From Gallionella sp. (GTDB taxonomy: Bacteria > Pseudomonadota > Gammaproteobacteria > Burkholderiales > Gallionellaceae): a DNA stretch of 64,000 nt. The notes under the pieces are model-generated. The model saw only the letters and a list, made by a program, of their open reading frames with translations, had not been told where the DNA came from and did no database searches. The position numbers and the translations under genes were made by a program. The stretch is from the NCBI GenBank assembly GCA_030700315.1, contig JAUYJO010000135.1, positions 1 to 64,000 of the forward strand, written 5' to 3'. Of this stretch, positions 1 through 64,000 are shown piece by piece. Position 1 is the first letter of the stretch, and each line of letters begins with the position of its first letter.

Positions 1-1
1 C

Positions 2-79
2 CAGCGACGAGCGTACGGGCTGCGCGATGAAGAATATCTGCGACTAAAAATACTCACGTCTATGCTCCCGAGGCTCTGA
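2..79 (+). mobile_element. 3' end of an ISL3-type transposase (partial)
   Basis: An open frame enters from the left edge and ends at a TGA. Its last residues read YGLRDEEYLRLKILTSMLP, which resembles the C-terminus of ISL3-family (IS204/IS1001/IS1165-like) transposases. About 25 codons are visible. The following bases (an acccactcgattacgcgaa stretch) look like the usual tail of such elements, but I cannot define the terminal inverted repeat. An insertion sequence here fits the accessory character of the next 9 kb. Confidence 0.6.
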
Positions 80-148
80 AAAACATGAAATTTACCCACT
101 CGATTACGCGAAGACCCAATAAATATATCGACCCTTTTTATCAGCAGG

Positions 149-277
149 CTAGCCGTTTTTATTCGGCTTCTCCTCGCCGGTCATAAACCCAATAGGCCGT
201 TTTTTCTGCGGCTCGGGCGGTGTCATCAATTCCCGGATGGCATCGAACACTTGCTTGAGCTGGGCGCGCGTGTTGCG
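149..277 (-). pseudogene. C-terminal remnant of an ORF6N-domain protein
   Basis: The minus strand reads QVFDAIRELMTPPEPQKKR, then PIGFMTGEEKP, and stops at 149. This proline/lysine-rich ending is common in ORF6N (phage antirepressor-like) proteins. No start codon or KilA/ORF6N core is present upstream, so only about 42 codons of the tail survive. The last ~40 bases recur at 1743-1783 beside the second DUF2442 copy, so the tail was duplicated along with that cassette. Family assignment is by tail similarity only. Confidence 0.45.
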
Positions 278-352
278 TGTTATCCAAAGTACCGGAGTCA
301 AATTGCATTATGCTTCGACAGGCTCTGATAGAGCAACCAAGAAAATTAAGTA

Positions 353-774
353 ATTAAAGGGGGAGGGTTCGGATTAAATTCGCAGCCCGCATCCGTTGAA
401 TTCATTTTTGTTGTCGTGCTCAAGCAACGGCTTCAAGCGATGCGTGGCGCTCGATCTGGTTGCGGTACAAGTCGATCACAGGGAAGCACAGGCCGTAGTC
501 GCCCCAAACCAATTCGCCGTATTCGAGGCGAAATGTCGCAAAACGGGCAGGATCAAGCCATGCACGAATATCTGGATGGAGGGAGTGCGCCAGGAAGGGC
601 TTGAAGTCCACAGTCTGTTCGATGCCGTCATCAAATTGCAGGCGGATGCGGAAGTCTCCAACTTGCTCGGCAGTGACAATGTTGATGATGGCTGGTGTCA
701 TTTGAGTCTCCTCGTGATGCGCTCCGGTGTGATGGGTTTGTGCAGAACAAAAAAGTCTATCCACTTGGCGATGA
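353..774. repeat. Long direct repeat, copy 1 (DUF4160 end + DUF2442)
   Basis: About 420 bp match 1786-2207 in the same orientation with only scattered substitutions. The repeat covers the 3' end of a DUF4160 reading frame and all of a DUF2442 gene. The two copies flank a vapBC pair, so recombination between them could delete it. Confidence 0.85.
420..701 (-). CDS. DUF2442 domain protein, copy 1
   Basis: This small 93-residue protein matches the DUF2442 pattern: a beta-strand-rich body with FRIRLQFDDG near residue 17, VDFKPFLAHS in the middle and LVWGDYGLCFPVIDLY near the end. The ATG at 701 is chosen over the longer ORF start because GAGGAG lies just upstream and because copy 2 starts at the same place. 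Family members are commonly paired with DUF4160 and are suspected toxin-antitoxin-like partners, but I know of no firm biochemical role. Here the DUF4160 partner is reduced to a short tail fused to a PIN-domain scrap. The start overlaps the upstream stop as ATGA, which implies translational coupling. It differs from copy 2 at a few residues (for example G/T and A/T changes). Confidence 0.75.
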   Translation of the reverse strand: MTPAIINIVTAEQVGDFRIRLQFDDGIEQTVDFKPFLAHSLHPDIRAWLDPARFATFRLEYGELVWGDYGLCFPVIDLYRNQIERHASLEAVA

Positions 775-955
775 TGATGCGATCAACCGGGGCTTTGTGA
801 TGTTCGGGTAGCGAGACTGCGCGCTCGGCAATTGACCTTGATACCGGAATAATCGCCACACCATTTGCCTCGGCCTGATCGAGCCAGTCTGAGACAGGCA
901 ACTGGAGAACAATCCGCCCGTGCTTCACAAGCCACGCCATTTCCCAGCAGGTCAT
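698..955 (-). pseudogene. Chimeric ORF: PIN toxin C-half joined to DUF4160 tail
   Basis: The first part reads like the second half of a VapC PIN domain: WEMAWLVKHGRI, PVSRSIAERAVSLPEHH and DRIIIA. It then runs straight into KWIDFFVLHKPITPERI, which in copy 2 of the repeat is the end of a DUF4160 protein. The join falls at a shared IIA tripeptide. The N-terminal PIN half, with the first catalytic Asp, is absent. The frame is open upstream of the first ATG for about 15 codons before meeting the end of the neighbouring vapC. The ORF overlaps the DUF2442 start by ATGA, a feature inherited from DUF4160. I read it as a recombination product rather than an active toxin. Confidence 0.65.
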
Positions 956-981
956 TAAAGATTCAGCCGTTTCGATGACAT

Positions 982-1359
982 CTACGGCACAAACACCTCT
1001 ACCGGCAAACCATCGACTGCGCTGAAGTGTTTGGCATTGGAAGTGAGAACGGTTGCGCCGTGTTCGAGCGCGGTTGCGGCAATGAGTGCATCACCAAGTT
1101 GCAAACCGTGCGACAGCGCGTAAGCATCAACCAGTTGCATAGCACGGTCAGAGATAGCGGCGCTGAGCGGCAGAATCTCAGCCTGCCCAACCGCCAACCC
1201 CTTCTTCACGCGTGCCAATTCCTGCTTATCGCGGCAGCCCTGCGCTAATTCCATATACGTCACCGCAGAGATTCGCCACGGGGTTAGTGCTTGTAAGCGG
1301 GCGGCAGCACCTGCATGGCCGCGTGTCATCCACACCAGCACATCGGTATCAATCAGCAT
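982..1359 (-). CDS. vapC: VapC-type PIN-domain toxin
   Basis: A 125-residue PIN-domain protein of the usual VapC length. It opens with MLIDTDVLVWM, giving the first acidic residue (D4). AVTYMELAQG supplies the conserved Glu near residue 37, and LQLGDALIAATA supplies the later Asp near 89. TSNAKHF near 107 matches the C-terminal acidic/Asn region. VapC toxins are Mg-dependent ribonucleases held inactive by a cognate antitoxin. The start overlaps the antitoxin stop by one base (TAATG), the classic coupled arrangement. It appears intact and is the only complete toxin-antitoxin pair in the first 4 kb. Confidence 0.88.
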   Translation of the reverse strand: MLIDTDVLVWMTRGHAGAAARLQALTPWRISAVTYMELAQGCRDKQELARVKKGLAVGQAEILPLSAAISDRAMQLVDAYALSHGLQLGDALIAATALEHGATVLTSNAKHFSAVDGLPVEVFVP

Positions 1360-1616
1360 TACTGACCTTCATCATTGCGTGAGCCATCAGGCCGATAACG
1401 CGGTGCGCGCAGTTTACGCACATATGCGTTCACATCCGCCATCTCTTCCCGATCACGCCACATCCCAAACATCGGGTTGTCTGTCAAAGCGGAAGGTGTT
1501 TCCTCCTCAATACGTACCGTGACACGCTTATCAGGCGCGATCAGTAAGCGAGCGCGCCAGGCGGCAGGCAATTCATTGAGCGCGACATGTTCAATCACAA
1601 CGGTATTCATAAGCAC
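1359..1616 (-). CDS. vapB: VapB-type antitoxin
   Basis: This 85-residue protein lies immediately upstream of the PIN toxin and overlaps it by one base. The N-terminal half (MNTVVIEHVALNELPAAW, then KRVTVRIEEE) is beta-rich and resembles the DNA-binding part of VapB antitoxins. The C-terminal half (FGMWRDREEMADVNAYVRKL) is a helix of the sort that fills the toxin groove. The pair is probably autoregulated, as in the family. No clear operator palindrome is visible upstream, where the sequence soon becomes the second copy of the DUF2442 cassette. Confidence 0.75.
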   Translation of the reverse strand: MLMNTVVIEHVALNELPAAWRARLLIAPDKRVTVRIEEETPSALTDNPMFGMWRDREEMADVNAYVRKLRAPRYRPDGSRNDEGQ

Positions 1617-1742
1617 ATCCTTTCTTTTTAGCGGCTAGCCTGCACTGGCACGGTTTCCAATAAGTAAACCCTGCGTCAGGTCTTGCATTGCAATATCGCT
1701 ATTTTGCCTTGCTCTAATAATTTATCACAACTCTGCTTAATG

Positions 1743-2207
1743 CCCCGTTTTTCTTCGGCTTCTCCTCGCCGGTTATAAACCCGAATTAAAGGGGGCGGGA
1801 TCGGATTAAATACTCAGCCCGCATCTGTTGAATTCATTTTTGTTGTCGTGCTCAAGCAACGGCTTCAAGCGATGCGTGGTGCTCAATCTGGTTGCGGTAC
1901 AAGTCGATCACAGGGAAGCACAGGCCGTAGTCGCCCCAAACCAATTCGCCGTATTCGAGGCGAAACGTCGCAAAACGGGCAGGATCAAGCCATGCACGAA
2001 TATCTGGATGGAGGGAGTGCGTCAGGAAGGGCTTGAAGTCCACAGTCTGTTCGGTGCCGTCATCAAATTGCAGGCGGATGCGGAAGTCTCCAACTTGCTC
2101 GGCGGTGACAATGTTGATGATGGCTGGTGTCATTTGAGTCTCCTCGTGATGCGCTCCGGTGTGATAGGTTTATGCAGAACAAAAAAGTCTATCCACTTGG
2201 CGATGAT
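1743..2207. repeat. Long direct repeat, copy 2
   Basis: From about 1786 this matches 353-774. Bases 1743-1783 also match 152-192 (the ORF6N tail). In copy 2 these two blocks are contiguous, while in copy 1 about 160 bp separate them, so copy 2 carries a deletion or copy 1 an insertion. Confidence 0.8.
1852..2133 (-). CDS. DUF2442 domain protein, copy 2
   Basis: This second 93-residue DUF2442 protein is nearly identical to the one at 420-701 (the same FRIRLQFDDG, VDFKPFL and LVWGDYGLCFP stretches). It keeps its native upstream partner, a DUF4160 frame whose stop overlaps this ATG (ATGA), so the original gene order was DUF4160-DUF2442. A GAGGAG ribosome-binding site precedes the start. The function is unknown; pairs of this kind are suspected but not proven toxin-antitoxin-like modules. 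Confidence 0.75.
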   Translation of the reverse strand: MTPAIINIVTAEQVGDFRIRLQFDDGTEQTVDFKPFLTHSLHPDIRAWLDPARFATFRLEYGELVWGDYGLCFPVIDLYRNQIEHHASLEAVA

Positions 2208-2434
2208 ATCGTCGGCGCGGGCGCTGGTAATTTCCTCGAAGTGGCGCATTTCATTGGTATCGAGCGGTGCGCGACCCGCAACCGCGCTGTAACGAATTCC
2301 CGATACTACGCCGTTAAGCACGATGATTTCGGCACGTGATTCACGACCTTGAACTTGCCATGCACATGGACTGGCTCATGTTCGTTGGCGTAGAGCATAA
2401 TGATGAGTCCGAAGTACCCGTAGAGTTTAGGCAT
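2130..2434 (-). pseudogene. DUF4160 protein, single-base frameshift
   Basis: The first part, from the ATG at 2434, reads LYGYFGLIIMLYANEHEPVH and then VHGKFK, which matches the DUF4160 N-terminus. The rest continues in another frame as AEIIVLNGVVSGIRY, then EITSARADDIIAKWIDFF and a stop at 2130. The two halves join if one G is restored in the AAGGTCGTG stretch near 2345, giving KFKGRESRAE. As it stands, the first frame stops soon after the shift. This copy shows what the DUF4160 tail in the chimeric ORF at 698-955 came from. A sequencing error is an alternative explanation for the one-base loss. Confidence 0.7.
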
Positions 2435-2506
2435 GATCCTTCAATCGGTATTAAAGTGGCCAGCTTCGCATTGCTTTTCTGTGAACCATCTGGGGCGCAC
2501 CACAAG

Positions 2507-2578
2507 TTAAGCCCGCCGCCACGCGTGGATCAGTGCACTCGTATCGATGCTGTAACGCGCATTCTCATTGTTCGCCAT
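2507..2578 (-). pseudogene. N-terminal stub of a DUF4411 (PIN-like) protein
   Basis: An ATG at 2578 opens MANNENARYSIDTSALIHAW, a DUF4411-like start with the PIN-type SIDTSALI acidic motif, but the frame ends after 23 residues. DUF4411 genes usually follow XRE-ImmA genes and overlap their stop codon, exactly as here (overlap 2565-2578). The rest of the gene is gone, and the DUF4160 cassette follows. Confidence 0.5.
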
Positions 2579-3293
2579 CAGTAAGCTCCAAGCTTACCCC
2601 ACTTTTACGGAGTGCCAAGTGTGCAAATTCGTGTGCCAGAGAAAACAGGCGTCGTACTGGCGCATCTTTACGATTAATAACAACGGTAGGCAGCACGTCA
2701 TAAGCCAGGGCAAATCCAGAGGCCTCTTCAGAGGTAATGCGCGCAGCTTGAAATACAAGCACGCCGGCATTTTCAATACGCTGGCGCCATGAGTTGAGCC
2801 CCTTACGCCCTGCAGCGTCGCCACGGTATGCTTCCATATCGCTCATGGATAACCCGAGGAAGTCACGCACCATTTTACCCGCCTCCTCAGGATCGACGGT
2901 GAGTCCGAAGGAAAGGCCGAACGGTTTTGGTTCTTCACCCAAATCCGACAACAACTCCAGTGCCAGTTCGCGCCGTTGGTGAGCGACTCTTATTTCTTGT
3001 GTTAGCTCTGGAGAAAAGTGCCTCGGCTGCCCGCTGGGAAGACGACGGAAGTCGCTTATTACCTGAAAACCTTGAGGCACTTCTTGCAGGTAAAAAACAC
3101 CGAGAGGGCGTTTGTAGAGCTGGGTTAGTTTTCTGAGCTGAGGTATTGTGGGCGAGGCAGGTCCTTTTTCCCAACCGGCAAGCGTATCTTCGCTTTTATC
3201 CATAGCAATGGCCGCCTCAGACAGCGAAAAACCTGCCGATTCTCGCGCCCACTGTAGAATTTCGGGCTTTACGTTGGCGAAAACACTACCCAT
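2565..3293 (-). CDS. XRE regulator with ImmA/IrrE zinc-protease domain, C-terminally shortened
   Basis: Residues 1-65 form a Cro/CI-type helix-turn-helix (ARESAGFSLSEAAIAMDKSE, then TLAGWEKG and QLRKLTQLYKRPL). Residues 150-230 form an ImmA/IrrE domain with HEFAHLAL, the HExxH zinc site. Intact family members run to roughly 380-400 residues. This one ends at 242, only about 15 residues after HEFAH, with LTDGEQ overlapping the next gene's ATG as the normal C-terminus would. That pattern suggests an in-frame deletion of the C-terminal half of the protease domain rather than simple truncation. Such proteins act as metalloprotease antirepressors or antitoxins paired with DUF4411. With its partner reduced to a stub it is probably non-functional. 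Confidence 0.7.
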   Translation of the reverse strand: MGSVFANVKPEILQWARESAGFSLSEAAIAMDKSEDTLAGWEKGPASPTIPQLRKLTQLYKRPLGVFYLQEVPQGFQVISDFRRLPSGQPRHFSPELTQEIRVAHQRRELALELLSDLGEEPKPFGLSFGLTVDPEEAGKMVRDFLGLSMSDMEAYRGDAAGRKGLNSWRQRIENAGVLVFQAARITSEEASGFALAYDVLPTVVINRKDAPVRRLFSLAHEFAHLALRKSGVSLELTDGEQ

Positions 3294-3363
3294 GTTTCAT
3301 TAAATATAATTTGATTGAACTGCAAGTATAACTACTTCAAATGTTCCTTGCTGACCTTAAGGA

Positions 3364-3411
3364 TGTACAACATCCTCTTGGCGTAGCGTGTTAACCGTAA
3401 TGCCAAAAGCG
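3364..3411. repeat. Dispersed ~48-bp repeat, copy 1
   Basis: The stretch tgtacaacatcc..cttggcgtagcg..ccaaaagc matches 57298-57345 with about seven mismatches. Both copies sit in gene-poor debris next to broken or duplicated genes. No function is recognised. Confidence 0.6.
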
Positions 3412-3536
3412 CAGGAGTTGAATTGTTTTGCCGAATTCGCTGCCGCGAAAAATCTCTGCATCATGCTGCCCGAAAGCAGTTATTTCTGATAACGATTACC
3501 CAGCCAAGCAGCGGGCGAAGCACCCACATGGCTGAG

Positions 3537-3758
3537 TCAGGCAGCCAGCTTCAGGCTCGACACCGCTTTGTTTAGCTTGGCTTCCGGTACGCCAAGGCGC
3601 AGGGCTTTGATCTCTTCGGGGCTGAGTGTATGTACGGGTGTCAGGCAGGCTTCGTCAAACTCGCGCATGGTCTGTTTGTTGATAGCACCCACATCATGCA
3701 GCGCCTCCATCGTTTCATGGATGGCGGCGAGGGCATCGCTGCGATATTTTTTAGGCAT
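3537..3758 (-). CDS. HigA-like antitoxin, missing its helix-turn-helix
   Basis: The first 50 residues (MPKKYRSDALAAIHETME, then MREFDEACLTPVHTLSPEEI) match the N-terminus of HigA/NadS-type antitoxins. Intact members are about 95-105 residues and continue into an XRE helix-turn-helix after EEIKALR. Here the sequence diverges right after that point (LGVPEAKLNKAVSSLKLAA) and stops at 73 residues, so the DNA-binding segment is deleted. A good AGGAGGT ribosome-binding site precedes the ATG. No toxin gene is recognisable on the upstream side; a separate HigA gene lies there. It is probably a remnant. Confidence 0.55.
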   Translation of the reverse strand: MPKKYRSDALAAIHETMEALHDVGAINKQTMREFDEACLTPVHTLSPEEIKALRLGVPEAKLNKAVSSLKLAA

Positions 3759-3796
3759 CTTTTTCTACCTCCTCAAACTGTCCGTTTGCAACCAGC

Positions 3797-4132
3797 TCAA
3801 GCGACAGCCAGCATCAAATGCCCGACAGGTTCAGAGGTCGGCTTCACCTTGATTTCGATGTCGTAGCCGAGCCGGTTCAGACAGTCCATCAGCTTGCGCT
3901 CGGACAGGTTGGAGAAGTCGCCGCGCATCATGTCGGACACTTTTGGCTGGGTGATCCCCATGCGTTTTGCCGCTTCCTGTTGAGTCAGCCCGAGACGGCG
4001 CATGGCCTTCCTGATCTCGATTACCAGGCCCGTTTTAATCTTGAGTTTTTCCGCGTCGGGCAGACCGAGATCGGCATACACGTTGCCTGAACTGCGCTGC
4101 ACCTCGATACCGTCAATGACCCGTTTTTTCAT
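3797..4132 (-). CDS. higA: HigA-type XRE antitoxin
   Basis: A 111-residue protein with a helix-turn-helix at about residues 40-75: EIRKAMRRLGLTQQEAAKRM and then GITQPKVSDMMRG. It is followed by LSERKLMDCLNRLGYDIEI, typical of HigA antitoxins that pair with phage Gp49-like HigB. It binds its own promoter and neutralises HigB in the family. Here the higB upstream is broken, leaving the antitoxin gene intact without an active toxin. The 3' end (EPVGHLML) recurs in degenerate form at 6398-6459, evidence of a former second copy. Confidence 0.8.
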   Translation of the reverse strand: MKKRVIDGIEVQRSSGNVYADLGLPDAEKLKIKTGLVIEIRKAMRRLGLTQQEAAKRMGITQPKVSDMMRGDFSNLSERKLMDCLNRLGYDIEIKVKPTSEPVGHLMLAVA

Positions 4133-4138
4133 TTCGTA

Positions 4139-4406
4139 ACTCCTTTGCGAGCGTATCGGCCACTTTCAGCCTGGCGCGGATGGATGCCTCTAGAAATCCA
4201 GATTTCATCCCAACTGCGGCGTTGCGGAAAAAATTTCTTGCTTAGGGATGCGGAAATTGTAAAAGTACCTTGGCCGCATCGTGTTGATCCCCAGCTTGAG
4301 CGAGGGAAAGCGCGTAACCGAAGAGCCGCCGCACGTCGGTTGGCAATGCCATCAGGTCTCTGTGACTGCTTCCTATCCATTCAAGCGGTTTTTCTGTGTC
4401 GGGCAT
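4139..4406 (-). pseudogene. higB: HigB-type toxin, broken
   Basis: An ATG at 4406 opens a 54-codon frame with WIGSSHRDLMALPTDVRRLF and then GYALSLAQAGDQHDAAKVL. These match the first half of Gp49-like HigB toxins. The frame stops at 4242. The remaining ~100 bases before higA carry only a scrap of the C-terminus in another frame (KSGFLEASIRARLKVA). Intact HigB proteins are about 110 residues, so the centre is deleted and out of frame. The antitoxin downstream at 3797-4132 is intact. Confidence 0.65.
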
Positions 4407-4534
4407 GTTTTGATTATACATGTACTGGTATATTCAACAAGCATCACGTCAGCTCGCATTCTTTGGCTTGGTACAACAAACATCGCGCGGTTACAATCAC
4501 GCTCTTTATTCACCTTAGCTTATGGGGTATTCCA

Positions 4535-4741
4535 ATGGCGGAGAATGAAGAAGATTATTTGCGCCAGTGTTTGGAGCGAAACATTTGCCCTGTTTGTCAG
4601 CAATCGATTACCAAAAAGTTTGGAAGCGGCCAATTCAAGGACGGGGTATTTTGTTCCTTGAATTGCTACACAGAATGGAACAAGGCTTTGCTGATACGAC
4701 GACACCAGGACAAGGCACAGAAGAGTAAACCCGATGAATGA
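4535..4741 (+). CDS. Small zinc-ribbon protein
   Basis: This 68-residue protein has a CPVCQQ pair near residue 18 and an FCSLNCYTEW pair near residue 40, giving a four-cysteine zinc site. The rest is charged, with a lysine-rich tail. The long upstream ORF extension is rejected because it runs back through the higB region on the other strand; the ATG at 4535 is the first plausible start. Its last 8 bases overlap the dCTP deaminase-like gene, so the two are translated together. It may be an accessory or regulatory partner of that enzyme. I do not recognise a named family. Confidence 0.6.
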   Translation: MAENEEDYLRQCLERNICPVCQQSITKKFGSGQFKDGVFCSLNCYTEWNKALLIRRHQDKAQKSKPDE

Positions 4742-5942
4742 AGTGATAACGAAGACCGATTCAACAGCAAAACCTGGTTCGATGGCTTCTGCGCGCGTGA
4801 GCGACTATACCGGAATCCTTCCGAGTCAGAAGATTGAGGAAATGCTGAGTAGAGGCGAGATCAAAACGATGCTGATGCCACTTGATCATGACCAAGTCCA
4901 GCCCGCCAGCATAGACCTGCGCCTCGGCGATTATGCCTATCCCGTAGATACGAGCTTCCTTCCCGGCAAGGGAATGACAGTACTCGAAAAATTGAAGCAG
5001 CTTGATGACCGGTTTGATGCCTTCGGAATCAACCTTAAGAATGGCGCTGTCCTTGAAAAGGGGCGGGTATACGTTATTCCTCTTTTGGAATCCATTTATT
5101 TGAGAAGTGAAGTGGCTGCCTTTGCCAACCCCAAGAGTTCAACCGGCAGGCTGGATATTTTGACGCGCCTGATTGCCGATGAAGCGACCAGTTTTGACCA
5201 AGTAAGCGAGGGTTATAAAGGCGGGCTCTACATAGAGGTTGCCCCCCGCAGTTTCAGTGTCGTGGTAAAAACCGGCACCCGCTTGAACCAGCTAAGATTT
5301 CGCCGCACTCGGGGAGAGGGGGCAAAAGCCATCAAGGCTTCGGACTGGAAGCAGCTTCTCAATGAAGGCCAGATTGTCGATTCCAGTGACCACGAGACAA
5401 ACGCGAGATCAATCCAAACAGGCCTGTTACCTTTCACCGTGGATTTGGAAGGCTCCGGCAAAGAAAACGAAATAATCGGATACCGCGCGAAAAAACATGC
5501 CAGGCGTATCGACCTGGAAAGGCGGGATTATGATCCGCTGGATTTCTGGGAGCCAATCCTTGTTAACAAAACGTCTTCGCTGATATTGGACCCAGATGAG
5601 TTCTATATTCTCATGACGAAGGAAGCGATCGCAGTGCCGCCGGATTATGCGGCTGAAATGCTGCCGTACGACACCCGCGCGGGCGAATTCCGTGTTCACT
5701 ATGCCGGATTTTTCGACCCCGGATTCGGCTGGAATGCCAAGTTAAATAAAGCGGGAAGCAGCAGGGGAGTTCTGGAAGTGCGCTCGCACGAAGTACCCTT
5801 CCTGCTTGAGCATGGGCAGACGGTCGGATGGCTTCGATATGAGCGTATGGCGGCTCGGCCCGAGCTTCTGTACGGGCAAGGCATCAGCTCTAACTATCAA
5901 GGACAGAGCCTTAAATTAGCCAAGCAGTTTAAGCAATTGTGA
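4734..5942 (+). CDS. 2'-deoxycytidine 5'-triphosphate deaminase-like protein (two-domain Dcd)
   Basis: A 402-residue protein of the Dcd/dUTPase fold. The first half contains QVQPASIDLRLGDYAYPV (around residue 55) and FANPKSSTGRLDIL (around 130), the substrate-site motifs of dCTP deaminases. The second half repeats the fold, with FDPGFGWN and VLEVRSHEVPFLLEHGQ. This double-length architecture fits the alphaproteobacterial-style dCTP deaminase family, which converts dCTP to dUTP. It overlaps the zinc-ribbon gene by 8 bp. The setting, between decayed toxin-antitoxin genes, suggests horizontal arrival. dCTP-depleting deaminases are known in phage defence, but those characterised are a different architecture, so a defence role here is only a possibility. 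Confidence 0.75.
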   Translation: MNEVITKTDSTAKPGSMASARVSDYTGILPSQKIEEMLSRGEIKTMLMPLDHDQVQPASIDLRLGDYAYPVDTSFLPGKGMTVLEKLKQLDDRFDAFGINLKNGAVLEKGRVYVIPLLESIYLRSEVAAFANPKSSTGRLDILTRLIADEATSFDQVSEGYKGGLYIEVAPRSFSVVVKTGTRLNQLRFRRTRGEGAKAIKASDWKQLLNEGQIVDSSDHETNARSIQTGLLPFTVDLEGSGKENEIIGYRAKKHARRIDLERRDYDPLDFWEPILVNKTSSLILDPDEFYILMTKEAIAVPPDYAAEMLPYDTRAGEFRVHYAGFFDPGFGWNAKLNKAGSSRGVLEVRSHEVPFLLEHGQTVGWLRYERMAARPELLYGQGISSNYQGQSLKLAKQFKQL

Positions 5943-5971
5943 AGTTGGCGTTAGCGAATACGTGGTCGAAT

Positions 5972-6130
5972 TTAACCAATCAGATGCAATCCCTTTGCGC
6001 CGCCGCGAACTGCATCCGCCACCAAACGACGGTCAAAAGTCGCGAGTTTGCCGCCGTGTGCGCAAGCCAACGCAAGCAGGCAGCTATCCGTCACTTGGGC
6101 GGAATTCAGTATGCGTGTTGCCCCGCGAAA
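5972..6130 (-). pseudogene. C-terminal remnant of a VapC-type toxin
   Basis: The minus strand reads SAQVTDSCLLALACAHGGKL, then ATFDRRLVADAV and a stop at 5972. This is the C-terminal third of a PIN domain, including the conserved TD and TFDRR positions. No start or N-terminal half is found in frame. Degraded sequence continues to about 6190. Confidence 0.6.
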
Positions 6131-6216
6131 ACAACACCCTCAAACAGGTGCATTCGAAAGTGCTGGCCAACCCCATCCACCGTTCGCACTGAGCCAGGTA
6201 AGCCCCGCATCCGCGA

Positions 6217-6396
6217 GGCAAGGCGTGAGCAGGAAACAGCATACATCCCAAAACCACCCCCCCTCCAGCTCCCCCTTGTCAGGGGGAGAGCCATGCTCCT
6301 CCCCTGACAAGCATGTCCTGAGCTTGTCGAAGTGGGGGAGGCTGGGAGGGGTTTGGGCGCTACCGATAGAATCACCACCACTCTCGAATGCACCCT
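6217..6396. repeat. Dispersed ~180-bp repeat, copy 1
   Basis: It contains ggcaaggcgtgagcag, a C-rich block, paired gggggag/ctcccc stems and gctaccgatagaat. The same ordered blocks recur at 61881-62068 after acs, and a shorter piece occurs near 43904-43948. The inverted C/G blocks could form stem-loops. Confidence 0.7.
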
Positions 6397-6397
6397 C

Positions 6398-6459
6398 CTC
6401 AAACCGTCCGTTTGCAACCAACTCAAGCGACAAACCAGCATCAAATGCCCGATTGGTTC
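6398..6459 (-). pseudogene. 3'-end scrap of a HigA gene
   Basis: About 60 bases match the end of the higA gene and its downstream flank at 3775-3835, reading EPIGHLML on the minus strand. Nothing else of the gene is left. It marks a second, lost HigA copy. Confidence 0.5.
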
Positions 6460-6518
6460 AAAGGGAAAACACGTAGCCTCATTCGCTCAAAATAATCCAG
6501 AGCGCCCGAATTTCTGAA

Positions 6519-7391
6519 TCAGTCATAGTCCACATCCAGCTCGCTGCATGCGTAGAAATTCTGAATTTCGGTGATGACGGCTTTGATTCTGGCTTTCGAC
6601 AGGATTTTCTTGATGATCGTGTTTCTGTACTCGTCCATGCATTCGCGCAGGATGGGGTGGTATGTGGGCGGGATTTTTTTCAGCAATGCGCCCCATCCCG
6701 CATCGATATCCGGCGGTGCTTCCCGGACGCGCCTGATCAGGCGCTCGATCTCTTTTTGCCCTGCCCGCGCGACAATGCGGCCGTCATCGGCAATCGCGAA
6801 TATCACCGCGATTGCGATCACCGCATGCGCATCCAGATCGGTGTCTTTGACCGGCCCGGCGCAATGTTTTTGGCGCAGCCATTTTGCGCAGGACACGATC
6901 TTCTGGTTGTTTTGCCGATCCTGCAATTCGCGCTTATAGACATCATCGCCCGCCCATGACGCGCCGGGGTCTGCTCGGCAAATCTCCGCGAACAGCACTT
7001 TGATATCGCGCTGCTGCACAAACGGATCGTTGTCGAACTCTGAAACGAACACGGTAAATGGCAGGGCGGACAATTCCTTGATATGCCTGAAGCCCATCTG
7101 AAAAACATATTCCGCGCCGTGATGCAGCAGAAAGGACAATTGCGCATTACCGTCTTGCGGAATATTCGCTTGGCTGATCCCCAGCGAGATACATCCCACC
7201 GTCAGATGAAACGCTTCGAGCAAGCCATCCGCCGTCCGTTCATTGGTAAATTTTTTGGCGACAAGCACGGTGATGCCGCTGAGCTCATCGATAAGGGTCT
7301 GCGCCTCTTCCTGATGATCCGCGCGCCGGGCCAGCGCTTCGAGCGCCGACACCAGATGCGGAGGGCGCGTGGTGATGTGGGCAAGTTTCAT
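6519..7391 (-). CDS. Unrecognised protein, last gene of J-domain operon
   Basis: A 290-residue soluble protein. I do not recognise the family. It is largely helical by composition, with an N-terminal EALARRADHQEEAQTLIDEL helix, a middle with FTVFVSEFDNDPFVQQRDIK, and a hydrophobic stretch AVIAIAVIFAIADDG near residue 195 that looks more like a buried core helix than a membrane span. The C-terminus ends in acidic residues (SELDVDYD). It follows the 262-residue gene by 41 bp on the same strand and should be co-transcribed with the two other unknown genes and the J-domain gene. No signal peptide or metal motif is seen. Confidence 0.6.
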   Translation of the reverse strand: MKLAHITTRPPHLVSALEALARRADHQEEAQTLIDELSGITVLVAKKFTNERTADGLLEAFHLTVGCISLGISQANIPQDGNAQLSFLLHHGAEYVFQMGFRHIKELSALPFTVFVSEFDNDPFVQQRDIKVLFAEICRADPGASWAGDDVYKRELQDRQNNQKIVSCAKWLRQKHCAGPVKDTDLDAHAVIAIAVIFAIADDGRIVARAGQKEIERLIRRVREAPPDIDAGWGALLKKIPPTYHPILRECMDEYRNTIIKKILSKARIKAVITEIQNFYACSELDVDYD

Positions 7392-7432
7392 GGCAGGCTT
7401 ATCGGTAACATGCGACCTCTAGCGGTTGCGCA

Positions 7433-8221
7433 TCACGCAAAAATATCCTCACCCAGGCTCGGGCGCGTGCCTTTTTTCGGTGTGCTGGCCGCTTTTCCCG
7501 GTACTTGCTTGCGCAGGCGCAACAGCAAATCGTGGGTGGCTCTGGCGAGCGCGAACTCATGATGATATTCGTCGTCATCGCCCTCTTCGGAGCGTGCGCG
7601 CAATTGGTTTTCGCCGGGCACCCAGTCGGGGAACATCTCGAACAGCACCCGATCCCACGCATCCGCATCGGCCCGCGCTATTTCCAGCGCCAGGGGAATC
7701 ACATCGTGATCGGAAGTCGTCTGACCGCTGCTGTGCGCACCGCGCGCGTGGATGTCATTGGCGAGCTCGATGATCTCGCCGGTGGCGGTCGAGAACAGCA
7801 CGGCAAAAGCGGTTGTCCCCCAATCGGTGGCTAACGCCGCATGGATCAGCGCCGCGCGCCGCTCCGCATCGTCGGTAGAAAAAACAATTCCGTGGATATG
7901 CGCGAACAGGGACTCGGCCAGCACCTCCGGCTCATCCTCAATCATGTCCTCGCTCCAGGTCGCGGCGAAAAAGGCCAGGCTCTCGGCCCATGCCTTGGGC
8001 GAAATCAGCATCGTGGCCAGCGACAACTTTCCGCCATCGAAAGCGGACAAATGCATCGCGGCCACCTGCGGCTCCAGCGTATCCAGCACCGCCACTACCG
8101 CCAGATCGCCGAATTGCTCCGCCGTGTCATTGATCGCCTCCTCCGCATGGGCGGTAGAGCCAGACAACACCAGCTCGGTCACCTGTCGGCTGATTGCCGG
8201 AAAATTGGATTTATCAGCCAT
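7433..8221 (-). CDS. Unrecognised protein, third gene of J-domain operon
   Basis: A 262-residue acidic, alanine-rich protein without signal peptide or membrane span. The N-terminal half reads as helical repeats (QVTELVLSGSTAHAEEAIND, and later VAVLDTLEPQVAAMHLSAF). The C-terminal quarter has an acidic patch (RSEEGDDDEYHHEF) followed by a basic tail. It overlaps the upstream 180-residue gene by 8 bp, so the two are probably made in fixed ratio. No catalytic motif is recognised. The repeat-like helices could form a scaffold or client-binding surface; that is a guess. Confidence 0.6.
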   Translation of the reverse strand: MADKSNFPAISRQVTELVLSGSTAHAEEAINDTAEQFGDLAVVAVLDTLEPQVAAMHLSAFDGGKLSLATMLISPKAWAESLAFFAATWSEDMIEDEPEVLAESLFAHIHGIVFSTDDAERRAALIHAALATDWGTTAFAVLFSTATGEIIELANDIHARGAHSSGQTTSDHDVIPLALEIARADADAWDRVLFEMFPDWVPGENQLRARSEEGDDDEYHHEFALARATHDLLLRLRKQVPGKAASTPKKGTRPSLGEDIFA

Positions 8222-8756
8222 TTTCGTCCTCGCGTGTATCGAATAGATCGATCACATCCTGGCTAGGTACGCCCCGCTCATCGTCATCGCCATCATCGAA
8301 ATTCGTGTCGCTATCCTCCTCTTCTTCAGAGGCTTCAAGCGAATTGTCCACATGCGTCCAGCGGTGGGTGTTCTTGAATAAAAATGACGTGAGGATCGCC
8401 TTGCGCGCCAGTTCCGGGTTGTTGTCGGCAACGGTGGACAAAGCCCTGGCCGCCTCGGCATCCGCACAGGACACCATTGCGATCACCTTCGCGGCATCGC
8501 CCTTGTCATATTGCTTGCACTGTTTCAGCAGCCCGGTCGGATCGTCAAAGCTCAGATAATCGGCCAGCGCAAAGCTCAACAGATTCACATCGTCGATCTC
8601 CGTGCCCTTCGCGTATTCGCCGATCAGCGACTTGATGACACTCGCATAGTTCTTCCGGTCGGGCGGCTCGCCCAGTGTGTCCTCGATCTGGATGCCCAGC
8701 TCGCGCGATTGATAAACAAATTCGTGATGGATGTTTTTATTCATTGGTTTATTCAT
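8214..8756 (-). CDS. Unrecognised protein, second gene of J-domain operon
   Basis: A 180-residue protein with a charged, helical N-terminal two-thirds (SVIKSLIGEYAKGTEIDDVN, and NPELARKAILTSFLFKN). The C-terminal tail is strongly acidic (EASEEEEDSDTNFDDGDDDE), which usually means a disordered or chaperone-like region. It lies 21 bp downstream of the J-domain gene and overlaps the next gene by 8 bp. The family is unknown. The start could be the first ATG (8756) or the ATG four codons later, since both give MNK. Confidence 0.6.
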   Translation of the reverse strand: MNKPMNKNIHHEFVYQSRELGIQIEDTLGEPPDRKNYASVIKSLIGEYAKGTEIDDVNLLSFALADYLSFDDPTGLLKQCKQYDKGDAAKVIAMVSCADAEAARALSTVADNNPELARKAILTSFLFKNTHRWTHVDNSLEASEEEEDSDTNFDDGDDDERGVPSQDVIDLFDTREDENG

Positions 8757-8777
8757 GAGGGTTCGTAAGTGAATTGT

Positions 8778-9077
8778 TTAATGGCTATCTTGCGGCATAA
8801 CTACGCCGCAGTGATCGAACAGCGAATGCCATAAAGTGCGCGCCTCGTTTTCAGGATCGAGAATGATGCGATTGTTCAGGCTCTGGTTGTATTCGGCCCG
8901 TTTTTTCGGGTCAGAAAGCAACTCATATGCCGTCTTGATCGCATTGAATCTGATCTCCGAATTCGAATGCGAGCTTCTGTCTGGATGGTGGTGCATCGCA
9001 AGCGACCGGTACGCCTTTTTGATTTCATCGGTCGTCGCGGTCGGTGAAACACCAAGGATGTTGTATAGGTTTTCCAA
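8778..9077 (-). CDS. Small J-domain (DnaJ-like) co-chaperone
   Basis: A 99-residue protein that is almost entirely a J domain. It reads LYNILGVSPTATTDEIKKAY, then the HHHPDRSS loop with the HPD tripeptide that activates Hsp70 ATPase, then AYELLSDPKKRAEYNQ. It lacks the G/F linker, zinc fingers and C-terminal domains of DnaJ, so it is a type III J protein. The C-terminal 30 residues (EARTLWHSLFDHCGVV) may bind its partners. It is the first gene of a four-gene minus-strand operon whose other members are unrecognised. A GGAGGC ribosome-binding site lies just upstream of the ATG. Confidence 0.85.
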   Translation of the reverse strand: MENLYNILGVSPTATTDEIKKAYRSLAMHHHPDRSSHSNSEIRFNAIKTAYELLSDPKKRAEYNQSLNNRIILDPENEARTLWHSLFDHCGVVMPQDSH

Positions 9078-9183
9078 CGGGTGCCTCCTGTGAGGCGGAG
9101 ATTTTACACATTAGCCGGAACGGGGTATGGAAAATTGCAGCTATTTCCTGCCTCTGCATCAAGGGTGTAATAGCTTGAGAGAA

Positions 9184-9218
9184 GAGGCAAACGAATCGCT
9201 GCGCGAGTTTCACGTTAA
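9184..9218. repeat. Dispersed 35-bp repeat (aacgaatcgctgcgcgag), copy 1
   Basis: The block gaggcaaacgaatcgctgcg..tttcacgttaa recurs at 47258-47292 and 49171-49205. In those copies it ends a larger repeat containing a ccgcaagcggg stem. It runs into the 3' end of the radical-SAM gene here. Confidence 0.7.
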
Positions 9219-10069
9219 CAGCTTATTTTGACCGGCAAGCCGAGTTTGGCGATACGATCGGCAAAAGCTTGTATGCTTTCCTCGGACAATGCAGACAAAC
9301 GCGGTGCTTCCGCTTGCCGCGAGGGGCGCGCCAGACCGTAAAGCAGCACACCTTGCGGCTTGTGGCCATCGCGCAGTAATGCCGAAATAAATCCCAGGTA
9401 GTCTTCTTCGTCCTGCTTGCCAGGCGGCATACCATCCAGCGCGAACCAGCAAGTTTGCAGCCAGGTCGGGCACAGCGCGATTGCCGTCACCAGGTTGGCG
9501 CGCATCCTGTCCATGCCTGTGTTGGTGTCGTTGATGAGCCGCATCCCGGCTTCGCTGGCGCGATCCAGCTTGAACCATATTTCGCCGTTGAGCCGCGCCA
9601 TGGCGCGCAGGCCTTGCTGCACTTCGCTGCGATGGAGCAAGCTGCCGTTGGTGATCAGTATGGTTTTTAGCGTTTCAGGTAAAAGCATTTCACGGCGCAC
9701 GCGGCCAATGAGTTCGATGGCCTGGGCAAATTCGGCGGCGCTGGTCGGCTCGCCGTTGCCGGACAGCGCGATGTCGTTGATACGCCGCATGCTTTCCGGG
9801 ACGCGGTTTTGCATGAAATCGCCGTGCAGCAGTTCGCCGATAAAACCGCGCAGCTCTTTTTCAAGAACGGCTAGATCAACCGGCGGCGCGGCACCGCGCG
9901 CCAGATCGGGAACCTGGCAGTAGATGCAGCGCCAGTTACAGGCGTTGTTGGGATTGAGGTTGATGCCGATCGAGACGCCGCCGGCGCGGCGCGACACCAC
10001 GGGGTAGACGTAGCGCAAAGCCGCACTGTCGCGGTCGTGGTTGGCGACGTTAAGATTCACGCCTGTCAT
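9215..10069 (-). CDS. Radical SAM protein
   Basis: A 284-residue radical SAM enzyme. The 4Fe-4S motif is CNWRCIYC (CxxxCxxC) around residue 43, preceded by GINLNPNNA. DIALSGNGEPTSAAEF is the GGE-like SAM-binding segment, and LITNGSLLH follows. It resembles the COG0731 group (tRNA wyosine-type radical SAM relatives), but no specific substrate can be assigned. The family splits SAM to a 5'-deoxyadenosyl radical. It lies downstream of nlpD with a 78-bp gap on the same strand and could be the last gene of the surE-pcm-nlpD operon, in the place where rpoS often sits. Confidence 0.8.
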   Translation of the reverse strand: MTGVNLNVANHDRDSAALRYVYPVVSRRAGGVSIGINLNPNNACNWRCIYCQVPDLARGAAPPVDLAVLEKELRGFIGELLHGDFMQNRVPESMRRINDIALSGNGEPTSAAEFAQAIELIGRVRREMLLPETLKTILITNGSLLHRSEVQQGLRAMARLNGEIWFKLDRASEAGMRLINDTNTGMDRMRANLVTAIALCPTWLQTCWFALDGMPPGKQDEEDYLGFISALLRDGHKPQGVLLYGLARPSRQAEAPRLSALSEESIQAFADRIAKLGLPVKISC

Positions 10070-10147
10070 GATAACCCGCCGCTTACCCTCGGTTTTTGTG
10101 GGTTAGCGGAATGGCTGGTTGCTTCATCAGCGCGGCGGAAAGGCCGT

Positions 10148-11098
10148 TCAAGACTTGCCGAGCGGCAGATATTTTGCCGGATCAACAGGTTTGCCGAAAC
10201 GCCGCACTTCGAAATGCAGCTTGACCTGATCGGCATCGGTATTTCCCATCTCGGCGATTTTCTGTCCACGCGTGACAGTCTGCCCTTCCTTCACCAGCAC
10301 CTGGTCGTTGTGCGCATAGGCGCTGAGATAGGTCTTGTTGTGTTTGATGATGACCAGTTTGCCGTAGCCGCGCAGGCCGCTACCGCTATACACCACCTTG
10401 CCTGGCGCGCTGGCGGTGACCGGCTCGCCAAGCTTTCCGGCTATGTCGATGCCCTTGCGGTTGGCCGATTCGGAATACTCGCTGACCAATTTACCTTTGG
10501 CGGGCATGCTCCATTCCAACGCTTCGTCATCGCCACTGTCCGGTTTCGCTTCCGGCTTAACCTCTGGCTTAACCTCTGGCTTAACCTCTGAATTAACTTC
10601 CGGCTTTATTTGCGGTTTAACAGCAACCACCACTTCCGGTTTGGTCTGCTCCTGAACTTTTTCAATCTGCGCCACTGCCGCCTCGCTGTAGGCATACTTC
10701 GCGAGCCTGGGCTGCTCCCTCACTGGCGGCTCTATCGGCTTGCTGTCAACCACGGCGGCGGGGCGGACAACGGTCGTGACGCTACCCAGGAACAGGCGGA
10801 TTTTCTGCCCTATTTGAATCATATTGGGATCCTGGATACCGTTCAATTCTGCCAGCTCCCGGTAGTCCAGGCCGTAATTAAAGGCGATACTGAACAGCGT
10901 ATCGCCTTTTTGCACAGTATGCGCTTCAGGCCGCCAATCTTTTTCGCGCGGAATTTTCTTGGATGTTTCCTCAACGGCAACGACAGTCTGTGGTGGTGGT
11001 TCGCTGCGGTCAACGACCGGCGCACGTTGTCCGCTCGAAGCACAACCTGCCAACAGGGCAGCCACTATCAACAATATACTGGTATTACCTTGTTTCAT
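10148..11098 (-). CDS. nlpD: NlpD-like lipoprotein (LysM + M23 domain)
   Basis: A 316-residue lipoprotein. The N-terminal signal ends in LLAGCASS, a lipobox with Cys19. A LysM domain at about 58-105 (HTVQKGDTLFSIAFNYGLDY) binds peptidoglycan. A low-complexity linker follows with repeated KPEV/KPEA units near 170-190. The C-terminal M23 (LytM) domain reads KGIDIAGKLGEPV and KLHFEVRRFGKPVDP. The usual HxxxD and HxH zinc ligands are altered (GIDIAG lacks the His, KLHFE lacks the first His). It is therefore probably an inactive LytM factor that activates an amidase such as AmiC at division. It overlaps pcm by 4 bp. Confidence 0.9.
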   Translation of the reverse strand: MKQGNTSILLIVAALLAGCASSGQRAPVVDRSEPPPQTVVAVEETSKKIPREKDWRPEAHTVQKGDTLFSIAFNYGLDYRELAELNGIQDPNMIQIGQKIRLFLGSVTTVVRPAAVVDSKPIEPPVREQPRLAKYAYSEAAVAQIEKVQEQTKPEVVVAVKPQIKPEVNSEVKPEVKPEVKPEAKPDSGDDEALEWSMPAKGKLVSEYSESANRKGIDIAGKLGEPVTASAPGKVVYSGSGLRGYGKLVIIKHNKTYLSAYAHNDQVLVKEGQTVTRGQKIAEMGNTDADQVKLHFEVRRFGKPVDPAKYLPLGKS

Positions 11099-11766
11099 TC
11101 TTTCCCCATCAATAGCGGCACAAATTTCACCTGCTCCATTCTGGTTTCGCGGAATCCGCCGGCATCGCGCTCGACCAGATACAACTGCTGCTCCTGCATC
11201 CCGACGGGCAGTACCATTCTACCACCGACAGCGAGTTGCTCCCGTAGCGCTGCGGACAGTGCGGGTGCGGCGCAAGCCATGATGATGCCGTCAAACGGCG
11301 CCAGCTCTGGCAGGCCGACGGTTCCATCGGCATGGCGCACGCTGACGTTGCGCAGCTTCAGGTCGCGCAACTGCCGCCTGGCGCGTTCATACAGCGGCTG
11401 GATGCGCTCCACGGTATAGACTTCTTTCGCCACCTGCGCCAGCACCGCCGCCTGGTAGCCGCAGCCAGTGCCGATTTCCAGCACGCGACCCAGCGGTTTG
11501 CCGGCACGCAACACTTCAATCATGCGCGCCACGATGTAGGGCCGGGAAATGGTCTGGTTGAAATTGATGGGCAGCGATACGTCATCGTAAGCGCGGCTCG
11601 CCAAGGCTTCATCGACAAACAAGTGGCGCGGCACCTCAAGCATCGCTGCCAGCACCGTATCGTCCCTGATACCGACCCGGCTGTCATCGTCCTTGCGCAG
11701 CCGCTCGATCATGCGCGCACGGGTGCGCTGCGAGGTCATGCCGATACCGTTAAGCCGCGTATTCAT
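11095..11766 (-). CDS. pcm: Protein-L-isoaspartate O-methyltransferase
   Basis: A 223-residue member of the PCMT family. Motif I reads [17 protein letters not shown] around residue 92, the SAM-binding loop. [13 protein letters not shown] upstream is the PCMT-specific substrate segment, and [16 protein letters not shown] is the post-motif strand. It methylates isoaspartyl residues in damaged proteins using SAM, starting their repair to aspartate. The ATGA overlaps at both ends, with surE upstream and nlpD downstream, mark a tightly coupled operon common in proteobacteria. Confidence 0.93.
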
Positions 11767-12506
11767 TGCCCAAGCCAGCCTCGCACCGCATCAAGCTGGT
11801 TGTATTGGGTCAGATCGATCTGCAGAGGAGTGAGCGAGACGCACTGCCGCGCCAGCGCATGAAAATCTGTGCCCTCGCCGGCATCCTGCGCCTTGCCCGC
11901 CGCGCCGACCCAGTACACGGTTTCGCCGTGCGGGTTGCTGGCTTTCACCACCGGCTCTGCCTTGTGCCGCTTGCCGAGGCGCGTCACTTCGATGCCCTGT
12001 AACTGATCGTATGGCACATCCGGCACGTTCACGTTAAGCAGCCAGGGTTGGCTGTGTGTCTGTTTTGAAAAGCGTTGCACCAAATCGGCGACAACCCTGG
12101 CGGCAGTCTCGTAATGCGAAAATTCCTTGCTGGCCAGTGAAACCGCAATGGAAGGAATGCCCAACAGAAACCCTTCGGTAGCCGCCGCGACCGTGCCGGA
12201 ATAAATGGTATCGTCGCCCATGTTGGCGCCTGCATTGATGCCGGACACCACCATATCCGGCTGCTGATCCAGCATCCCGGTGACGGCGAGATGCACGCAA
12301 TCGGTCGGCGTGCCGTTGACGTAATAGAAACCATTGTTGGCGCGGCTCAGTTTGAGCGGACGATCCAAGGTCAGGGAATTGCTGGCACCGCTACGATCGC
12401 GTTCGGGCGCGACCACCACGACATCGGCGACTCGCGCGAGATGTTCGGCAAGACAGGCCAAGCCGGGTGCGAAATAACCGTCGTCATTACTGATCAGGAT
12501 GCGCAT
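11763..12506 (-). CDS. surE: 5'/3'-nucleotidase SurE
   Basis: A 247-residue SurE. The opening [16 protein letters not shown] carries the metal-binding [21 protein letters not shown] is the phosphate-binding stretch, and [20 protein letters not shown] is the second signature. The family hydrolyses nucleoside monophosphates with a divalent metal and is tied to stationary-phase survival. It is the first gene of surE-pcm-nlpD. About 225 bp separate it from the terminator region of the secreted-protein gene upstream. Confidence 0.95.
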
Positions 12507-12670
12507 CGGTTGAAATGAGTAGAATTTGGATTAATCGGGGGCATTGATTTAATGGGCCCGGGCAAAAATTAGCATCCCCGTCTTGAACGTGCCAGAAAAC
12601 CTGTGCCCTGAGCACGCAACAGCAATCTGGTGCATTTTACAGGCAGCCGAGAACCCTGAGCAAGGAAGAA

Positions 12671-12705
12671 TAAAAAAGCTGGAATCATGGATACATGATT
12701 CCAGC
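12671..12705 (-). terminator. Rho-independent terminator of the secreted-protein gene
   Basis: A perfect 12-bp stem (gctggaatcatg / catgattccagc) with a 4-base loop. On the minus strand it is followed by TTTTTTATT. It lies 29 bp past the stop of the 1008-residue gene. Confidence 0.9.
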
Positions 12706-12733
12706 TACACCCACCCCCCGCACTCACCCTCTA

Positions 12734-15700
12734 CTATGGGCAGGCAACCGTGTAATTCCAGGCCGTGCCACTGCCTCCCTTGCAGTTCGGAATCACCTGC
12801 ACGGTAATCTGGTTTGAACTGCCGCTATAAGTCAAGGCCTTGGTCGCATAGGCGCCGACACAGCCTGTGTCAAACAGCGTTGCGCCTTCATATCTCACCA
12901 ATATCTGGTCTTCCTGCCAATAGGTGTCATAACTAAAGTCGAAGGTTCCCGCCGACTTGCCAAGCTCGATCGTCCGCGTGTCCGGCGTGTCGCCCCCGGC
13001 ATTCTGGGTTGAGCTGCACTGCGCGAGAACCTCAAAGTTCATGCCATTGCTCTTCACGGCATTGACTTCGACAACCACATCACCCGTTGACGCATTCTGC
13101 GGAACCTTGGCGACAGCCGACGTATCGCTGCTCCAGGTTACATTGCTCGCCACCAGGCCGCTAAAATACACCGAGCGCGTATCGGCAGATGTACCAAACC
13201 CGGTTCCGGTTATCGTCACTGCGGTATCGACCGGCCCTTGGGTAGGCGATAGCGCGGTAATGGTCGGGCCGCTTTCAAGATTGATTTTGATATGCGTGGG
13301 CGTTGTATAAGGTGCCGTGTCGTCGCTGTTGAGCACAATCAAAAAGAAGCCGCTTCCCGGTGTCGCATCAAACGCATATTTATCGGTGAACTCGGCAATT
13401 TTTGTATATGTCTTGCTCTCGTATTTATATAAGTGTGCTTTGATGAAGCTGTTTTTCCCTTCAGCGAGTGTCAGGGTGTAATTTTTATTTTGCTTCAGGC
13501 TATTAAAATTAAACCCTATTTTTACGCCAGACAAAGGATACAGGTCGTCAGTGAATTCCGCTGTGGGTTTCGTATCACTGTAGGAAAAGCTGAATGCCGA
13601 TCCCGGAGCCGACCAACCAAAGCTGGTAGTTGCGGTCAAATACTGTTCGGCAAAGGTTTGCCACTCGCTGGACAGAACAACGTTGGCACTCGCCAGCGCG
13701 CCGGTCGATGAATAGGTTCCACTCTGGCCGTTAACTTTGGCCCATGTGCTTAAAATCAGGCCATTGCCGAATTTGCTCGTGAGATAGCGCAGGAATCCTG
13801 ATGCTCCGTATCCATGTTCTTGCGCGTCCACCTGCCCGCCGCGCTCAAGACCGTTGCGATAAAAGTCGGCATTCCCGGTAAACACAGGAGAAGCATAGGA
13901 TGGATTATTCAGCATTTCCGCTTCAAACCATGTGGAAGAAGCCTCCATTAACCAGGTAAAGGGAGAACCAAATACCGACTCTCTTACTGCCCAATGGGGA
14001 TCATAGACGTATTGGATGGTATGAAAAAATTCATGTCCGATGGTAGCCTTCATTTCATCCATGTCAGCCTGGCTGCTGCTATTGCAATATTGCTGGTTAA
14101 TGGATAGAGAAAGGGATTTTGTTCCGGAAATCCATCTGCCGATTCTTCCATAACCTGCCTCGCCATATTTCCCCGGATCAAGTTTAATGACGTTGATCGA
14201 CATCGGCCAAGCCAGTCCCGAAGGAGAGAATCCGATATTGGTGATCAGTTTTGTATAGGCATCTTCGGCAATATCAAGATAATCGCGAATAACCAGTGAA
14301 TTGCAGGGTTTCACCGGATAAGTGATGGAAAAATGGCTGCTTTGCAGAAGATCGTAGCCAGTGATAAACCAAACCGTAAACCTTCTCTTTGCCTTGCCGG
14401 TCGATCCATCGGCGGCCAAGGAGGAATATTTATCCTGCGAGGCATCCGTGCTCTGGCTGCCGAAGGCGCTTGGCGGGATAGTCACTGAAAGTATATTGCC
14501 GGCCACCGTTGCCTCGTGAAGCACGCCACGAAAGAACGGCACGGCACTCGATGCAGTATAGGTATCAGTCGCCACGACCGCGAATACTTTTCCGCTTATC
14601 GCGCCCGTGGCTGTCATCTTGACCTCAATTGGCTGATAGATATCACCCTCTATTTCTACCGCCTTGATATCCGACACCACTGTGGCATCCGGAAAATCAT
14701 TGGTCGCGCTGCCCGGCGATATGGTCACTGCAGTTGCAGCAGTAACCGCATTGGCCGGAAAGGTAATGGTCATGTCTCCGTCTGTAACGGTGCCTCCACT
14801 TGTTCCAATTGTGGCTGTCGTCCCTCCAACAGGTGCTGGATACGAAGAGCCGTTGACGCACATCACCAGCCCTTCCGCTGCCCAGCCCTGCTGTATCATT
14901 TGCTGGTAAACAACTGAATCCGTGATAAAGCGGTGGTTGGAGTCGTTGTACATCCAGCGATTGTTGTAAACCCGGTATACCTGCGTCGTCCCCGAAGGAC
15001 ATGAGCCATATTGCACCGGCTGGGAATAAAGCGCGATACCTTCATAGAACCAGCCCGGGTCTTGCTTGACGAGAGCGCATTCCCCCGCATCCGCTGTATA
15101 AAAATGCGAATTCGGCCCAACGCCCGGCGTGCCGTAAAAACGGCATACCGCATTCGCGGTAGACGATGCCTCACTTTGAGTTTGCCAGGCGTTAACTTCA
15201 TAACCTGTTCGTGACCAGCCTGGCCCTGCGGCACCATTATCAATACCCGCCGCTTCCTGGCTGTCGCCGGTCATGAAGTAATGGTTGAGATTGGTATTGT
15301 AAAACTCGATAACCGACGTCCCGCTAGTGGCCGGTGGTGTTGTAGCGCCCGTCAGCATCAAGGTATAAGCGCCAGTCTTGAGTGCTATTGCGGATGAGGC
15401 CGCGATGGTATACAACCCGGAGGCTGGAAGGGTCAAATAGCCTGAAGCAGGTATTCGCGCATTGGTCCCGCCTCCGCTATCGTCGTCATAAAGATACGTC
15501 GTAGCGTCGGGATAGATCAGCATCAGATCGACATCAAAAGCCGAAGACGAATTCAGGATATAGAGCTGCTGCCCACTGACTCCCGTGAACTGATAAGCAT
15601 CATAGTAATATCCGCTGGTAGTGGCGCAATCGTCTGTGCTCAGTGAGCCATTTTTCGTCTCCCCCACACTGATTGACTGCTCGGTACAGGCGGCTAAGGC

Positions 15701-15760
15701 AGTAGTTGAAGCTGCCAAGGTAGACAAAAGCAATGCAACGACAAGAAATAAGCGTTTCAT
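12734..15760 (-). CDS. Large secreted mosaic protein with HEFFH zinc-protease-like motif
   Basis: A 1008-residue exported protein. Residues 1-24 form a signal peptide (VVALLLSTLAASTTALAA). The order after that is a pre-peptidase-like beta domain (~25-140, DVDLMLIYPD), a DUF5648-like region (~150-310, FYNTNLNHYFMTG, NSHFYTADAGEC, GWFYEGIALY), a beta domain, and a central region with TIGHEFFHTIQYVYDP near residue 570. HEFFH is an HExxH zinc motif. An IPT/TIG domain follows (~840-920, ITALSPTQGPVDTAVTITGT) and then a C-terminal beta domain. I infer a secreted metallopeptidase or adhesin-like enzyme. It stands alone on the minus strand with its own terminator. Confidence 0.75.
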   Translation of the reverse strand: MKRLFLVVALLLSTLAASTTALAACTEQSISVGETKNGSLSTDDCATTSGYYYDAYQFTGVSGQQLYILNSSSAFDVDLMLIYPDATTYLYDDDSGGGTNARIPASGYLTLPASGLYTIAASSAIALKTGAYTLMLTGATTPPATSGTSVIEFYNTNLNHYFMTGDSQEAAGIDNGAAGPGWSRTGYEVNAWQTQSEASSTANAVCRFYGTPGVGPNSHFYTADAGECALVKQDPGWFYEGIALYSQPVQYGSCPSGTTQVYRVYNNRWMYNDSNHRFITDSVVYQQMIQQGWAAEGLVMCVNGSSYPAPVGGTTATIGTSGGTVTDGDMTITFPANAVTAATAVTISPGSATNDFPDATVVSDIKAVEIEGDIYQPIEVKMTATGAISGKVFAVVATDTYTASSAVPFFRGVLHEATVAGNILSVTIPPSAFGSQSTDASQDKYSSLAADGSTGKAKRRFTVWFITGYDLLQSSHFSITYPVKPCNSLVIRDYLDIAEDAYTKLITNIGFSPSGLAWPMSINVIKLDPGKYGEAGYGRIGRWISGTKSLSLSINQQYCNSSSQADMDEMKATIGHEFFHTIQYVYDPHWAVRESVFGSPFTWLMEASSTWFEAEMLNNPSYASPVFTGNADFYRNGLERGGQVDAQEHGYGASGFLRYLTSKFGNGLILSTWAKVNGQSGTYSSTGALASANVVLSSEWQTFAEQYLTATTSFGWSAPGSAFSFSYSDTKPTAEFTDDLYPLSGVKIGFNFNSLKQNKNYTLTLAEGKNSFIKAHLYKYESKTYTKIAEFTDKYAFDATPGSGFFLIVLNSDDTAPYTTPTHIKINLESGPTITALSPTQGPVDTAVTITGTGFGTSADTRSVYFSGLVASNVTWSSDTSAVAKVPQNASTGDVVVEVNAVKSNGMNFEVLAQCSSTQNAGGDTPDTRTIELGKSAGTFDFSYDTYWQEDQILVRYEGATLFDTGCVGAYATKALTYSGSSNQITVQVIPNCKGGSGTAWNYTVACP

Positions 15761-16008
15761 GATTATCGACTCCCCAAATAGAATTAAAAAGCTATTTCGT
15801 TTATACCAGAAAATCTGGAAAACTATAGTTTGCTTATGCCGAATATTCAGCGCAATTTCAATCAGGGTCGCCAGGCGGCTTGGGGCGGGAAAATTTCAGC
15901 TAAAGCGACAGTTTGTATCTACTTCTCATTATCTGGTCCAACTACTGGACATTTAAGCGTAACGTAACACTCAACTTCGAGCTGGCTTCTAGAACTACTT
16001 GATTTGAC

Positions 16009-16085
<77 letters not shown>

Positions 16086-16127
16086 AGGATGCAGATTATA
16101 GCAGAGGGCGGATCATGAAGCGTGTTT

Positions 16128-16493
16128 TTACGCGCTCAATATTGAAATAATCTCATTAATCTCATGGCGCAACGCGGCGGTATTCATGTCTGCCGCAGGC
16201 ACGGCAACCTGGGTTTCAGCCTCGCCGGAATGATCCAGGCGATTGCGCGCGCCGCTGATGGTGAAACCCTGCTCGTACAGCAGCTCGCGGATACGCCGGA
16301 TCAGCAGCACTTCATGGTGCTGGTAGTAGCGGCGGTTACCGCTGCGCTTGACCGGTTTAAGCTGGGTAAATTCCTGCTCCCAGTAGCGCAGCACATGCGC
16401 CTTGACCCCGCACAATTCGCTGACTTCACCGATGGTGAAATAGCGCTTGGCGGGAATTGGCGGGAGCTCGGAATTAGGCTTGTGGTTTTCCAT
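16128..16493 (-). CDS. MerR-family transcriptional regulator
   Basis: A 121-residue protein with an N-terminal MerR winged helix: [20 protein letters not shown] followed by WEQEF and [18 protein letters not shown]. The C-terminal part is short and has no cysteine-rich effector site, so it is not a metal sensor. Genes of this type follow ihfA in most betaproteobacteria. Targets are unknown. The ATG overlaps the end of ihfA by 20 bp. Confidence 0.9.
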
Positions 16494-16785
16494 GATAGGA
16501 CTTTTCCACCATGGTTTTCAGTTTTTGGCTGGGATGAAACGTCACCACGCGCCGCGCCGTGATCGGGATTTCCTCGCCGGTCTTGGGATTACGCCCGGGA
16601 CGCTGCGGCTTGTCGCGCAATTGGAAGTTGCCAAAGCCGGATAGCTTGACGCTTTCGCCCATTTCCAATTGCACACGGATTTCTTCGAAAAACGCCTCTA
16701 CCATATCCTTGGCTTCGCGTTTGTTGAGGCCGACTTTCTCGAACAGCAGATCAGATAACTCGGCTTTGGTTAATGTTGTTGTCAT
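16474..16785 (-). CDS. ihfA: Integration host factor subunit alpha
   Basis: A 103-residue HU/IHF protein. ALTKAEL-type N-terminus here is [20 protein letters not shown], and the signature [20 protein letters not shown] lies around residue 47, including the DNA-intercalating Pro arm. With IhfB it bends DNA by about 160 degrees for transcription and recombination. It is located 9 bp after pheT, the normal pheST-ihfA order. Confidence 0.96.
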
Positions 16786-16794
16786 TTCTCTCCC

Positions 16795-19170
16795 TTACAT
16801 GCGCAACTGCGCACCGTGCTGCTGCATTACATCCACCAACAGCGCGATGCTCGTTTCAATTTCGGAATCTGTTAACGTTTTTTGAGTATCTTGCAATAAC
16901 ACACGGAATGCAAGGCTTTTTTTACCCTGCTCCACACCCTTGCCGCGATACACGTCGAACAGCGCAATTTCTTGCACATAAGGCGCGGCAGCCTGCTGCA
17001 TGGCATCCAGCAAGGCTTGCACGGGAGTCGCCTCGTCCACCAATACCGCCAGATCGCGCCGCACCGGCAAAGACTTGGCGATTTCACTCATCTGCGGCAC
17101 TGTTGCACGGGTCAACACATCGAGTTCGACTTCAAACCACACGGCGGGCTGCGCCATATCATATTGCTGCTGCCATTGCGGGTGCAGCTCGCCGACCCAG
17201 CCAACCACCTGCTCACCGCAATAAATCTGCGCGGAACGCCCCGGGTGCAAAGCCGGGTGGATTGCCGCAACAAAACGCAGCACTTGCGGTGCAAACAGGG
17301 CTTCGACATCCGCTTTCGCGTCGAAAAAATCGACCGGGTTGGCAGCCGCACCCCATTGTTCCGGTAAAGCTGCTCCGTATGCCAAACCGGATAACCGCTG
17401 ACTCTGCACATACCCGTCATACGCCCTGGCAAAACACGCGCCGACCTCGAACAGGCGCACCCGCACTTGCCTGCGGTTCAGATTGAAGCGCAACGCGCCC
17501 ACCAGCCCGCCGACCAGACTGCTGCGCATTACCGCCAGGTTGCTGGCAATCGGGTTTTGCAGCGCAACCGGATTAGCGTTGCCGCACAATTCGCGCTCGA
17601 CCTGTTCATCTACAAACGCGTAGCTGACGATCTCCTGGTAATCGCGCGCAACAAGCATCTGCTGGATGCGCGCCAACGGGCGCTGCAACTCGCTGTACGG
17701 CAGCATGGTCAGCGCGGCCTGTGGTGCCAGCGCGGGTATGTTGTCGTAACCATACAGGCGCGCCAGCTCCTCGATCAGATCCGCCTCAATGGACAGGTCG
17801 AAGCGGAAGCTCGGCGGCATGACGCTGAAGTTGTCGCCATCAACCAAGAACTTGAATTGAAGCCGTTGCAACAGCGCGGCAATTTGGGTGTTATCCAGCG
17901 CAATACCGAGTACCCGCGCGACGCGCGAGCGGCGCAAGGTAATCGCCACGCGCTTCGGAAGTTCGCCGCGCACTTCGGTAATTGCTCCGGCGCTGCCGCC
18001 ACAAATCTCCAGCAGCAGTTGCGTGGCACGTTCCAATGCCTGGCGCGTCGCCGCAAAATCCACACCGCGCTCAAAACGGAACGAAGAATCGGTCGCCAGG
18101 CCAAATCGGCGCGCCTTGCCGGCAATCGCATCGGGATGAAAGAAGGCGCTTTCCAGGAACACATCCCGTGTGACAGCTTCCACGCCGCTGCCCTGTCCGC
18201 CCATGATACCCGCCAATGCCAGCGCCCGCGCATCGTCGGCGATGACCAGCACCTCTTCGTCCAGCTTCACTGCCTGTTCATTGAGCAAAGTCAGCTCTTC
18301 GCCGTTGCGCCCCCGGCGCACCGTAATGCCGCCAGATAGCTTTGCCAGATCGAAAGCATGCAGCGGCTGGCCCATTTCCAGCATCACATAATTGGTGATA
18401 TCCACCACCGCGCTGATGCCGCGCAAACCGCTGCGCTCCAGGCGGCGCAACATCCAAGTGGGCGTAGGCACTGCGGCATTCACGCCGCGCACCAGGCGAC
18501 CACAATACAGGGGGCAAGCCTGAACATCTGTCACATTCACCGGCAATTGTTCGGAAAGCGTGATCGGCTGCTCCGGTATATCCAACGGCCGGAGCGCACT
18601 ACTGGTCAGCGCCGCGACTTCGCGCGCGATGCCAAGCATGCCGGAACAATCGCTGCGGTTCGGCGTGAGTTTCAGCGTGAATAATTTATCGTCCAGCTCC
18701 AGATAATCGCGCAACGCCTTGCCCACCGGCGCATCCTCGTGCAACAGCCATAATCCCTGGCTTTCTTCGGCCAACCCCAGCTCCTTTGCGGAACACAACA
18801 TGCCGAACGACTCGACGTTGCGTACCTTGGCCTGTTTGATGGCAAAGCCTTTTTCATTGTCACCACTTGGGGGCAGCAGCGCACCGATGCGCGCGCATGG
18901 CACTTTCGCACCAACCGCGACGTTGGCCGCGCCGCATACAATGGTCAGCGGCTGCGCTTCGCCGACGTTTACCTGACAGACGTTGAGGCGATCCGCGTTG
19001 GGGTGTTTGACGACTTCCAGCACTTCAGCAATAACCACGCTGTTGAACGCGGGCGCAACGGCTTCCAGACCCTCGACTTCCAGCCCGGCCATGGTCAGCA
19101 GATGCGCCAGCTCATCGCTGGAAAGCGCCGGGTTCACCCAGGCTCTTAGCCAATTTTCAGAGAATTTCAT
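16795..19170 (-). CDS. pheT: Phenylalanyl-tRNA synthetase beta subunit
   Basis: A 791-residue PheT of normal length. It has an N-terminal tRNA-binding OB domain (VGEAQPLTIVCGAANVAVGA, ~70), the B3/B4 editing domain in the middle (RSDCSGMLGIAREVAALT near 170), the B5 domain, a catalytic-like domain (YQEIVSYAFVDEQ near 500) and a C-terminal FDX-ACB domain. With PheS it forms the alpha2beta2 enzyme that charges tRNA-Phe and edits Tyr-tRNA-Phe. Unusually, 122 bp with a REP-like palindrome separate it from pheS. Confidence 0.97.
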   Translation of the reverse strand: MKFSENWLRAWVNPALSSDELAHLLTMAGLEVEGLEAVAPAFNSVVIAEVLEVVKHPNADRLNVCQVNVGEAQPLTIVCGAANVAVGAKVPCARIGALLPPSGDNEKGFAIKQAKVRNVESFGMLCSAKELGLAEESQGLWLLHEDAPVGKALRDYLELDDKLFTLKLTPNRSDCSGMLGIAREVAALTSSALRPLDIPEQPITLSEQLPVNVTDVQACPLYCGRLVRGVNAAVPTPTWMLRRLERSGLRGISAVVDITNYVMLEMGQPLHAFDLAKLSGGITVRRGRNGEELTLLNEQAVKLDEEVLVIADDARALALAGIMGGQGSGVEAVTRDVFLESAFFHPDAIAGKARRFGLATDSSFRFERGVDFAATRQALERATQLLLEICGGSAGAITEVRGELPKRVAITLRRSRVARVLGIALDNTQIAALLQRLQFKFLVDGDNFSVMPPSFRFDLSIEADLIEELARLYGYDNIPALAPQAALTMLPYSELQRPLARIQQMLVARDYQEIVSYAFVDEQVERELCGNANPVALQNPIASNLAVMRSSLVGGLVGALRFNLNRRQVRVRLFEVGACFARAYDGYVQSQRLSGLAYGAALPEQWGAAANPVDFFDAKADVEALFAPQVLRFVAAIHPALHPGRSAQIYCGEQVVGWVGELHPQWQQQYDMAQPAVWFEVELDVLTRATVPQMSEIAKSLPVRRDLAVLVDEATPVQALLDAMQQAAAPYVQEIALFDVYRGKGVEQGKKSLAFRVLLQDTQKTLTDSEIETSIALLVDVMQQHGAQLRM

Positions 19171-19204
19171 GTCAATCTAAGCCGGATAAGCCGGAGCCAA
19201 AATT

Positions 19205-19250
19205 GTAGGTCGGGCTTCGCCCGACATGTTGGTCATAGCCCACCCTACGG
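19205..19250. repeat. REP-like palindrome between pheS and pheT
   Basis: The stretch gtaggtcgggcttcgcccga forms a cgggcttcgcccg hairpin and is followed by catagcccaccctacgg, whose ccctac end matches the outer arms of REP elements elsewhere in the window. It lies inside the pheST transcript. Confidence 0.6.
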
Positions 19251-19292
19251 CTTCGCTATATGTATATTGCATGTTCATATCGCCGTTTTAAC

Positions 19293-20279
<987 letters not shown>

Positions 20280-20382
20280 TTACTCCCCTCCCCTAACAGC
20301 GGAAAGGTCGCTGCGAAGCAGCGGGTTACCTCCCGGCGTACTCCTTGCGGGTGCAAGGGGAGGCTGGGAGGGGTTTAGAAAC

Positions 20383-20410
20383 AAAAAAGGAGGCGAAAAG
20401 CCTCCTTTTT
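20383..20410 (-). terminator. Terminator or attenuator between rplT and pheS
   Basis: A GGAGGC/GCCTCC stem with a five-base loop, followed on the minus strand by TTTTTTG. It lies about 40 bp past rplT and 105 bp before the pheS start. It would end the thrS-infC-rpmI-rplT transcript or attenuate read-through into pheST. A C/G-rich REP-like block (20281-20372) fills the rest of the gap. Confidence 0.8.
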
Positions 20411-20448
20411 CAGTTGCACAGTTTAATCAATAAACCGCGAGACTTGGC

Positions 20449-20808
20449 TTAAACGCCGAGGCCGGCTTTGGCTTGCACCACGAATTGTGCAAACGCTGCC
20501 TTGTCGAACACCGCGATGTCCGACAATACCTTGCGATCAACCTGAATATTCGCTTTCTTCAGGCCATTCATGAACACGCTGTATGTTATGCCCTGCTCGC
20601 GCGCCGCCGCATTGATACGCGCGATCCACAAGGTGCGGAACTGGCGTTTCTTCTGGCGACGATCACGGTAGGAATATTGTCCCGCCTTCATCACCGCTTG
20701 CTTGGCGATGCGGTAGACATTCTTGCGGCGACCGCGATAACCCTTGGCTAACGCCAATACTTTTTTATGGCTGGCGCGTGCTATTACTCCACGTTTTACT
20801 CTTGGCAT
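20449..20808 (-). CDS. rplT: 50S ribosomal protein L20
   Basis: A 119-residue basic protein with the L20 pattern [20 protein letters not shown], then [19 protein letters not shown] and later [14 protein letters not shown]-like ..[17 protein letters not shown]. It binds 23S rRNA early in 50S assembly and represses its own operon in other bacteria. It follows rpmI by 10 bp. Confidence 0.98.
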
Positions 20809-20818
20809 GGTCTGCTCC

Positions 20819-21016
20819 TTATGCGTAAGGCATCATGGCGCGAACCGATGCTGTGTTGGTTGCGTGAACTGCGGTGGTACCGCGCAATTGACGTTTGTTC
20901 TTGGTGGTCTTCTTGGTCAAAATGTGGCGCTTGAACGCTTGTGAGCGTTTGACGCTGCCACCGGCGCGGATCTTGAAACGCTTGGCCGCCCCGCTTTTGG
21001 TTTTCATCTTAGGCAT
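20819..21016 (-). CDS. rpmI: 50S ribosomal protein L35
   Basis: A 65-residue highly basic protein matching L35: [20 protein letters not shown] and [19 protein letters not shown]. Located between infC and rplT as in most bacteria. Confidence 0.98.
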
Positions 21017-21155
21017 AACTACTCCTTGAAGTTATGGTGCGAGGTGTTTTCCGACTGGAAAAACTTGATGACCCATACACCACTTTTTATCGGGGAACTA
21101 TTTGCCACATCGCCTCGACCATCCCCTTGCTATCGAGACAACTAAATTTTTTCGC

Positions 21156-21680
21156 CTACTTCTTTTTGGCTTTGGGTGACAACACCATCACCATCTGCCG
21201 GCCTTCCATCTTGGGAAACTGCTCGACCACGCCGTGCTCTTCCAAGTCGCCTCTGACACGTTCGATCAAGCGCATGCCGATTTCCTGGTGGGCCATTTCA
21301 CGACCGCGAAAGCGCAACGTAATCTTGGTCTTGTTGCCTTCGTCCAGGAATTTGATCAGGTTGCGCAACTTGATGTTGTAGTCACCTTCGTCCGTACCCG
21401 GGCGAAACTTGATTTCCTTGATTTGAACCTGCTTCTGTTTGAGCTTGGCCTCGTGCAGCTTCTTGCTTTCGGCATATTTGAATTTGCCGATATCCATGAT
21501 GCGGCATACCGGCGGATCCGCCAACGGCGAAATCTCGACCAAATCCAACTCTGCTTCATCCGCCAACCGCAATGCTTCCGCGATAGACACGATCCCGAGG
21601 GGCTCTTTCTCTGCTCCAATGAGGCGCACCTGAGGTGCGGTAATCATTTCATTGAGGCGCTGCGATTTATCTTGTGCTAT
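21156..21680 (-). CDS. infC: Translation initiation factor IF-3, non-canonical start codon
   Basis: The ORF track begins at an internal ATG (21647, 163 residues), but the IF-3 N-terminus continues upstream in frame as [10 protein letters not shown] before [17 protein letters not shown] lies 8 bases before an ATA codon at 21680 (an ATT codon lies two codons further up). IF-3 genes commonly start at AUU or another rare codon, and that rare start lets IF-3 repress itself. I place the start at the ATA, giving 174 residues. The N-domain contains [20 protein letters not shown] and the C-domain [17 protein letters not shown]. It blocks 50S joining and proofreads initiator tRNA. Confidence 0.93.
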
Positions 21681-21849
21681 TGCAATATCTCCACTTGAAC
21701 AAATTGTGAATCTCTATAAATCCAAACTCCGTCGCGATACGGCGTTGCTCAGCAAATTTTATCGCTTACATATAAACATATGCTGCGCGCTAAAATTTCC
21801 TTCGCACCTTGTCTCACTTGGGATTTTGAATTTCTAGAGACACCCAATA

Positions 21850-23763
21850 TTAAGCCGTGCTACCCGTCTTGACCTCGGCTTGCAAACGCTGAAGCAATGC
21901 TTCCAGCGTCATCTGCCCGAGATCCTCACCACTGCGGGTACGCACGGCCACCAATTTTCCGGCCACTTCCTTATCGCCGATGATTAGCTGATAAGGTAAT
22001 TTCTGCAAGCTATGTTCGCGTATTTTATAGGTAATCTTCTCGTTACGCAAATCCAGTCGCACACGCAACCCGGCATCGCGCAATACCTGAGCCACTTGCA
22101 GCGCATACTCCTCCTGCGCCTGCGAGATATTCATCACCGCCGCCTGCACCGGCGCAAGCCATAACGGGAACGCGCCCGCGTGGTGCTCGATCAGGATGCC
22201 GATGAAGCGCTCCATCGAACCCAGTATGGCGCGGTGCAGCATCACCGGGGGTTTGCGGCTGTTATCCTCATCGACGAACTCCGCATCAAGCCGCACCGGC
22301 AGGTTGAAATCCAGCTGGATTGTACCGCACTGCCACAGGCGACCGAGGCTATCTTTCAGCGTAAATTCGACCTTGGGGCCGTAGAACGCCCCCTCGCCCG
22401 GCTGCACTTCATATGCCAAACCGTTTTGCTGCAACGCCGCTGCCAAGCCTGTCTCGGCCTTGTCCCAAGTCTCATCCGAACCGACCCGCTTCTCCGGTCG
22501 GGTGGATAACTTGACCAACACCTCATTGAAACCAAAGTCCCCGTACACCTCGTTCAGCATCACGATGAAGCGCGACACCTCGGGCTGCACCTGGTTTTCG
22601 GTGCAGAAAATATGCGCATCGTCCTGGGTGAAGCCGCGCACCCGCATCAGGCCATGCAGCGAGCCGGAAGTCTCGTTGCGGTGACAGGAGCCAAACTCCG
22701 CCAGGCGCAGCGGCAAATCGCGGTAGCTGTGCAGGCCGTGATTGAAAATCTGCACATGGCCCGGACAGTTCATCGGCTTCACCGCATAGTCGCGATTCTC
22801 CGAACAGGTAGTGAACATGTTGTCGTGGTAGTTTTCCCAGTGGCCTGATTTTTCCCACAGGGTGCGATCCATGATGGTCGGGGTGCGCACTTCCTGATAG
22901 TCGTGTTCGCGGAACTTGCGGCGCATGTATTGCTCGACTTCCTGCCACAGCGTCCAGCCCTTGGGGTGCCAGAACACCATGCCGGGTGACGAGTCCTGCA
23001 TGTGGAACAATTCCAGTTGTTTGCCCAGCTTGCGGTGATCGCGCTTCTCGGCTTCTTCGAGCTGATGCAGATAGGCATCCAGCTCTTCCTTCTTCGCCCA
23101 GGCCGTGCCGTAGATGCGCTGCAACATTTCGTTCTTCGAATCGCCGCGCCAGTAGGCACCGGCCAGTTTCATCAGCTTGAAGGCTTTCAGTTTGCCGGTG
23201 GACGGCACATGCGGGCCGCGGCACAGGTCGGTGAATTCGCCCTCGCTGTATAGCGACACATCCTGGTCCGCCGGGATCGATTCGATGATCTCGGCCTTGT
23301 AGCTCTCACCGATATGCTTGAAATACGCCACCGCCTCATCGCGCGGCAACACGCGGCGCGCCACCGGCAAATCCAGTTTGGCAATCTCGCCCATGCGTTT
23401 TTCGATCGCCGCCAGGTCTTCCGGCGTAAACGGGCGCTTGTAGGAAAAATCGTAATAAAAACCGTTTTCGATGACCGGCCCGATGGTCACCTGCGCATCG
23501 GGAAACAATTCCTTCACCGCATGTGCCAGCAAGTGCGCGGTGGAGTGGCGGATGATCTCGACGCCGCCCGCATCCTTGTCGGTGATGATCGCCAAGGCGG
23601 CATCCTGCTCAATCACATGCGAGGTATCCACCACCTTTCCATCCACCTTCCCTGCCAAGGCGGCGCGCGCCAAACCCGCGCCGATGCTGAGCGCAATGTC
23701 TGCAACGGTAACGGGTTGCGCGAAACTGCGCTGCGAACCATCCGGCAAAGTAATGACTGGCAT
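21850..23763 (-). CDS. thrS: Threonyl-tRNA synthetase
   Basis: A 637-residue ThrS. The ORF track begins 18 codons earlier, but the ATG at 23763 has a GGGAG site 7 bp upstream and matches the usual [10 protein letters not shown] start. An N-terminal TGS domain is followed by the editing domain ([16 protein letters not shown], the zinc-like HxxxH). The class II core has [20 protein letters not shown] and [21 protein letters not shown]-terminal anticodon domain ends it. It charges tRNA-Thr. It heads the thrS-infC-rpmI-rplT cluster. Confidence 0.97.
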
Positions 23764-24026
23764 ATTGTTGCTCCCGAAAATACAAAGTGCGGCAACGCCG
23801 CACTCGAAATATTGCACGATGGTTTATTGGACACATCCTGCAAAATTGAACACATCTTGCAAACCTGCATGAATAGCCTGTCTATTCAGCTCTTGTGCTG
23901 CATGCTCACATAAAATCTGCCCTTGGAGGCGCATGCATCACGTCAAATTTTCAGCACTACCCCCATGGAACCTGAATCACAAACGGGCAGTTTTTTTGTG
24001 GGGGGCGTTAATAATTGCAGCGGCGA

Positions 24027-24056
24027 ATTCTAGTGCATTTTCCGTAAGCTTGTCCA
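24027..24056 (-). promoter_or_regulatory. Candidate sigma-70 promoter for thrS
   Basis: On the minus strand TGGACA is followed after 18 bases by TAGAAT. It lies in the 408-bp gene-free gap between the rnhB stop and the thrS start, leaving a leader of about 250 nt. The leader includes a CACAAA...TTTGTG hairpin that could affect expression. I see no gene in this gap. Confidence 0.5.
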
Positions 24057-24171
24057 TTTTCTGTGCGATTGCGCGATTGCACTACCACACGATATTGGCA
24101 TTCCCATTCGCTATGGCTCAGGCTTTCGCTGCCGCTCATTTCTACCTTTTCTTTTCTTGTTTTTTGCTGGC

Positions 24172-24786
24172 TCAGTGTGGCAATTCGCGCTGCCCAGCAT
24201 GAAAATTGCCCGATCCACCGAGAATCTCGCGCACGGGCCTGAAACTTTTACGATGCACTGCCGACACGCCGTATTCGCGCAACGCGGCGAGGTGCGCGAC
24301 AGTTGGGTAGCCCTTGTGTTCGGCAAAACCGTAGCGCGGATATTGTTCGTGCAGTTGCAGCATCAGTTCGTCGCGCGCGGTTTTCGCCAGGATCGACGCT
24401 GCGGAAATTGCCGCGATTTTGCTGTCACCCTTCACGATCGCCTGGCTGGGGATGCCGGTCTGCGGGCAATACAGGCCATCTACCAGCACCTGGTGCGGCA
24501 CTATCTTCAACGCCAGCACAGCGCGGCGCATCGCCAACAAAGTGGCTTGCAGAATGTTGATCCGGTCTATTTCTTCCACTTCGGCGTAAGCCACCGCCCA
24601 GGCCAGCGCGCGTTCGCGGATGAGCGGTGCGAGCCGGTCGCGCTGCCGTTCGGAAAGTTTTTTGGAATCGGCCAAGCCCTCGATGGGTGCGCTCTCATCC
24701 AGGATCACCGCCGCCGCGCTCACCGGCCCGGCCAGCGGGCCACGCCCGGCTTCATCCACGCCGCAGATCAGGATGACATTGGTCAT
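24172..24786 (-). CDS. rnhB: Ribonuclease HII
   Basis: A 204-residue RNase [23 protein letters not shown] supplies the DE catalytic pair, [12 protein letters not shown] and VLVDGLYCP follow, and [17 protein letters not shown] is the last signature. It nicks RNA-DNA hybrids at ribonucleotides. It overlaps lpxB by 4 bp, the normal order in this operon. Confidence 0.96.
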
Positions 24787-25934
24787 GCGGGCAAGTACGG
24801 CAGGATAGCTGCTGCGGCTTTTTGCGCGGTATTCTGGCGCAATGTTTGATGCAACTTGCGGAACGTTTCTTCGAGTTGAATCACCGCATCTTTATCGTTG
24901 ACCAGATTGAGTAGCGCCTGGGCGAGATTCTCCGGCGTGGCATCTTCCTGGATCAGCTCCGGAACAACGAAACGTTCGCTCAAAATGTTGGGCAGGCCAA
25001 AATAAGGCTGATAGCGTTTGCGCTTGATCATCCACCACGAGAGCGCCGGCATCCGGTAGGTAATGACCATCGGGCGCTTGAGCAGCGCGCATTCCAGCGT
25101 CGCCGTGCCGGAGGCCACCAGCACGATATCGGCGGCGATCATCGCATCCTGCGCATGGCCGAACAGCAGCGTCATCGGCAGCTCCTGCGCAGAGCAATCG
25201 TAGAGCGCCTGGTCGAAAATGGCGCGCGTCTCACGGCTGATCAGCGGCACCAGGAAGCGCGCATCGGGCGCCTGTTGCAGGATAAGTTTGGCGGTCTCGA
25301 TGTAGGTATGCGCGAGATGCTTCACTTCGCTCTGGCGGCTGCCGGGCAGGAAGGCGAATACCCTGGCTTGCAGCGGGATGCGCATCGTCTCGCGCATCTC
25401 GGTGCGTTTGGGGTAATCGGGCAGCATATCGGCAAGCGGATGGCCGACGTAATCGACCGGGATGCCGGCTTGCTGGTAGAGCCTGGGTTCATGCGGAAAC
25501 AGCGCGAGCATGTGCGATACGGCATGCTTGATTTTATTGATACGCTCGCCGCGCCATGCCCAGATCGACGGGCTGACGTAATGGATGGTGGGTATGCCGC
25601 TTGCCTTGAGCGCAAGTTCCAGATCAAGGTTGAAATCCGGCGCGTCCACCGCGATGAACAAGTCCGGGCGATTGTCCAGAAAATACTTGCGCAGCCTGCG
25701 GCGGATACCGACTATCTCGCGATAGTGGCGCAACACTTCGACATAGCCGCGCACCGCCAGTTTTTCCATCGGGAACAATACGCTCATCCCGACCGCCTGC
25801 ATCTTCGGGCCACCGATGCCGGCGAACTCGATGCCGGGGCGCGCTTCCAGCAAGGCGGCCATCAAATGGCTGCCGAGCAGGTCGCCGGAGGCTTCGCCCG
25901 CGACGATGCCGATTATGATTTTTTTCTGCTGCAT
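24783..25934 (-). CDS. lpxB: Lipid-A-disaccharide synthase
   Basis: A 383-residue GT19 glycosyltransferase. The start region has [18 protein letters not shown], the middle has [20 protein letters not shown] and [14 protein letters not shown], and the C-part has [20 protein letters not shown] (donor-binding). It joins UDP-diacylglucosamine and lipid X to make the lipid A disaccharide at the inner membrane. It lies between lpxA and rnhB in the same transcript. Confidence 0.97.
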
Positions 25935-25973
25935 GGGAAAACCTTGTAATTGATCTGCTCGGGAATGGCCCGA

Positions 25974-26744
25974 TCAGCGCACGATGCCGCGCTTCGATGC
26001 AGCGAGAAAGTTGGCCAACGGCTGCAACTCGGCATGTTCCGCCAGTTGCGATCCGATCGCGGCTTTTGCCTCGTCGAGGCTCAAGCCGGATTTGTACAGC
26101 GTCTTATAGGCGCGTTTGATCGCCATGATCGCCGGGCTGGAAAATCCGCGCCGCTTCAGCCCTTCGGCATTGATGCCGTGCGGTGCACTGGGGTTGCCGG
26201 AAACCAGCACATAAGGCGGTACGTCCTGCAACAAAATCGTGCCCATGCCGGTGATGATGTGCGCGCCGATTTTGACGAACTGGTGCACCACGGTGAAGCC
26301 GCCGAGGATCGCATAATCACCAACCTCGACATGCCCGGCCAGTTGCGCGTTGTTGGCGAAGATGGTGTGGTCGCCAACCTGGCAGTCGTGTGCCAGATGC
26401 ACGTAGGCCATGATCCAGTTATGGTTGCCGACGCGCGTCACGCCGACATCCTGCGCGGTGCCGAGGTTGAAAGTGCAGAACTCGCGGATGGTGTTGTGGT
26501 CGCCGATTTCCAGCCGTGTCGGTTCACCGGCGTACTTCTTGTCCTGCGGAATCTCGCCCAGTGAACAGAACTGAAAAATTCGGTTATGCCGGCCGATGCG
26601 CGTATGCCCGTTGATCACGACATGCGGGCCGATCACCGTGCCCGCGCCGATCTCGACATGCTCGCCGATGAGGGAATACGCGCCCACCTCGACATCGTCG
26701 GCAAGCTGCGCATCCGGATGGACGATGGCGGTCTGGTGAATCAT
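25974..26744 (-). CDS. lpxA: UDP-N-acetylglucosamine O-acyltransferase
   Basis: A 256-residue hexapeptide-repeat protein: [20 protein letters not shown] and later repeats such as [20 protein letters not shown], which contains the catalytic His ([10 protein letters not shown]). The C-terminal helical domain holds the LpxA signature [13 protein letters not shown]. It starts lipid A synthesis by adding 3-hydroxyacyl from ACP. Gene order fabZ-lpxA-lpxB is standard. Confidence 0.97.
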
Positions 26745-26766
26745 GAATACCTCTGGAAATACAAAA

Positions 26767-27219
26767 TCACGCTACCGATTTCACGGTACACATCAATTCC
26801 GCTTCGGCGGCCAGTTGCCCATCCACTTCCGCCTTGGCGCTAAACTTGAACACGCCGCGCATGCTGCGCGTCAGCGACACCTTGATAATCAACTGATCGC
26901 CCGGAGTGACCGGGCGCTTAAAACGCGCGCCGTCGATACCGGCAAAATAATATACCGACTTGTCATCCGGCTTGCTGCCCAAAGATTTGAACGACAGCAG
27001 CGCGGCGACCTGCGCCATCGCCTCGATAATCAGCACGCCGGGCATCACCGGGTGGTGCGGATAATGGCCGGGAAAAAACGGTTCGTTGATGGTGACGTTC
27101 TTCAACGCGACGATATTTTTGCCCGGCTCTACCGACAACACGCGATCCACCAGCAGGAACGGGTAGCGGTGCGGTAAATGTTCGAGGATGGCGTGGATGT
27201 CCATGGTGGTGTCGCTCAT
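26767..27219 (-). CDS. fabZ: 3-hydroxyacyl-ACP dehydratase FabZ
   Basis: A 150-residue hot-dog protein. [20 protein letters not shown] opens it, and [20 protein letters not shown] carries the catalytic His and the helix with the active Glu. It dehydrates 3-hydroxyacyl-ACP, competing with LpxA/LpxD for substrate; the genes are adjacent. The start is the first in-frame ATG (27219), and a second ATG five codons later is an alternative. Confidence 0.97.
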
Positions 27220-27221
27220 AT

Positions 27222-28256
27222 TTATTTCCTTTTTAATGACTCAATTTCCTGTTCCAAGGCCTTGACGCGTCCAACCAGATCGTCGAGATGGCGCAAATGA
27301 ACCGCATTTTTGCGCCAGTCTTCCTGTTTGGAAAACGGGAAAATAGCCGCATAGGAACCGGCTTCGCGAATAGACTTTCCGACCAGGGTATGCGCGGCAA
27401 TCTCGACGTGATCGGCCAGTTGCAGATGCCCCAGTATCCGTGCGCCGCCGCCGATCAGGCAATAGCGCCCGATCACCGCGCTGCCGGCAATTCCGGCGCA
27501 TCCGGCAATCGCGGTATGCGCGCCGATGCGCACGTTGTGCGCGATCTGGATCTGGTTATCCAGCTTCACGCCGTCCTCGATCACCGTGTCGTCCAGCGCG
27601 CCGCGGTCGATGGTGGTGTTCGCGCCGATCTCGACATTGTTGCCGATCACCACACGGCCGATTTGCGGGATCTTGATCCAGTGCCCCTCATCCATCGCGA
27701 TGCCGAATCCGTCCGAGCCGATCACCGCGCCGGAATGCGCGATCAGGTTATCGCCGATCACGCAGCCGTGATAAATCACCACTTGCGGATACAGCCTGGC
27801 ATGACTGCCGATGACCGTATGTGCGCCGATGCAGCAACCCGCGCCGATCACCGAGTGCGCGCCGATCACCGCGCCATCGCCGATCACCGCCATCGCGGCG
27901 ATGCTGGCCGTCGGGTCAATCTGCGCGCCCGCGCCAACAATCGCAGCGGAATGCACGCCCGGTTTTGCTTCAGGCAAGGGATTGAGCAAGGCCGACACCC
28001 TGGCGAAATAGGCGTAGGGGTTATCTGAAATGATGCGCGGCAGATCGGTCGCCGCCGCATCCACCTCGCCGAGTATCACCGCGCCGGCAGAGGTATGGGC
28101 GAGCTGCGCGCGATATTTGCTGTTGGTAAGAAAGCTGATGTGGTTTGATTGCGCCTTTTCCAGCGTGGTGATTTGCGAGATGCGCACCTCGCCATCCCCC
28201 AGTACACGCCCGCCGAACTGTGCCGCGATGTCCGCCAACCGATAGGAAATATCCAT
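27222..28256 (-). CDS. lpxD: UDP-3-O-acylglucosamine N-acyltransferase
   Basis: A 344-residue protein. The N-terminal uridine-binding domain has [20 protein letters not shown]. The left-handed beta helix follows with many [LIV]GxxxxI repeats, and [20 protein letters not shown] holds the catalytic His region. The C-terminus is a charged helix. It adds the N-linked 3-hydroxyacyl chain in lipid A synthesis. A 2-bp gap to fabZ implies coupling. Confidence 0.97.
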
Positions 28257-28268
28257 CCCGCGTGCCGC

Positions 28269-28793
28269 TTATTTGCCGTCCTTGCCATTGCCGGCTTGCC
28301 CGTCGGCGAGATACTTGATCACCTTGTCGGTGATGTCTATCCTGGGATTACGGTACACCGCCTCCTGCAGGATCAGATCGTATTTTTCCGTTTCTGCAAT
28401 CGTCTGGATCGCCTTGTTGGCCTGCTCCAGCACGATAGCCAACTCTTCGTTTTTGCGCAGATTCAAGTCCTCGCGGAATTCGCGTTGCATGCGCTGCAAA
28501 TTCACATTCATCGCCGTCAATTCGCGCTCTTTGTTGCGGTGGTCGGCATCCGGCAACTTGCTGCCATCTTTTTCCAGCATGGTTTGCAATTCCTTTGCCT
28601 GTCTCATCAGATTCTTGATTTCCTGATCGCGCCCGGAAAATTCCTTCTCTATCCTTTTCTCCGCCTTGATCGCAGGTGCCGACTCGCGCAGGATGCGCTC
28701 GGTATCCACCACGCCGACCCTGAAATCCGTGGCCTGCGCCGCCCCCAAGCCCAACAACATAACCAGCGCGCAGGCTTTCATCGCTATCTTCAT
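28269..28793 (-). CDS. skp: Periplasmic chaperone Skp/OmpH
   Basis: A 174-residue protein with a signal peptide (ALVMLLGLGAAQATDFRVG) followed by VGVVDTERILRESAPA and a long charged coiled coil (residues ~45-140), the tentacles of the Skp trimer. It holds unfolded outer-membrane proteins for BamA, whose gene lies directly upstream. It is slightly longer than E. coli Skp. Confidence 0.93.
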   Translation of the reverse strand: MKIAMKACALVMLLGLGAAQATDFRVGVVDTERILRESAPAIKAEKRIEKEFSGRDQEIKNLMRQAKELQTMLEKDGSKLPDADHRNKERELTAMNVNLQRMQREFREDLNLRKNEELAIVLEQANKAIQTIAETEKYDLILQEAVYRNPRIDITDKVIKYLADGQAGNGKDGK

Positions 28794-28841
28794 TAGGTAC
28801 TCCTTACTCGATTAAAACATAGAACCCGTTTAGAACCCCAT

Positions 28842-31115
28842 CTAAAACATCGAACCCAGGGTAAATTGGAATTTCTGCAATTTATCCACCGACTGCTTAT
28901 TGAGCGGCACGGCATAACTGAACTTGATCGGCCCCACCGGCGATAACCAGGTGAATGCCGCACCGGCGGAATAGCGAATCCCTGCGCTACCCGGCAGATC
29001 GCCGCTGCCATACACCGCGCCCGCATCAAAAAAGCCGCTCAAGCGCACCGATTTTTCCTTGATCCCCGGAACCGGCATCAGCAGCTCCGCATTGCCGATC
29101 ACGCGCTTCGTGCCGCCCAGCGCCTGATCGTTGAGATCGCGCGGCCCCAGCGAATTGGAATCGTAGCCCCGCACCGAACCGGTGCCGCCCGCATAAAAAT
29201 TCTTGAAGAACGGCATGGGCTTGCCGGCATAACCGCCCGCGATGCCGGCTTCGCCGTTCAGCAACAAAGTGAAGTCTCTGCTCAACGGTTGATACCACTG
29301 GTGCTGGTAATTCAGCTTGTAATAACGCATGTCGAGCACCGGCAGGGCAATTTCCGCAAAGGCTCGCTGCACCGTGCCCTCGGTCGTGTAGATCGCGCTG
29401 TCGCGGCTGTCGCGGCCCCATCCTATGGTGCCGACCAGGTTGGAATTCAACGTACCGAAATCCCTCACATATCTGACCAGCCTGTCGGAGCTTAACTCGG
29501 TCAACACGAGATCGGTTCTTTCAAACGCCAGACCATAGCTGATCGCCTCATCCTCGCCGATCGGCACGCCGAAGCGCATCCCGCCACCCATGGTGCGCGA
29601 AGAATATTCGCTGACTGCCGTGTCGGTCGAATCGGTATCGCGTTTATAAACATCGAAACCGCGGCTCACGCCGTCATCGGTGAAATACGGGTTGGTGAAG
29701 GAAAGGGAATAAATCTGGTTGACCTTGCTGGTGTTGATTTGCGTCGAAACATGGTTGCCGCTACCGAACAGGTTGGCCTGCGTCACGCCGGCCGACAGCG
29801 TCATCCCTTCGTTGTCGGAAAAACCCGCGCCCACCGAAATATTGCCCGTGGATTTTTCTTCCACCGTGATATTCACATCCATCTGGTCGGTCGCGCCTTG
29901 CACCGGCGGCGTTTCCATATTGACCTCGGCAAAAAAATTGAGCTTGTCCACGCGCTGCTTGGACTTCTTGATTTTGTCCACGTCGAACCATGCGCCCTCG
30001 ACCTGGCGGAATTCGCGGCGGATCACCTCATCGCGCGTCTTCTCGTTGCCGGCGACATTGATGCGGCGCACGTACACGCGCTGCCCGGGGTCGATCACAA
30101 AATTGAAGGCGACCTGGTGTTTTTCCTTGTCCAGCTCGGGAATCGCATTCACGTTGGCGAAGGCGTAACCTTCCTGCCCGAGGCGCTCGCCGATTTTCTG
30201 GCTGGTTTCAGTCAATGCCTTGCGCGCAAAGGTGTCGCCCGGCTTGACCTGGATAAGCTTTTCGATCTCTTCTCTGGCGATCAGGGTGTTGCCGGAGATG
30301 CCCGTCTTGGAGACGGTATATTTCTCGCCTTCGGTAATATTGATGGTGATGTAAATGTCCTTCTTGTCCGGCGTAATCGAAACCTGCGTGGAATCGATGT
30401 TGAACTCCAGATAGCCGCTGTCCATGTAAAACGAGCGCATGGCTTCCATGTCGGCCGACAGTTTTTGCTTGGAATATTGGTCGCTCTTGCTGAACCAGCT
30501 CATCCAGTCCGGCGTGCTGAGCTTCATCATGTCCAGCAACTCCTCCTCCTTGAAGGCGCGATTGCCGACCAGGTTGATCTGCTTGATCTTGGAAACTTCG
30601 CCTTCCACCACATTGAACACGATGCCGACGCGGTTGCGCTCCAGCTCGGTGACGCTGGTCGTGACGCTCACGCCGTATTTGCCGCGCGCCACATACTGGC
30701 GCTTCATATCCTGAACAGCCTTGTCCAGCGCGTTCTTGTCGAAAATACGCGCCTCGGCCAGCCCGGCATATTTCATGTTGTCCTTGATCTGTTCCTTGGG
30801 AAAATCCTTGATGCCGTTGAGTTCGATGCTGGCGATCGACGGACGCTCGCGCACCAGCACGATCAGCACGCCCTGCTCGACCTCCAGTCGCACATCCTTG
30901 AAAAATCCGGTGGCATACAGGGCGCGAACCGCCTCGGCGGCCTGCGTGTCGTTCATGGTATCGCCGACTTTGACCGGCAGATAACTGAATACCGTGCCGG
31001 CCTCGGTGCGCTGGACGCCCTCGACGCGGATATCTTTGACGGTGAATGGCTGGATTGCCCAGGCGGGTGACATGCAGAGCAGAGAAATCAACCCTGCCAG
31101 TTTTTTTATGTTCAT
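28842..31115 (-). CDS. bamA: Outer membrane protein assembly factor BamA
   Basis: A 757-residue Omp85 protein. The signal peptide ends at SPAWA. Five POTRA domains span about 22-420 (the first begins FTVKDIRVEGVQRTEAGTVF). The 16-strand barrel follows, with the loop 6 signature GTGSVRGYDSNSLGPRD near residue 660. The chain ends in FQFTLGSMF, with the C-terminal Phe recognised by the Bam machine itself. It inserts beta-barrel proteins into the outer membrane. It lies 3 bp after rseP. Confidence 0.97.
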   Translation of the reverse strand: MNIKKLAGLISLLCMSPAWAIQPFTVKDIRVEGVQRTEAGTVFSYLPVKVGDTMNDTQAAEAVRALYATGFFKDVRLEVEQGVLIVLVRERPSIASIELNGIKDFPKEQIKDNMKYAGLAEARIFDKNALDKAVQDMKRQYVARGKYGVSVTTSVTELERNRVGIVFNVVEGEVSKIKQINLVGNRAFKEEELLDMMKLSTPDWMSWFSKSDQYSKQKLSADMEAMRSFYMDSGYLEFNIDSTQVSITPDKKDIYITINITEGEKYTVSKTGISGNTLIAREEIEKLIQVKPGDTFARKALTETSQKIGERLGQEGYAFANVNAIPELDKEKHQVAFNFVIDPGQRVYVRRINVAGNEKTRDEVIRREFRQVEGAWFDVDKIKKSKQRVDKLNFFAEVNMETPPVQGATDQMDVNITVEEKSTGNISVGAGFSDNEGMTLSAGVTQANLFGSGNHVSTQINTSKVNQIYSLSFTNPYFTDDGVSRGFDVYKRDTDSTDTAVSEYSSRTMGGGMRFGVPIGEDEAISYGLAFERTDLVLTELSSDRLVRYVRDFGTLNSNLVGTIGWGRDSRDSAIYTTEGTVQRAFAEIALPVLDMRYYKLNYQHQWYQPLSRDFTLLLNGEAGIAGGYAGKPMPFFKNFYAGGTGSVRGYDSNSLGPRDLNDQALGGTKRVIGNAELLMPVPGIKEKSVRLSGFFDAGAVYGSGDLPGSAGIRYSAGAAFTWLSPVGPIKFSYAVPLNKQSVDKLQKFQFTLGSMF

Positions 31116-31118
31116 TTT

Positions 31119-32474
31119 CTAACCTGAAATTAGGCGATTAATATCGTTATAGATCGCAAAGACCATCAGTATGCCGAGCAGCGTGATACCAATTTTCTGG
31201 CCGATTTCCCAAGCCTGCTCGGAAACCGGGCTGCCCTTGACCCATTCGGCGACATAATACAGCAAGTGCCCCCCATCCAATAAGGGGACGGGCAGTAAAT
31301 TCAGCACACCGAGGCTGATGCTGATCAGCGCGAGGAAGCCGAGATAAGCCGCCACGCCCATTGCGGCGGACTGCCCGGCATAATCGGCGATGGTGATCGG
31401 CCCGCTCAGATTTTTCATCGACACCTCGCCCAGCACCATTTTGCCCAGCATTTTAAGGGTGATAACAGAAGTTTCCCAGGTCTTGCGCAGGGCTTGGTAT
31501 AGCGCCTCCACCGGGCCGTAGCTCACCTCGGTCAGTATCGCCTGCCAGGCCGCATGATCCACTTGCGGCCCCGCGCCAATCTTACCCACCGACTGGCCGG
31601 ATTCGGTAACCGCCTGCGGCGTCAGCTCTACGGTTGCCGTGATTTCACCGCGCTGAATATCGAGCCGTACCGCCTGCCCGGGATGCGTGCGTATGATCTC
31701 CACCAGCTCGCTCCAGTGTTGCAGCGCCACCCCATTGGCGCGCAGGACGCGGTCTCCCTCCCGCAAACCGGCGCGCTGTGCCACGCTGTTTTCGCTGACC
31801 TTACCAATAATGGGCAAAAGAGCGGGCCGGTAAAGGTGCAGCCCGAGCTTATCGAGAAATTCGCCGTCCAGGTCTTTGGCTTCCAGGGCACTGATATCGA
31901 GCACATGTGAAAGCGTTTCGCCCTGTGCGCTGCGCGCTTCGATCCTGACTTCACCCTGACGCAGGGCAAGTTCCAACAGCGACCAGCGCAACTCCTGCCA
32001 GCTTGGCACCGGTTCGCCATTGATGCTGACGATGGTTTCGCCCGCCTGCATCTGCGCGAGCGCCGCCGGAGAGCCCGGTGGCGCTTCGCCCAGCACCGGC
32101 TTCAATCCAGGAACGCCATGCACGAACAAAGCCCAATACAACACAATCGCCAGCAGAAAATTGGACAGCGGTCCGGCCACCACGATCGCCATGCGTTGCA
32201 GCACCGGCTGGCGGTTGAACGCGTATTTCAGTTCGTCCGGCGCTACCGCCTCTTCGCGCTCGTCCAGCATCTTGACGTAGCCGCCCAGCGGAATCGCGGA
32301 AATCACCCACTCGGTGTCACTGTTGGCAAAGCGTTTGCTGTAAACCACCTTGCCGAAGCCCACCGAAAAGCGCAGCACTTTCACCCCGCAGCGGCGCGCC
32401 ACCCAGAAATGTCCGAGTTCGTGAAACACCACCAGCAGCGCGATCGCGCCGATAAAGGCCAGCAAGGTAATCAT
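31119..32474 (-). CDS. rseP: Site-2 metalloprotease RseP
   Basis: A 451-residue membrane protease. The first membrane helix carries [16 protein letters not shown] (HExxH, zinc). Two PDZ domains lie at about 110-310 ([15 protein letters not shown] and [15 protein letters not shown]). The second catalytic motif [17 protein letters not shown] is near 390, in a C-terminal membrane helix. It cleaves anti-sigma factors in the membrane. It overlaps dxr by ATGA. Confidence 0.96.
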
Positions 32475-33646
32475 AATTTCCCGATTTGTTGTTGCGCGAC
32501 ACGGCGCGCCTCGGCATCCGCACCCAGCACATCATCCAGGCTGCCGACCGCATTGACCGGCAGCGCGTCCAGCGCCGCCTCGATGAGGCGCGGAATATAC
32601 AGGAAGGGAATCCGTTTATCGAGAAAAGCCGCCACCGCCACCTCGTTCGCGGCATTCAAAATCGCCGGAGCGGTGCCTGCCGCACGCAACGCCTGATAGG
32701 CCAAGGCCAGGCAGGGGAAGCGTTCAAAGTCAGGCGCGGTAAAATTCATCGTCGCCACTTTGAACAAATCCAGCGGCGCCACGCCAGAGTCGATACGCTC
32801 CGGCCAAGCCAGACCATAAGCGATCGGCGTGCGCATGTCGGGGTTGCCGAGCTGCGCCAGCACCGAGCCGTCCACATATTCGACCAGCGAATGGATCACG
32901 CTCTGCGGGTGTACCACCACCTGGATGTCGTCGGCGCTCGCATTGAACAGCCAGTGCGCCTCGATGACCTCCAGCCCCTTGTTCATCATGCTCGCCGAAT
33001 CCACCGAAATTTTCCTGCCCATACTCCAGTTGGGATGCGCGCAGGCCTGCTCCGGCGTGACGTGCTGCAATTCCTCCAGCGGCGTGTTGCGAAACGGCCC
33101 CCCGGAAGCGGTGAGCAGGATGCGGCGCACACCGTTGCCCGCAAGATCACCGTCATAGCCGCGCGGCAGCGCCTGGAAAATCGCATTGTGTTCGCTGTCG
33201 ATGGGCAACAACACCGAGCCGCTGGCGCGTACCGCATCCATGAACACGTTGCCCGCCATCACCAGCGTTTCCTTATTCGCCAGCAGGATTTTCTTGCCGG
33301 CGCGCGCCGCCGCCAACGTCGGCTGCAAGCCCGCCGCACCGACAATGGCGGCCATCACCGTATCCACTTCCGGCAACACGGAAACATGCTCCAGCGCCGC
33401 CGCGCCGCTCAACACCTCGATTTCCAACCCCGCTTCACGCACGCGCTCGCGCAACTGCGCGGCGGCATCTCCGCCCAGCATTACCGCATAGCGCGGCTTG
33501 AACTGTTGGCATTGACGGAACAACAAATCGACATGGCAGTTTGCCGTCAACGCAACGATTTTAAATTTACCGGGATGGCGCGCCACTACATCCAGCGTGC
33601 TGGTGCCGATACTTCCGGTGGAGCCAAGAATGGTCAGATATTGCAT
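32471..33646 (-). CDS. dxr: 1-deoxy-D-xylulose 5-phosphate reductoisomerase
   Basis: A 391-residue Dxr. The ATG at 33646 ([16 protein letters not shown]) is chosen over the 22-codon longer ORF because the NADPH-binding GSTGSIG lies at the usual position. [15 protein letters not shown] holds metal and substrate residues, [18 protein letters not shown] is the substrate loop, and [15 protein letters not shown] is near the end. It catalyses the first committed MEP-pathway step. Normally cdsA lies immediately upstream; here a 5-kb accessory island separates them. Confidence 0.96.
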
Positions 33647-33698
33647 GTTTTTTTGCCCGAATATTTCATAAACCCAGATAATTCCAATTTTAAAGTCA

Positions 33699-33735
33699 CG
33701 TAGGGTAGGCACGTCCTTGTGCCCACGCGGTCAAC
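33699..33735. repeat. REP palindrome 1 (left arm of cassette 1)
   Basis: gtagggtaggcacgtccttg followed by tgcccacgcggtcaac. The stem gtgggcac..gtgcccac recurs in several copies across the island. It is in the same orientation as 35140-35175 and is followed directly by ~40 bp matching the 3' end of the RAYT gene. Confidence 0.8.
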
Positions 33736-33762
33736 ATCAATCATATCCACGCACGGCACTAT

Positions 33763-34218
33763 TCATTGCGCCTGCAACGCAACAATCTCGCCCGCAACCG
33801 CATCGTACCGATGCCGCAAAATACTGCCATCCAGCAGCCTTGCAATGGCATTTTAAATGACTGGCAAAGGTAGCAAGAACCATTCTCTCGGTCGAAACGG
33901 CTTACCAAATCTATCCATTATCTCAATATCCAGCCGTGCTTCGGCAAAAAATCGATGCATCAGACTCTCGAATTTGTTGGCATTAAGATTGATCGCATCG
34001 TAAGTTCGGACAGGATGAACCTGAGCCATCAGAAAAGTCGGATCGTCCTTCGCTCCGCGAATGCGGTCTTCAAATGAGCCCGTGGTGAAACCAATCTTGA
34101 AAAGCTGGCCGTCAAGTTTGGAAATTTCGGGGGACGGCGAGAGGCTACGCACGACGTAAATGCACCCCGTGATGCGTTCATTTGGCCCGGCTTCCGTTGT
34201 AAAGGTCCGCGTGGGCAC
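33763..34218 (-). pseudogene. GIY-YIG (T5orf172-type) nuclease fragment with internal stop
   Basis: The frame from the REP edge reads RITGCIYVVRSLSPSPEISK, FKIGFTTGSFEDRIR and IMDRFGKPFRPREWFLLPLP, matching the C-terminal GIY-YIG/T5orf172 domain. A TAA at 33853 interrupts it. The same frame continues AIARLLDGSILRHRYDAVAG and ends at 33763, as full family members do. A single C-to-T change (CAA to TAA) explains the stop. The 5' end is cut at the REP element (GTG at 34218 lies inside the palindrome), so the N-terminal two-thirds of a normally ~400-residue protein are missing. Confidence 0.65.
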
Positions 34219-34237
34219 AAAAACGTGCCCACCCTAC
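34207..34237. repeat. REP palindrome 2 (right arm of cassette 1)
   Basis: ccgcgtgggcacaaaaacgt then gcccaccctac, inverted relative to REP 1. Together REP 1 and REP 2 bound the GIY-YIG fragment. Confidence 0.85.
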
Positions 34238-34251
34238 ATAGCTGCATTGCG

Positions 34252-34779
34252 TTACACAAGTCCGGCGGCTTCTCTCATATGAGTAAAGTTAATCGCGTTT
34301 CCACCATTCGAAATCGCAGCAACATACAAGTCGAGGTCGTCTGTAAGAAGAAGCTGCTCTGTTTGAACCAGCGTAGCAAGGCTAGAATCCGTCAAGCCAA
34401 GTCGGCCAAATAGTTCACCATCAATATTTTGTCCGGCGACAGCGCATTGCTCGAATGAATCGGGAAGGCACAAGCAAAATGGGGGATGTAATTTTGCGAA
34501 AAGCTCTGTTCTCAGCCGACCTTTGACAATCTGTCTTACCAAATTACTCGTCTCTGCGAGAACATGTGGCGTTGTGAGAATTCGCCCAAATCGATCAACG
34601 TACTGAACTAACAACGCGCCATCGTCCGCACTATATTTTTCGAGGCGTTTTCTTCCGATCATAGTCGGCTGATAGACGGCAAAAAGGAGCAAGAGCAATA
34701 CATTTGTGTCCAGCAGAATTCCTCTCGCACTATATCGTTTGGCGAACGAGAGCAGCTGCTCATCTAGCGTTTGCGTCAT
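34252..34779 (-). CDS. PIN-domain protein
   Basis: A 175-residue PIN-like protein. ARGILLDTNVLLLLLFAVYQ carries the first Asp, TTPHVLAETSNLVRQIV the conserved Glu, LGLTDSSLATLV the TD pair and LLTDDLDLYVAAI the last acidic residues. All four acidic positions are present, so a nuclease activity is plausible. It is longer than VapC (about 130). It overlaps the upstream 100-residue gene by ATGA; that gene is the natural candidate for an antitoxin or regulator. Confidence 0.75.
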   Translation of the reverse strand: MTQTLDEQLLSFAKRYSARGILLDTNVLLLLLFAVYQPTMIGRKRLEKYSADDGALLVQYVDRFGRILTTPHVLAETSNLVRQIVKGRLRTELFAKLHPPFCLCLPDSFEQCAVAGQNIDGELFGRLGLTDSSLATLVQTEQLLLTDDLDLYVAAISNGGNAINFTHMREAAGLV

Positions 34780-35078
34780 TGCACAAGCCGCATGTCCATC
34801 TTGACAAAAACACCCGTATTCGCATCAATGAATATGGTCTTGTAGACACGATTCTCAACTTGAGATGGTGGCTGAAATGAAGCCAGTGCGCCAGCTTGCA
34901 CTGCGCTGACCGATTTTGAACGATGAAAGCCCAGTGTGACAGCCCAAAGTTCTTTTCCACCTTGCTCCGCAAGCTCAATCTCCTCGAGGGCAAGTGCTCT
35001 CAATGGGTCATCATGATAAAGGTCTTGTAGTGCTTCCTTAGCGGTTTTTACCGCGTCCTTCATACTGATTAGTGGCAT
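34776..35078 (-). CDS. Unrecognised 100-residue partner of the PIN gene
   Basis: A small protein with an N-terminal amphipathic helix (MKDAVKTAKEALQDLYHDDP) and a C-terminal beta part ending VYKTIFIDANTGVFVKMDMR. The two form a fold reminiscent of small cystatin/PepSY-like units, but I cannot assign a family. It is coupled to the PIN gene by an ATGA overlap. A helical N-terminus followed by strands would suit an antitoxin, although no DNA-binding motif is evident. Confidence 0.55.
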   Translation of the reverse strand: MPLISMKDAVKTAKEALQDLYHDDPLRALALEEIELAEQGGKELWAVTLGFHRSKSVSAVQAGALASFQPPSQVENRVYKTIFIDANTGVFVKMDMRLVQ

Positions 35079-35139
35079 TATTATTCCTCATAAAATTGAC
35101 CGCGAAGTCATTGTGCAGCCTAATAGGCTGGGCAGTTAA

Positions 35140-35175
35140 GTAGGGTGGGCACGTTTTTGTGCCCACGCGGTCAAC
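35140..35175. repeat. REP palindrome 3 (left arm of RAYT cassette)
   Basis: gtagggtgggcacgtttttg followed by tgcccacgcggtcaac, adjacent to the RAYT stop codon. It is inverted relative to 35741-35772. Confidence 0.9.
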
Positions 35176-35176
35176 T

Positions 35177-35719
35177 TCAATCATACCCCAGCACCGCACT
35201 ATCCATCGCACCAGCCCAATCGTGCGCATATACCCCATCGCGCACATAGCGGTGAAATATCGAATGAGGCCAATCCTTCGCTTGTTGCACATGCCCGTGT
35301 TTAACCGGGTTGAAATGAATGTAATCGACATGGCGGGCAAAATCATTTTCATCGCGAATTTGATGCTCCCAGAATCGCCGTTGCCATATGGTCGATTCGC
35401 GATGTTTGAGTTTTGATGCGGTTATCCAATCGGCACGACGATAATTTTCTCCACAGGCCAAAGAAACCGCGCGCTTGATTTTCATCCAACGGGTGGAAAA
35501 ATCGGCATCACCGTCAGGTAATGTCCACACGCAATGCAAATGGTCAGGCAATAATACCCATGCATCAATGACGAAAGGGCGCGCCACACGCACCGTTTCG
35601 ATTGCGGCGCGCAATGTGTTGCGAATCGCTACGTCGCATAGAATCGGCTGCCGCCGGTAAGCGACCACGGTAAAGAAATAGCTTGAGCCCGTAGCCGTTG
35701 CGCGGCGATAGCGTGACAT
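35177..35719 (-). CDS. REP-associated tyrosine transposase (RAYT, Y1/IS200-like)
   Basis: A 180-residue Y1 transposase. The N-terminus has SSYFFTVVAYRRQPILCD. LLPDHLHCVWTLPDGD contains the HUH metal motif (HLH). Near residue 125 RFWEHQIRDENDFARHVDYI, then HFNPVKHGHV, holds the catalytic Tyr region. RAYTs nick single-stranded REP hairpins and are thought to spread them. Here the gene sits between inverted REP palindromes 20-30 bp from each end, the standard REPtron layout. Related palindromes occur at 33.7, 34.2, 37.3 and 62.2 kb. The frame is full length and looks active. Confidence 0.92.
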   Translation of the reverse strand: MSRYRRATATGSSYFFTVVAYRRQPILCDVAIRNTLRAAIETVRVARPFVIDAWVLLPDHLHCVWTLPDGDADFSTRWMKIKRAVSLACGENYRRADWITASKLKHRESTIWQRRFWEHQIRDENDFARHVDYIHFNPVKHGHVQQAKDWPHSIFHRYVRDGVYAHDWAGAMDSAVLGYD

Positions 35720-35740
35720 GGTTGGCTACTCTAAAAGAAT

Positions 35741-35772
35741 CCGCGTGGGCACAAAAACCGTGCCCACCCTAC
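35741..35772. repeat. REP palindrome 4 (right arm of RAYT cassette)
   Basis: ccgcgtgggcacaaaaaccg then tgcccaccctac, about 22 bp upstream of the RAYT ATG and inverted relative to REP 3. Confidence 0.9.
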
Positions 35773-35804
35773 ACATCATTATGCCTACGCGGACAGTTTC
35801 GCTA

Positions 35805-36653
35805 TCAAGACCCTTCCTTCTTCACCCTTTTGCGCACCACCGCTTCGGGGAGTTGCTTGTAATTTTCCTTGCTGGCAATACGCTTCCCGGATTTTTTCTC
35901 CAAGTCGCGCCGCGCGCGCCCCGCTACTGATCCGCCTTCCACGGCGGCATCGCGGTTTTCGTCATAGCCCCGCGCGTCTTTGTTGCGCGCAATTTCGGTG
36001 GTGGAGGCTTCGCCCAGCATGGTGAAGATCAGCTCCAGATCATTCATGTGGTCACGCAGATTGTCCGCCGGTTTGTCGAGGCTCTTGAATTCCTTGTACT
36101 CGGCGGGTGTCATGCCGAACGTGGCGCGGCTGATTTCGGCGGTAAGAATGGAGTATTCGCGCTGTTCCTTCACGCCGCGCTTTTTCCATTCGTTGGTCAA
36201 TTCATCGCGGATGGCGATGCCGCGCACACGCTTCTCGATCCATTCGTCGCTGTAACCCTTGGCCTTGTACAGCTCGCGCATCCGCGCGGCGGCCAGTTCG
36301 GGGTTTTCAATCTCTTCGAGCCGCTCGTAACCCACCTTGGCCAGCCAGCGTTTGAAGGGTTCGGCCTTGGGCGAGGGAATAGATTGGATGATGCGGAGCA
36401 AGCCTTCTGCGTGAGAACAGTCCGTTTCACGCAACTTGCCGTCCGGTGCTTCGAGTTTGAACTGTCGACAGATTGTCGACAGTTCCATGCCGCTGATCTT
36501 TTCGCGTTGTTTGATGCGATACCAGTAGTCCCGTGGATTCTGGCTATCCGTCAACGCCGCGACCACATCGACAATGGAGAAATACCATTTCTGATCGCCT
36601 TCGCTCCAGATGGAACGAATCTGCTTCGATTCGAATAGTTTGATGTTGCTCAT
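35805..36653 (-). CDS. BRO-N/antirepressor-type protein
   Basis: A 282-residue protein. The N-terminal BRO-N domain reads IWSEGDQKWYFSIVDVVAAL, then DSQNPRDYWYRIKQRE, and GLLRIIQSIPSPKAEPFKRW. The middle is helical (ERLEEIENPELAAARMRELY) and EYSILTAEISRATFGMTPAE resembles DinD-like proteins. The C-terminus is basic. BRO-N proteins are phage antirepressors or DNA-binding proteins of mobile origin. No phage genes are nearby, so it is a stray cargo gene of the island. It looks intact. Confidence 0.8.
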   Translation of the reverse strand: MSNIKLFESKQIRSIWSEGDQKWYFSIVDVVAALTDSQNPRDYWYRIKQREKISGMELSTICRQFKLEAPDGKLRETDCSHAEGLLRIIQSIPSPKAEPFKRWLAKVGYERLEEIENPELAAARMRELYKAKGYSDEWIEKRVRGIAIRDELTNEWKKRGVKEQREYSILTAEISRATFGMTPAEYKEFKSLDKPADNLRDHMNDLELIFTMLGEASTTEIARNKDARGYDENRDAAVEGGSVAGRARRDLEKKSGKRIASKENYKQLPEAVVRKRVKKEGS

Positions 36654-36694
36654 GGCGTTGCCCCTCGCGCTTCAGTCAAAGGTTGGTATGCATG

Positions 36695-37042
36695 CTACCC
36701 CAGAATCTGCGTGAGCATCTGACGCAGGGAGTGCTGGTCGCGTGGAGAAAAGCTGCCCATGCGGCGGATAACAAGAGCTTGTTCGAGTGTGGCCAAGACT
36801 GGCTTGGTGAAGGATGGCTTGAGCAGCCCGGCGGCTTGCCAGTCAACGACCGGGAAGGTGGCAAAATCCGGCGAAGTGTGCGCCTGGCTGGTCATTGCCA
36901 TAATGAGCAAGTCTGGGCGGTTGGTGTGGTAAGCGGAACTGGAGATGACTACGGCAGGTCGTTTTTTGCTCTCAGCTTGATGGGTGAACGGAAACGGGGC
37001 GAGGGCAACCTCGCCAAACTGGTAAATGGATTCGGATGCCAT
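36695..37042 (-). CDS. MazF/PemK-type toxin
   Basis: A 115-residue protein with the PemK/MazF pattern: GEVALAPFPFTHQAESKKRP followed by AVVISS, and a middle strand LLIMAMTSQ. FTKPVLATLEQALVIRRMGS matches the conserved second half. Toxins of this family are sequence-specific endoribonucleases. The antitoxin gene lies 18 bp upstream. The pair appears intact. Confidence 0.8.
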   Translation of the reverse strand: MASESIYQFGEVALAPFPFTHQAESKKRPAVVISSSAYHTNRPDLLIMAMTSQAHTSPDFATFPVVDWQAAGLLKPSFTKPVLATLEQALVIRRMGSFSPRDQHSLRQMLTQILG

Positions 37043-37060
37043 TGAGGAAAGAACGGGGAA

Positions 37061-37261
37061 TTACAGCGCGTCGTACACCGCGTCGGCATCGTTGCCCCAG
37101 ACGGCGGCGAAGCTGGCTACGGAAGTTTGAGTTGAGGCCTGCACCAGTGCGCGGTCATTCTCACGGCTGCGTAAAAAATCCACGCAGTCGGCCACTTCTG
37201 CCAGGCGCGTCGGCGGCAGTTGCAGGATTTTCTCGATCAACAAATGTTCGGCGGTGTTCAT
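37061..37261 (-). CDS. Antitoxin paired with the MazF-like toxin
   Basis: A 66-residue protein: NTAEHLLIEKILQLPPTRLA followed by EVADCVDFLRSRE, resembling DUF2281-type antitoxins that accompany this toxin group. The C-terminal half (SVASFAAVWGNDADAVYDAL) is a typical acidic toxin-binding tail. It precedes the toxin gene on the same strand. A perfect 26-bp palindrome lies about 180 bp upstream. Confidence 0.7.
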   Translation of the reverse strand: MNTAEHLLIEKILQLPPTRLAEVADCVDFLRSRENDRALVQASTQTSVASFAAVWGNDADAVYDAL

Positions 37262-37328
37262 GGCGACCTCTCAGGGGAACAGGTGCAATGGATTATACGG
37301 AAAGCGGGCGGTTGTACAAAATTGGTCA

Positions 37329-37388
37329 AGGGTGGGCACGTTTTTGCCTCGAAGAGGTTCCGCGCCCTTTGGGTGTGCCCACCCGGTC
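37329..37388. repeat. Degenerate REP palindrome
   Basis: ggtgggcacgtttttgcctc ... gtgcccacccggtcacc. The arms match the island REP family but the loop is enlarged by about 20 bp. Confidence 0.65.
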
Positions 37389-37439
37389 ACCATTCATCGC
37401 GTTAGCACATTCATACGCATATACCCGAGCCGAGTTCGG

Positions 37440-37465
37440 CCATTTTGTTGACGTCAACAAAATGG
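37440..37465. promoter_or_regulatory. Perfect 26-bp palindrome, candidate operator
   Basis: CCATTTTGTTGAC followed at once by its exact reverse complement, with no loop. A perfect dyad without spacer is more like a dimeric repressor site than a terminator. It lies between the vapC stop at 37502 and the mazF-type antitoxin start at 37261. Confidence 0.55.
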
Positions 37466-37501
37466 TCTGAGGCGGACTGATTGGTACGCGTCACCACCAC
37501 T

Positions 37502-37900
37502 TTACGATTGCTTCGCGCTTAACAGGTAAGGAATAGTGACGAAGGAATGGCGGGTTGAATCAAAGTCCTTGCTGTTGCGAGTTGCTAACGTCAAGTTGCG
37601 GTTGATTGCCACTGCGGCCTGCAAGGCATCTGGCAATTTCCAGCGATGTTCGCGGCGCAGGGTTGCGGCCAGGTCGGCATCCTCTTCGGTCAGTACATGG
37701 AGCGGGAAAAGGTTAAGAAAAGCTTTGGCCTGCACCTCGCCCACGGGGTCGAATCCGGTCAGCACTTCGGCTCGCGTGATGACGGAAATAGCCGCCGACT
37801 CGTGGTTTTCCAACAGAAACCGGGGCGCCTCGGAGCGCCCGTTGAAATGGTCGATCAAGATGACCGAATCCAGAAGGTAGCCGCTCAACGCCCACTCCAC
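37502..37900 (-). CDS. vapC: VapC-type PIN-domain toxin
   Basis: A 132-residue PIN toxin. GYLLDSVILIDHFNG holds the first Asp, SVITRAEVLTGF the Glu, WKLPDALQAAVAINR the middle Asp and LTLATRNSKDFDS the last acidic pair. The start codon is GTG at 37900 inside the end of the antitoxin gene (16-bp overlap); a TTG four codons later is an alternative. All catalytic positions are present. Confidence 0.85.
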   Translation of the reverse strand: MEWALSGYLLDSVILIDHFNGRSEAPRFLLENHESAAISVITRAEVLTGFDPVGEVQAKAFLNLFPLHVLTEEDADLAATLRREHRWKLPDALQAAVAINRNLTLATRNSKDFDSTRHSFVTIPYLLSAKQS

Positions 37901-38157
37901 TCGTCGCGCAGGTGTTGCTGCACAACAAGCCCATCCTCACCCTGCCGAATGCCGCTGGTGAGTCGCGCCAATTTCTCGAAGGATTGCGTCACCCGTGTTT
38001 CTAAATTTGGGGTTTCCGTCTTTTGGGTTTCCGCTTTTTTGCGATAAAGTTGCAAAGCCCGACGCACCACTTCCGTTTGCGGAACGTGCTCCACCTGCGC
38101 CCGGTGTGCGAGCCAGTCTCGTTCCTCTGGTTCCAGGCTAATGATTGTGCGTTGCAT
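37885..38157 (-). CDS. vapB: Ribbon-helix-helix antitoxin
   Basis: A 90-residue protein. The N-terminus MQRTIISLEPEERDWLAHRA followed by QTEVVRRALQLYRKK is a ribbon-helix-helix DNA-binding fold. The tail (RLTSGIRQGEDGLVVQQHLR) would bind the toxin. It overlaps the vapC start by 16 bp. A GGAG site precedes the ATG. Confidence 0.8.
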   Translation of the reverse strand: MQRTIISLEPEERDWLAHRAQVEHVPQTEVVRRALQLYRKKAETQKTETPNLETRVTQSFEKLARLTSGIRQGEDGLVVQQHLRDEWSGR

Positions 38158-38349
38158 GGCTCAACTCCTCGCGTGATATCAATGCTGCAAGTATATTATC
38201 AATCCACATGGCGTTTGCAAACCCAATTCAACCACTCAATCCAGCCAAGATTGTCCAGTGGACTTGGAATCTATCAAATCAAACTACCGGCAGTCAGTGT
38301 CGCGCAGCCATCTGTTGTATGAAGGGATTTAGTTCAGTCAGTATTTCGC

Positions 38350-38652
38350 TCATGCCGCTAGAGCGATCTCGGCGTGCAACTTGATGCCCAGCGCTGACAT
38401 CACCTTGAGAATAGTCGCAAAACTCGGATTGCCTTCGCCGGATAGCGCCTTATACAGGCTTTCGCGCCCCAGGCCGGTTTCCTTGGCGAGCTATGTCATG
38501 CCTTTGGCGCGGGCAATCGTGCCGAGAGCTTTGGCGATAAATGCCGCGTCATCCCCAGCTTCTTCCAGGCAGGCTTCCAGATAGAGCACCATGTCCTCGT
38601 CGGTTTTGAGGTGTTCGGCACTGTCCCATTTGCGCAGTTTGATCGTTCCCAT
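38350..38652 (-). pseudogene. HigA-type antidote protein with internal amber stop
   Basis: The frame from the ATG at 38652 reads KLRKWDSAEHLKTDEDMVLY, AKALGTIARAKGMT, then TAG at 38491, then LAKETGLGRESLYKALSGEG and SFATILKVMSALGIKL to a stop at 38350. The residue at the stop is Gln in most relatives (CAG to TAG). The helix-turn-helix lies after the stop, so DNA binding is lost. The toxin upstream is also truncated. Confidence 0.75.
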
Positions 38653-38660
38653 TTTGCCTC

Positions 38661-38770
38661 CTAAATTTGCCGCGCGATTTCGAGCGCAGTTTGAATGTCC
38701 CTCGATTGTGTGGATTTATTGCCTCCGGCCAGCAGGGTCACTATCAAAGGTGAGTACGTTTGTACCACGC
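38661..38770 (-). pseudogene. C-terminal remnant of a RelE/HigB killer protein
   Basis: The minus strand reads VTLLAGGNKSTQSRDIQTAL then EIARQI and stop, matching the C-terminus of addiction-module killer proteins (LLxGGxKSTQxxDI). Only about 33 codons remain before the end of cdsA, so the island boundary cut through this gene. Confidence 0.65.
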
Positions 38771-38779
38771 CCCACTAGA

Positions 38780-39601
38780 TTATCCCTGCAACAGCATCGC
38801 CATCGCTGCGAGCGGCAGGGTGGAGGTGAGGGCATCGATACGGTCCAGCAACCCGCCGTGCCCCGGCAACAACGCGCCGCTGTCCTTGACGCTGGCCTGG
38901 CGTTTGATTGCCGATTCAAACAGGTCACCGATCACCGCCAAGCCTACCCAGCACCAGGCAGCCAGCAGCATCGGCAACATTTCGCGATGCGACAAATAAG
39001 GGCTGAAGCTCCATACCAGCAGCACATAAACTGATACGCCAAGCAATGCGCCCGCTACGCCTTCCCAGGTTTTGCCGGGGCTGATGCTGGGAGCAAGCTT
39101 GTTTTTGCCAAACTTGCGTCCGGCGAAATAGGCGGCAATGTCCGCTACCCACACCAGCCCCATCACGAACAGTAAAATCCAGGGGCTCGGGTCGGCCTCG
39201 CGCAAATCCAGCATCGCAAAACCGGTCGGAACCAGTACTGCCCATCCCGTCAGCGCCATCAAAACCTGCTGACGAACCTTCCAGCCTGCGATCAACCAGG
39301 CCGGCACGATGGCCAGCCACAACAGAGCCGATGCGGCATAGACCAGCAGATGGAGATAAATCCGTTGCGCTTCGGTGGCGCCAGCATCTGCCCACAACAA
39401 TCCCAGCAGCAACAACAGTGTCAATCCCCAATAGAGATTGGCCTTTGCGCGGCTCAACCCGGACAGGCGCGACCACTCGGCAGTTCCCTGCATGACCATC
39501 GCCACGATCAGCGCCGCCCACGCGAACGGTGGCAGCGCAAACAGCGCCGCCAACAACAATGCCAGCAAGATAACAGCAGTAATGATGCGTGACCTAAGCA
39601 C
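38780..39601 (-). CDS. cdsA: Phosphatidate cytidylyltransferase
   Basis: A 273-residue membrane enzyme. The start is placed at the GTG at 39601 ([15 protein letters not shown]), which overlaps uppS by 8 bp; the 70 extra codons in the ORF track fall inside uppS. About eight membrane helices follow. The C-terminal signature [20 protein letters not shown] holds the catalytic acidic residues, and [20 protein letters not shown] precedes it. It makes CDP-diacylglycerol for phospholipids. Confidence 0.95.
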
Positions 39602-40358
39602 CCTGTTTGCCCGGCAGCTGTTCGCTGGTGCGGCCAAAACGCCGTTCACGCTTTTGATAAGAGGCGATTGCCGCTTCCAGTTCCTCGCGCCCGAATACCG
39701 GCCACAGGACATCGGTAAAATACAGTTCGGTATAGGCCAGTTGCCAGAGCATGAAGTTGCTGATGCGCTGCTCGCCGCCGGTGCGGATGAACAGATCCGG
39801 CTCGGGCGCATCGCTCATCGAAAGATAAGGCGACAGATCCTCTTCGGTGAAGCCTTGCGCCAGTTGCGGATGCTCCTTGAGCATGGCTTGCACCGCGTTC
39901 ATCATGTCCCAGCGCCCGCCGTAGTTTGCGGCAATAGTCAGGGTCAGCGTGCTGTTGCCCGCAGTGAGCTGCTCGGCTTCGCGCATGGTTTGCTGGAGTT
40001 TCGCATCAAAGCGGCTGCGGTCGCCGATAATTTTCAGGCGGATGTTGTTCTGGTGCAGGTTGGCGACTTCGCGTTCCAGCATTTTCAGGAACAACGACAT
40101 CAGGAAAGAAACTTCGTCGGCGGGTCGCCGCCAGTTCTCGCTGCTGAACGCGAACACGGTCAGGTATTCCACACCCAGGCTGCGGCAGGCTTTCACCACC
40201 TCGCGCAACGCCTCCACGCCGCGCTGATGCCCCATCACGCGCGGCATGAAACGCTGTTTGGCCCAGCGCCCATTGCCGTCCATGATGATGGCGATATGGC
40301 GCGGGACACTGGGGATGTCGGGGATAGTGCGGGTGGAGCTGGGTAGGAGATTTGCCAT
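39594..40358 (-). CDS. uppS: Undecaprenyl diphosphate synthase
   Basis: A 254-residue cis-prenyltransferase. [20 protein letters not shown] holds the catalytic Asp, and [16 protein letters not shown] and [20 protein letters not shown] are the other signatures. It builds the C55 lipid carrier for cell wall and O-antigen synthesis. The 117-bp gap to frr contains a REP-like ggttacgctatcgctaaccc hairpin. Confidence 0.97.
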
Positions 40359-40475
40359 TATCCTGAATTCTGCCTTAGAACCGCGAAGGCCACGAAGTCA
40401 TCTGGTAGTGCTGTAAACCCGACGCATCGAGGTTGCAAGCCAGGTTACGCTATCGCTAACCCGGCCTACAGACAC

Positions 40476-41033
40476 CTACACCGCCATCAGGTCGGTTTCC
40501 TTGGCTGCCAGCGCCTTGTCGATCTCGATCACGAAGCGGTCGGTCAGCTTCTGGATTTCATCCTGGGTGCGGCGCTCATCGTCCTCGGCGATCTCTTTTT
40601 TCTTGAGCGCATCCTTGAGGTGGTTGTTGGCGTCGCGGCGGATGTTGCGCACCGCAATCTTGGCATCCTCACCTTCCGACTTGATCACTTTGATCAGGTC
40701 ACGGCGGCGCTCTTCGGTCAGCATCGGCATCGGCACACGGATCAAGTCGCCGTTGGTCGACGGATTCAACCCCAGGTCCGCATCGCGGATCGCCTTTTCC
40801 ACTTTCGAGATCATGTTCTTTTCCCAAGGCTGCACGCCGATGGTACGCGCATCGACCAGTGTGACGTTGGCAACCTGGGTAATCAGCGTCGGGTTGCCGT
40901 AGTAATCCACCATTACATGATCCAGCAAACCGGTGTGCGCGCGCCCGGTACGCACCTTACCCAGATCCGCCTTAAGCGCGTCCAGGGACTTTTGCATTTT
41001 TTGTTCAGAATTTTTCTTGATGTCCGCAATCAT
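40476..41033 (-). CDS. frr: Ribosome recycling factor
   Basis: A 185-residue Frr. [40 protein letters not shown] and [20 protein letters not shown] are the family signatures. With EF-G it splits the post-termination ribosome. It lies 15 bp after pyrH. Confidence 0.98.
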
Positions 41034-41048
41034 GGTTTATCTCCAAAA

Positions 41049-41768
41049 TCAATCACAGTGTACCAACGTACCTTCACCCTCGCCCATCACCACACGTTTC
41101 AGCGCCCCCTGCTTGAAAATACTGAACACGATAATCGGCAGCCTCTGGTCGCGGCACAGCGTCAGCGCCGTCGCATCCATCACCTTGAGATTTTTGCCGA
41201 TCGCCTCGTCGAAGCTCAGGCTCTGGTAACGGGTCGCATCGGGGTCTTTCTTCGGGTCGGCGGTATAAACGCCATCCACCTTGGTGGCCTTGATCACCAC
41301 GTCGGCAGACATTTCCACGCCACGCAGTGCTGCGGCAGTATCGGTGGTGAAAAATGGGCTGCCGATGCCGGCCGCAAAAATTACCACCTTGCCATCTTCC
41401 AGGTAGCGCAATGCCTTGCCACGGATGAACGGCTCGGCGACCTGCTCCAGGCTCAACGCGGACTGCACGCGGCAATCCAGCCCGGTGCGCTTCATTGCAT
41501 CCTGCAACGCCATCGCATTCATGACCGTGGCCAGCATACCCATATAATCTGCGGTCGCGCGATCCATCCCTGCCGCAGCCGGCGCCACGCCACGGAAAAT
41601 ATTGCCGCCGCCGATCACGATCGCCACCTCCACGCCCAGCCTGGCCACTTCCGCTATCTCACCGACGATGCGCTCGATCACCTCGCGGTTGATGCCGTAG
41701 CTGTCGTCACCCATCAGGGCTTCGCCGGACAGCTTGAGCAGGATGCGTTTGTAGGCGGGCGCGTTCAT
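41049..41768 (-). CDS. pyrH: UMP kinase
   Basis: A 239-residue bacterial UMP kinase. [20 protein letters not shown] is the phosphate-binding start, [11 protein letters not shown] follows, and [20 protein letters not shown] and [19 protein letters not shown] are later motifs. It phosphorylates UMP and is controlled by GTP and UTP in the family. It sits 4 bp after tsf. Confidence 0.98.
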
Positions 41769-41772
41769 GCTA

Positions 41773-42672
41773 TCAGCCCTTTGCCGCTGCCGCTGCGGCA
41801 GCCACTTCGGCCGCGTAGTCTTCGACCTTTTTCTCGATACCCTCGCCGACCACGAACATCTGGAACGCGGTCACCGAAGCACCCTTGCTCTTCAGCAATT
41901 GCTCGATGGTCTGCTTGCCGTCTTCCGCCTTGACGAATACCTGTCCCAGCAGCGTCACTTCCTTGAGGAACTTCTGCACCGTGCCGTCGGCGATCTTTTC
42001 CAGCATCGCTTCGGGCTTACCGGATTCCTTGGCCTTCTCGATGGCGATGCGGCGCTCGGTGGCGATCTCTTCAGAATTCACGCCGGAAGCGTCGACCGAC
42101 TTCGGCTTGCTCGCCGCGATGTGCATACAAATGTCGCGCCCCAGCGCTTCGTCGCCACCGGCAAAGTCCAGCAGTACGCCGATTTTGCTGCCGTGCAGGT
42201 AGCTGGACAGCTTGCCGGTCGTTGTCGCGTAACGCTCAAAACGGCGCACGGAGATGTTCTCGCCAAGTTTCATCACCAGCGCCTTGCGGGTTTCTTCCAC
42301 CGTACCGGAACCGTTGACGATCGCCATGCCGGACAAGGCTTCGATGTCGGCCGGGTCGTTCTTTGCCACCGTCTCGGCGACATTCTTCGCGAACGCCTTG
42401 AAGTCGTCGTTCTTGGCCACGAAATCGGTTTCGCAGTTCACTTCCGCCACCGCACCGGTCTTGCCGTCCGCAGCGATAAAGGTGCTGACAATGCCTTCGG
42501 CGGTCACGCGCGATGCAGCCTTGCTCGCCTTCGCGCCGCTCTTGATGCGCAATTGCTCTTCTGCCACTTTGAAGTCGCCGTTGGATTCAACCAGCGCCTT
42601 TTTGCATTCCATCATGCCGAGACCGGTCGCCTCGCGCAGCTCCTTGACCATGCTTGCGGTAATTTCTGCCAT
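41773..42672 (-). CDS. tsf: Elongation factor Ts
   Basis: A 299-residue EF-Ts. The N-terminal UBA-like part reads [40 protein letters not shown] is the core signature. It exchanges GDP on EF-Tu. Two ATGs lie side by side (42675 and 42672); I choose the second because GGAG is 7 bp before it and the usual start is MAEIT. A hairpin terminator separates it from rpsB. Confidence 0.97.
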
Positions 42673-42697
42673 CATCAAACTCCATAAAAAAACTTAC

Positions 42698-42721
42698 AAA
42701 AAAAGGGGCTCGCGCCCCTTT
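42698..42721 (-). terminator. Attenuator/terminator between rpsB and tsf
   Basis: AAGGGGC/GCCCCTT stem with a 4-base loop followed on the minus strand by seven T. It would allow rpsB to be made in excess over tsf. Confidence 0.8.
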
Positions 42722-42738
42722 GTGCGCTATGTAAAAAA

Positions 42739-43473
42739 CTAAGCGGTTTGCTCTTCTGCTGCCGCGGCAACCTGCTCGACCAATTCGTTCAGTGCTTGCG
42801 CACGACCTTCCAGCACCGCATCGGCAATGCCACGCGCGTACAGACGAATCGCTTGCGTGGAATCATCGTTGCCGGGAATAATGAAATCCACGCCGAGCGG
42901 AGAATTGTTGGTATCGACGATGCCGACTACCGGAATGCCCAGCTTCTGCGCCTCGACGATAGCGCCCTTCTGGTAGCCCACGTCGATCACAAACAGTGCG
43001 GACGGCAAGCCGTTCATATCCTTGATTCCGCCCAGGCTACGATCCAGCTTATCCAGTTCGCGTTTCATCATCAGCGCTTCCTTCTTGGAAAGCTTCTCGG
43101 ACGCGCTGTCAGCGGTCATCTCTTCCAGCTCGCGCAGGCGCTTGATGGATTGCTGCACGGTCTTGTGGTTGGTCAGCATGCCGCCCAGCCAGCGATAGTT
43201 GACGAACGGGGAACCCGCGCGCACCGCCTCTTCCTGCAGGATGTCGCGCGCCTGGCGCTTGGTTGCGACGAACAGGATGGTGCCCTTCTTCGCCGACAAT
43301 TTGCGCACGAAGTTTTCCGCTTCGGCGAACATCGTGACGGTTTTTTCCAGGTTGATAATGTGGATTTTGTTGCGGTGACCGAAGATGTACGGTGCCATCT
43401 TGGGGTTCCAGAAACGTGTTTGGTGGCCGAAATGCACACCGGCCTCCAGCATTTGACGCATAGTTACAGCCAT
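42739..43473 (-). CDS. rpsB: 30S ribosomal protein S2
   Basis: A 244-residue S2. [20 protein letters not shown] and [20 protein letters not shown] are diagnostic, with [20 protein letters not shown] in the middle. It is first of the rpsB-tsf-pyrH-frr-uppS-cdsA series. Confidence 0.98.
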
Positions 43474-44154
43474 GACTACTCCAATCGTAAGGGTTATCGA
43501 CTACCACTCGCCAGCCTGACTCGTATTGAGCACCCCAACTTGCGCGAGCGGGAAATTTGCCCCGGCCAATTCCAGAGCGGCGCGCATTCTAGCACTAATG
43601 CTTCGCTTGGCTCAACTTTCATTTCACAGCCGCCGCACGTTTTACTCCGAAGTACAAACCCCTGATGGGGCAACTAGCCATTCGACTAGGCTATCAAAAG
43701 ACGATGGCCAAGTCGCTGGTTATCCCGACCTCTCTCCTTCGAATCTCAGGACAGGCTTGTCAGGGGAGGAGGCTAGGCTCTACCCATGAACCTCAAGCTA
43801 ACTAATTGATTGATTTTATTAGAGCCGTGTAAGCGCAAAATTATGCTCATTCTTCTATACGGTCTCCGGTTCAAGGGACTCAATTCGGGCGAAAAAAATT
43901 GGCGACTGCGATCTCCCCCTGACAAGGGGGGAGCTGGAGGGGATTGTGGTTGGGGTTCTCCCTGCTGGGTAGAATATCGCTTTGCAGGAGCGAAATTCAT
44001 TTAACGAGGAGATTTCCGCCTCATCCAATCGCGCAATAAATTGCGCTCCTACAGCCTGATTTTGCCCAATCTGGCAATTCATCGAGATAGCTCATTAGAG
44101 AAATTTGCCAGACGGATGATTGCGGTATTTTCGTTGTGAGAGCTTCGCCGCTCC
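43474..44154. other. 681-bp spacer with repeat fragments, no gene
   Basis: The first ~150 bp should hold the rpsB promoter and leader. Near 43904-43948 a tccccctgacaaggggggag stem resembles the 6217-6396 repeat. At 44014-44053 caatcgcgcaataaattgcg..ctcctac is a second REP family that also occurs at 49355-49405. No supported ORF is seen. Confidence 0.6.
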
Positions 44155-45483
44155 TCAAAGCCTGGTACGCACCAGCCCGATGTGGCTACGCAATTCGTAA
44201 ATGTGGCTAGAGAAAGCGACCGGTAGGCGCAGGTTGTTGACTTTGCTCTCGATGGCATCGAGCTCCTTGCGGAAGCGCGGCAACTCATCAGGTTGCTGCG
44301 AATGGCGCAACTGCATCTCAAGAAAGCGCAACTCGCCATACAACTTGTAGATGCGCGATTTGACCAGCCAGGTGTAAACGGCCGGCGCAATGCGGCTCAA
44401 GGGAATGGCGAGTGCGGCCAGCGGCAGCAGGATGATGAGCACGCGGCTGACGAAGGTCGCCGCCCAGAACGGCAGGTAGCGATCGAGGAACGGCGGGCCC
44501 GATTCGTAGAAATGCGCGGCCTGACTACTGAGTTCAAATTCCGCATCCTTGTCGGAAGGAAATTCACGGGCCTGCTGCAGCATCCCCGGTGCGCCGTGAA
44601 CCCGCGAAATCACTTTCAGCACCAGATACACCAGTGCCTGATGCATCGACTCACGCGCCACCAGTGTGACAGTGGGAGCCAGCATTTGCACCTCGTGCGG
44701 CGGAATATGGGATGCCAGGCTTAACGCGCCCTCGGGCAATACCAGACGGTGCAGGAAGTTGAATTGGCGCGAGTACGCCTCGGCATCGGTCAAGCTGGCC
44801 AGAGCCACGGCGGGTATCTCCGCCACTTCCTGTATCAGCGGGGTCGTGGGCACTCCAGACAGGAATACCGCATCGACCATACCGTTGCGCAAGGCATGCG
44901 CCGCTTCATCGTCGCCAATTTCCAGCAGGGTGCTGTTTTCCCTACTCACCCCGCCCGCATTCAGCAACATGCTGGACAGGATGTAACTGCCGCTGCCGGG
45001 GCGGCCTATCGCAATGCGCTTGCCCTTCAGATCGGACAGCCGCTCCACTTTGTACTTCTCGTTATGGAATATCCAGAGCGGTTCGTAATACAGGCTACCC
45101 AGCGAGACCAGCCCGGCGGTGGTTTCCAATCTGGCCACGCCCCCCGGCATGAAGGCCATGTCCACGTCGGTGCCTTCCTTGCGCAGATCCTCCAGGCTTT
45201 GCAACGGCCCCTCGGATTCGCGAATTTCGAGCATCACACCATCCTGCTGGAGCAGCACCCCGTACAGGCTCGCATAGGCCTGGTAATTGCCGTCCTGCTT
45301 GCTGATAGAAACGACGATCTTCTTCGGCGGCGCCGGATCGATCAACCAATAACCGGCCACGGCGATGAGCAACAACGCCACGAGATACGGCAATGCCGCC
45401 TTGAATGCCTCCAGCGGCAGCGACACATGCAGGTCTTCATGCGCTTCTTCATCGGTGTGAGTTTTTCGCGGCTTGCCCGACAC
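44155..45483 (-). CDS. Membrane-anchored TAXI-type solute receptor
   Basis: A 442-residue protein. Residues ~30-50 (ALPYLVALLLIAVAGYWL) are a membrane helix, not a cleaved signal. Residues 55-330 match the TAXI family of TRAP receptors: GNYQAYASLYGVLLQQDGV, GTDVDMAFMPGGVARLE, LKGKRIAIGRPGSGS and MVDAVFLSGVPTTPLIQEV. A second helix (FVSRVLIILLPLAALAIPLS, ~360) leads to a cytoplasmic coiled coil (LRFLEMQLRHSQQ). No TRAP permease genes are nearby. It may act as a sensor or partner with a distant permease. The two-helix design with a cytosolic tail favours signalling; this is inference. Confidence 0.75.
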   Translation of the reverse strand: MSGKPRKTHTDEEAHEDLHVSLPLEAFKAALPYLVALLLIAVAGYWLIDPAPPKKIVVSISKQDGNYQAYASLYGVLLQQDGVMLEIRESEGPLQSLEDLRKEGTDVDMAFMPGGVARLETTAGLVSLGSLYYEPLWIFHNEKYKVERLSDLKGKRIAIGRPGSGSYILSSMLLNAGGVSRENSTLLEIGDDEAAHALRNGMVDAVFLSGVPTTPLIQEVAEIPAVALASLTDAEAYSRQFNFLHRLVLPEGALSLASHIPPHEVQMLAPTVTLVARESMHQALVYLVLKVISRVHGAPGMLQQAREFPSDKDAEFELSSQAAHFYESGPPFLDRYLPFWAATFVSRVLIILLPLAALAIPLSRIAPAVYTWLVKSRIYKLYGELRFLEMQLRHSQQPDELPRFRKELDAIESKVNNLRLPVAFSSHIYELRSHIGLVRTRL

Positions 45484-45716
45484 AACACAGCCTTTCGAAA
45501 TAGTGTCCAGAAAATCCGAGCGTGCAACAGGTGATTATGGTTGCCTCCCACGAAGGCAGAGGCAAACATGTGCCCCCGCACGGGATCAGCCAAGGTTTGA
45601 CCGACACAACCAACGGCCTGCGTCGAACCATAATGCTGACATCAATAACCCAAAATCTTAACGTCCGGCACCGAGCGCAGCCCCATCTCTAGCTAACAGC
45701 CATCCAGAAAACCGAA

Positions 45717-45971
45717 CTACGATAGCTTTAACTGTGCCTTCGATTTTCTGCCAGGCGATGCGGGAGGCGTATATCCAGCTATCCTGTAAATTGTGCCCTC
45801 GATTTTCTTGCCCTTCTTAAACCTGATCGAATGACACACCACAACTTCACATTTGGCAGCCAGTTCTGACAACTGCGAACGTACCGTAGCCAGTGAGATA
45901 CCCGTATCTTCAGCGATGTCCGTATCCAGCCGCTCACCATGCTTTTTCAGATATTGAAGAATTTCATTCAT
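45717..45971 (-). CDS. Small winged-helix DNA-binding protein
   Basis: An 84-residue protein. The N-terminal 45 residues (EILQYLKKHGERLDTDIAED then TGISLATVRSQLSELAAK) form a winged helix-turn-helix; the wing is CHSIRFKKGKKIEG. The basic tail (PGRKSKAQLKLS) may add DNA contacts. It sits alone near tRNA-Val, in a region with remnants of mobile origin. Targets are unknown. Confidence 0.6.
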   Translation of the reverse strand: MNEILQYLKKHGERLDTDIAEDTGISLATVRSQLSELAAKCEVVVCHSIRFKKGKKIEGTIYRIAGYTPPASPGRKSKAQLKLS

Positions 45972-46226
45972 AGGTCAGCCACCATGTAGCCAATAATAGT
46001 CGACCCGTTATTGCACACTTATCTTGGCCTGCACAGAAGCGTGAAAAAAGGTCTAAATTTATGGAGAAAATTTCTGGAAATAACGGGATGACTTGGTATA
46101 CCACAACACCCCAATTCGTGATTCTACTTGTTGGTGCAAAAGACAGAAATCGAACCTGCACGCCTTGCGCTGTTGGAATCTATTTCCTTAATCTGCAGCC
46201 TTTGTAAAACTAATGTTCCGGCAGTT

Positions 46227-46430
46227 TTAGATCATAATCAATAGTCGAATTCGATCAAATAGACCAATACACGACCAATGGCATTTTAGCATGACAGGCA
46301 TAAAAATATCGTGAAGCGCGGCAAATGCAGTTTTTGGGTAAGAATCGCAGGTTTTTTCCCATTTGGGTTGATGCAATCGCGTGAGTAGCCGGTCCAGCGT
46401 GGCCTTTATTGCGGTGTCAGTCAGGGTCAT
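46227..46430 (-). pseudogene. Possible N-terminal scrap of a tyrosine integrase
   Basis: The 67-residue ORF begins MTLTDTAIKA, like the first residues of DUF4102-type phage integrases, and then diverges. It lies 165 bp from the 3' end of tRNA-Val, where such integrases usually reside. Only ten residues match, so this is tentative. Confidence 0.25.
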
Positions 46431-46527
46431 GGGGGCATTTCCTACTGGCTACTGGCCAGTGTTCCTCAATGTTGCACCCCAGTTCCCCAGGATATCAATA
46501 GACGGGGCAGTGCTATATTCGGACAAG

Positions 46528-46565
46528 AAAAAACCCGCAAAGCTATTAACTGTGCGGGTTTTTTG
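46528..46565 (-). terminator. Terminator of tRNA-Val
   Basis: AAAAAACCCGCA / TGCGGGTTTTTT stem with an 11-12-base loop, about 30 bp past the tRNA 3' end on the minus strand. It could work in both directions. Confidence 0.85.
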
Positions 46566-46594
46566 ACTTGCTTGGACTGCTTCGTACTGTCCGT

Positions 46595-46671
46595 TGGTAG
46601 GCACGATTGGACTCGAACCAACGACCCCTACCATGTCAAGGTAGTGCTCTAACCAGCTGAGCTACGCGCCT
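46595..46671 (-). tRNA. tRNA-Val (GAC)
   Basis: Minus strand: acceptor AGGCGCG / CGTGCCT, anticodon stem CTACC/GGTAG around TTGACAT (anticodon GAC), T-loop GGTTCGAGTCC and encoded ACCA. A single-copy tRNA with its own terminator. Confidence 0.95.
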
Positions 46672-46765
46672 AATGCGGGCGCATTGTATCCGAAAGGTTG
46701 TCGCGCTTCAAACAAAAATCTCGCGCAGAATTGAAGATTCACTTTTGCGTTGCTTCACGCTAAAT

Positions 46766-46903
46766 TTATGCTGCGAGCGAGATAACCACTGTCAATATCC
46801 CCACCAGAGCAACCAGCGGGAGACTGTAGTGCCGGTATTGCGTTAGTTTGTCTACCTCAATAGCCAGGGCGGTGATGATAATGCCGATAATTGTGGTAGT
46901 CAT
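46766..46903 (-). CDS. 45-residue membrane protein
   Basis: Not in the ORF track. The frame from the ATG at 46903 encodes two hydrophobic stretches (TTTIIGIIITALAIEVDK and LVALVGILTVVISLAA) joined by a short polar turn (LTQYRHYS). A GGAGG lies 8 bp before the ATG. The hydrophobic pattern and ribosome-binding site support a real small two-helix membrane peptide. Function is unknown. Confidence 0.5.
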   Translation of the reverse strand: MTTTIIGIIITALAIEVDKLTQYRHYSLPLVALVGILTVVISLAA

Positions 46904-47172
46904 TTGCAAGTCCTCCAATGTTGCTTTTTGCCGATAGAAAATTGCTTATTATTCATTTTGTTGCCTTCAAACCTTGGCTCCCTGATACGTTTATTTGGAT
47001 ACGTTGATTTGTGTACGTTGGTTTGTTGCCACACCACGATATTGAAATTTACCCTATACAATGTCAAAGCCTGCGAGACGAGCGGTCATGCTTTTGGATG
47101 ACAGGCAAACTGGCGGAATGAACGGTCGAATTTCCGGATGAACGGCTCACATGAAATTTTGATAGCCCACCC

Positions 47173-47292
47173 AACGGGCATGGCAGCGGCCACCCCTGAT
47201 AATGAAACTGCTATGCCCGTTTCCCCCTATCCAACTTTCCCCCGCAAGCGGGAGAAAGGGCAAACGAATCGCTGCGCGAGCTTCACGTTAAC
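47173..47292. repeat. ~120-bp direct repeat, left copy
   Basis: cgggcatggcagcggccacc ... ccgcaagcgggag ... aacgaatcgctgcgcgag ... cacgttaac. Matches 49086-49205 in the same orientation. The two copies bracket the amidase and gamma-carbonic anhydrase genes. Confidence 0.85.
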
Positions 47293-47302
47293 GAGCCTGC
47301 TT

Positions 47303-48496
47303 ATGAAACCAGCCGACATGAAACCAATTGACACCTGCAATGCCTTTGTACCCGGCGAGATGATCACAGTCGCCCCGAATCGTGAGGGAAAACTTTCATC
47401 GCTGACCTTTGCGGTAAAGGAGCTTTACGATGTCAAAGGATTTGTCACGGGTGCCGGGAATCCGCGCTGGAAAAATACGCATCCGATAGCACAAACGACC
47501 GCGCCCGCCGTCGAAATGCTGCTGAATGAAGGCGCTACGCTGCTCGGCAAGACCATTTCGGATGAAATGGCATTTTCTCTTGACGGCGAAAACTTTCATT
47601 ACGGCACGCCGTTAAATACCACATGCCCGGACAGGATTCCGGGCGGCTCTTCCAGCGGCTCCGCAGCGGCGGTCGCCGGCAGCCTGGTGGATTTCGCGCT
47701 GGGCACCGACACCGCCGGTTCCATGCGCATACCGGCATCCTATTGCGGCATTTACGGTTTCCGCCCGACACATGGCGCCGTTCCGCTGGAGGGCGTGCAT
47801 CTGATGGCGCCCAGCTTTGACGTGGTCGGCTGGTTTGCCCGGACGCCGGATATGCTGGCAAGAGTGGGTAGCGTGCTGCTTGGCAGCGAAACCCCCGAGT
47901 TCAAGGTTGATAAATTTATGATCGCACGCGACTTGTTCGATACCAAGGACGCAAGCATCGCCTCAAAATATGACGCCTTCATCAGCAGCTTGTCCAAACT
48001 ATCCGTCGAGATTGCGGAGATCGAATTGGGTAAGCCGGATTTTTCAACCTGGATCGAAACGCTGCGGAATATCCAGTGGTGGGAGTTGAATCAGGCACAC
48101 GGCGCATGGGTTTCCCGGAATCTTGATGCCTTTGGCGCGGAAATAGGCGGCAGGCTGGAAAAAATACCCTCCGTCACCCGCGATGAGATGGAAGAAAAAA
48201 AACAGGTCAGGAAACAGTTGATTAGCCAGATCGAAAGCCTTGTTTCCCCCGGTACGATAATTATTTTCCCCACCGCTCCCGGCATCGCACCATTCAAGGG
48301 ACGCTCCATAGATGAAGCGAGAGCATCGCGCATCAACACGATGCGGCATACCTGCATCGCCGCCGTCGCCGGGCTGCCGCAAGTCTCGATGCCGCTGCTG
48401 GAACAGGACGGCTGCCCGCTCGGAATATCCTTCATGGGTGCGCGCGGTCAAGACAGCCAGCTTCTGGCTGCTGCCCAAATTTTCGGAAAAGGTTAA
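47303..48496 (+). CDS. Amidase-signature enzyme
   Basis: A 397-residue amidase. The ORF track starts 55 codons earlier, but that part lies in the direct repeat, so I choose the ATG at 47303 (or 47318). LTFAVKELYDVKGFVTGAGN holds the catalytic Lys, RIPGGSSSGSAAAVAGSLVD the cis-Ser and the nucleophile region, and FALGTDTAGSMRIPASYCGI follows. The Ser-cisSer-Lys triad seems complete. It hydrolyses an amide of unknown identity. It is 54 bp before the gamma-carbonic anhydrase gene, and both lie within a repeat-bounded block. Confidence 0.85.
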   Translation: MKPADMKPIDTCNAFVPGEMITVAPNREGKLSSLTFAVKELYDVKGFVTGAGNPRWKNTHPIAQTTAPAVEMLLNEGATLLGKTISDEMAFSLDGENFHYGTPLNTTCPDRIPGGSSSGSAAAVAGSLVDFALGTDTAGSMRIPASYCGIYGFRPTHGAVPLEGVHLMAPSFDVVGWFARTPDMLARVGSVLLGSETPEFKVDKFMIARDLFDTKDASIASKYDAFISSLSKLSVEIAEIELGKPDFSTWIETLRNIQWWELNQAHGAWVSRNLDAFGAEIGGRLEKIPSVTRDEMEEKKQVRKQLISQIESLVSPGTIIIFPTAPGIAPFKGRSIDEARASRINTMRHTCIAAVAGLPQVSMPLLEQDGCPLGISFMGARGQDSQLLAAAQIFGKG

Positions 48497-48550
48497 AATA
48501 CCGACCGGCGTGTCAAGCGCCAAATTATCTTTTTCACCTATGGAGCCTTC

Positions 48551-49087
48551 ATGCCTCTAGCCGCTTATCTCGACATCATGCCCACTCTCGGCACACGCGT
48601 TTATGCCCACGCCTCCTGCCAGATCATCGGTGAGGTAAGCATCGGCGATGACTGTTCGATCTGGTGCAACGCGGTGTTGCGCGGTGACGTAAACCGCATC
48701 GTCATCGGACGCGGCAGCAACATACAGGATCTCACCATGGGGCATGTCTCCCACAAGACGCCGGGCAAGCCTGACGGGTCGCCTTTGCTGATCGGCGACT
48801 ATGTGACGGTCGGGCACTCCGTCGTTCTTCATGGCTGCACCATCGGCAATGAGTGCCTGATCGGAATGGGCTCGATTATCCTGGACGATGCATTCGTTCC
48901 CGACCATGTCATGATAGGCGCCGGCAGTCTGGTTCCGCAGGGCAAAACGCTGGAAAGCGGAATGCTGTATGTGGGCCGCCCGGCAAAGGCCGTCCGTGAG
49001 CTGACCCCCGAAGAAATCGCCCACCTGAGATACTCGGCAGAGCATTACATCCAACTGAAAAACAACTATCTGAGCAAGTTGCCGTAA
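48551..49087 (+). CDS. Gamma-carbonic anhydrase-like protein (YrdA family)
   Basis: A 178-residue left-handed beta-helix protein. SCQIIGEVSIGDDCSIWCNA, LRGDVNRIVIGRGSNIQDLT and GDYVTVGHSVVLHGCTIGNE contain the conserved RGD, QD and the three zinc histidines (GHVSH, GH and HGC). ELTPEEIAHLRYSAEHYIQL forms the C-terminal helix. It may hydrate CO2 or bind acyl-type ligands. The metal residues are all present. Confidence 0.92.
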   Translation: MPLAAYLDIMPTLGTRVYAHASCQIIGEVSIGDDCSIWCNAVLRGDVNRIVIGRGSNIQDLTMGHVSHKTPGKPDGSPLLIGDYVTVGHSVVLHGCTIGNECLIGMGSIILDDAFVPDHVMIGAGSLVPQGKTLESGMLYVGRPAKAVRELTPEEIAHLRYSAEHYIQLKNNYLSKLP

Positions 49088-49205
49088 CGGGCATGGCGAG
49101 CAGCCACCCCTGATAATGAAACTCGCCATGCCGTCTCCCTCTCCTCAATCCTCTCCCGCAAGCGGGCGAGGAGGCGAACGAATCGCTACGCGAGTTTCAC
49201 GTTAA
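49086..49205. repeat. ~120-bp direct repeat, right copy
   Basis: Partner of 47173-47292; begins right at the gamma-carbonic anhydrase stop. It contains the cccgcaagcggg stem and the aacgaatcgctacgcgag tail. Confidence 0.85.
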
Positions 49206-49461
49206 GCGCCCGAAAATAGCACTATGTGGTTGACCTGCGTCATGGCTTTTTGATGCAACTCGCATTTATACTTGATGTCTTATCAGCTGAGTCGATGCAA
49301 TTTGTGACAAGAATACATCCTATTCCGGCTTGTCCGACTTAGGGGGAGACTCCGTTGTAGGAGCGCGGTTTATTGCACGATTTGACCTCCCGCGCAATAA
49401 ACCCGCGCAACAAACAGGGTTTCATGCCCCCCCTAAAACATGTATTTATTTGACAGCATTT

Positions 49462-49470
49462 TGGTATAAT
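49462..49470 (+). promoter_or_regulatory. Extended -10 promoter of the redox operon
   Basis: TGGTATAAT is a TGn extended -10 element, 88 bp before korA. A TTGACA nearby is only 9 bp away and cannot be the matching -35. The remainder of the 49206-49558 gap holds a REP-like gtaggagcgcggtttattgc block and no gene. GAGGAG precedes the korA ATG. Confidence 0.5.
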
Positions 49471-49558
49471 TTTCTATTGCAGCCGTCGGAGCAAAGCAAG
49501 TAACGCGTAACGCACGCAGACGGCATACCCCCAACACTATGTTATTGAGGAGTCGTAG

Positions 49559-51280
49559 ATGCAAGGCATAACCAAGAACGATCTGATTATCCGAATCGGT
49601 GGCGAAGGCGGCGAAGGCGTCATTTCCGTCGGCGATTTCATCACCCAAGCCTGCGCGCATGCCGGGCTTGATGTTTACACTTTCAAAACATTCCCCGCCG
49701 AAATCAAGGGCGGGTATGCCATGTACCAGGTGCGCGCCAGCACCGAACGGCTATACAACCAGGGCGACACTTTCGACGTCCTGTGCGCGTTCAATGGCGA
49801 AGCCTACAACATGAACCGCGCCAGCCTCAGGCCGGGTACCGCCATCGTTTACGACAGCCCGGGCGATTTCACACCCGACATTCCGCCCGGTGTATTCGCT
49901 TACCCCATTCCCATGACCCAGACGGCGAAGGACATGCACAACCCGCGCGCCAAGAACATGGTGGCAATGGGCGCGATGTCGGTGCTGTTCAATATCCCCG
50001 TGGAATCCTTGCGCGAAGTGATCACCGCCAAGTTCTCACGCAAGGGCGAAGACGTGGTCAAGGGCAACCTGACCGCATTCGAACACGGTCGTGAACTGGC
50101 GCAAGCATTGGGTAAAACCGACCCGTGGACGCTCGGCACCCCCAAGGGCAAGCAAGACGTCATCGTGATGTCGGGCAACAACGCCATCGGCCTCGGCGCG
50201 TTGATTGCCGGGCTGGATTTTTTCTCCGCCTATCCCATCACACCGGCAACCGAAGTCGCCATCTATGTGGCCAGACATCTGCCCAAGCGCGGCGGCACCC
50301 TGATTCAGGCCGAAGACGAAATCGCTTCCATTTCCCAGGTGCTCGGCGCTTCCTACGCGGGCAAAAAGGCAATGACTTCCACTTCCGGCCCGGGCTTGTC
50401 GCTGATGAGCGAGATGCTGGGTATGGCGTTCATGGCCGAACTGCCCTGCGTGGTGGTTGACGTGCAGCGTGGCGGACCTTCTACCGGCTTGCCGACCAAG
50501 CATGAACAATCCGACCTGTTCCTGGCGATACATGGCGGTCACGGCGATGCCGGACGCATCGTGCTTTCCGTGGAAAGCATCCATGACTGCATTGACCTGA
50601 CCGTGGTGGCGTTCAACCTGGCCGAGAAATATCAGTGCCCCGTGCTGCTGCTTTCCGATGGCTCGCTGGCGTTCTCGACCCAGAACGTGCCTTACCCTAA
50701 CCCGGACGATTATCATGTGGTGGAACGCAAGCGTTGGGACGGACAAGGCGAATATCGCCGCTACACGCTGACCGAAGATGGCATTTCACCGATGGCTGAT
50801 CCGGGCACGCCGGGCGGCATGCACATCGCCACCGGTCTCGAACACAACGAAGCCGGTCTGCCCAGCTATGCGTCGGCCAACCACGAAGCCATGCAGGCCA
50901 AACGCTTCAACAAACTCAAAAATGTGGTCAACGATGTCGCCCCGACAGAGGTGGATGGCGAGGGTGCGGCAGACCTCGGCTTGATCGCCTGGGGCAGCAC
51001 CATCGGCGTGGTGCGCGAGGCATTGCAACGCCTGCGCGCCGAGGATTACAAGGTCAAAGGATTTTATCCCAAACTGCTGAACCCTCTGCCGACACAACAG
51101 TTCGAGGACTTCGGCGCATCGTGCAAACGCTTGCTGCTGCCCGAGGTCAACTTCCAGGGTCAACTGGCCCACTTCGTGCGCGCGGAAACTTCGTTGCGCC
51201 CCGAGTCCTACACAATCTGCGGCGGGATGCCCTTCACGCCCGAAATGATAGTAAACAAAGTCAAGGAGATACTGGCATGA
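49559..51280 (+). CDS. korA: 2-oxoacid:acceptor oxidoreductase, fused gamma-alpha subunit
   Basis: A 573-residue protein. Residues 1-190 are the gamma domain (RIGGEGGEGVISVGDFITQA and FKTFPAEIKGGYAMYQ), and 200-570 the alpha domain (FFSAYPITPATEVAIYVARH, GPGLSLMSEMLGMAFMAELP). This gamma-alpha fusion is typical of 2-oxoglutarate- or 2-oxoacid-type oxidoreductases. With KorB it oxidatively decarboxylates a 2-oxoacid to acyl-CoA, or the reverse, passing electrons to an Fe-S acceptor. 2-Oxoglutarate is the likeliest substrate, but the sequence does not prove it. It overlaps korB by ATGA. Confidence 0.93.
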   Translation: MQGITKNDLIIRIGGEGGEGVISVGDFITQACAHAGLDVYTFKTFPAEIKGGYAMYQVRASTERLYNQGDTFDVLCAFNGEAYNMNRASLRPGTAIVYDSPGDFTPDIPPGVFAYPIPMTQTAKDMHNPRAKNMVAMGAMSVLFNIPVESLREVITAKFSRKGEDVVKGNLTAFEHGRELAQALGKTDPWTLGTPKGKQDVIVMSGNNAIGLGALIAGLDFFSAYPITPATEVAIYVARHLPKRGGTLIQAEDEIASISQVLGASYAGKKAMTSTSGPGLSLMSEMLGMAFMAELPCVVVDVQRGGPSTGLPTKHEQSDLFLAIHGGHGDAGRIVLSVESIHDCIDLTVVAFNLAEKYQCPVLLLSDGSLAFSTQNVPYPNPDDYHVVERKRWDGQGEYRRYTLTEDGISPMADPGTPGGMHIATGLEHNEAGLPSYASANHEAMQAKRFNKLKNVVNDVAPTEVDGEGAADLGLIAWGSTIGVVREALQRLRAEDYKVKGFYPKLLNPLPTQQFEDFGASCKRLLLPEVNFQGQLAHFVRAETSLRPESYTICGGMPFTPEMIVNKVKEILA

Positions 51281-52173
51281 ACGCAATCCTTCACCCACAA
51301 ATGCACTTGCATAAAGTTGATCTTAAGCCCAAAGATTACAAGACCGACACCCCTTCGTTCTGGTGCGCCGGTTGCGGCCACTACGGCGTACTGACCGGAT
51401 TATTGCGCTCGCTTGCCGAAATTGGCGTCGACCCCAACCATCTGGTGAGCATTTCCGGGATCGGCTGTTCCTCACGCCTGCCCTACTTCGTCAATTCCTA
51501 CAAAATGCACACCCTGCATGGCCGCGCCGGCCCGGTGGCAACCGGTGTCCAGTTGGCACGTCCCGATCTTTCCGTGGTCGTTACCGGCGGCGACGGCGAC
51601 GGCTTTTCCATCGGCGGCGGGCATATGCCGCATCTGGCGCGCAAGAACGTCAACATGATTTACATCCTGATGGATAACCATGTTTACGGCTTGACCAAGG
51701 GCCAGTGCTCGCCCACCTCGCGCCCGGTGATGAAGACCACCACCACTCCTTATGGAGGCGTGGAAGAGCCACTGGATCCGATCATGTACATGCTCACCTA
51801 TGGTGCCACTTATGTCGGCCAGGCCTTCGCCGGCAACGTCAAACTGGCTTCACAACTGATTAAGGATGGCATGGAACACAAGGGATTCGCCTTCGTCAAC
51901 CTGCTCTCGCAATGCCCGTCTTTCAATGATATTGACACCGCCCAAGCCTTCAAGGAGGCCTGCGAAGAGGTTCCAGAAGGCCTCGACACCAGCGATTTGA
52001 ATGCCGCCATGAATGCGGTCAATGCGGCAAAAAAAGCAGGCCGCATCCCCACCGGGCTGCTGTACAAGACCGAGCGCCCCACTCTCGACCAGCGCATGGC
52101 CGAACTGGTGGAACGCGTTGGTGGGCATAAAGACTACGACCTGAAAAAAATCATCGATCTCGCGCGCCCATAA
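51277..52173 (+). CDS. korB: 2-oxoacid:acceptor oxidoreductase, beta (TPP) subunit
   Basis: A 298-residue protein; the ATG at 51277 overlaps the korA stop, and the earlier ORF start lies inside korA. TPSFWCAGCGHYGVLTGLLR and SISGIGCSSRLPYFV carry three Fe-S cysteines, and NLLSQCPSFND a likely fourth. VTGGDGDGFSIGGGHMPHLA is the thiamine diphosphate/Mg motif, and MDNHVYGLTKGQCSPTSRP is the family signature. There is no built-in ferredoxin domain. Electrons probably leave through the next gene's product. Confidence 0.94.
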   Translation: MNAILHPQMHLHKVDLKPKDYKTDTPSFWCAGCGHYGVLTGLLRSLAEIGVDPNHLVSISGIGCSSRLPYFVNSYKMHTLHGRAGPVATGVQLARPDLSVVVTGGDGDGFSIGGGHMPHLARKNVNMIYILMDNHVYGLTKGQCSPTSRPVMKTTTTPYGGVEEPLDPIMYMLTYGATYVGQAFAGNVKLASQLIKDGMEHKGFAFVNLLSQCPSFNDIDTAQAFKEACEEVPEGLDTSDLNAAMNAVNAAKKAGRIPTGLLYKTERPTLDQRMAELVERVGGHKDYDLKKIIDLARP

Positions 52174-52185
52174 CAAAAAACTAAT

Positions 52186-52860
52186 ATGTCGCTCACGACA
52201 CATGAAAAAGGCCAGCCCGTTGCCCTGACCATCAACGGTCTTGCCGTCGACGCATCCACGGACATGACCCTGGTCGAGGCCGCCTGGCACGGGGGCGTGC
52301 CGAGGATAACGAATATCGGCTGCATGGAAGGCGTGTGCGGCTCCTGCCGGGTGATGCTGCGGCGCGGCAAGGAAGTGTCGGTAGGCCTCGCCTGCCAGAC
52401 CTTCGTCGAGGACGGCATCGAGGTCGTATTCATGCCGCCTGCATCGGCACCCCAGCACCATTACGACATCGGCGACCTCAAGGACGGCTGGGACATCCAT
52501 GCGCGTTTTCACAAGATATTCCCGGAAGCGTCGCGCTGCCGGCATTGCCACGGCTGCAACACCGCCTGCCCGAAAGGCATCGCCGTCGAAGAGGGCGTGG
52601 CGCTGGCTGCGGCAGGCCGTTACCGCGAGGCGGGAGAGAACTTCTTCGAATGCATCATGTGCGAGCTGTGCGATGCCGCCTGCCCGGAACTCATCGCCCC
52701 GGCCCACGTGGGTCTGTTCAGCCGGCGCGTGACGGCGCATTTTCACCTGCGCCCACCCAATTTGATCCACCGTCTGGAAGAGTTGCGCCAAGCGCATGCA
52801 ATCGCGCCCCAGGACAAAAAAGATGAGGAAGAAAATCATGCGAATTGGCCTGCAAAATGA
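52186..52860 (+). CDS. 2Fe-2S / 4Fe-4S electron-transfer protein (SdhB/FrdB-like)
   Basis: A 224-residue iron-sulfur protein. The N-terminal plant-type 2Fe-2S domain has CMEGVCGSCRVML near residue 46 and GLACQTFVED as the fourth Cys. The C-terminal helical domain has CRHCHGCNTACPKG (~118) and CIMCELCDAACPEL (~162), two CxxCxxCxxxC-type motifs for two 4Fe-4S clusters. This layout resembles fumarate-reductase iron proteins. It would wire KorAB to the flavoprotein whose ATG overlaps its stop. Confidence 0.88.
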   Translation: MSLTTHEKGQPVALTINGLAVDASTDMTLVEAAWHGGVPRITNIGCMEGVCGSCRVMLRRGKEVSVGLACQTFVEDGIEVVFMPPASAPQHHYDIGDLKDGWDIHARFHKIFPEASRCRHCHGCNTACPKGIAVEEGVALAAAGRYREAGENFFECIMCELCDAACPELIAPAHVGLFSRRVTAHFHLRPPNLIHRLEELRQAHAIAPQDKKDEEENHANWPAK

Positions 52861-54449
52861 GTAACGGCATCCCTCTGGCCGAGGCACTGGCGCGTTACCG
52901 GCCCGACGCGGATCTCGGGCCGCTGCCCGAGCTGGCCGACATCGACGCGCTGCTCAACACCTACCACCCGGATCACTTGCGCGACAGCGTGATCAAGCTG
53001 ACGGTGGGTGCCAACGCGGGAGACCATTGCCAGCGCGAGCTGGCCGGGCTCCTGCAGGCGGAAGCCTTCATCGACGAGGCCGATCTGGCCGGCACACCGG
53101 TGACCGATGTGGATGTGCTGGTGATCGGCGGCGGCGGTGCGGGCTGTGCGGCGGCGCTGGCGGCGGCGGAAAACGGCGCGCGCGTATTGCTGGCCACCAA
53201 GCTGCGCCTCGGCGACAGCAACACGGTAATGGCGGAAGGCGGCATCCAGGCCGCCATCGAACCCGACGACTCGGTGCAGCGGCATATCCAGGACACCCTG
53301 CGCGGCGGCCACCATGCGGCCAACCCGGCGCTGGTATCCGCCATGGCCGGAGACGGCCCGGAAGTGCTGCGCTGGCTGATCGATCAGGGCATGCAATTCG
53401 AACAAACCCCCAGCGGCGACCTGCATACGCGCCGCGCGGGCGGCATGAGCACCGCACGATTGGTGCATTGCCGCGACTACACCGGCCTGGAAATGATGCG
53501 TGTGCTGCGCGAAGCCGTGATCCAGCACCGCAGCATCGAAGTCTGGGAGCAAAGCCCCGCCGTCGAGCTGCTGTCCAACGAAACCGGGCAGAAATGTGTC
53601 GGCGCGGTGCTCACCTCGCTGCTCGACGGCCAGTTGCGCATCGTCCGCACCCGCTCCGTGATTCTGGCGACCGGCGGGCTGGGGCGGCTGCACCTGAACG
53701 GCTTCCCGACTTCCAACCATCTCGGCGCAACCGGCGACGGCCTGGTGCTGGCGTACCGCATCGGTGCGCGCCTGTGCGAACTGGATTCCTTCCAGTATCA
53801 CCCGACGGGGATGCTGCACCCGTCCCATCTGGCGGGCAAACTGGTGACCGAAGGCGTGCGCGCGGCGGGCGCCCTGCTGGTAAACGGCCTCGGCAACCGC
53901 TTCATCGACGAACTTCAGCCGCGCGACGTGGTATGCGCCGCGATTCTGCGCGAATGCGGCGAAGGGCGCGGTATCCGCATCGACGCCCAGCGCGTCGGCG
54001 TATGGCTCGACACGCCGCGCCTGGAACGCGCCCAGCCGGGTTTGCTGGAAAAGCAATTTCCCAACCTGATGGCGCGCACCCACGTCGGGGGCATCGACCC
54101 GCGTATCGAACCGCTGCTGATCCACCCTACCCTGCATTACCAGAACGGCGGCGCGGTGATCGATGTCAACGGCGCCACCACCGTGCCCGGCCTGTATGCG
54201 GTGGGCGAAGTGGCGGGAGGCATCCACGGGCGCAACCGCATCATGGGCAACGCCCTGCTCGAAATCATCAGCTTCGGCCGCCGTGCCGGCATCGCGGCCA
54301 CCACCAATCGCGACCGCGGCCCGAAGAAAATCACCCTCGAACATGTAAACCGCCTGCGCCGCGCCCTGACCCTCGCCGGGATGCCGATGACACAACGGGC
54401 GCCGCAGGTGTTGCCGGCTTACGCAGCGGGAGGCGCATGGAACCGCTGA
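52857..54449 (+). CDS. SdhA/FrdA/NadB-like FAD flavoprotein
   Basis: A 530-residue flavoprotein starting at the ATG that overlaps the upstream stop (ATGA). An unusual ~80-residue N-terminal extension precedes the Rossmann motif DVLVIGGGGAGCAAALAAAE. LGDSNTVMAEGGIQAAIE carries Ser where SdhA has the FAD-linking His, so FAD is probably non-covalent as in NadB. FQYHPTGMLHPSHLAG and NRFIDELQPRDVVC match the dicarboxylate site; LHYQNGGAVIDVNG and GRNRIMGNALLEIISFGRRA follow. The short C-terminal domain is reduced. It may exchange hydride with a dicarboxylate or act only as an electron relay. Confidence 0.87.
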   Translation: MSNGIPLAEALARYRPDADLGPLPELADIDALLNTYHPDHLRDSVIKLTVGANAGDHCQRELAGLLQAEAFIDEADLAGTPVTDVDVLVIGGGGAGCAAALAAAENGARVLLATKLRLGDSNTVMAEGGIQAAIEPDDSVQRHIQDTLRGGHHAANPALVSAMAGDGPEVLRWLIDQGMQFEQTPSGDLHTRRAGGMSTARLVHCRDYTGLEMMRVLREAVIQHRSIEVWEQSPAVELLSNETGQKCVGAVLTSLLDGQLRIVRTRSVILATGGLGRLHLNGFPTSNHLGATGDGLVLAYRIGARLCELDSFQYHPTGMLHPSHLAGKLVTEGVRAAGALLVNGLGNRFIDELQPRDVVCAAILRECGEGRGIRIDAQRVGVWLDTPRLERAQPGLLEKQFPNLMARTHVGGIDPRIEPLLIHPTLHYQNGGAVIDVNGATTVPGLYAVGEVAGGIHGRNRIMGNALLEIISFGRRAGIAATTNRDRGPKKITLEHVNRLRRALTLAGMPMTQRAPQVLPAYAAGGAWNR

Positions 54450-55708
54450 TCGTCGAAACGCCCCAGGTTGGCGCATCCCAGGTGTTGCTCCACCCGGACC
54501 GGCGCGTCGGTGCCGACATGGATCGCTGGCGCAATTCCGGCGGCGGCGCGGCGCTGGCGCGCGCCATACAAGAACCGGTCGGCGTGCGCGAAGAAGTGAA
54601 GCTGGCCGAATTGCGCGGCCTGGGCGGCAGCGGCTTCCCGGCCTGGCGCAAGTGGGAGGCGGTCGCCGCCGAAGCGCCAAAACCGGACAAATATCTGGTA
54701 GTCAACGGCAACGAGGACGAGCCCGGCACGTTCAAGGACCGTTTGTTGCTGGAAGAAACCCCGTTTCAGGTAATCGAGGGTGCCGTGGCCACGGCGCTGG
54801 CGATCGGCGCCAACCGCGTCGTGTTCTACGTCAATCCCGACTTGACCCGCTCGCTGGCGGCGATGAAGGCGGCACTCAAACAATGGCATGCCTCGGAATT
54901 TCCGGTGCAGACCTCGGCCGCGCTCGGCATGCCGCTGGAACTCAAGCTGCTGCCCGGTTCCGGGCACTACATCGGCGGCGAAGAAACGGCATCCATGGAA
55001 TGGGTCGAGGGGCGTTTTCCCTTCCCGCGCGGCAAGCCGCCCTACCCGGCGCAATCCGGCGTACACGGCTGCCCTACCCTGATCAACAACGTAGAAACCA
55101 TCGCCAACGTGCCGCACATCGCGGTACGGGGCGCCGCATGGTTCCGCGCCCTCGGCAAAGCACCGGGCACCGGCACCAAGCTGTATTCGTTGAGCGGCGA
55201 CGTGCTGTATCCCGGCGTATTCGAGTTGCCGATGGGCACGCCGCTGCGCGAACTCATCTTCACCCACGGCGGCGGCCTGCTGTCGGGCAAACCGCTCAAG
55301 GCGGTATTCACCGGCGGCCCGTCGAGCACCCTGCTGACCCCTGTCGATCTCGACGTGGCGATGGATTTCGACTCGCTGCGCGCGCGTGGCGCCAACCTGG
55401 GCACCGGCGCGATGATCGTCATTTCGGAAGGCACCGGCATCGTCAAGCGCGTGGCCGAATACGAGCGCTTCTTCGCCCACTCCTCGTGCGGCCAGTGCAA
55501 CTCGTGCAAGGTGGGCACCGCCACCATGAGCCGCCTGCTGGATCGTATCGACACCGGACGCGGCACGCCCTCCGACCTCAACACGCTGGAAAACCTCTGC
55601 ACCATGCTGCCCGGCAGCGGCCGCTGCCACCTCATCAACGGCGCCGTGGCACTGCTCGACAGCGCCTTCCACCACTTCCACGACGAGTTCAAGCAGGCGC
55701 TGCGTTAA
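54437..55708 (+). CDS. NuoF-like NADH-binding Fe-S flavoprotein
   Basis: A 423-residue protein; the ATG at 54437 has a GGGAGG site and overlaps the flavoprotein gene by 13 bp. RGLGGSGFPAWRKWEAV and VNGNEDEPGTFKDRLLLEET form the FMN/NADH site; GSGHYIGGEETASMEWVEGR, then GVHGCPTLINNVETIANVPH follow. An SLBB-type domain is next, and SSCGQCNSCKVGTATM plus LENLCTMLPGSGRC hold the four cysteines of a 4Fe-4S cluster. No NuoE or NuoG gene is present, so it is not part of complex I. It probably passes electrons between NAD(P)H and the other operon subunits. Confidence 0.88.
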   Translation: MEPLIVETPQVGASQVLLHPDRRVGADMDRWRNSGGGAALARAIQEPVGVREEVKLAELRGLGGSGFPAWRKWEAVAAEAPKPDKYLVVNGNEDEPGTFKDRLLLEETPFQVIEGAVATALAIGANRVVFYVNPDLTRSLAAMKAALKQWHASEFPVQTSAALGMPLELKLLPGSGHYIGGEETASMEWVEGRFPFPRGKPPYPAQSGVHGCPTLINNVETIANVPHIAVRGAAWFRALGKAPGTGTKLYSLSGDVLYPGVFELPMGTPLRELIFTHGGGLLSGKPLKAVFTGGPSSTLLTPVDLDVAMDFDSLRARGANLGTGAMIVISEGTGIVKRVAEYERFFAHSSCGQCNSCKVGTATMSRLLDRIDTGRGTPSDLNTLENLCTMLPGSGRCHLINGAVALLDSAFHHFHDEFKQALR

Positions 55709-55775
55709 CCCGTAGGGCGGGCTCTGCCCGCCGTCAAAAAACATGTCGCATCCCACGCCGCAATCACGCAGATTT

Positions 55776-56471
55776 CTACGCGCCCATTTTTCGTGGCACA
55801 CCGATCCTGGGGCAACAGCCCGATATTGGGCATTCAGCACACCGGGGTGAGGTTGGAGTGCAAATCTCGCGCCCGAGAGAAATCATGTTCACATGCAACG
55901 AATAGCGAAGCTCTGGCGGAATTTTGGATTGCAGGCGATCCATATCTCGCGGCGCACAGTGCTTGTCTTTTTGCGTAGGTCTGACCCAGCCGAGACGCTT
56001 GGCGATACGCCAGCAGTGCGTATCCACGGGAAAAACCTGCCTGCCCAGCGAGTACATCAAAACGCATCGCGCAACCTTTTTTCCCACTCCAGGTAGCGTC
56101 AACAAAAAAGCTTCGGCATCCTCATCGCTCATCTTGCGCAATGGCTTCAGTGTGGGCTCGCCAAACTCTGCCACAATGATGTCGAAAAGATCGCGGATCG
56201 CCTTGGCTTTCTGGTTCGACAGGCCGCCGCTGACGATAGGACGCGCGATATATTCGGCAGGCGCTTCGGCAATGTGCAGGTGGGTGGGGAAAGTTTGTTT
56301 CAGCGAGCGGTAGGTGCTGCGGTAACTCGCCTCACCAGTCTTGGTGCTGCAAATGATGAACAGCAATTCGTCCAGCGGGTTTTTGAGATTGTAGTGGTTG
56401 AAGTCGCGGTAGCGATTTTTCAGCGCTGCCGCAACGTCAAAAACGGTTAGAGGATATTTTCGCGAAACCAT
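55776..56471 (-). CDS. Endonuclease III-like DNA glycosylase
   Basis: A 231-residue HhH-GPD protein. FLLTLPGVGKKVARCVLMYS is the helix-hairpin-helix (LPGVGKK) with the catalytic Lys equivalent region; FPVDTHCWRIAKRLGWV contains the catalytic Asp. CTPTSPRCAECPISGCC at the C-terminus binds a 4Fe-4S cluster. It removes oxidised pyrimidines in base excision repair. It resembles Nth but is not the standard proteobacterial type, so the symbol is left blank. It converges with the redox operon; a ggcgggctctgcccgcc hairpin lies between them. Confidence 0.82.
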   Translation of the reverse strand: MVSRKYPLTVFDVAAALKNRYRDFNHYNLKNPLDELLFIICSTKTGEASYRSTYRSLKQTFPTHLHIAEAPAEYIARPIVSGGLSNQKAKAIRDLFDIIVAEFGEPTLKPLRKMSDEDAEAFLLTLPGVGKKVARCVLMYSLGRQVFPVDTHCWRIAKRLGWVRPTQKDKHCAPRDMDRLQSKIPPELRYSLHVNMISLGREICTPTSPRCAECPISGCCPRIGVPRKMGA

Positions 56472-56606
56472 GTTGGCAGTTTACAGATTTCACGGGCTGG
56501 TTCGGACAGGAAGATTATTTCAGTTTCCTGAAATGTAACCTTGAATTTTAATAATTGACCTGTCCGTATGAGCCGATTACAATCCTCCCGAATTGGGAGG
56601 GTTGAT

Positions 56607-56915
56607 ATGCGTGTAATTGCCAAGAGCACGTTGGTCAAATTTTGGCGTCGTCCGGAATATGCGGATTCGAAGGGCGCTTTGCAAAGCTGGTATGACGAGG
56701 CGATCAAAGCTAGCTGGCAAACTCCGCAGGACATCAAGGAGCAGTATCGCAGCGCGAGCATCTGCGGCAACAACCGTGTGGTGTTTAACATCGCCGGGAA
56801 CAAATACCGCCTGGTTGTTGAAATGCAGTATCGAGCCGGAATGGCGTGGGTGAAATTCGTTGGAACCCATGCGCAATACGACAAAATCAACGTGGAGACC
56901 GTCAATGAATATTAA
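56607..56915 (+). CDS. higB: HigB-type mRNA interferase toxin
   Basis: A 102-residue RelE/HigB toxin: MRVIAKSTLVKFWRRPEYAD, then LQSWYDEAIKASWQTPQDIK and NRVVFNIAGNKYRLVVEMQY, ending KFVGTHAQYDKIN with the catalytic His. The start is the ATG at 56607 after GGGAGGGTTGAT. Toxins of this group cleave mRNA on the ribosome. The gene is intact and coupled to higA by an 11-bp overlap. Confidence 0.92.
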   Translation: MRVIAKSTLVKFWRRPEYADSKGALQSWYDEAIKASWQTPQDIKEQYRSASICGNNRVVFNIAGNKYRLVVEMQYRAGMAWVKFVGTHAQYDKINVETVNEY

Positions 56916-57261
56916 ACCCATCCGCAACGACGACGACTTGCGCGCCGCATTCAAGCGGCTGGAGAAGGTGTACCAGGCACAAGAGGGAACGCTACAGGCG
57001 GACGAGATGGAGATACTCGTCACGCTCATCGAAGCATACGAGCACAAGCACTTCCCGATTGGCGCGGTCGATCCGGTCGAAGCCATCAAATTCAGAATGG
57101 AACAGCAGGGGCTTACCCAGAAAGACCTTGAACCTTATATCGGCTCAAGCGGCCGTGTTTCCGAGGTATTGAACCACAAGCGCAGGCTCAGCCTGCAAAT
57201 GGTGAAGCGGCTGCACGACGGGCTGAACATCCCTTACGAAAGTTTGCTGTCGGCTGCGTAG
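56905..57261 (+). CDS. higA: HigA-type antitoxin
   Basis: A 118-residue protein. The N-terminal half (DDDLRAAFKRLEKVYQAQEG) binds toxin; KFRMEQQGLTQKDLEPYIGS then GRVSEVLNHKRRLSLQMVKR is the XRE helix-turn-helix. The ATG at 56905 overlaps the toxin gene by 11 bp. An inverted tcctcccgaattgggagg sequence around 56583-56600 upstream of higB could be the operator or a hairpin at the ribosome site. Confidence 0.9.
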   Translation: MNIKPIRNDDDLRAAFKRLEKVYQAQEGTLQADEMEILVTLIEAYEHKHFPIGAVDPVEAIKFRMEQQGLTQKDLEPYIGSSGRVSEVLNHKRRLSLQMVKRLHDGLNIPYESLLSAA

Positions 57262-57297
57262 CTTGGTTATGCCGCATCCTGTATGGCAAGGCGGTGA

Positions 57298-57345
57298 TTG
57301 TACAACATCCACTTGGCGTAGCGCGTTGACCGCAACACCAAAAGC
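57298..57345. repeat. Dispersed ~48-bp repeat, copy 2
   Basis: Matches 3364-3411. It is followed at once by a decayed copy of the redox-operon junction. Confidence 0.6.
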
Positions 57346-57350
57346 ATGGC

Positions 57351-57479
57351 GCTCGAACATGTGAACCACCTAAGCCTCGCCTCGGCTCTAGCCGGGTTGC
57401 CGATGACGCAACAGGCGTCGCAGGTATTGTTGACTTACGCAGTGGAAGGCGCATGGAGCCACTGATCCTTGAAACGCCA
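57351..57479 (+). pseudogene. Decayed copy of the flavoprotein/NuoF-like gene junction
   Basis: About 130 bp parallel 54336-54466. It reads LEHVNHL, ALAGLPMTQQASQVLLTYAV and GAWSH, the end of the flavoprotein, and then MEPLILETP, the start of the NuoF-like protein, after which similarity ends. Identity is roughly 75-80% by eye, with substitutions throughout, so it is an old copy or came from a related operon. Confidence 0.7.
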
Positions 57480-57684
57480 CCGAAACGCCAATGTCCGCCT
57501 TTGTTTTTAACAGGGGTAAGTTTGATCACCGGCGGACGGATTTCTATTTGGCAGAAAGCCAACATTACTACTTTGCGCTAACAAATTCACCCTGCGTATT
57601 GATTTATATCGATATTCAGGTATGCTACGCAAAATACAAGCAGCTCAAGGAATAAAGTAAACGGCTCATGGGGAGAGATTACAC

Positions 57685-58620
57685 GTGAAAAAAAGATTGT
57701 TTTTTTGCCTGCTGGCAGGACAAATGCTGGCAGCCCATGCGGGAGAATTTGATGCAAACCGCTCTGCGCTCAAATCGAAACTTGTCCGCACCAACGCAAT
57801 ATCCAACAATAACGAAAAACCCGGTATCAATGAAAAATTCGCCTACGCTTCCTCGCCCAAACTGCATTCCTCGATTGCGCTGATTTACGACCAGCAGACA
57901 CAACGCCCGCTGTACGCCAAGAATTCCGGCACGCTGGCCCCCATCGCCTCAATTACCAAGCTGATGACGGCAATGGTGGTGCTGGATGCTCAGCAGTCGC
58001 TGGATGAGGAAATCAGCATTGACGTGGCCGATATCGATACGCTCAAGGGCACGCATTCCCGTTTGCGTATCGGCACAACCTACACGCGCAGCGAGTTGCT
58101 CAAGCTGGCCTTGATGGCTTCGGAAAATCGTGCGGCATCTGCCCTAGCGCGCACCTACCCCGGTGGTTACGATGCGGCGATTGCGGCGATGAACGCCAAA
58201 GCACGCGAATTCGACATGCCCAATACGCGCTTTCTCGACCCTACCGGATTGAACAGCGACAACGTTTCCACCGCGCACGATTTGGTCAAAATGGTTTCGG
58301 CTGCGCGCGGCTACCCTCTGATACACCAATACACAACGACCCCATCGTATTCCGTGGATGGCTGGGGTAAGCGCGAATTGCGCTTCAACAATACCAACCC
58401 CTTGGTGAAAAATGCCGCGTGGGACATCGGTGTGAGCAAAACCGGTTACATCAGTGAGGCGGGGCGCTGCCTGGTAATGGAGGCGACCATCAACCAGCGC
58501 CCGGTAATCATCGTACTGCTCGATTCCTGGGGAAAAAACAGCCGTATCGGCGATGCCAACCGCATCAAGAAGTGGATGGAAAGCAGCAATACCTACGCCC
58601 GCACGACAACGCGCGGCTAA
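57685..58620 (+). CDS. pbpG: D-alanyl-D-alanine endopeptidase (PBP7/PbpG-like, S11)
   Basis: A 311-residue penicillin-binding protein with a signal peptide (LFFCLLAGQMLAAHA). SITKLMTAMVV near residue 93 is the SxxK nucleophile, MASENRAASALART the SxN motif, and GVSKTGYISEAGRCLVME the KTG motif. The family cuts peptidoglycan cross-links. The start codon is GTG at 57685 with GGGGAGAG upstream. All three active-site motifs are present. It stands alone. Confidence 0.92.
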   Translation: MKKRLFFCLLAGQMLAAHAGEFDANRSALKSKLVRTNAISNNNEKPGINEKFAYASSPKLHSSIALIYDQQTQRPLYAKNSGTLAPIASITKLMTAMVVLDAQQSLDEEISIDVADIDTLKGTHSRLRIGTTYTRSELLKLALMASENRAASALARTYPGGYDAAIAAMNAKAREFDMPNTRFLDPTGLNSDNVSTAHDLVKMVSAARGYPLIHQYTTTPSYSVDGWGKRELRFNNTNPLVKNAAWDIGVSKTGYISEAGRCLVMEATINQRPVIIVLLDSWGKNSRIGDANRIKKWMESSNTYARTTTRG

Positions 58621-58843
58621 CCGGCTATAGCCACCATCAAGAAACGCCTGCGGGGGCAGCCACCTCCCAACGCTGCCCCCTCCCCCTGCATGGCGCGGGA
58701 AGCGCCGGACAAATGGTCTGAAGCGCGCTCAACATCAACCTCCCTCAATAATCAGGCTCAGTCTAATTTTTCGCGCACCGCTGCCGATAACTCTAACAAG
58801 GGTAGCGCATCGTGCGCAAATCCGCAGAAACTGGAGGCCGATC

Positions 58844-59053
58844 ATGAAAACATTCAGCATGGATATGAGCAGCTATGAAATCGGGCGCGGTGAGCCGATG
58901 GTGTCCGGTTATGATGAGGATGTTTTGTGCGCTGGCTGGATTCCCCATCTTGCCTGCCACCAGCCGCACACCGAGAAAGCGGCGCTGCCGGTCGAGTTGG
59001 CAAAAGTGGATGTCGATGCCTTTCTGCAGAAGATGTATGCCTACCAATGCTAA
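58844..59053 (+). CDS. Small unrecognised protein
   Basis: A 69-residue protein: SMDMSSYEIGRGEPMVSGYD, then VLCAGWIPHLACHQPHTEK, ending DVDAFLQKMYAYQC. A GGAGG lies 8 bp before the ATG. Cysteines and histidines in the centre (AGWIPHLACHQPH) and a terminal Cys might bind metal or haem-like ligands, but no known motif fits. It is not seen in any operon. Downstream is pseudogene debris. Confidence 0.5.
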   Translation: MKTFSMDMSSYEIGRGEPMVSGYDEDVLCAGWIPHLACHQPHTEKAALPVELAKVDVDAFLQKMYAYQC

Positions 59054-59212
59054 GGGAGGCATCCATTAGCCGGCTCGTGTCAAGCGAGCAAACAAATCCA
59101 TGGCGACGCCAGCCGCCGGTTTTCAATCTCTCCCCGCTCCGCTTGCAGTTGCCGGTCACGCCCGTTTTTTCATTTCGTGGCTGCTACGAATCGCGCCAGA
59201 CACCCATCAGGA

Positions 59213-59555
59213 TCAAGCGAGCGGCGATGAGGCGAAGCATTCCAGATCGATGATGCGCGCCGTCAGCAGATCATTCAGCGTGGAGATGAGTGAGTGATCT
59301 GCTCGGCCACTACGCCTTGCGCCATCATGTTGTGCGTCAGTTCGCGGATGTCTTTGCTGAGCACGATCAGCGTGGCAACACTGTCCGCCTGGCCTTGCTG
59401 CGGAGATGCGATCACCTCATCTTTCGCATAATAGGCAAGCTGCGCACGCTCCAGCATCCAGAGCAGATGCTCACGCTCCATGCGGTCGAATGGCGCATGC
59501 TTGGCAAGGAATACTTTTGGGGCGCGTGTATCGCACTCAAGGCATTTTCCCCTTT
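59213..59555 (-). pseudogene. DUF294/CBS nucleotidyltransferase-like protein, deleted and frameshifted
   Basis: The minus strand has KVFLAKHAPFDRMEREHLLW, then MLERAQLAYYAKDEVIASPQ, the cyclic-nucleotide-binding start of DUF294/CBS proteins. It jumps directly to VLSKDIRELTHNMMAQGVVA, near the C-terminus, and after a frameshift ends TLNDLLTARIIDLECFASSP. The CBS and nucleotidyltransferase core (about 450 residues) is gone. Such genes are normally near acs, as here. Confidence 0.7.
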
Positions 59556-59843
59556 ATTACAAGCGAAATTTCATTATGGTGGCCGTTGCAATCAAGCTGG
59601 AGCAATATGGCTTCGACCCATTCTACCGATGTACAAATTCACCAGATGCTCGAGTCATATCGATAGGGCGCACGATCAGACAAACGGCTTGACGCTCACC
59701 GTTTAAGCTCTTTTTGGAATTGAAAATATTGTATCATTCGGCTGTCAGGCAGGTGTCCCCTGAATCATTGAACCAACAACAAACAGCGTTCCGCTTTCGT
59801 TCCTACCCTTTTAGAACAATACAACGTCACTCAGGAGATCGTT

Positions 59844-61811
59844 ATGTCCAACATCCAGTCCGTGTTGCATGAAACCCGCGTTTTCAGCCCTTCCGATGAA
59901 TTTGTCAAGCAAGCCAATGTTTCCGGCATGGAAAGCTATCAGGCATTGTGCAAGGCTGCGGAACAGGACTACGCCGGCTTCTGGGCGAAGCTGGCACGCG
60001 AAACTTTATTGTGGAAAAAATCGTTCACCAAAGTGCTGGACGAGAGCAACGTGCCCTTCTTCAAGTGGTTCGAAGATGGCGAGTTGAATGTTTCCTATAA
60101 CTGTCTCGACAAGCACCTTTCCAGCCAGCCGGAAAAGACCGCGATCATTTTTGAGGCCGACGATGGCACGGTAACGCGAATCAATTACCGCGACTTGCAC
60201 GCGCGTGTCTGCCAGTTTGCCAATGGACTGAAATCTCGCGGCATCAAAAATGGCGACCGCGTCATCATCTACATACCGATGAGCATCGAAGCGGTGGTCG
60301 CAATGCAGGCCTGCGCGCGCATCGGCGCGATCCATTCGGTGGTGTTCGCCGGCTTTTCCTCCAAGAGCCTGCACGAGCGCATTACCGATGCCGGGGCGTG
60401 CGCGGTGATTACCGCCGATGCGCAAATGCGCGGCGGCAAGGTGATGCCGCTGAAACCGGCGGTGGATGAAGGGCTGGCGATGGGCGGTTGCGAAATGGTA
60501 CACAGCGTCATTGTCTACCGGCGCGCCGCCTGCGAAACCGCATGGGATGCCGGGCGCGATGTCTGGTGGCACGAGTTGGCTGCGGGACAGGGCGCGAGCT
60601 GCGAACCGGAATGGGTCGGCGCGGAACACCCGCTGTTCATCCTCTACACCTCCGGTTCCACCGGCAAACCCAAAGGCGTGCAACATTCCAGCGGCGGCTA
60701 CCTGCTCGTGACGATGCTGTCGATGCAATGGGTGTTCGATTACAAGCCCGCCGACGTTTTCTGGTGTACCGCCGACGTGGGTTGGGTCACCGGCCACAGC
60801 TATGTTACCTATGGCCCGCTGGCGATGGGCGCAACGCAAGTGATTTTCGAGGGCGTGCCGACTTACCCCGATGCCGGACGTTTCTGGAAAATGATTCAGG
60901 ATCACAAGGTGACGACTTTCTACACCGCGCCGACGGCGATACGCTCGCTCATCAAGCTGGGCGGCGACTTGCCGAAGAAATACGATTTGTCCAGCCTGCG
61001 CCTGCTCGGCTCGGTTGGCGAACCGATCAACCCCGAGGCGTGGATGTGGTATTACACCGAGGTCGGACAATCGCGCTGTCCGATCGTGGACACCTGGTGG
61101 CAGACCGAAACCGGCGCGCACATGATCGCCCCGCTGCCCGGCGCAATGCCGATCAAGCCCGGCACCTGCACACTGCCGCTGCCCGGCATCATGGCGACCA
61201 TCGTCGACGAAGCCGGCGAAGAAGTGCATAGCCAGCACGGTGGCTTTCTAGTCATCAAACGCCCTTTCCCCTCGCAAATCCGCACCATCTGGGGCGATCC
61301 GGAACGCTACCGCAAGAACTATTTCCCCGAGGAAATGCACGGCTATTACCTGGCGGGTGACTCCGCGCACCGCGACGAGGACGGCTATTTCTGGATCATG
61401 GGGCGCATCGACGATGTGCTGAATGTCTCGGGACATCGTCTGGGTACAATGGAAATCGAATCGGCGCTGGCCGCCAACCCCCTGGTCGCCGAGGCCGCAG
61501 TGGTCGGCAAGCCGCATGAAATAAAGGGCGAAGCGATAGCGGCCTTCGTCGTGCTGAAAGGCGCGCGCCCGGAAGACCCGGCCAAGATCAAGGAAATCGC
61601 CGAAGCCTTGCGCAACTGGGTGAGCAAAGAGATCGGCCCGATCGCCAAGCCCGACGAAATCCGCTTCGGCGACAACCTGCCCAAAACCCGCTCCGGCAAA
61701 ATCATGCGCCGCCTGCTGCGCGCCCTCGCACGGGGAGAGGAAATTACACAGGATATTTCCACGCTGGAAAATCCGGCTATCCTAGAACAACTCAAGAACG
61801 CGGTGCATTGA
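59844..61811 (+). CDS. acs: Acetyl-CoA synthetase
   Basis: A 655-residue AMP-forming acyl-CoA synthetase of full length. [20 protein letters not shown] is the P-loop; [20 protein letters not shown] carries the acetate pocket Trp and TE motif; [20 protein letters not shown] the hinge region; [20 protein letters not shown] near the end holds the acetylation-regulated Lys. It activates acetate to acetyl-CoA. CAGGAGATC lies before the ATG. The DUF294 regulator gene beside it is broken. Confidence 0.97.
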
Positions 61812-61880
61812 AGAAGGCCGGGAACACAAGACAGCGAACAGATTTTTTCCGCGCTTCTCGCGGGCTAAAAAGCACCGCGC

Positions 61881-62068
61881 GGCAAGGCGTGAGCAGAAAA
61901 CATTCAAAACCACCCCCCCCTCCAGCTCCCCCTTGTGCGAGCATCCGCTGCGCGGATTGCCTGCTTACCCCACTTCAGGGGGAGAGCAATGCTCCTCCCC
62001 TGACAAGGGGAGGCCGGGAGGGTTTTGATCGCTACCGATAGAATTACACACCACTTTCAAATGCACCC
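61881..62068. repeat. Dispersed ~180-bp repeat, copy 2
   Basis: Ordered match to 6217-6396: ggcaaggcgtgagcag, C-rich block, cagggggagagcaatgctcc stem and gctaccgatagaat. It contains an extra ~50 bp relative to copy 1. Confidence 0.7.
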
Positions 62069-62163
62069 GGTATTGGCCGGTAGGTTGGCGCTGAACGCAG
62101 TGAAGCCCAACATCATCCCAGGATAAATTTGTTCTCTGAAATTTATGATGAAAATCAATGACG

Positions 62164-62240
62164 GTAGGGTGGGCACGCTGTTGTGCCCACGCGGATACCA
62201 AACCGCGTGGGCAGACGATAAACCTGTCTGCCCACCCTAC
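62164..62240. repeat. Inverted pair of REP palindromes
   Basis: gtagggtgggcacgctgttg ... gcgg and, 10 bp on, ccgcgtgggcagacg ... cccaccctac. The pair is itself flanked by inverted arms around aaatttgttctc (62123) and gagaacaaattt (62254). The layout is BIME-like. Confidence 0.85.
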
Positions 62241-62343
62241 GTTATTCTCCGAGAACAAATTTACCCTGAACATCATCCTGATTTCGGTTGACCTGACCGC
62301 GATGCATCAGTACCATCACGAAAATTTTGCGCCAACTGGAGCC

Positions 62344-63792
62344 ATGCACGCACCGTTGATCCGACTGATACACTCCGCACTGCTCGCCATCGGCATACTG
62401 TTTTCCTTACAGGCCGCGCATGCCGAAGAACAGCTCGCTCTGAGCTTTTCCCTCGCCGACCAGGCTGTTCCCCGGACAATCCCCAACGCACGCAACATCG
62501 TGCTGGATATCATTCCAGACAATGAGCCTGCGCCGGGCGACCTTTGGGCGCGTATCCGCAACGGCTTTGCCATGCGCGACCTGAATAGCCCGCTGGTTGC
62601 AAAGCATGAACAATGGTATGCCAGCCGCCCCGATTACATGGCGCGCATGACCGACCGCGCGCGCCGCTATCTGCACTACATCACAGCCGAAGTGGAACGG
62701 CGCGGCATGCCCAGCGAAATCGCCCTGCTGCCGATGATAGAGAGCGCCTTCAATCCGGGCGCGTATTCCACCGCGCGCGCATCGGGCATCTGGCAGTTCA
62801 TTCCGTCCACCGGCAAGAGTTTCGGCATGGAGCAAAACTGGTGGTATGACGGTCGGCGCGACATTGTCAGCGCGACCCATGGCGCGCTTGACTACCTGCA
62901 AAAACTGCACGACATGTTCGGCGATTGGGAACTGGCTCTGGCCGCCTACAATTGGGGTGAAGGTGCGGTGCAGCGCGCGCAGTCGCGCAACCGCAAGCGC
63001 GGGTTGCCGGTGAATTACGCCAGCCTGAAAATGCCGCATGAAACACGCAGTTACGTGCCGAAGTTGCTGGCCGTCAAAAATATTATTGCCGACCCTTCAA
63101 AATTCGGTCTGGTACTGCAAGATATTCCCGATCAACCCTATTTCGCCGCCCTTGCCACGCCCCGGCACATGGATGTGAAGCTGGCCGCACAGCTGGCCAA
63201 TATTTCAATGGAAGAGTTCGAGGCGCTCAATCCCGCACACAACCGCCCGGTTATTTTGCAGGACAGCAGCGAACTGATTTTGCTGCCGGTAGGCGCTGCC
63301 GATACCTTTGCCGCCAACCTGGAAAGCTACGACAAGCCTTTGGTCAGTTGGCAAGCCTACCAACCGAAGAAGGGCGAACGGCTCGACAGCCTTGCCCCGC
63401 GCTTCGGCCTTTCCGTCGCAAAACTCAAAGCGGTGAACGGCCTGCCGAGATATATCAAGACCAGCACCGGGCAAACCCTGCTGGTGCCGGTCAACGCCGA
63501 GGAAGATGAAGCGGGCGAAGAATTCGAAGCGTTCAACATGCACCTTGCACCCACCTATGACAGCGGCCGAGCGATCAAGCACAAAGTGCGCAAGGGCGAC
63601 ACGCTCGGCGGCCTGGCGCGCCGCTATCATGTAAGCATCAGCAGATTGAAGCAGTGGAACGGACCGTTAAAAATTATCCGGATCGGTCAGGTCATCACTG
63701 TTGCACAGGCAACGCCCCGCAGCCGCACGGCCAAGTCGGGGAATCGTTCGCGCAAGGTGGCGCAAACGAACAAGGCGTTAGACGGGATCTAG
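62344..63792 (+). CDS. mltD: MltD-like lytic transglycosylase with LysM domains
   Basis: A 482-residue exported protein. The start at 62344 gives a clean signal peptide (SALLAIGILFSLQAAHA); an ATG at 62302 is an alternative. The SLT domain reads IALLPMIESAFNPGAYSTAR (catalytic Glu) and ASGIWQFIPSTGKSFGM; LALAAYNWGEGAVQRA follows. Two LysM domains lie near the C-terminus (LDSLAPRFGLSVAKLKAVNG and HKVRKGDTLGGLARRYHVSI). It cleaves peptidoglycan glycan strands. It has no lipobox, unlike E. coli MltD. Its TAG stop overlaps that of the convergent gene. Confidence 0.9.
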   Translation: MHAPLIRLIHSALLAIGILFSLQAAHAEEQLALSFSLADQAVPRTIPNARNIVLDIIPDNEPAPGDLWARIRNGFAMRDLNSPLVAKHEQWYASRPDYMARMTDRARRYLHYITAEVERRGMPSEIALLPMIESAFNPGAYSTARASGIWQFIPSTGKSFGMEQNWWYDGRRDIVSATHGALDYLQKLHDMFGDWELALAAYNWGEGAVQRAQSRNRKRGLPVNYASLKMPHETRSYVPKLLAVKNIIADPSKFGLVLQDIPDQPYFAALATPRHMDVKLAAQLANISMEEFEALNPAHNRPVILQDSSELILLPVGAADTFAANLESYDKPLVSWQAYQPKKGERLDSLAPRFGLSVAKLKAVNGLPRYIKTSTGQTLLVPVNAEEDEAGEEFEAFNMHLAPTYDSGRAIKHKVRKGDTLGGLARRYHVSISRLKQWNGPLKIIRIGQVITVAQATPRSRTAKSGNRSRKVAQTNKALDGI

Positions 63793-64000
63793 TTTCGCGA
63801 CGACAACTTTGCCGAAAGCGCAGTGAAATAGCGGTATCCCTTCCACGCCAGCCAGCCACTTCTCACCAATCCCACTATGCCTCGCCGGCGGATAACGAGC
63901 AGCACCACGATGCCTGTGACCAGCGCCGGTCTGGCGCGCAGGAAACGTAACGCCACCAAGCCCTGATCGACAAGCGCCAGCGGGGCTTTCCAGGGTGTTG
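63789..64000 (-). CDS. YqjK-like membrane protein, 3' part
   Basis: The frame from the right edge reads LALVDQGLVALRFLRARPAL then VTGIVVLLVIRRRGI, LVRSGWLAWKGYRYF and stop at 63789. This matches YqjK-family proteins, which follow yqjD/yqjE-type genes. About 70 codons are visible; the start lies outside the window. The stop overlaps the mltD stop in a CTAG. Confidence 0.6.
   Translation of the reverse strand, partial: TPWKAPLALVDQGLVALRFLRARPALVTGIVVLLVIRRRGIVGLVRSGWLAWKGYRYFTALSAKLSSRN

Follow-up and report, generated by a model that had tools for sequence, protein, structure and literature searches.

What does a short J protein do at the head of an operon whose other products carry no Pfam domain? 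The question is raised by positions 6519-9077 of the window, the 64,000-nucleotide stretch of a Gallionella sp. contig (JAUYJO010000135.1) that was analysed here, in which a first-pass annotation had placed four tightly spaced genes on the minus strand. Open reading frames read from the sequence confirmed the four-gene operon, and both the coordinates and the spacings proved exact: the J gene lies 21 bp from the second gene, the second overlaps the third by 8 bp, and 41 bp separate the third from the fourth. All four reading frames are kept in order among relatives at identities down to approximately 50-70%, and because they are conserved and ordered in this way we take them to be genuine genes. 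The 8-base overlap between the second and third genes is preserved in most loci. The gap between the third and fourth genes ranges from 7 to 289 bases among relatives, the longer gaps of 110-290 bases being found in L010, L014, L015, L017, L020-L023 and L034. No RNA element was found in or beside the operon at Rfam gathering thresholds, a promoter scan of the operon gave no promoter-like site, and a terminator scan gave terminator-like sites that were not above chance.

We think it very likely that this operon is a diverged betaproteobacterial version of atcJABC, in which the J protein would recruit DnaK to AtcC and AtcB and so aid growth in the cold. In Shewanella oneidensis, atcJABC is a four-gene operon that encodes a J protein of 94 amino acids and three others of 20, 29 and 34 kDa; AtcA, AtcB and AtcC are without recognised domains (PMC6715715). 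Deletion of atcJ, atcB or atcC, but not of atcA, severely impairs growth of S. oneidensis at 7 °C. AtcJ stimulates DnaK and binds AtcC via its last 21 residues with a Kd of 7 nM, and AtcC binds AtcB (PMC6715715). Contact between AtcB and RNA polymerase is described in a meeting report (PMC7871303).

The first gene of the window operon (8778-9077, minus strand) is atcJ-like by its PF00226 match, its NCBIfam AtcJ match and its alignment with true AtcJ. It encodes a minimal J protein of 99 amino acids, a size in keeping with that of AtcJ, which has about 94 amino acids and consists of a J domain and almost nothing else. The J domain (PF00226, DnaJ; E = 2.1e-24, residues 3-64) is the sole Pfam domain among the four proteins, and its HPD lies at residues 31-33, numbered identically to that of S. 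oneidensis AtcJ. The protein matches the whole of the NCBIfam AtcJ model, NF050028, with 68.6 bits, which is under the 150-bit cut-off of what is an equivalog model, narrower than the AtcJ family; the AtcJ of locus L043, from our comparison set, scores 180 bits against the same model. The start codon is TTG, as it is in 29 of 33 relatives, and direct reading of the sequence places an AGGAGG ribosome-binding site (9084-9089, minus strand) six bases ahead of it. The remaining J-domain matches in the window's genome sit in longer reading frames, and dnaK is present in that genome.

The C-terminal extension of the J protein links it more closely to AtcJ. The tail, NNRIILDPENEARTLWHSLF, aligns with NNVIVTDPAAAMRELWDQFY of true AtcJ, and DP..A..LW is common to both. 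It contains a PX7W motif, PENEARTLW, at residues 75-83 (8829-8855, minus strand), which we propose as the AtcC-docking tail. Weber et al. are said to have described PX7W as the signature of AtcJ, with a tryptophan that reportedly governs AtcC binding. Among 34 Gallionellales-type J proteins the motif is complete in 32 and its tryptophan is present in all, the proline being absent in two. When the window tail was shuffled, 4.9% of the shuffled sequences contained PX7W.

A short leading J protein could, of course, make an operon resemble atcJABC with no common descent behind the likeness. The general DnaJ models, which outscore the AtcJ model on the J domain of protein 1, would fit such a coincidence, as would the second protein with its lack of AtcA homology. 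We consider this hardly credible, however, because the third and fourth proteins, placed in the operon as AtcB and AtcC are, show reciprocal and specific profile homology to these two with negative controls, and because intermediate genomes exist. For these comparisons, Atc loci were fetched from gammaproteobacterial genomes; true Atc loci have the same layout as the window operon, and one of those fetched, L043, exceeds all four NCBIfam cut-offs (NF050028 for AtcJ, and NF047888, NF047889 and NF047890). As bridging sequences we used intermediates that belong to a further gammaproteobacterial family and to one genome of the window's order. Each hhalign comparison was controlled with 30 column-shuffled alignments and with cross-family comparisons; no cross-family comparison scored above 23.2.

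The fourth gene (6519-7391, minus strand; 290 amino acids, predicted all-helical) is identified as the atcC homologue by the NCBIfam AtcC model, by hhalign and by its structural model. Against AtcC, hhalign gave a probability of 96.7 and an E-value of 3.2e-10 over 217 columns, with a score of 75.9 and a shuffled maximum of 24.4. All 38 window-type C proteins were matched by the gammaproteobacterial AtcC HMM, the best at 3.4e-10, and in the opposite direction 11 of 11 were matched; aligned identity between the two types is about 20%. The first-pass annotation had allowed a known domain to the first protein only and had called the operon an orphan with unrecognised products. The former statement holds for Pfam, but not for NCBIfam, in which the AtcC model weakly matches the fourth protein (E = 9e-4, under its 370-bit cut-off) and 12 of 30 of that protein's relatives (best 2.4e-6); the latter has to be given up, as the operon belongs to the atcJABC family.

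The third gene (7433-8221, minus strand; 262 amino acids, predicted all-helical and repeat-like) is the atcB homologue by hhalign. Compared with gammaproteobacterial AtcB plus bridges, it gave a probability of 96.4, an E-value of 1.1e-9 and a score of 69.6 (shuffled maximum 18.9), the homology spanning only the N-terminal half of the protein, about 126 columns; without the bridging sequences the match is weak (E = 0.11). An HMM of the window-type B proteins matched 11 of 11 AtcB sequences, the best at 1.3e-3. On these profile comparisons, we conclude that protein 3 is a homologue of AtcB and protein 4 a homologue of AtcC, and the controlled hhalign comparison of the two largely refutes the idea of an unrelated operon. 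Structural models of both are all-helical, with a pLDDT of 74 for protein 3 and 86 for protein 4. The third protein was modelled as a stack of helices, so that its earlier description as repeat-like seems fair, and our impression, and it is only that, is of a helical-repeat adaptor that might suit a binding role. Sequence searches of the PDB gave no significant relative for the window B and C proteins or for AtcB and AtcC, and a PDB fold search with the B and C models gave no significant match (best E = 0.74 and 0.60). Weak first-pass matches to the T7SS protein EccA and to AadA were at chance level.

The second gene (8214-8756, minus strand; 180 amino acids) stands in the atcA position. As had been noticed at the outset, its product has an acidic tail: D and E make up 44% of the last 45 residues, compared with 15% of the first 130, and 44% is also the mean for gammaproteobacterial AtcA tails. 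It has no NCBIfam match, and its hhalign comparison with AtcA, bridging sequences included, was at chance level (E = 0.2, score 14.5, shuffled maximum 20.1), for which reason we treat sequence homology to AtcA as unproven. Its equivalence to AtcA is suggested by position, length and acidic tail. S. oneidensis does not need AtcA to grow in the cold (PMC6715715).

If the four genes act together, they should be inherited together. Searching with protein 3 found 34 bacterial loci, mostly labelled Gallionella or Nitrosomonadales, and in all 34 of these Gallionellales-type loci the neighbouring operon genes are present and ordered wherever the contig suffices. The gene set stays together in Burkholderiales and gammaproteobacterial genomes too, and intermediates with the complete order are found in one genome of the window's taxonomic order (G207, locus L045) and in three genomes that belong to a different genus of that taxonomic order. 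Even a deeply diverged A-B-C set (L074, genome G910, approximately 4041-6540) keeps its J gene adjacent, inverted and convergent just after C. The co-occurrence check proposed in the first-pass annotation therefore came out in favour of a single unit, and the genes were not found separately. In trees of B and of C, the window groups with other Gallionella-type sequences. One MAG carries two complete J-A-B-C operons (loci L002 and L011), two versions side by side, and genome G1178 has two AtcC-type genes, on contigs C4 and C6.

The surroundings of the operon are not inherited with it. None of the window's flanking genes that were tested is common to the relatives' loci, except for one LysM/M23 match of 34%; since flanking genes are unshared while the four genes co-occur, the operon keeps together and its surroundings do not. 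Of 100 genomes from the window's family, 40 have AtcC (32 of the 75 of good quality), and the operon is therefore an accessory trait. A class-wide search with a mixed AtcC alignment recovered the window's genome alone among 370; presence is patchy, and evenly drawn samples consequently miss carriers that family-level searches find.

Such an accessory distribution among non-conserved neighbours, with toxin-antitoxin remnants a few kb away, would fit defence cargo, and an immunity module is among the readings that the first-pass annotation had put forward. We find an anti-phage or other immunity module very improbable. PADLOC models match none of the four proteins, and on that ground the defence reading was rejected; the toxin-antitoxin remnants are at least 2.4 kb from the operon; the nearest recognisable flanking genes are housekeeping-like (dcd on one side; radical SAM, M23/LysM lipoprotein and pcm genes on the other); and the homologues have a demonstrated role in cold growth (PMC6715715). 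On the dcd side, the gene at positions 4734-5942 is convergent to the operon and encodes a long-type dCTP deaminase of 402 amino acids that has both a DCD_N and a DCD_C domain. Further off, a 300-base direct repeat with 97% identity (352-651 and 1784-2083), each copy of which overlaps a DUF2442 gene, flanks a PIN-domain toxin-like gene (982-1359), forming a duplicated toxin-antitoxin-like segment. Similar peptides (SVCNQLKRQ...) are read from plus-strand ORFs at 3568-3852 and 6332-6517, suggesting a short intergenic repeat that falls below our 40-base repeat search.

By analogy with S. oneidensis, we suggest that the bindings and the cold phenotype described there would hold in the window's lineage. 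AtcJ would recruit and stimulate DnaK through its J domain and would dock on AtcC by its short C-terminal PX7W tail; AtcC would bind AtcB, so that DnaK would be brought to the AtcB-AtcC pair. The target of that pair is probably RNA polymerase, a step that we extend to the window's lineage by the same analogy, and DnaK acting at this target would support growth at low temperature. The earlier proposal that the J protein and helpers dedicated to it form a specialised stress chaperone module is thus borne out, the module being of the atcJABC family (PMC6715715).

Because the NCBIfam equivalog matches are below cut-off or absent, a function equal to that of AtcJABC is not guaranteed, and the same machinery could have another job, with the J protein, AtcC and AtcB bringing DnaK to a different client or process and not chiefly serving cold growth. 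Besides the low equivalog scores, this would accommodate a second protein that is not recognisable as AtcA, the patchy presence within the family and the two copies in G1178, and it recalls that expression of the Shewanella operon barely changes with temperature and that the authors of that study leave space for further roles (PMC6715715). Set against it, the binding parts are kept (PX7W tail, AtcC and AtcB), and the literature that we found on the Atc family demonstrates no function besides cold growth. We regard it as unlikely. About as unlikely is a more novel reading, in which the Gallionellaceae-type operon would be a distinct functional branch that retains the J-AtcC-AtcB core, has AtcA replaced or reshaped and directs DnaK to another client or against another stress, while certain genomes maintain both versions next to each other.

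The identification as a diverged atcJABC gives three domain-less proteins, from relatives of iron-oxidising environmental bacteria, a place in a chaperone circuit that has been studied by experiment. It also indicates that the divergence of the AtcJ-AtcC-AtcB core exceeds what present family models capture. The diverged sequences narrow the key parts to the PX7W tail and the shared half of AtcB, and they offer another lineage for studying the part that DnaK plays for RNA polymerase in the cold. Conservation of Atc in environmental proteobacteria is already known, to judge from the title of Weber et al. (2023, Environ Microbiol 25:2447) as cited in PMC10939069, and because the literature already reports it the advance made here is modest. 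What is new, itself modest, is that three otherwise unrecognised proteins can be named and that a shortfall of the current family models is exposed.

How, then, does the window operon compare with known systems? Weber et al. reportedly delineated an AtcJ subfamily with PX7W, mostly from aquatic beta- and gammaproteobacteria, whose operons are said to hold homologues of atcA, atcB and atcC, and the window operon fits that description. Compared with atcJABC of S. oneidensis, it differs in that its proteins fall under the NCBIfam equivalog cut-offs or are without a match, its second protein is without detectable homology, its J gene starts at TTG and its lineage is that of Gallionellaceae-type betaproteobacteria. 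It is alike in the J-A-B-C order, the tight spacing and the protein sizes, in a J protein that is short, has its HPD at 31-33 and carries PX7W in its C-terminal tail, and in having homologous AtcB and AtcC and an acidic-tailed second protein. HscB with IscU and HscA offers a more distant parallel: the window has no Fe-S scaffold and AtcJ lacks the C-terminal domain of HscB, but in both systems a class C J protein is encoded beside a dedicated partner and links a specific client to an Hsp70.
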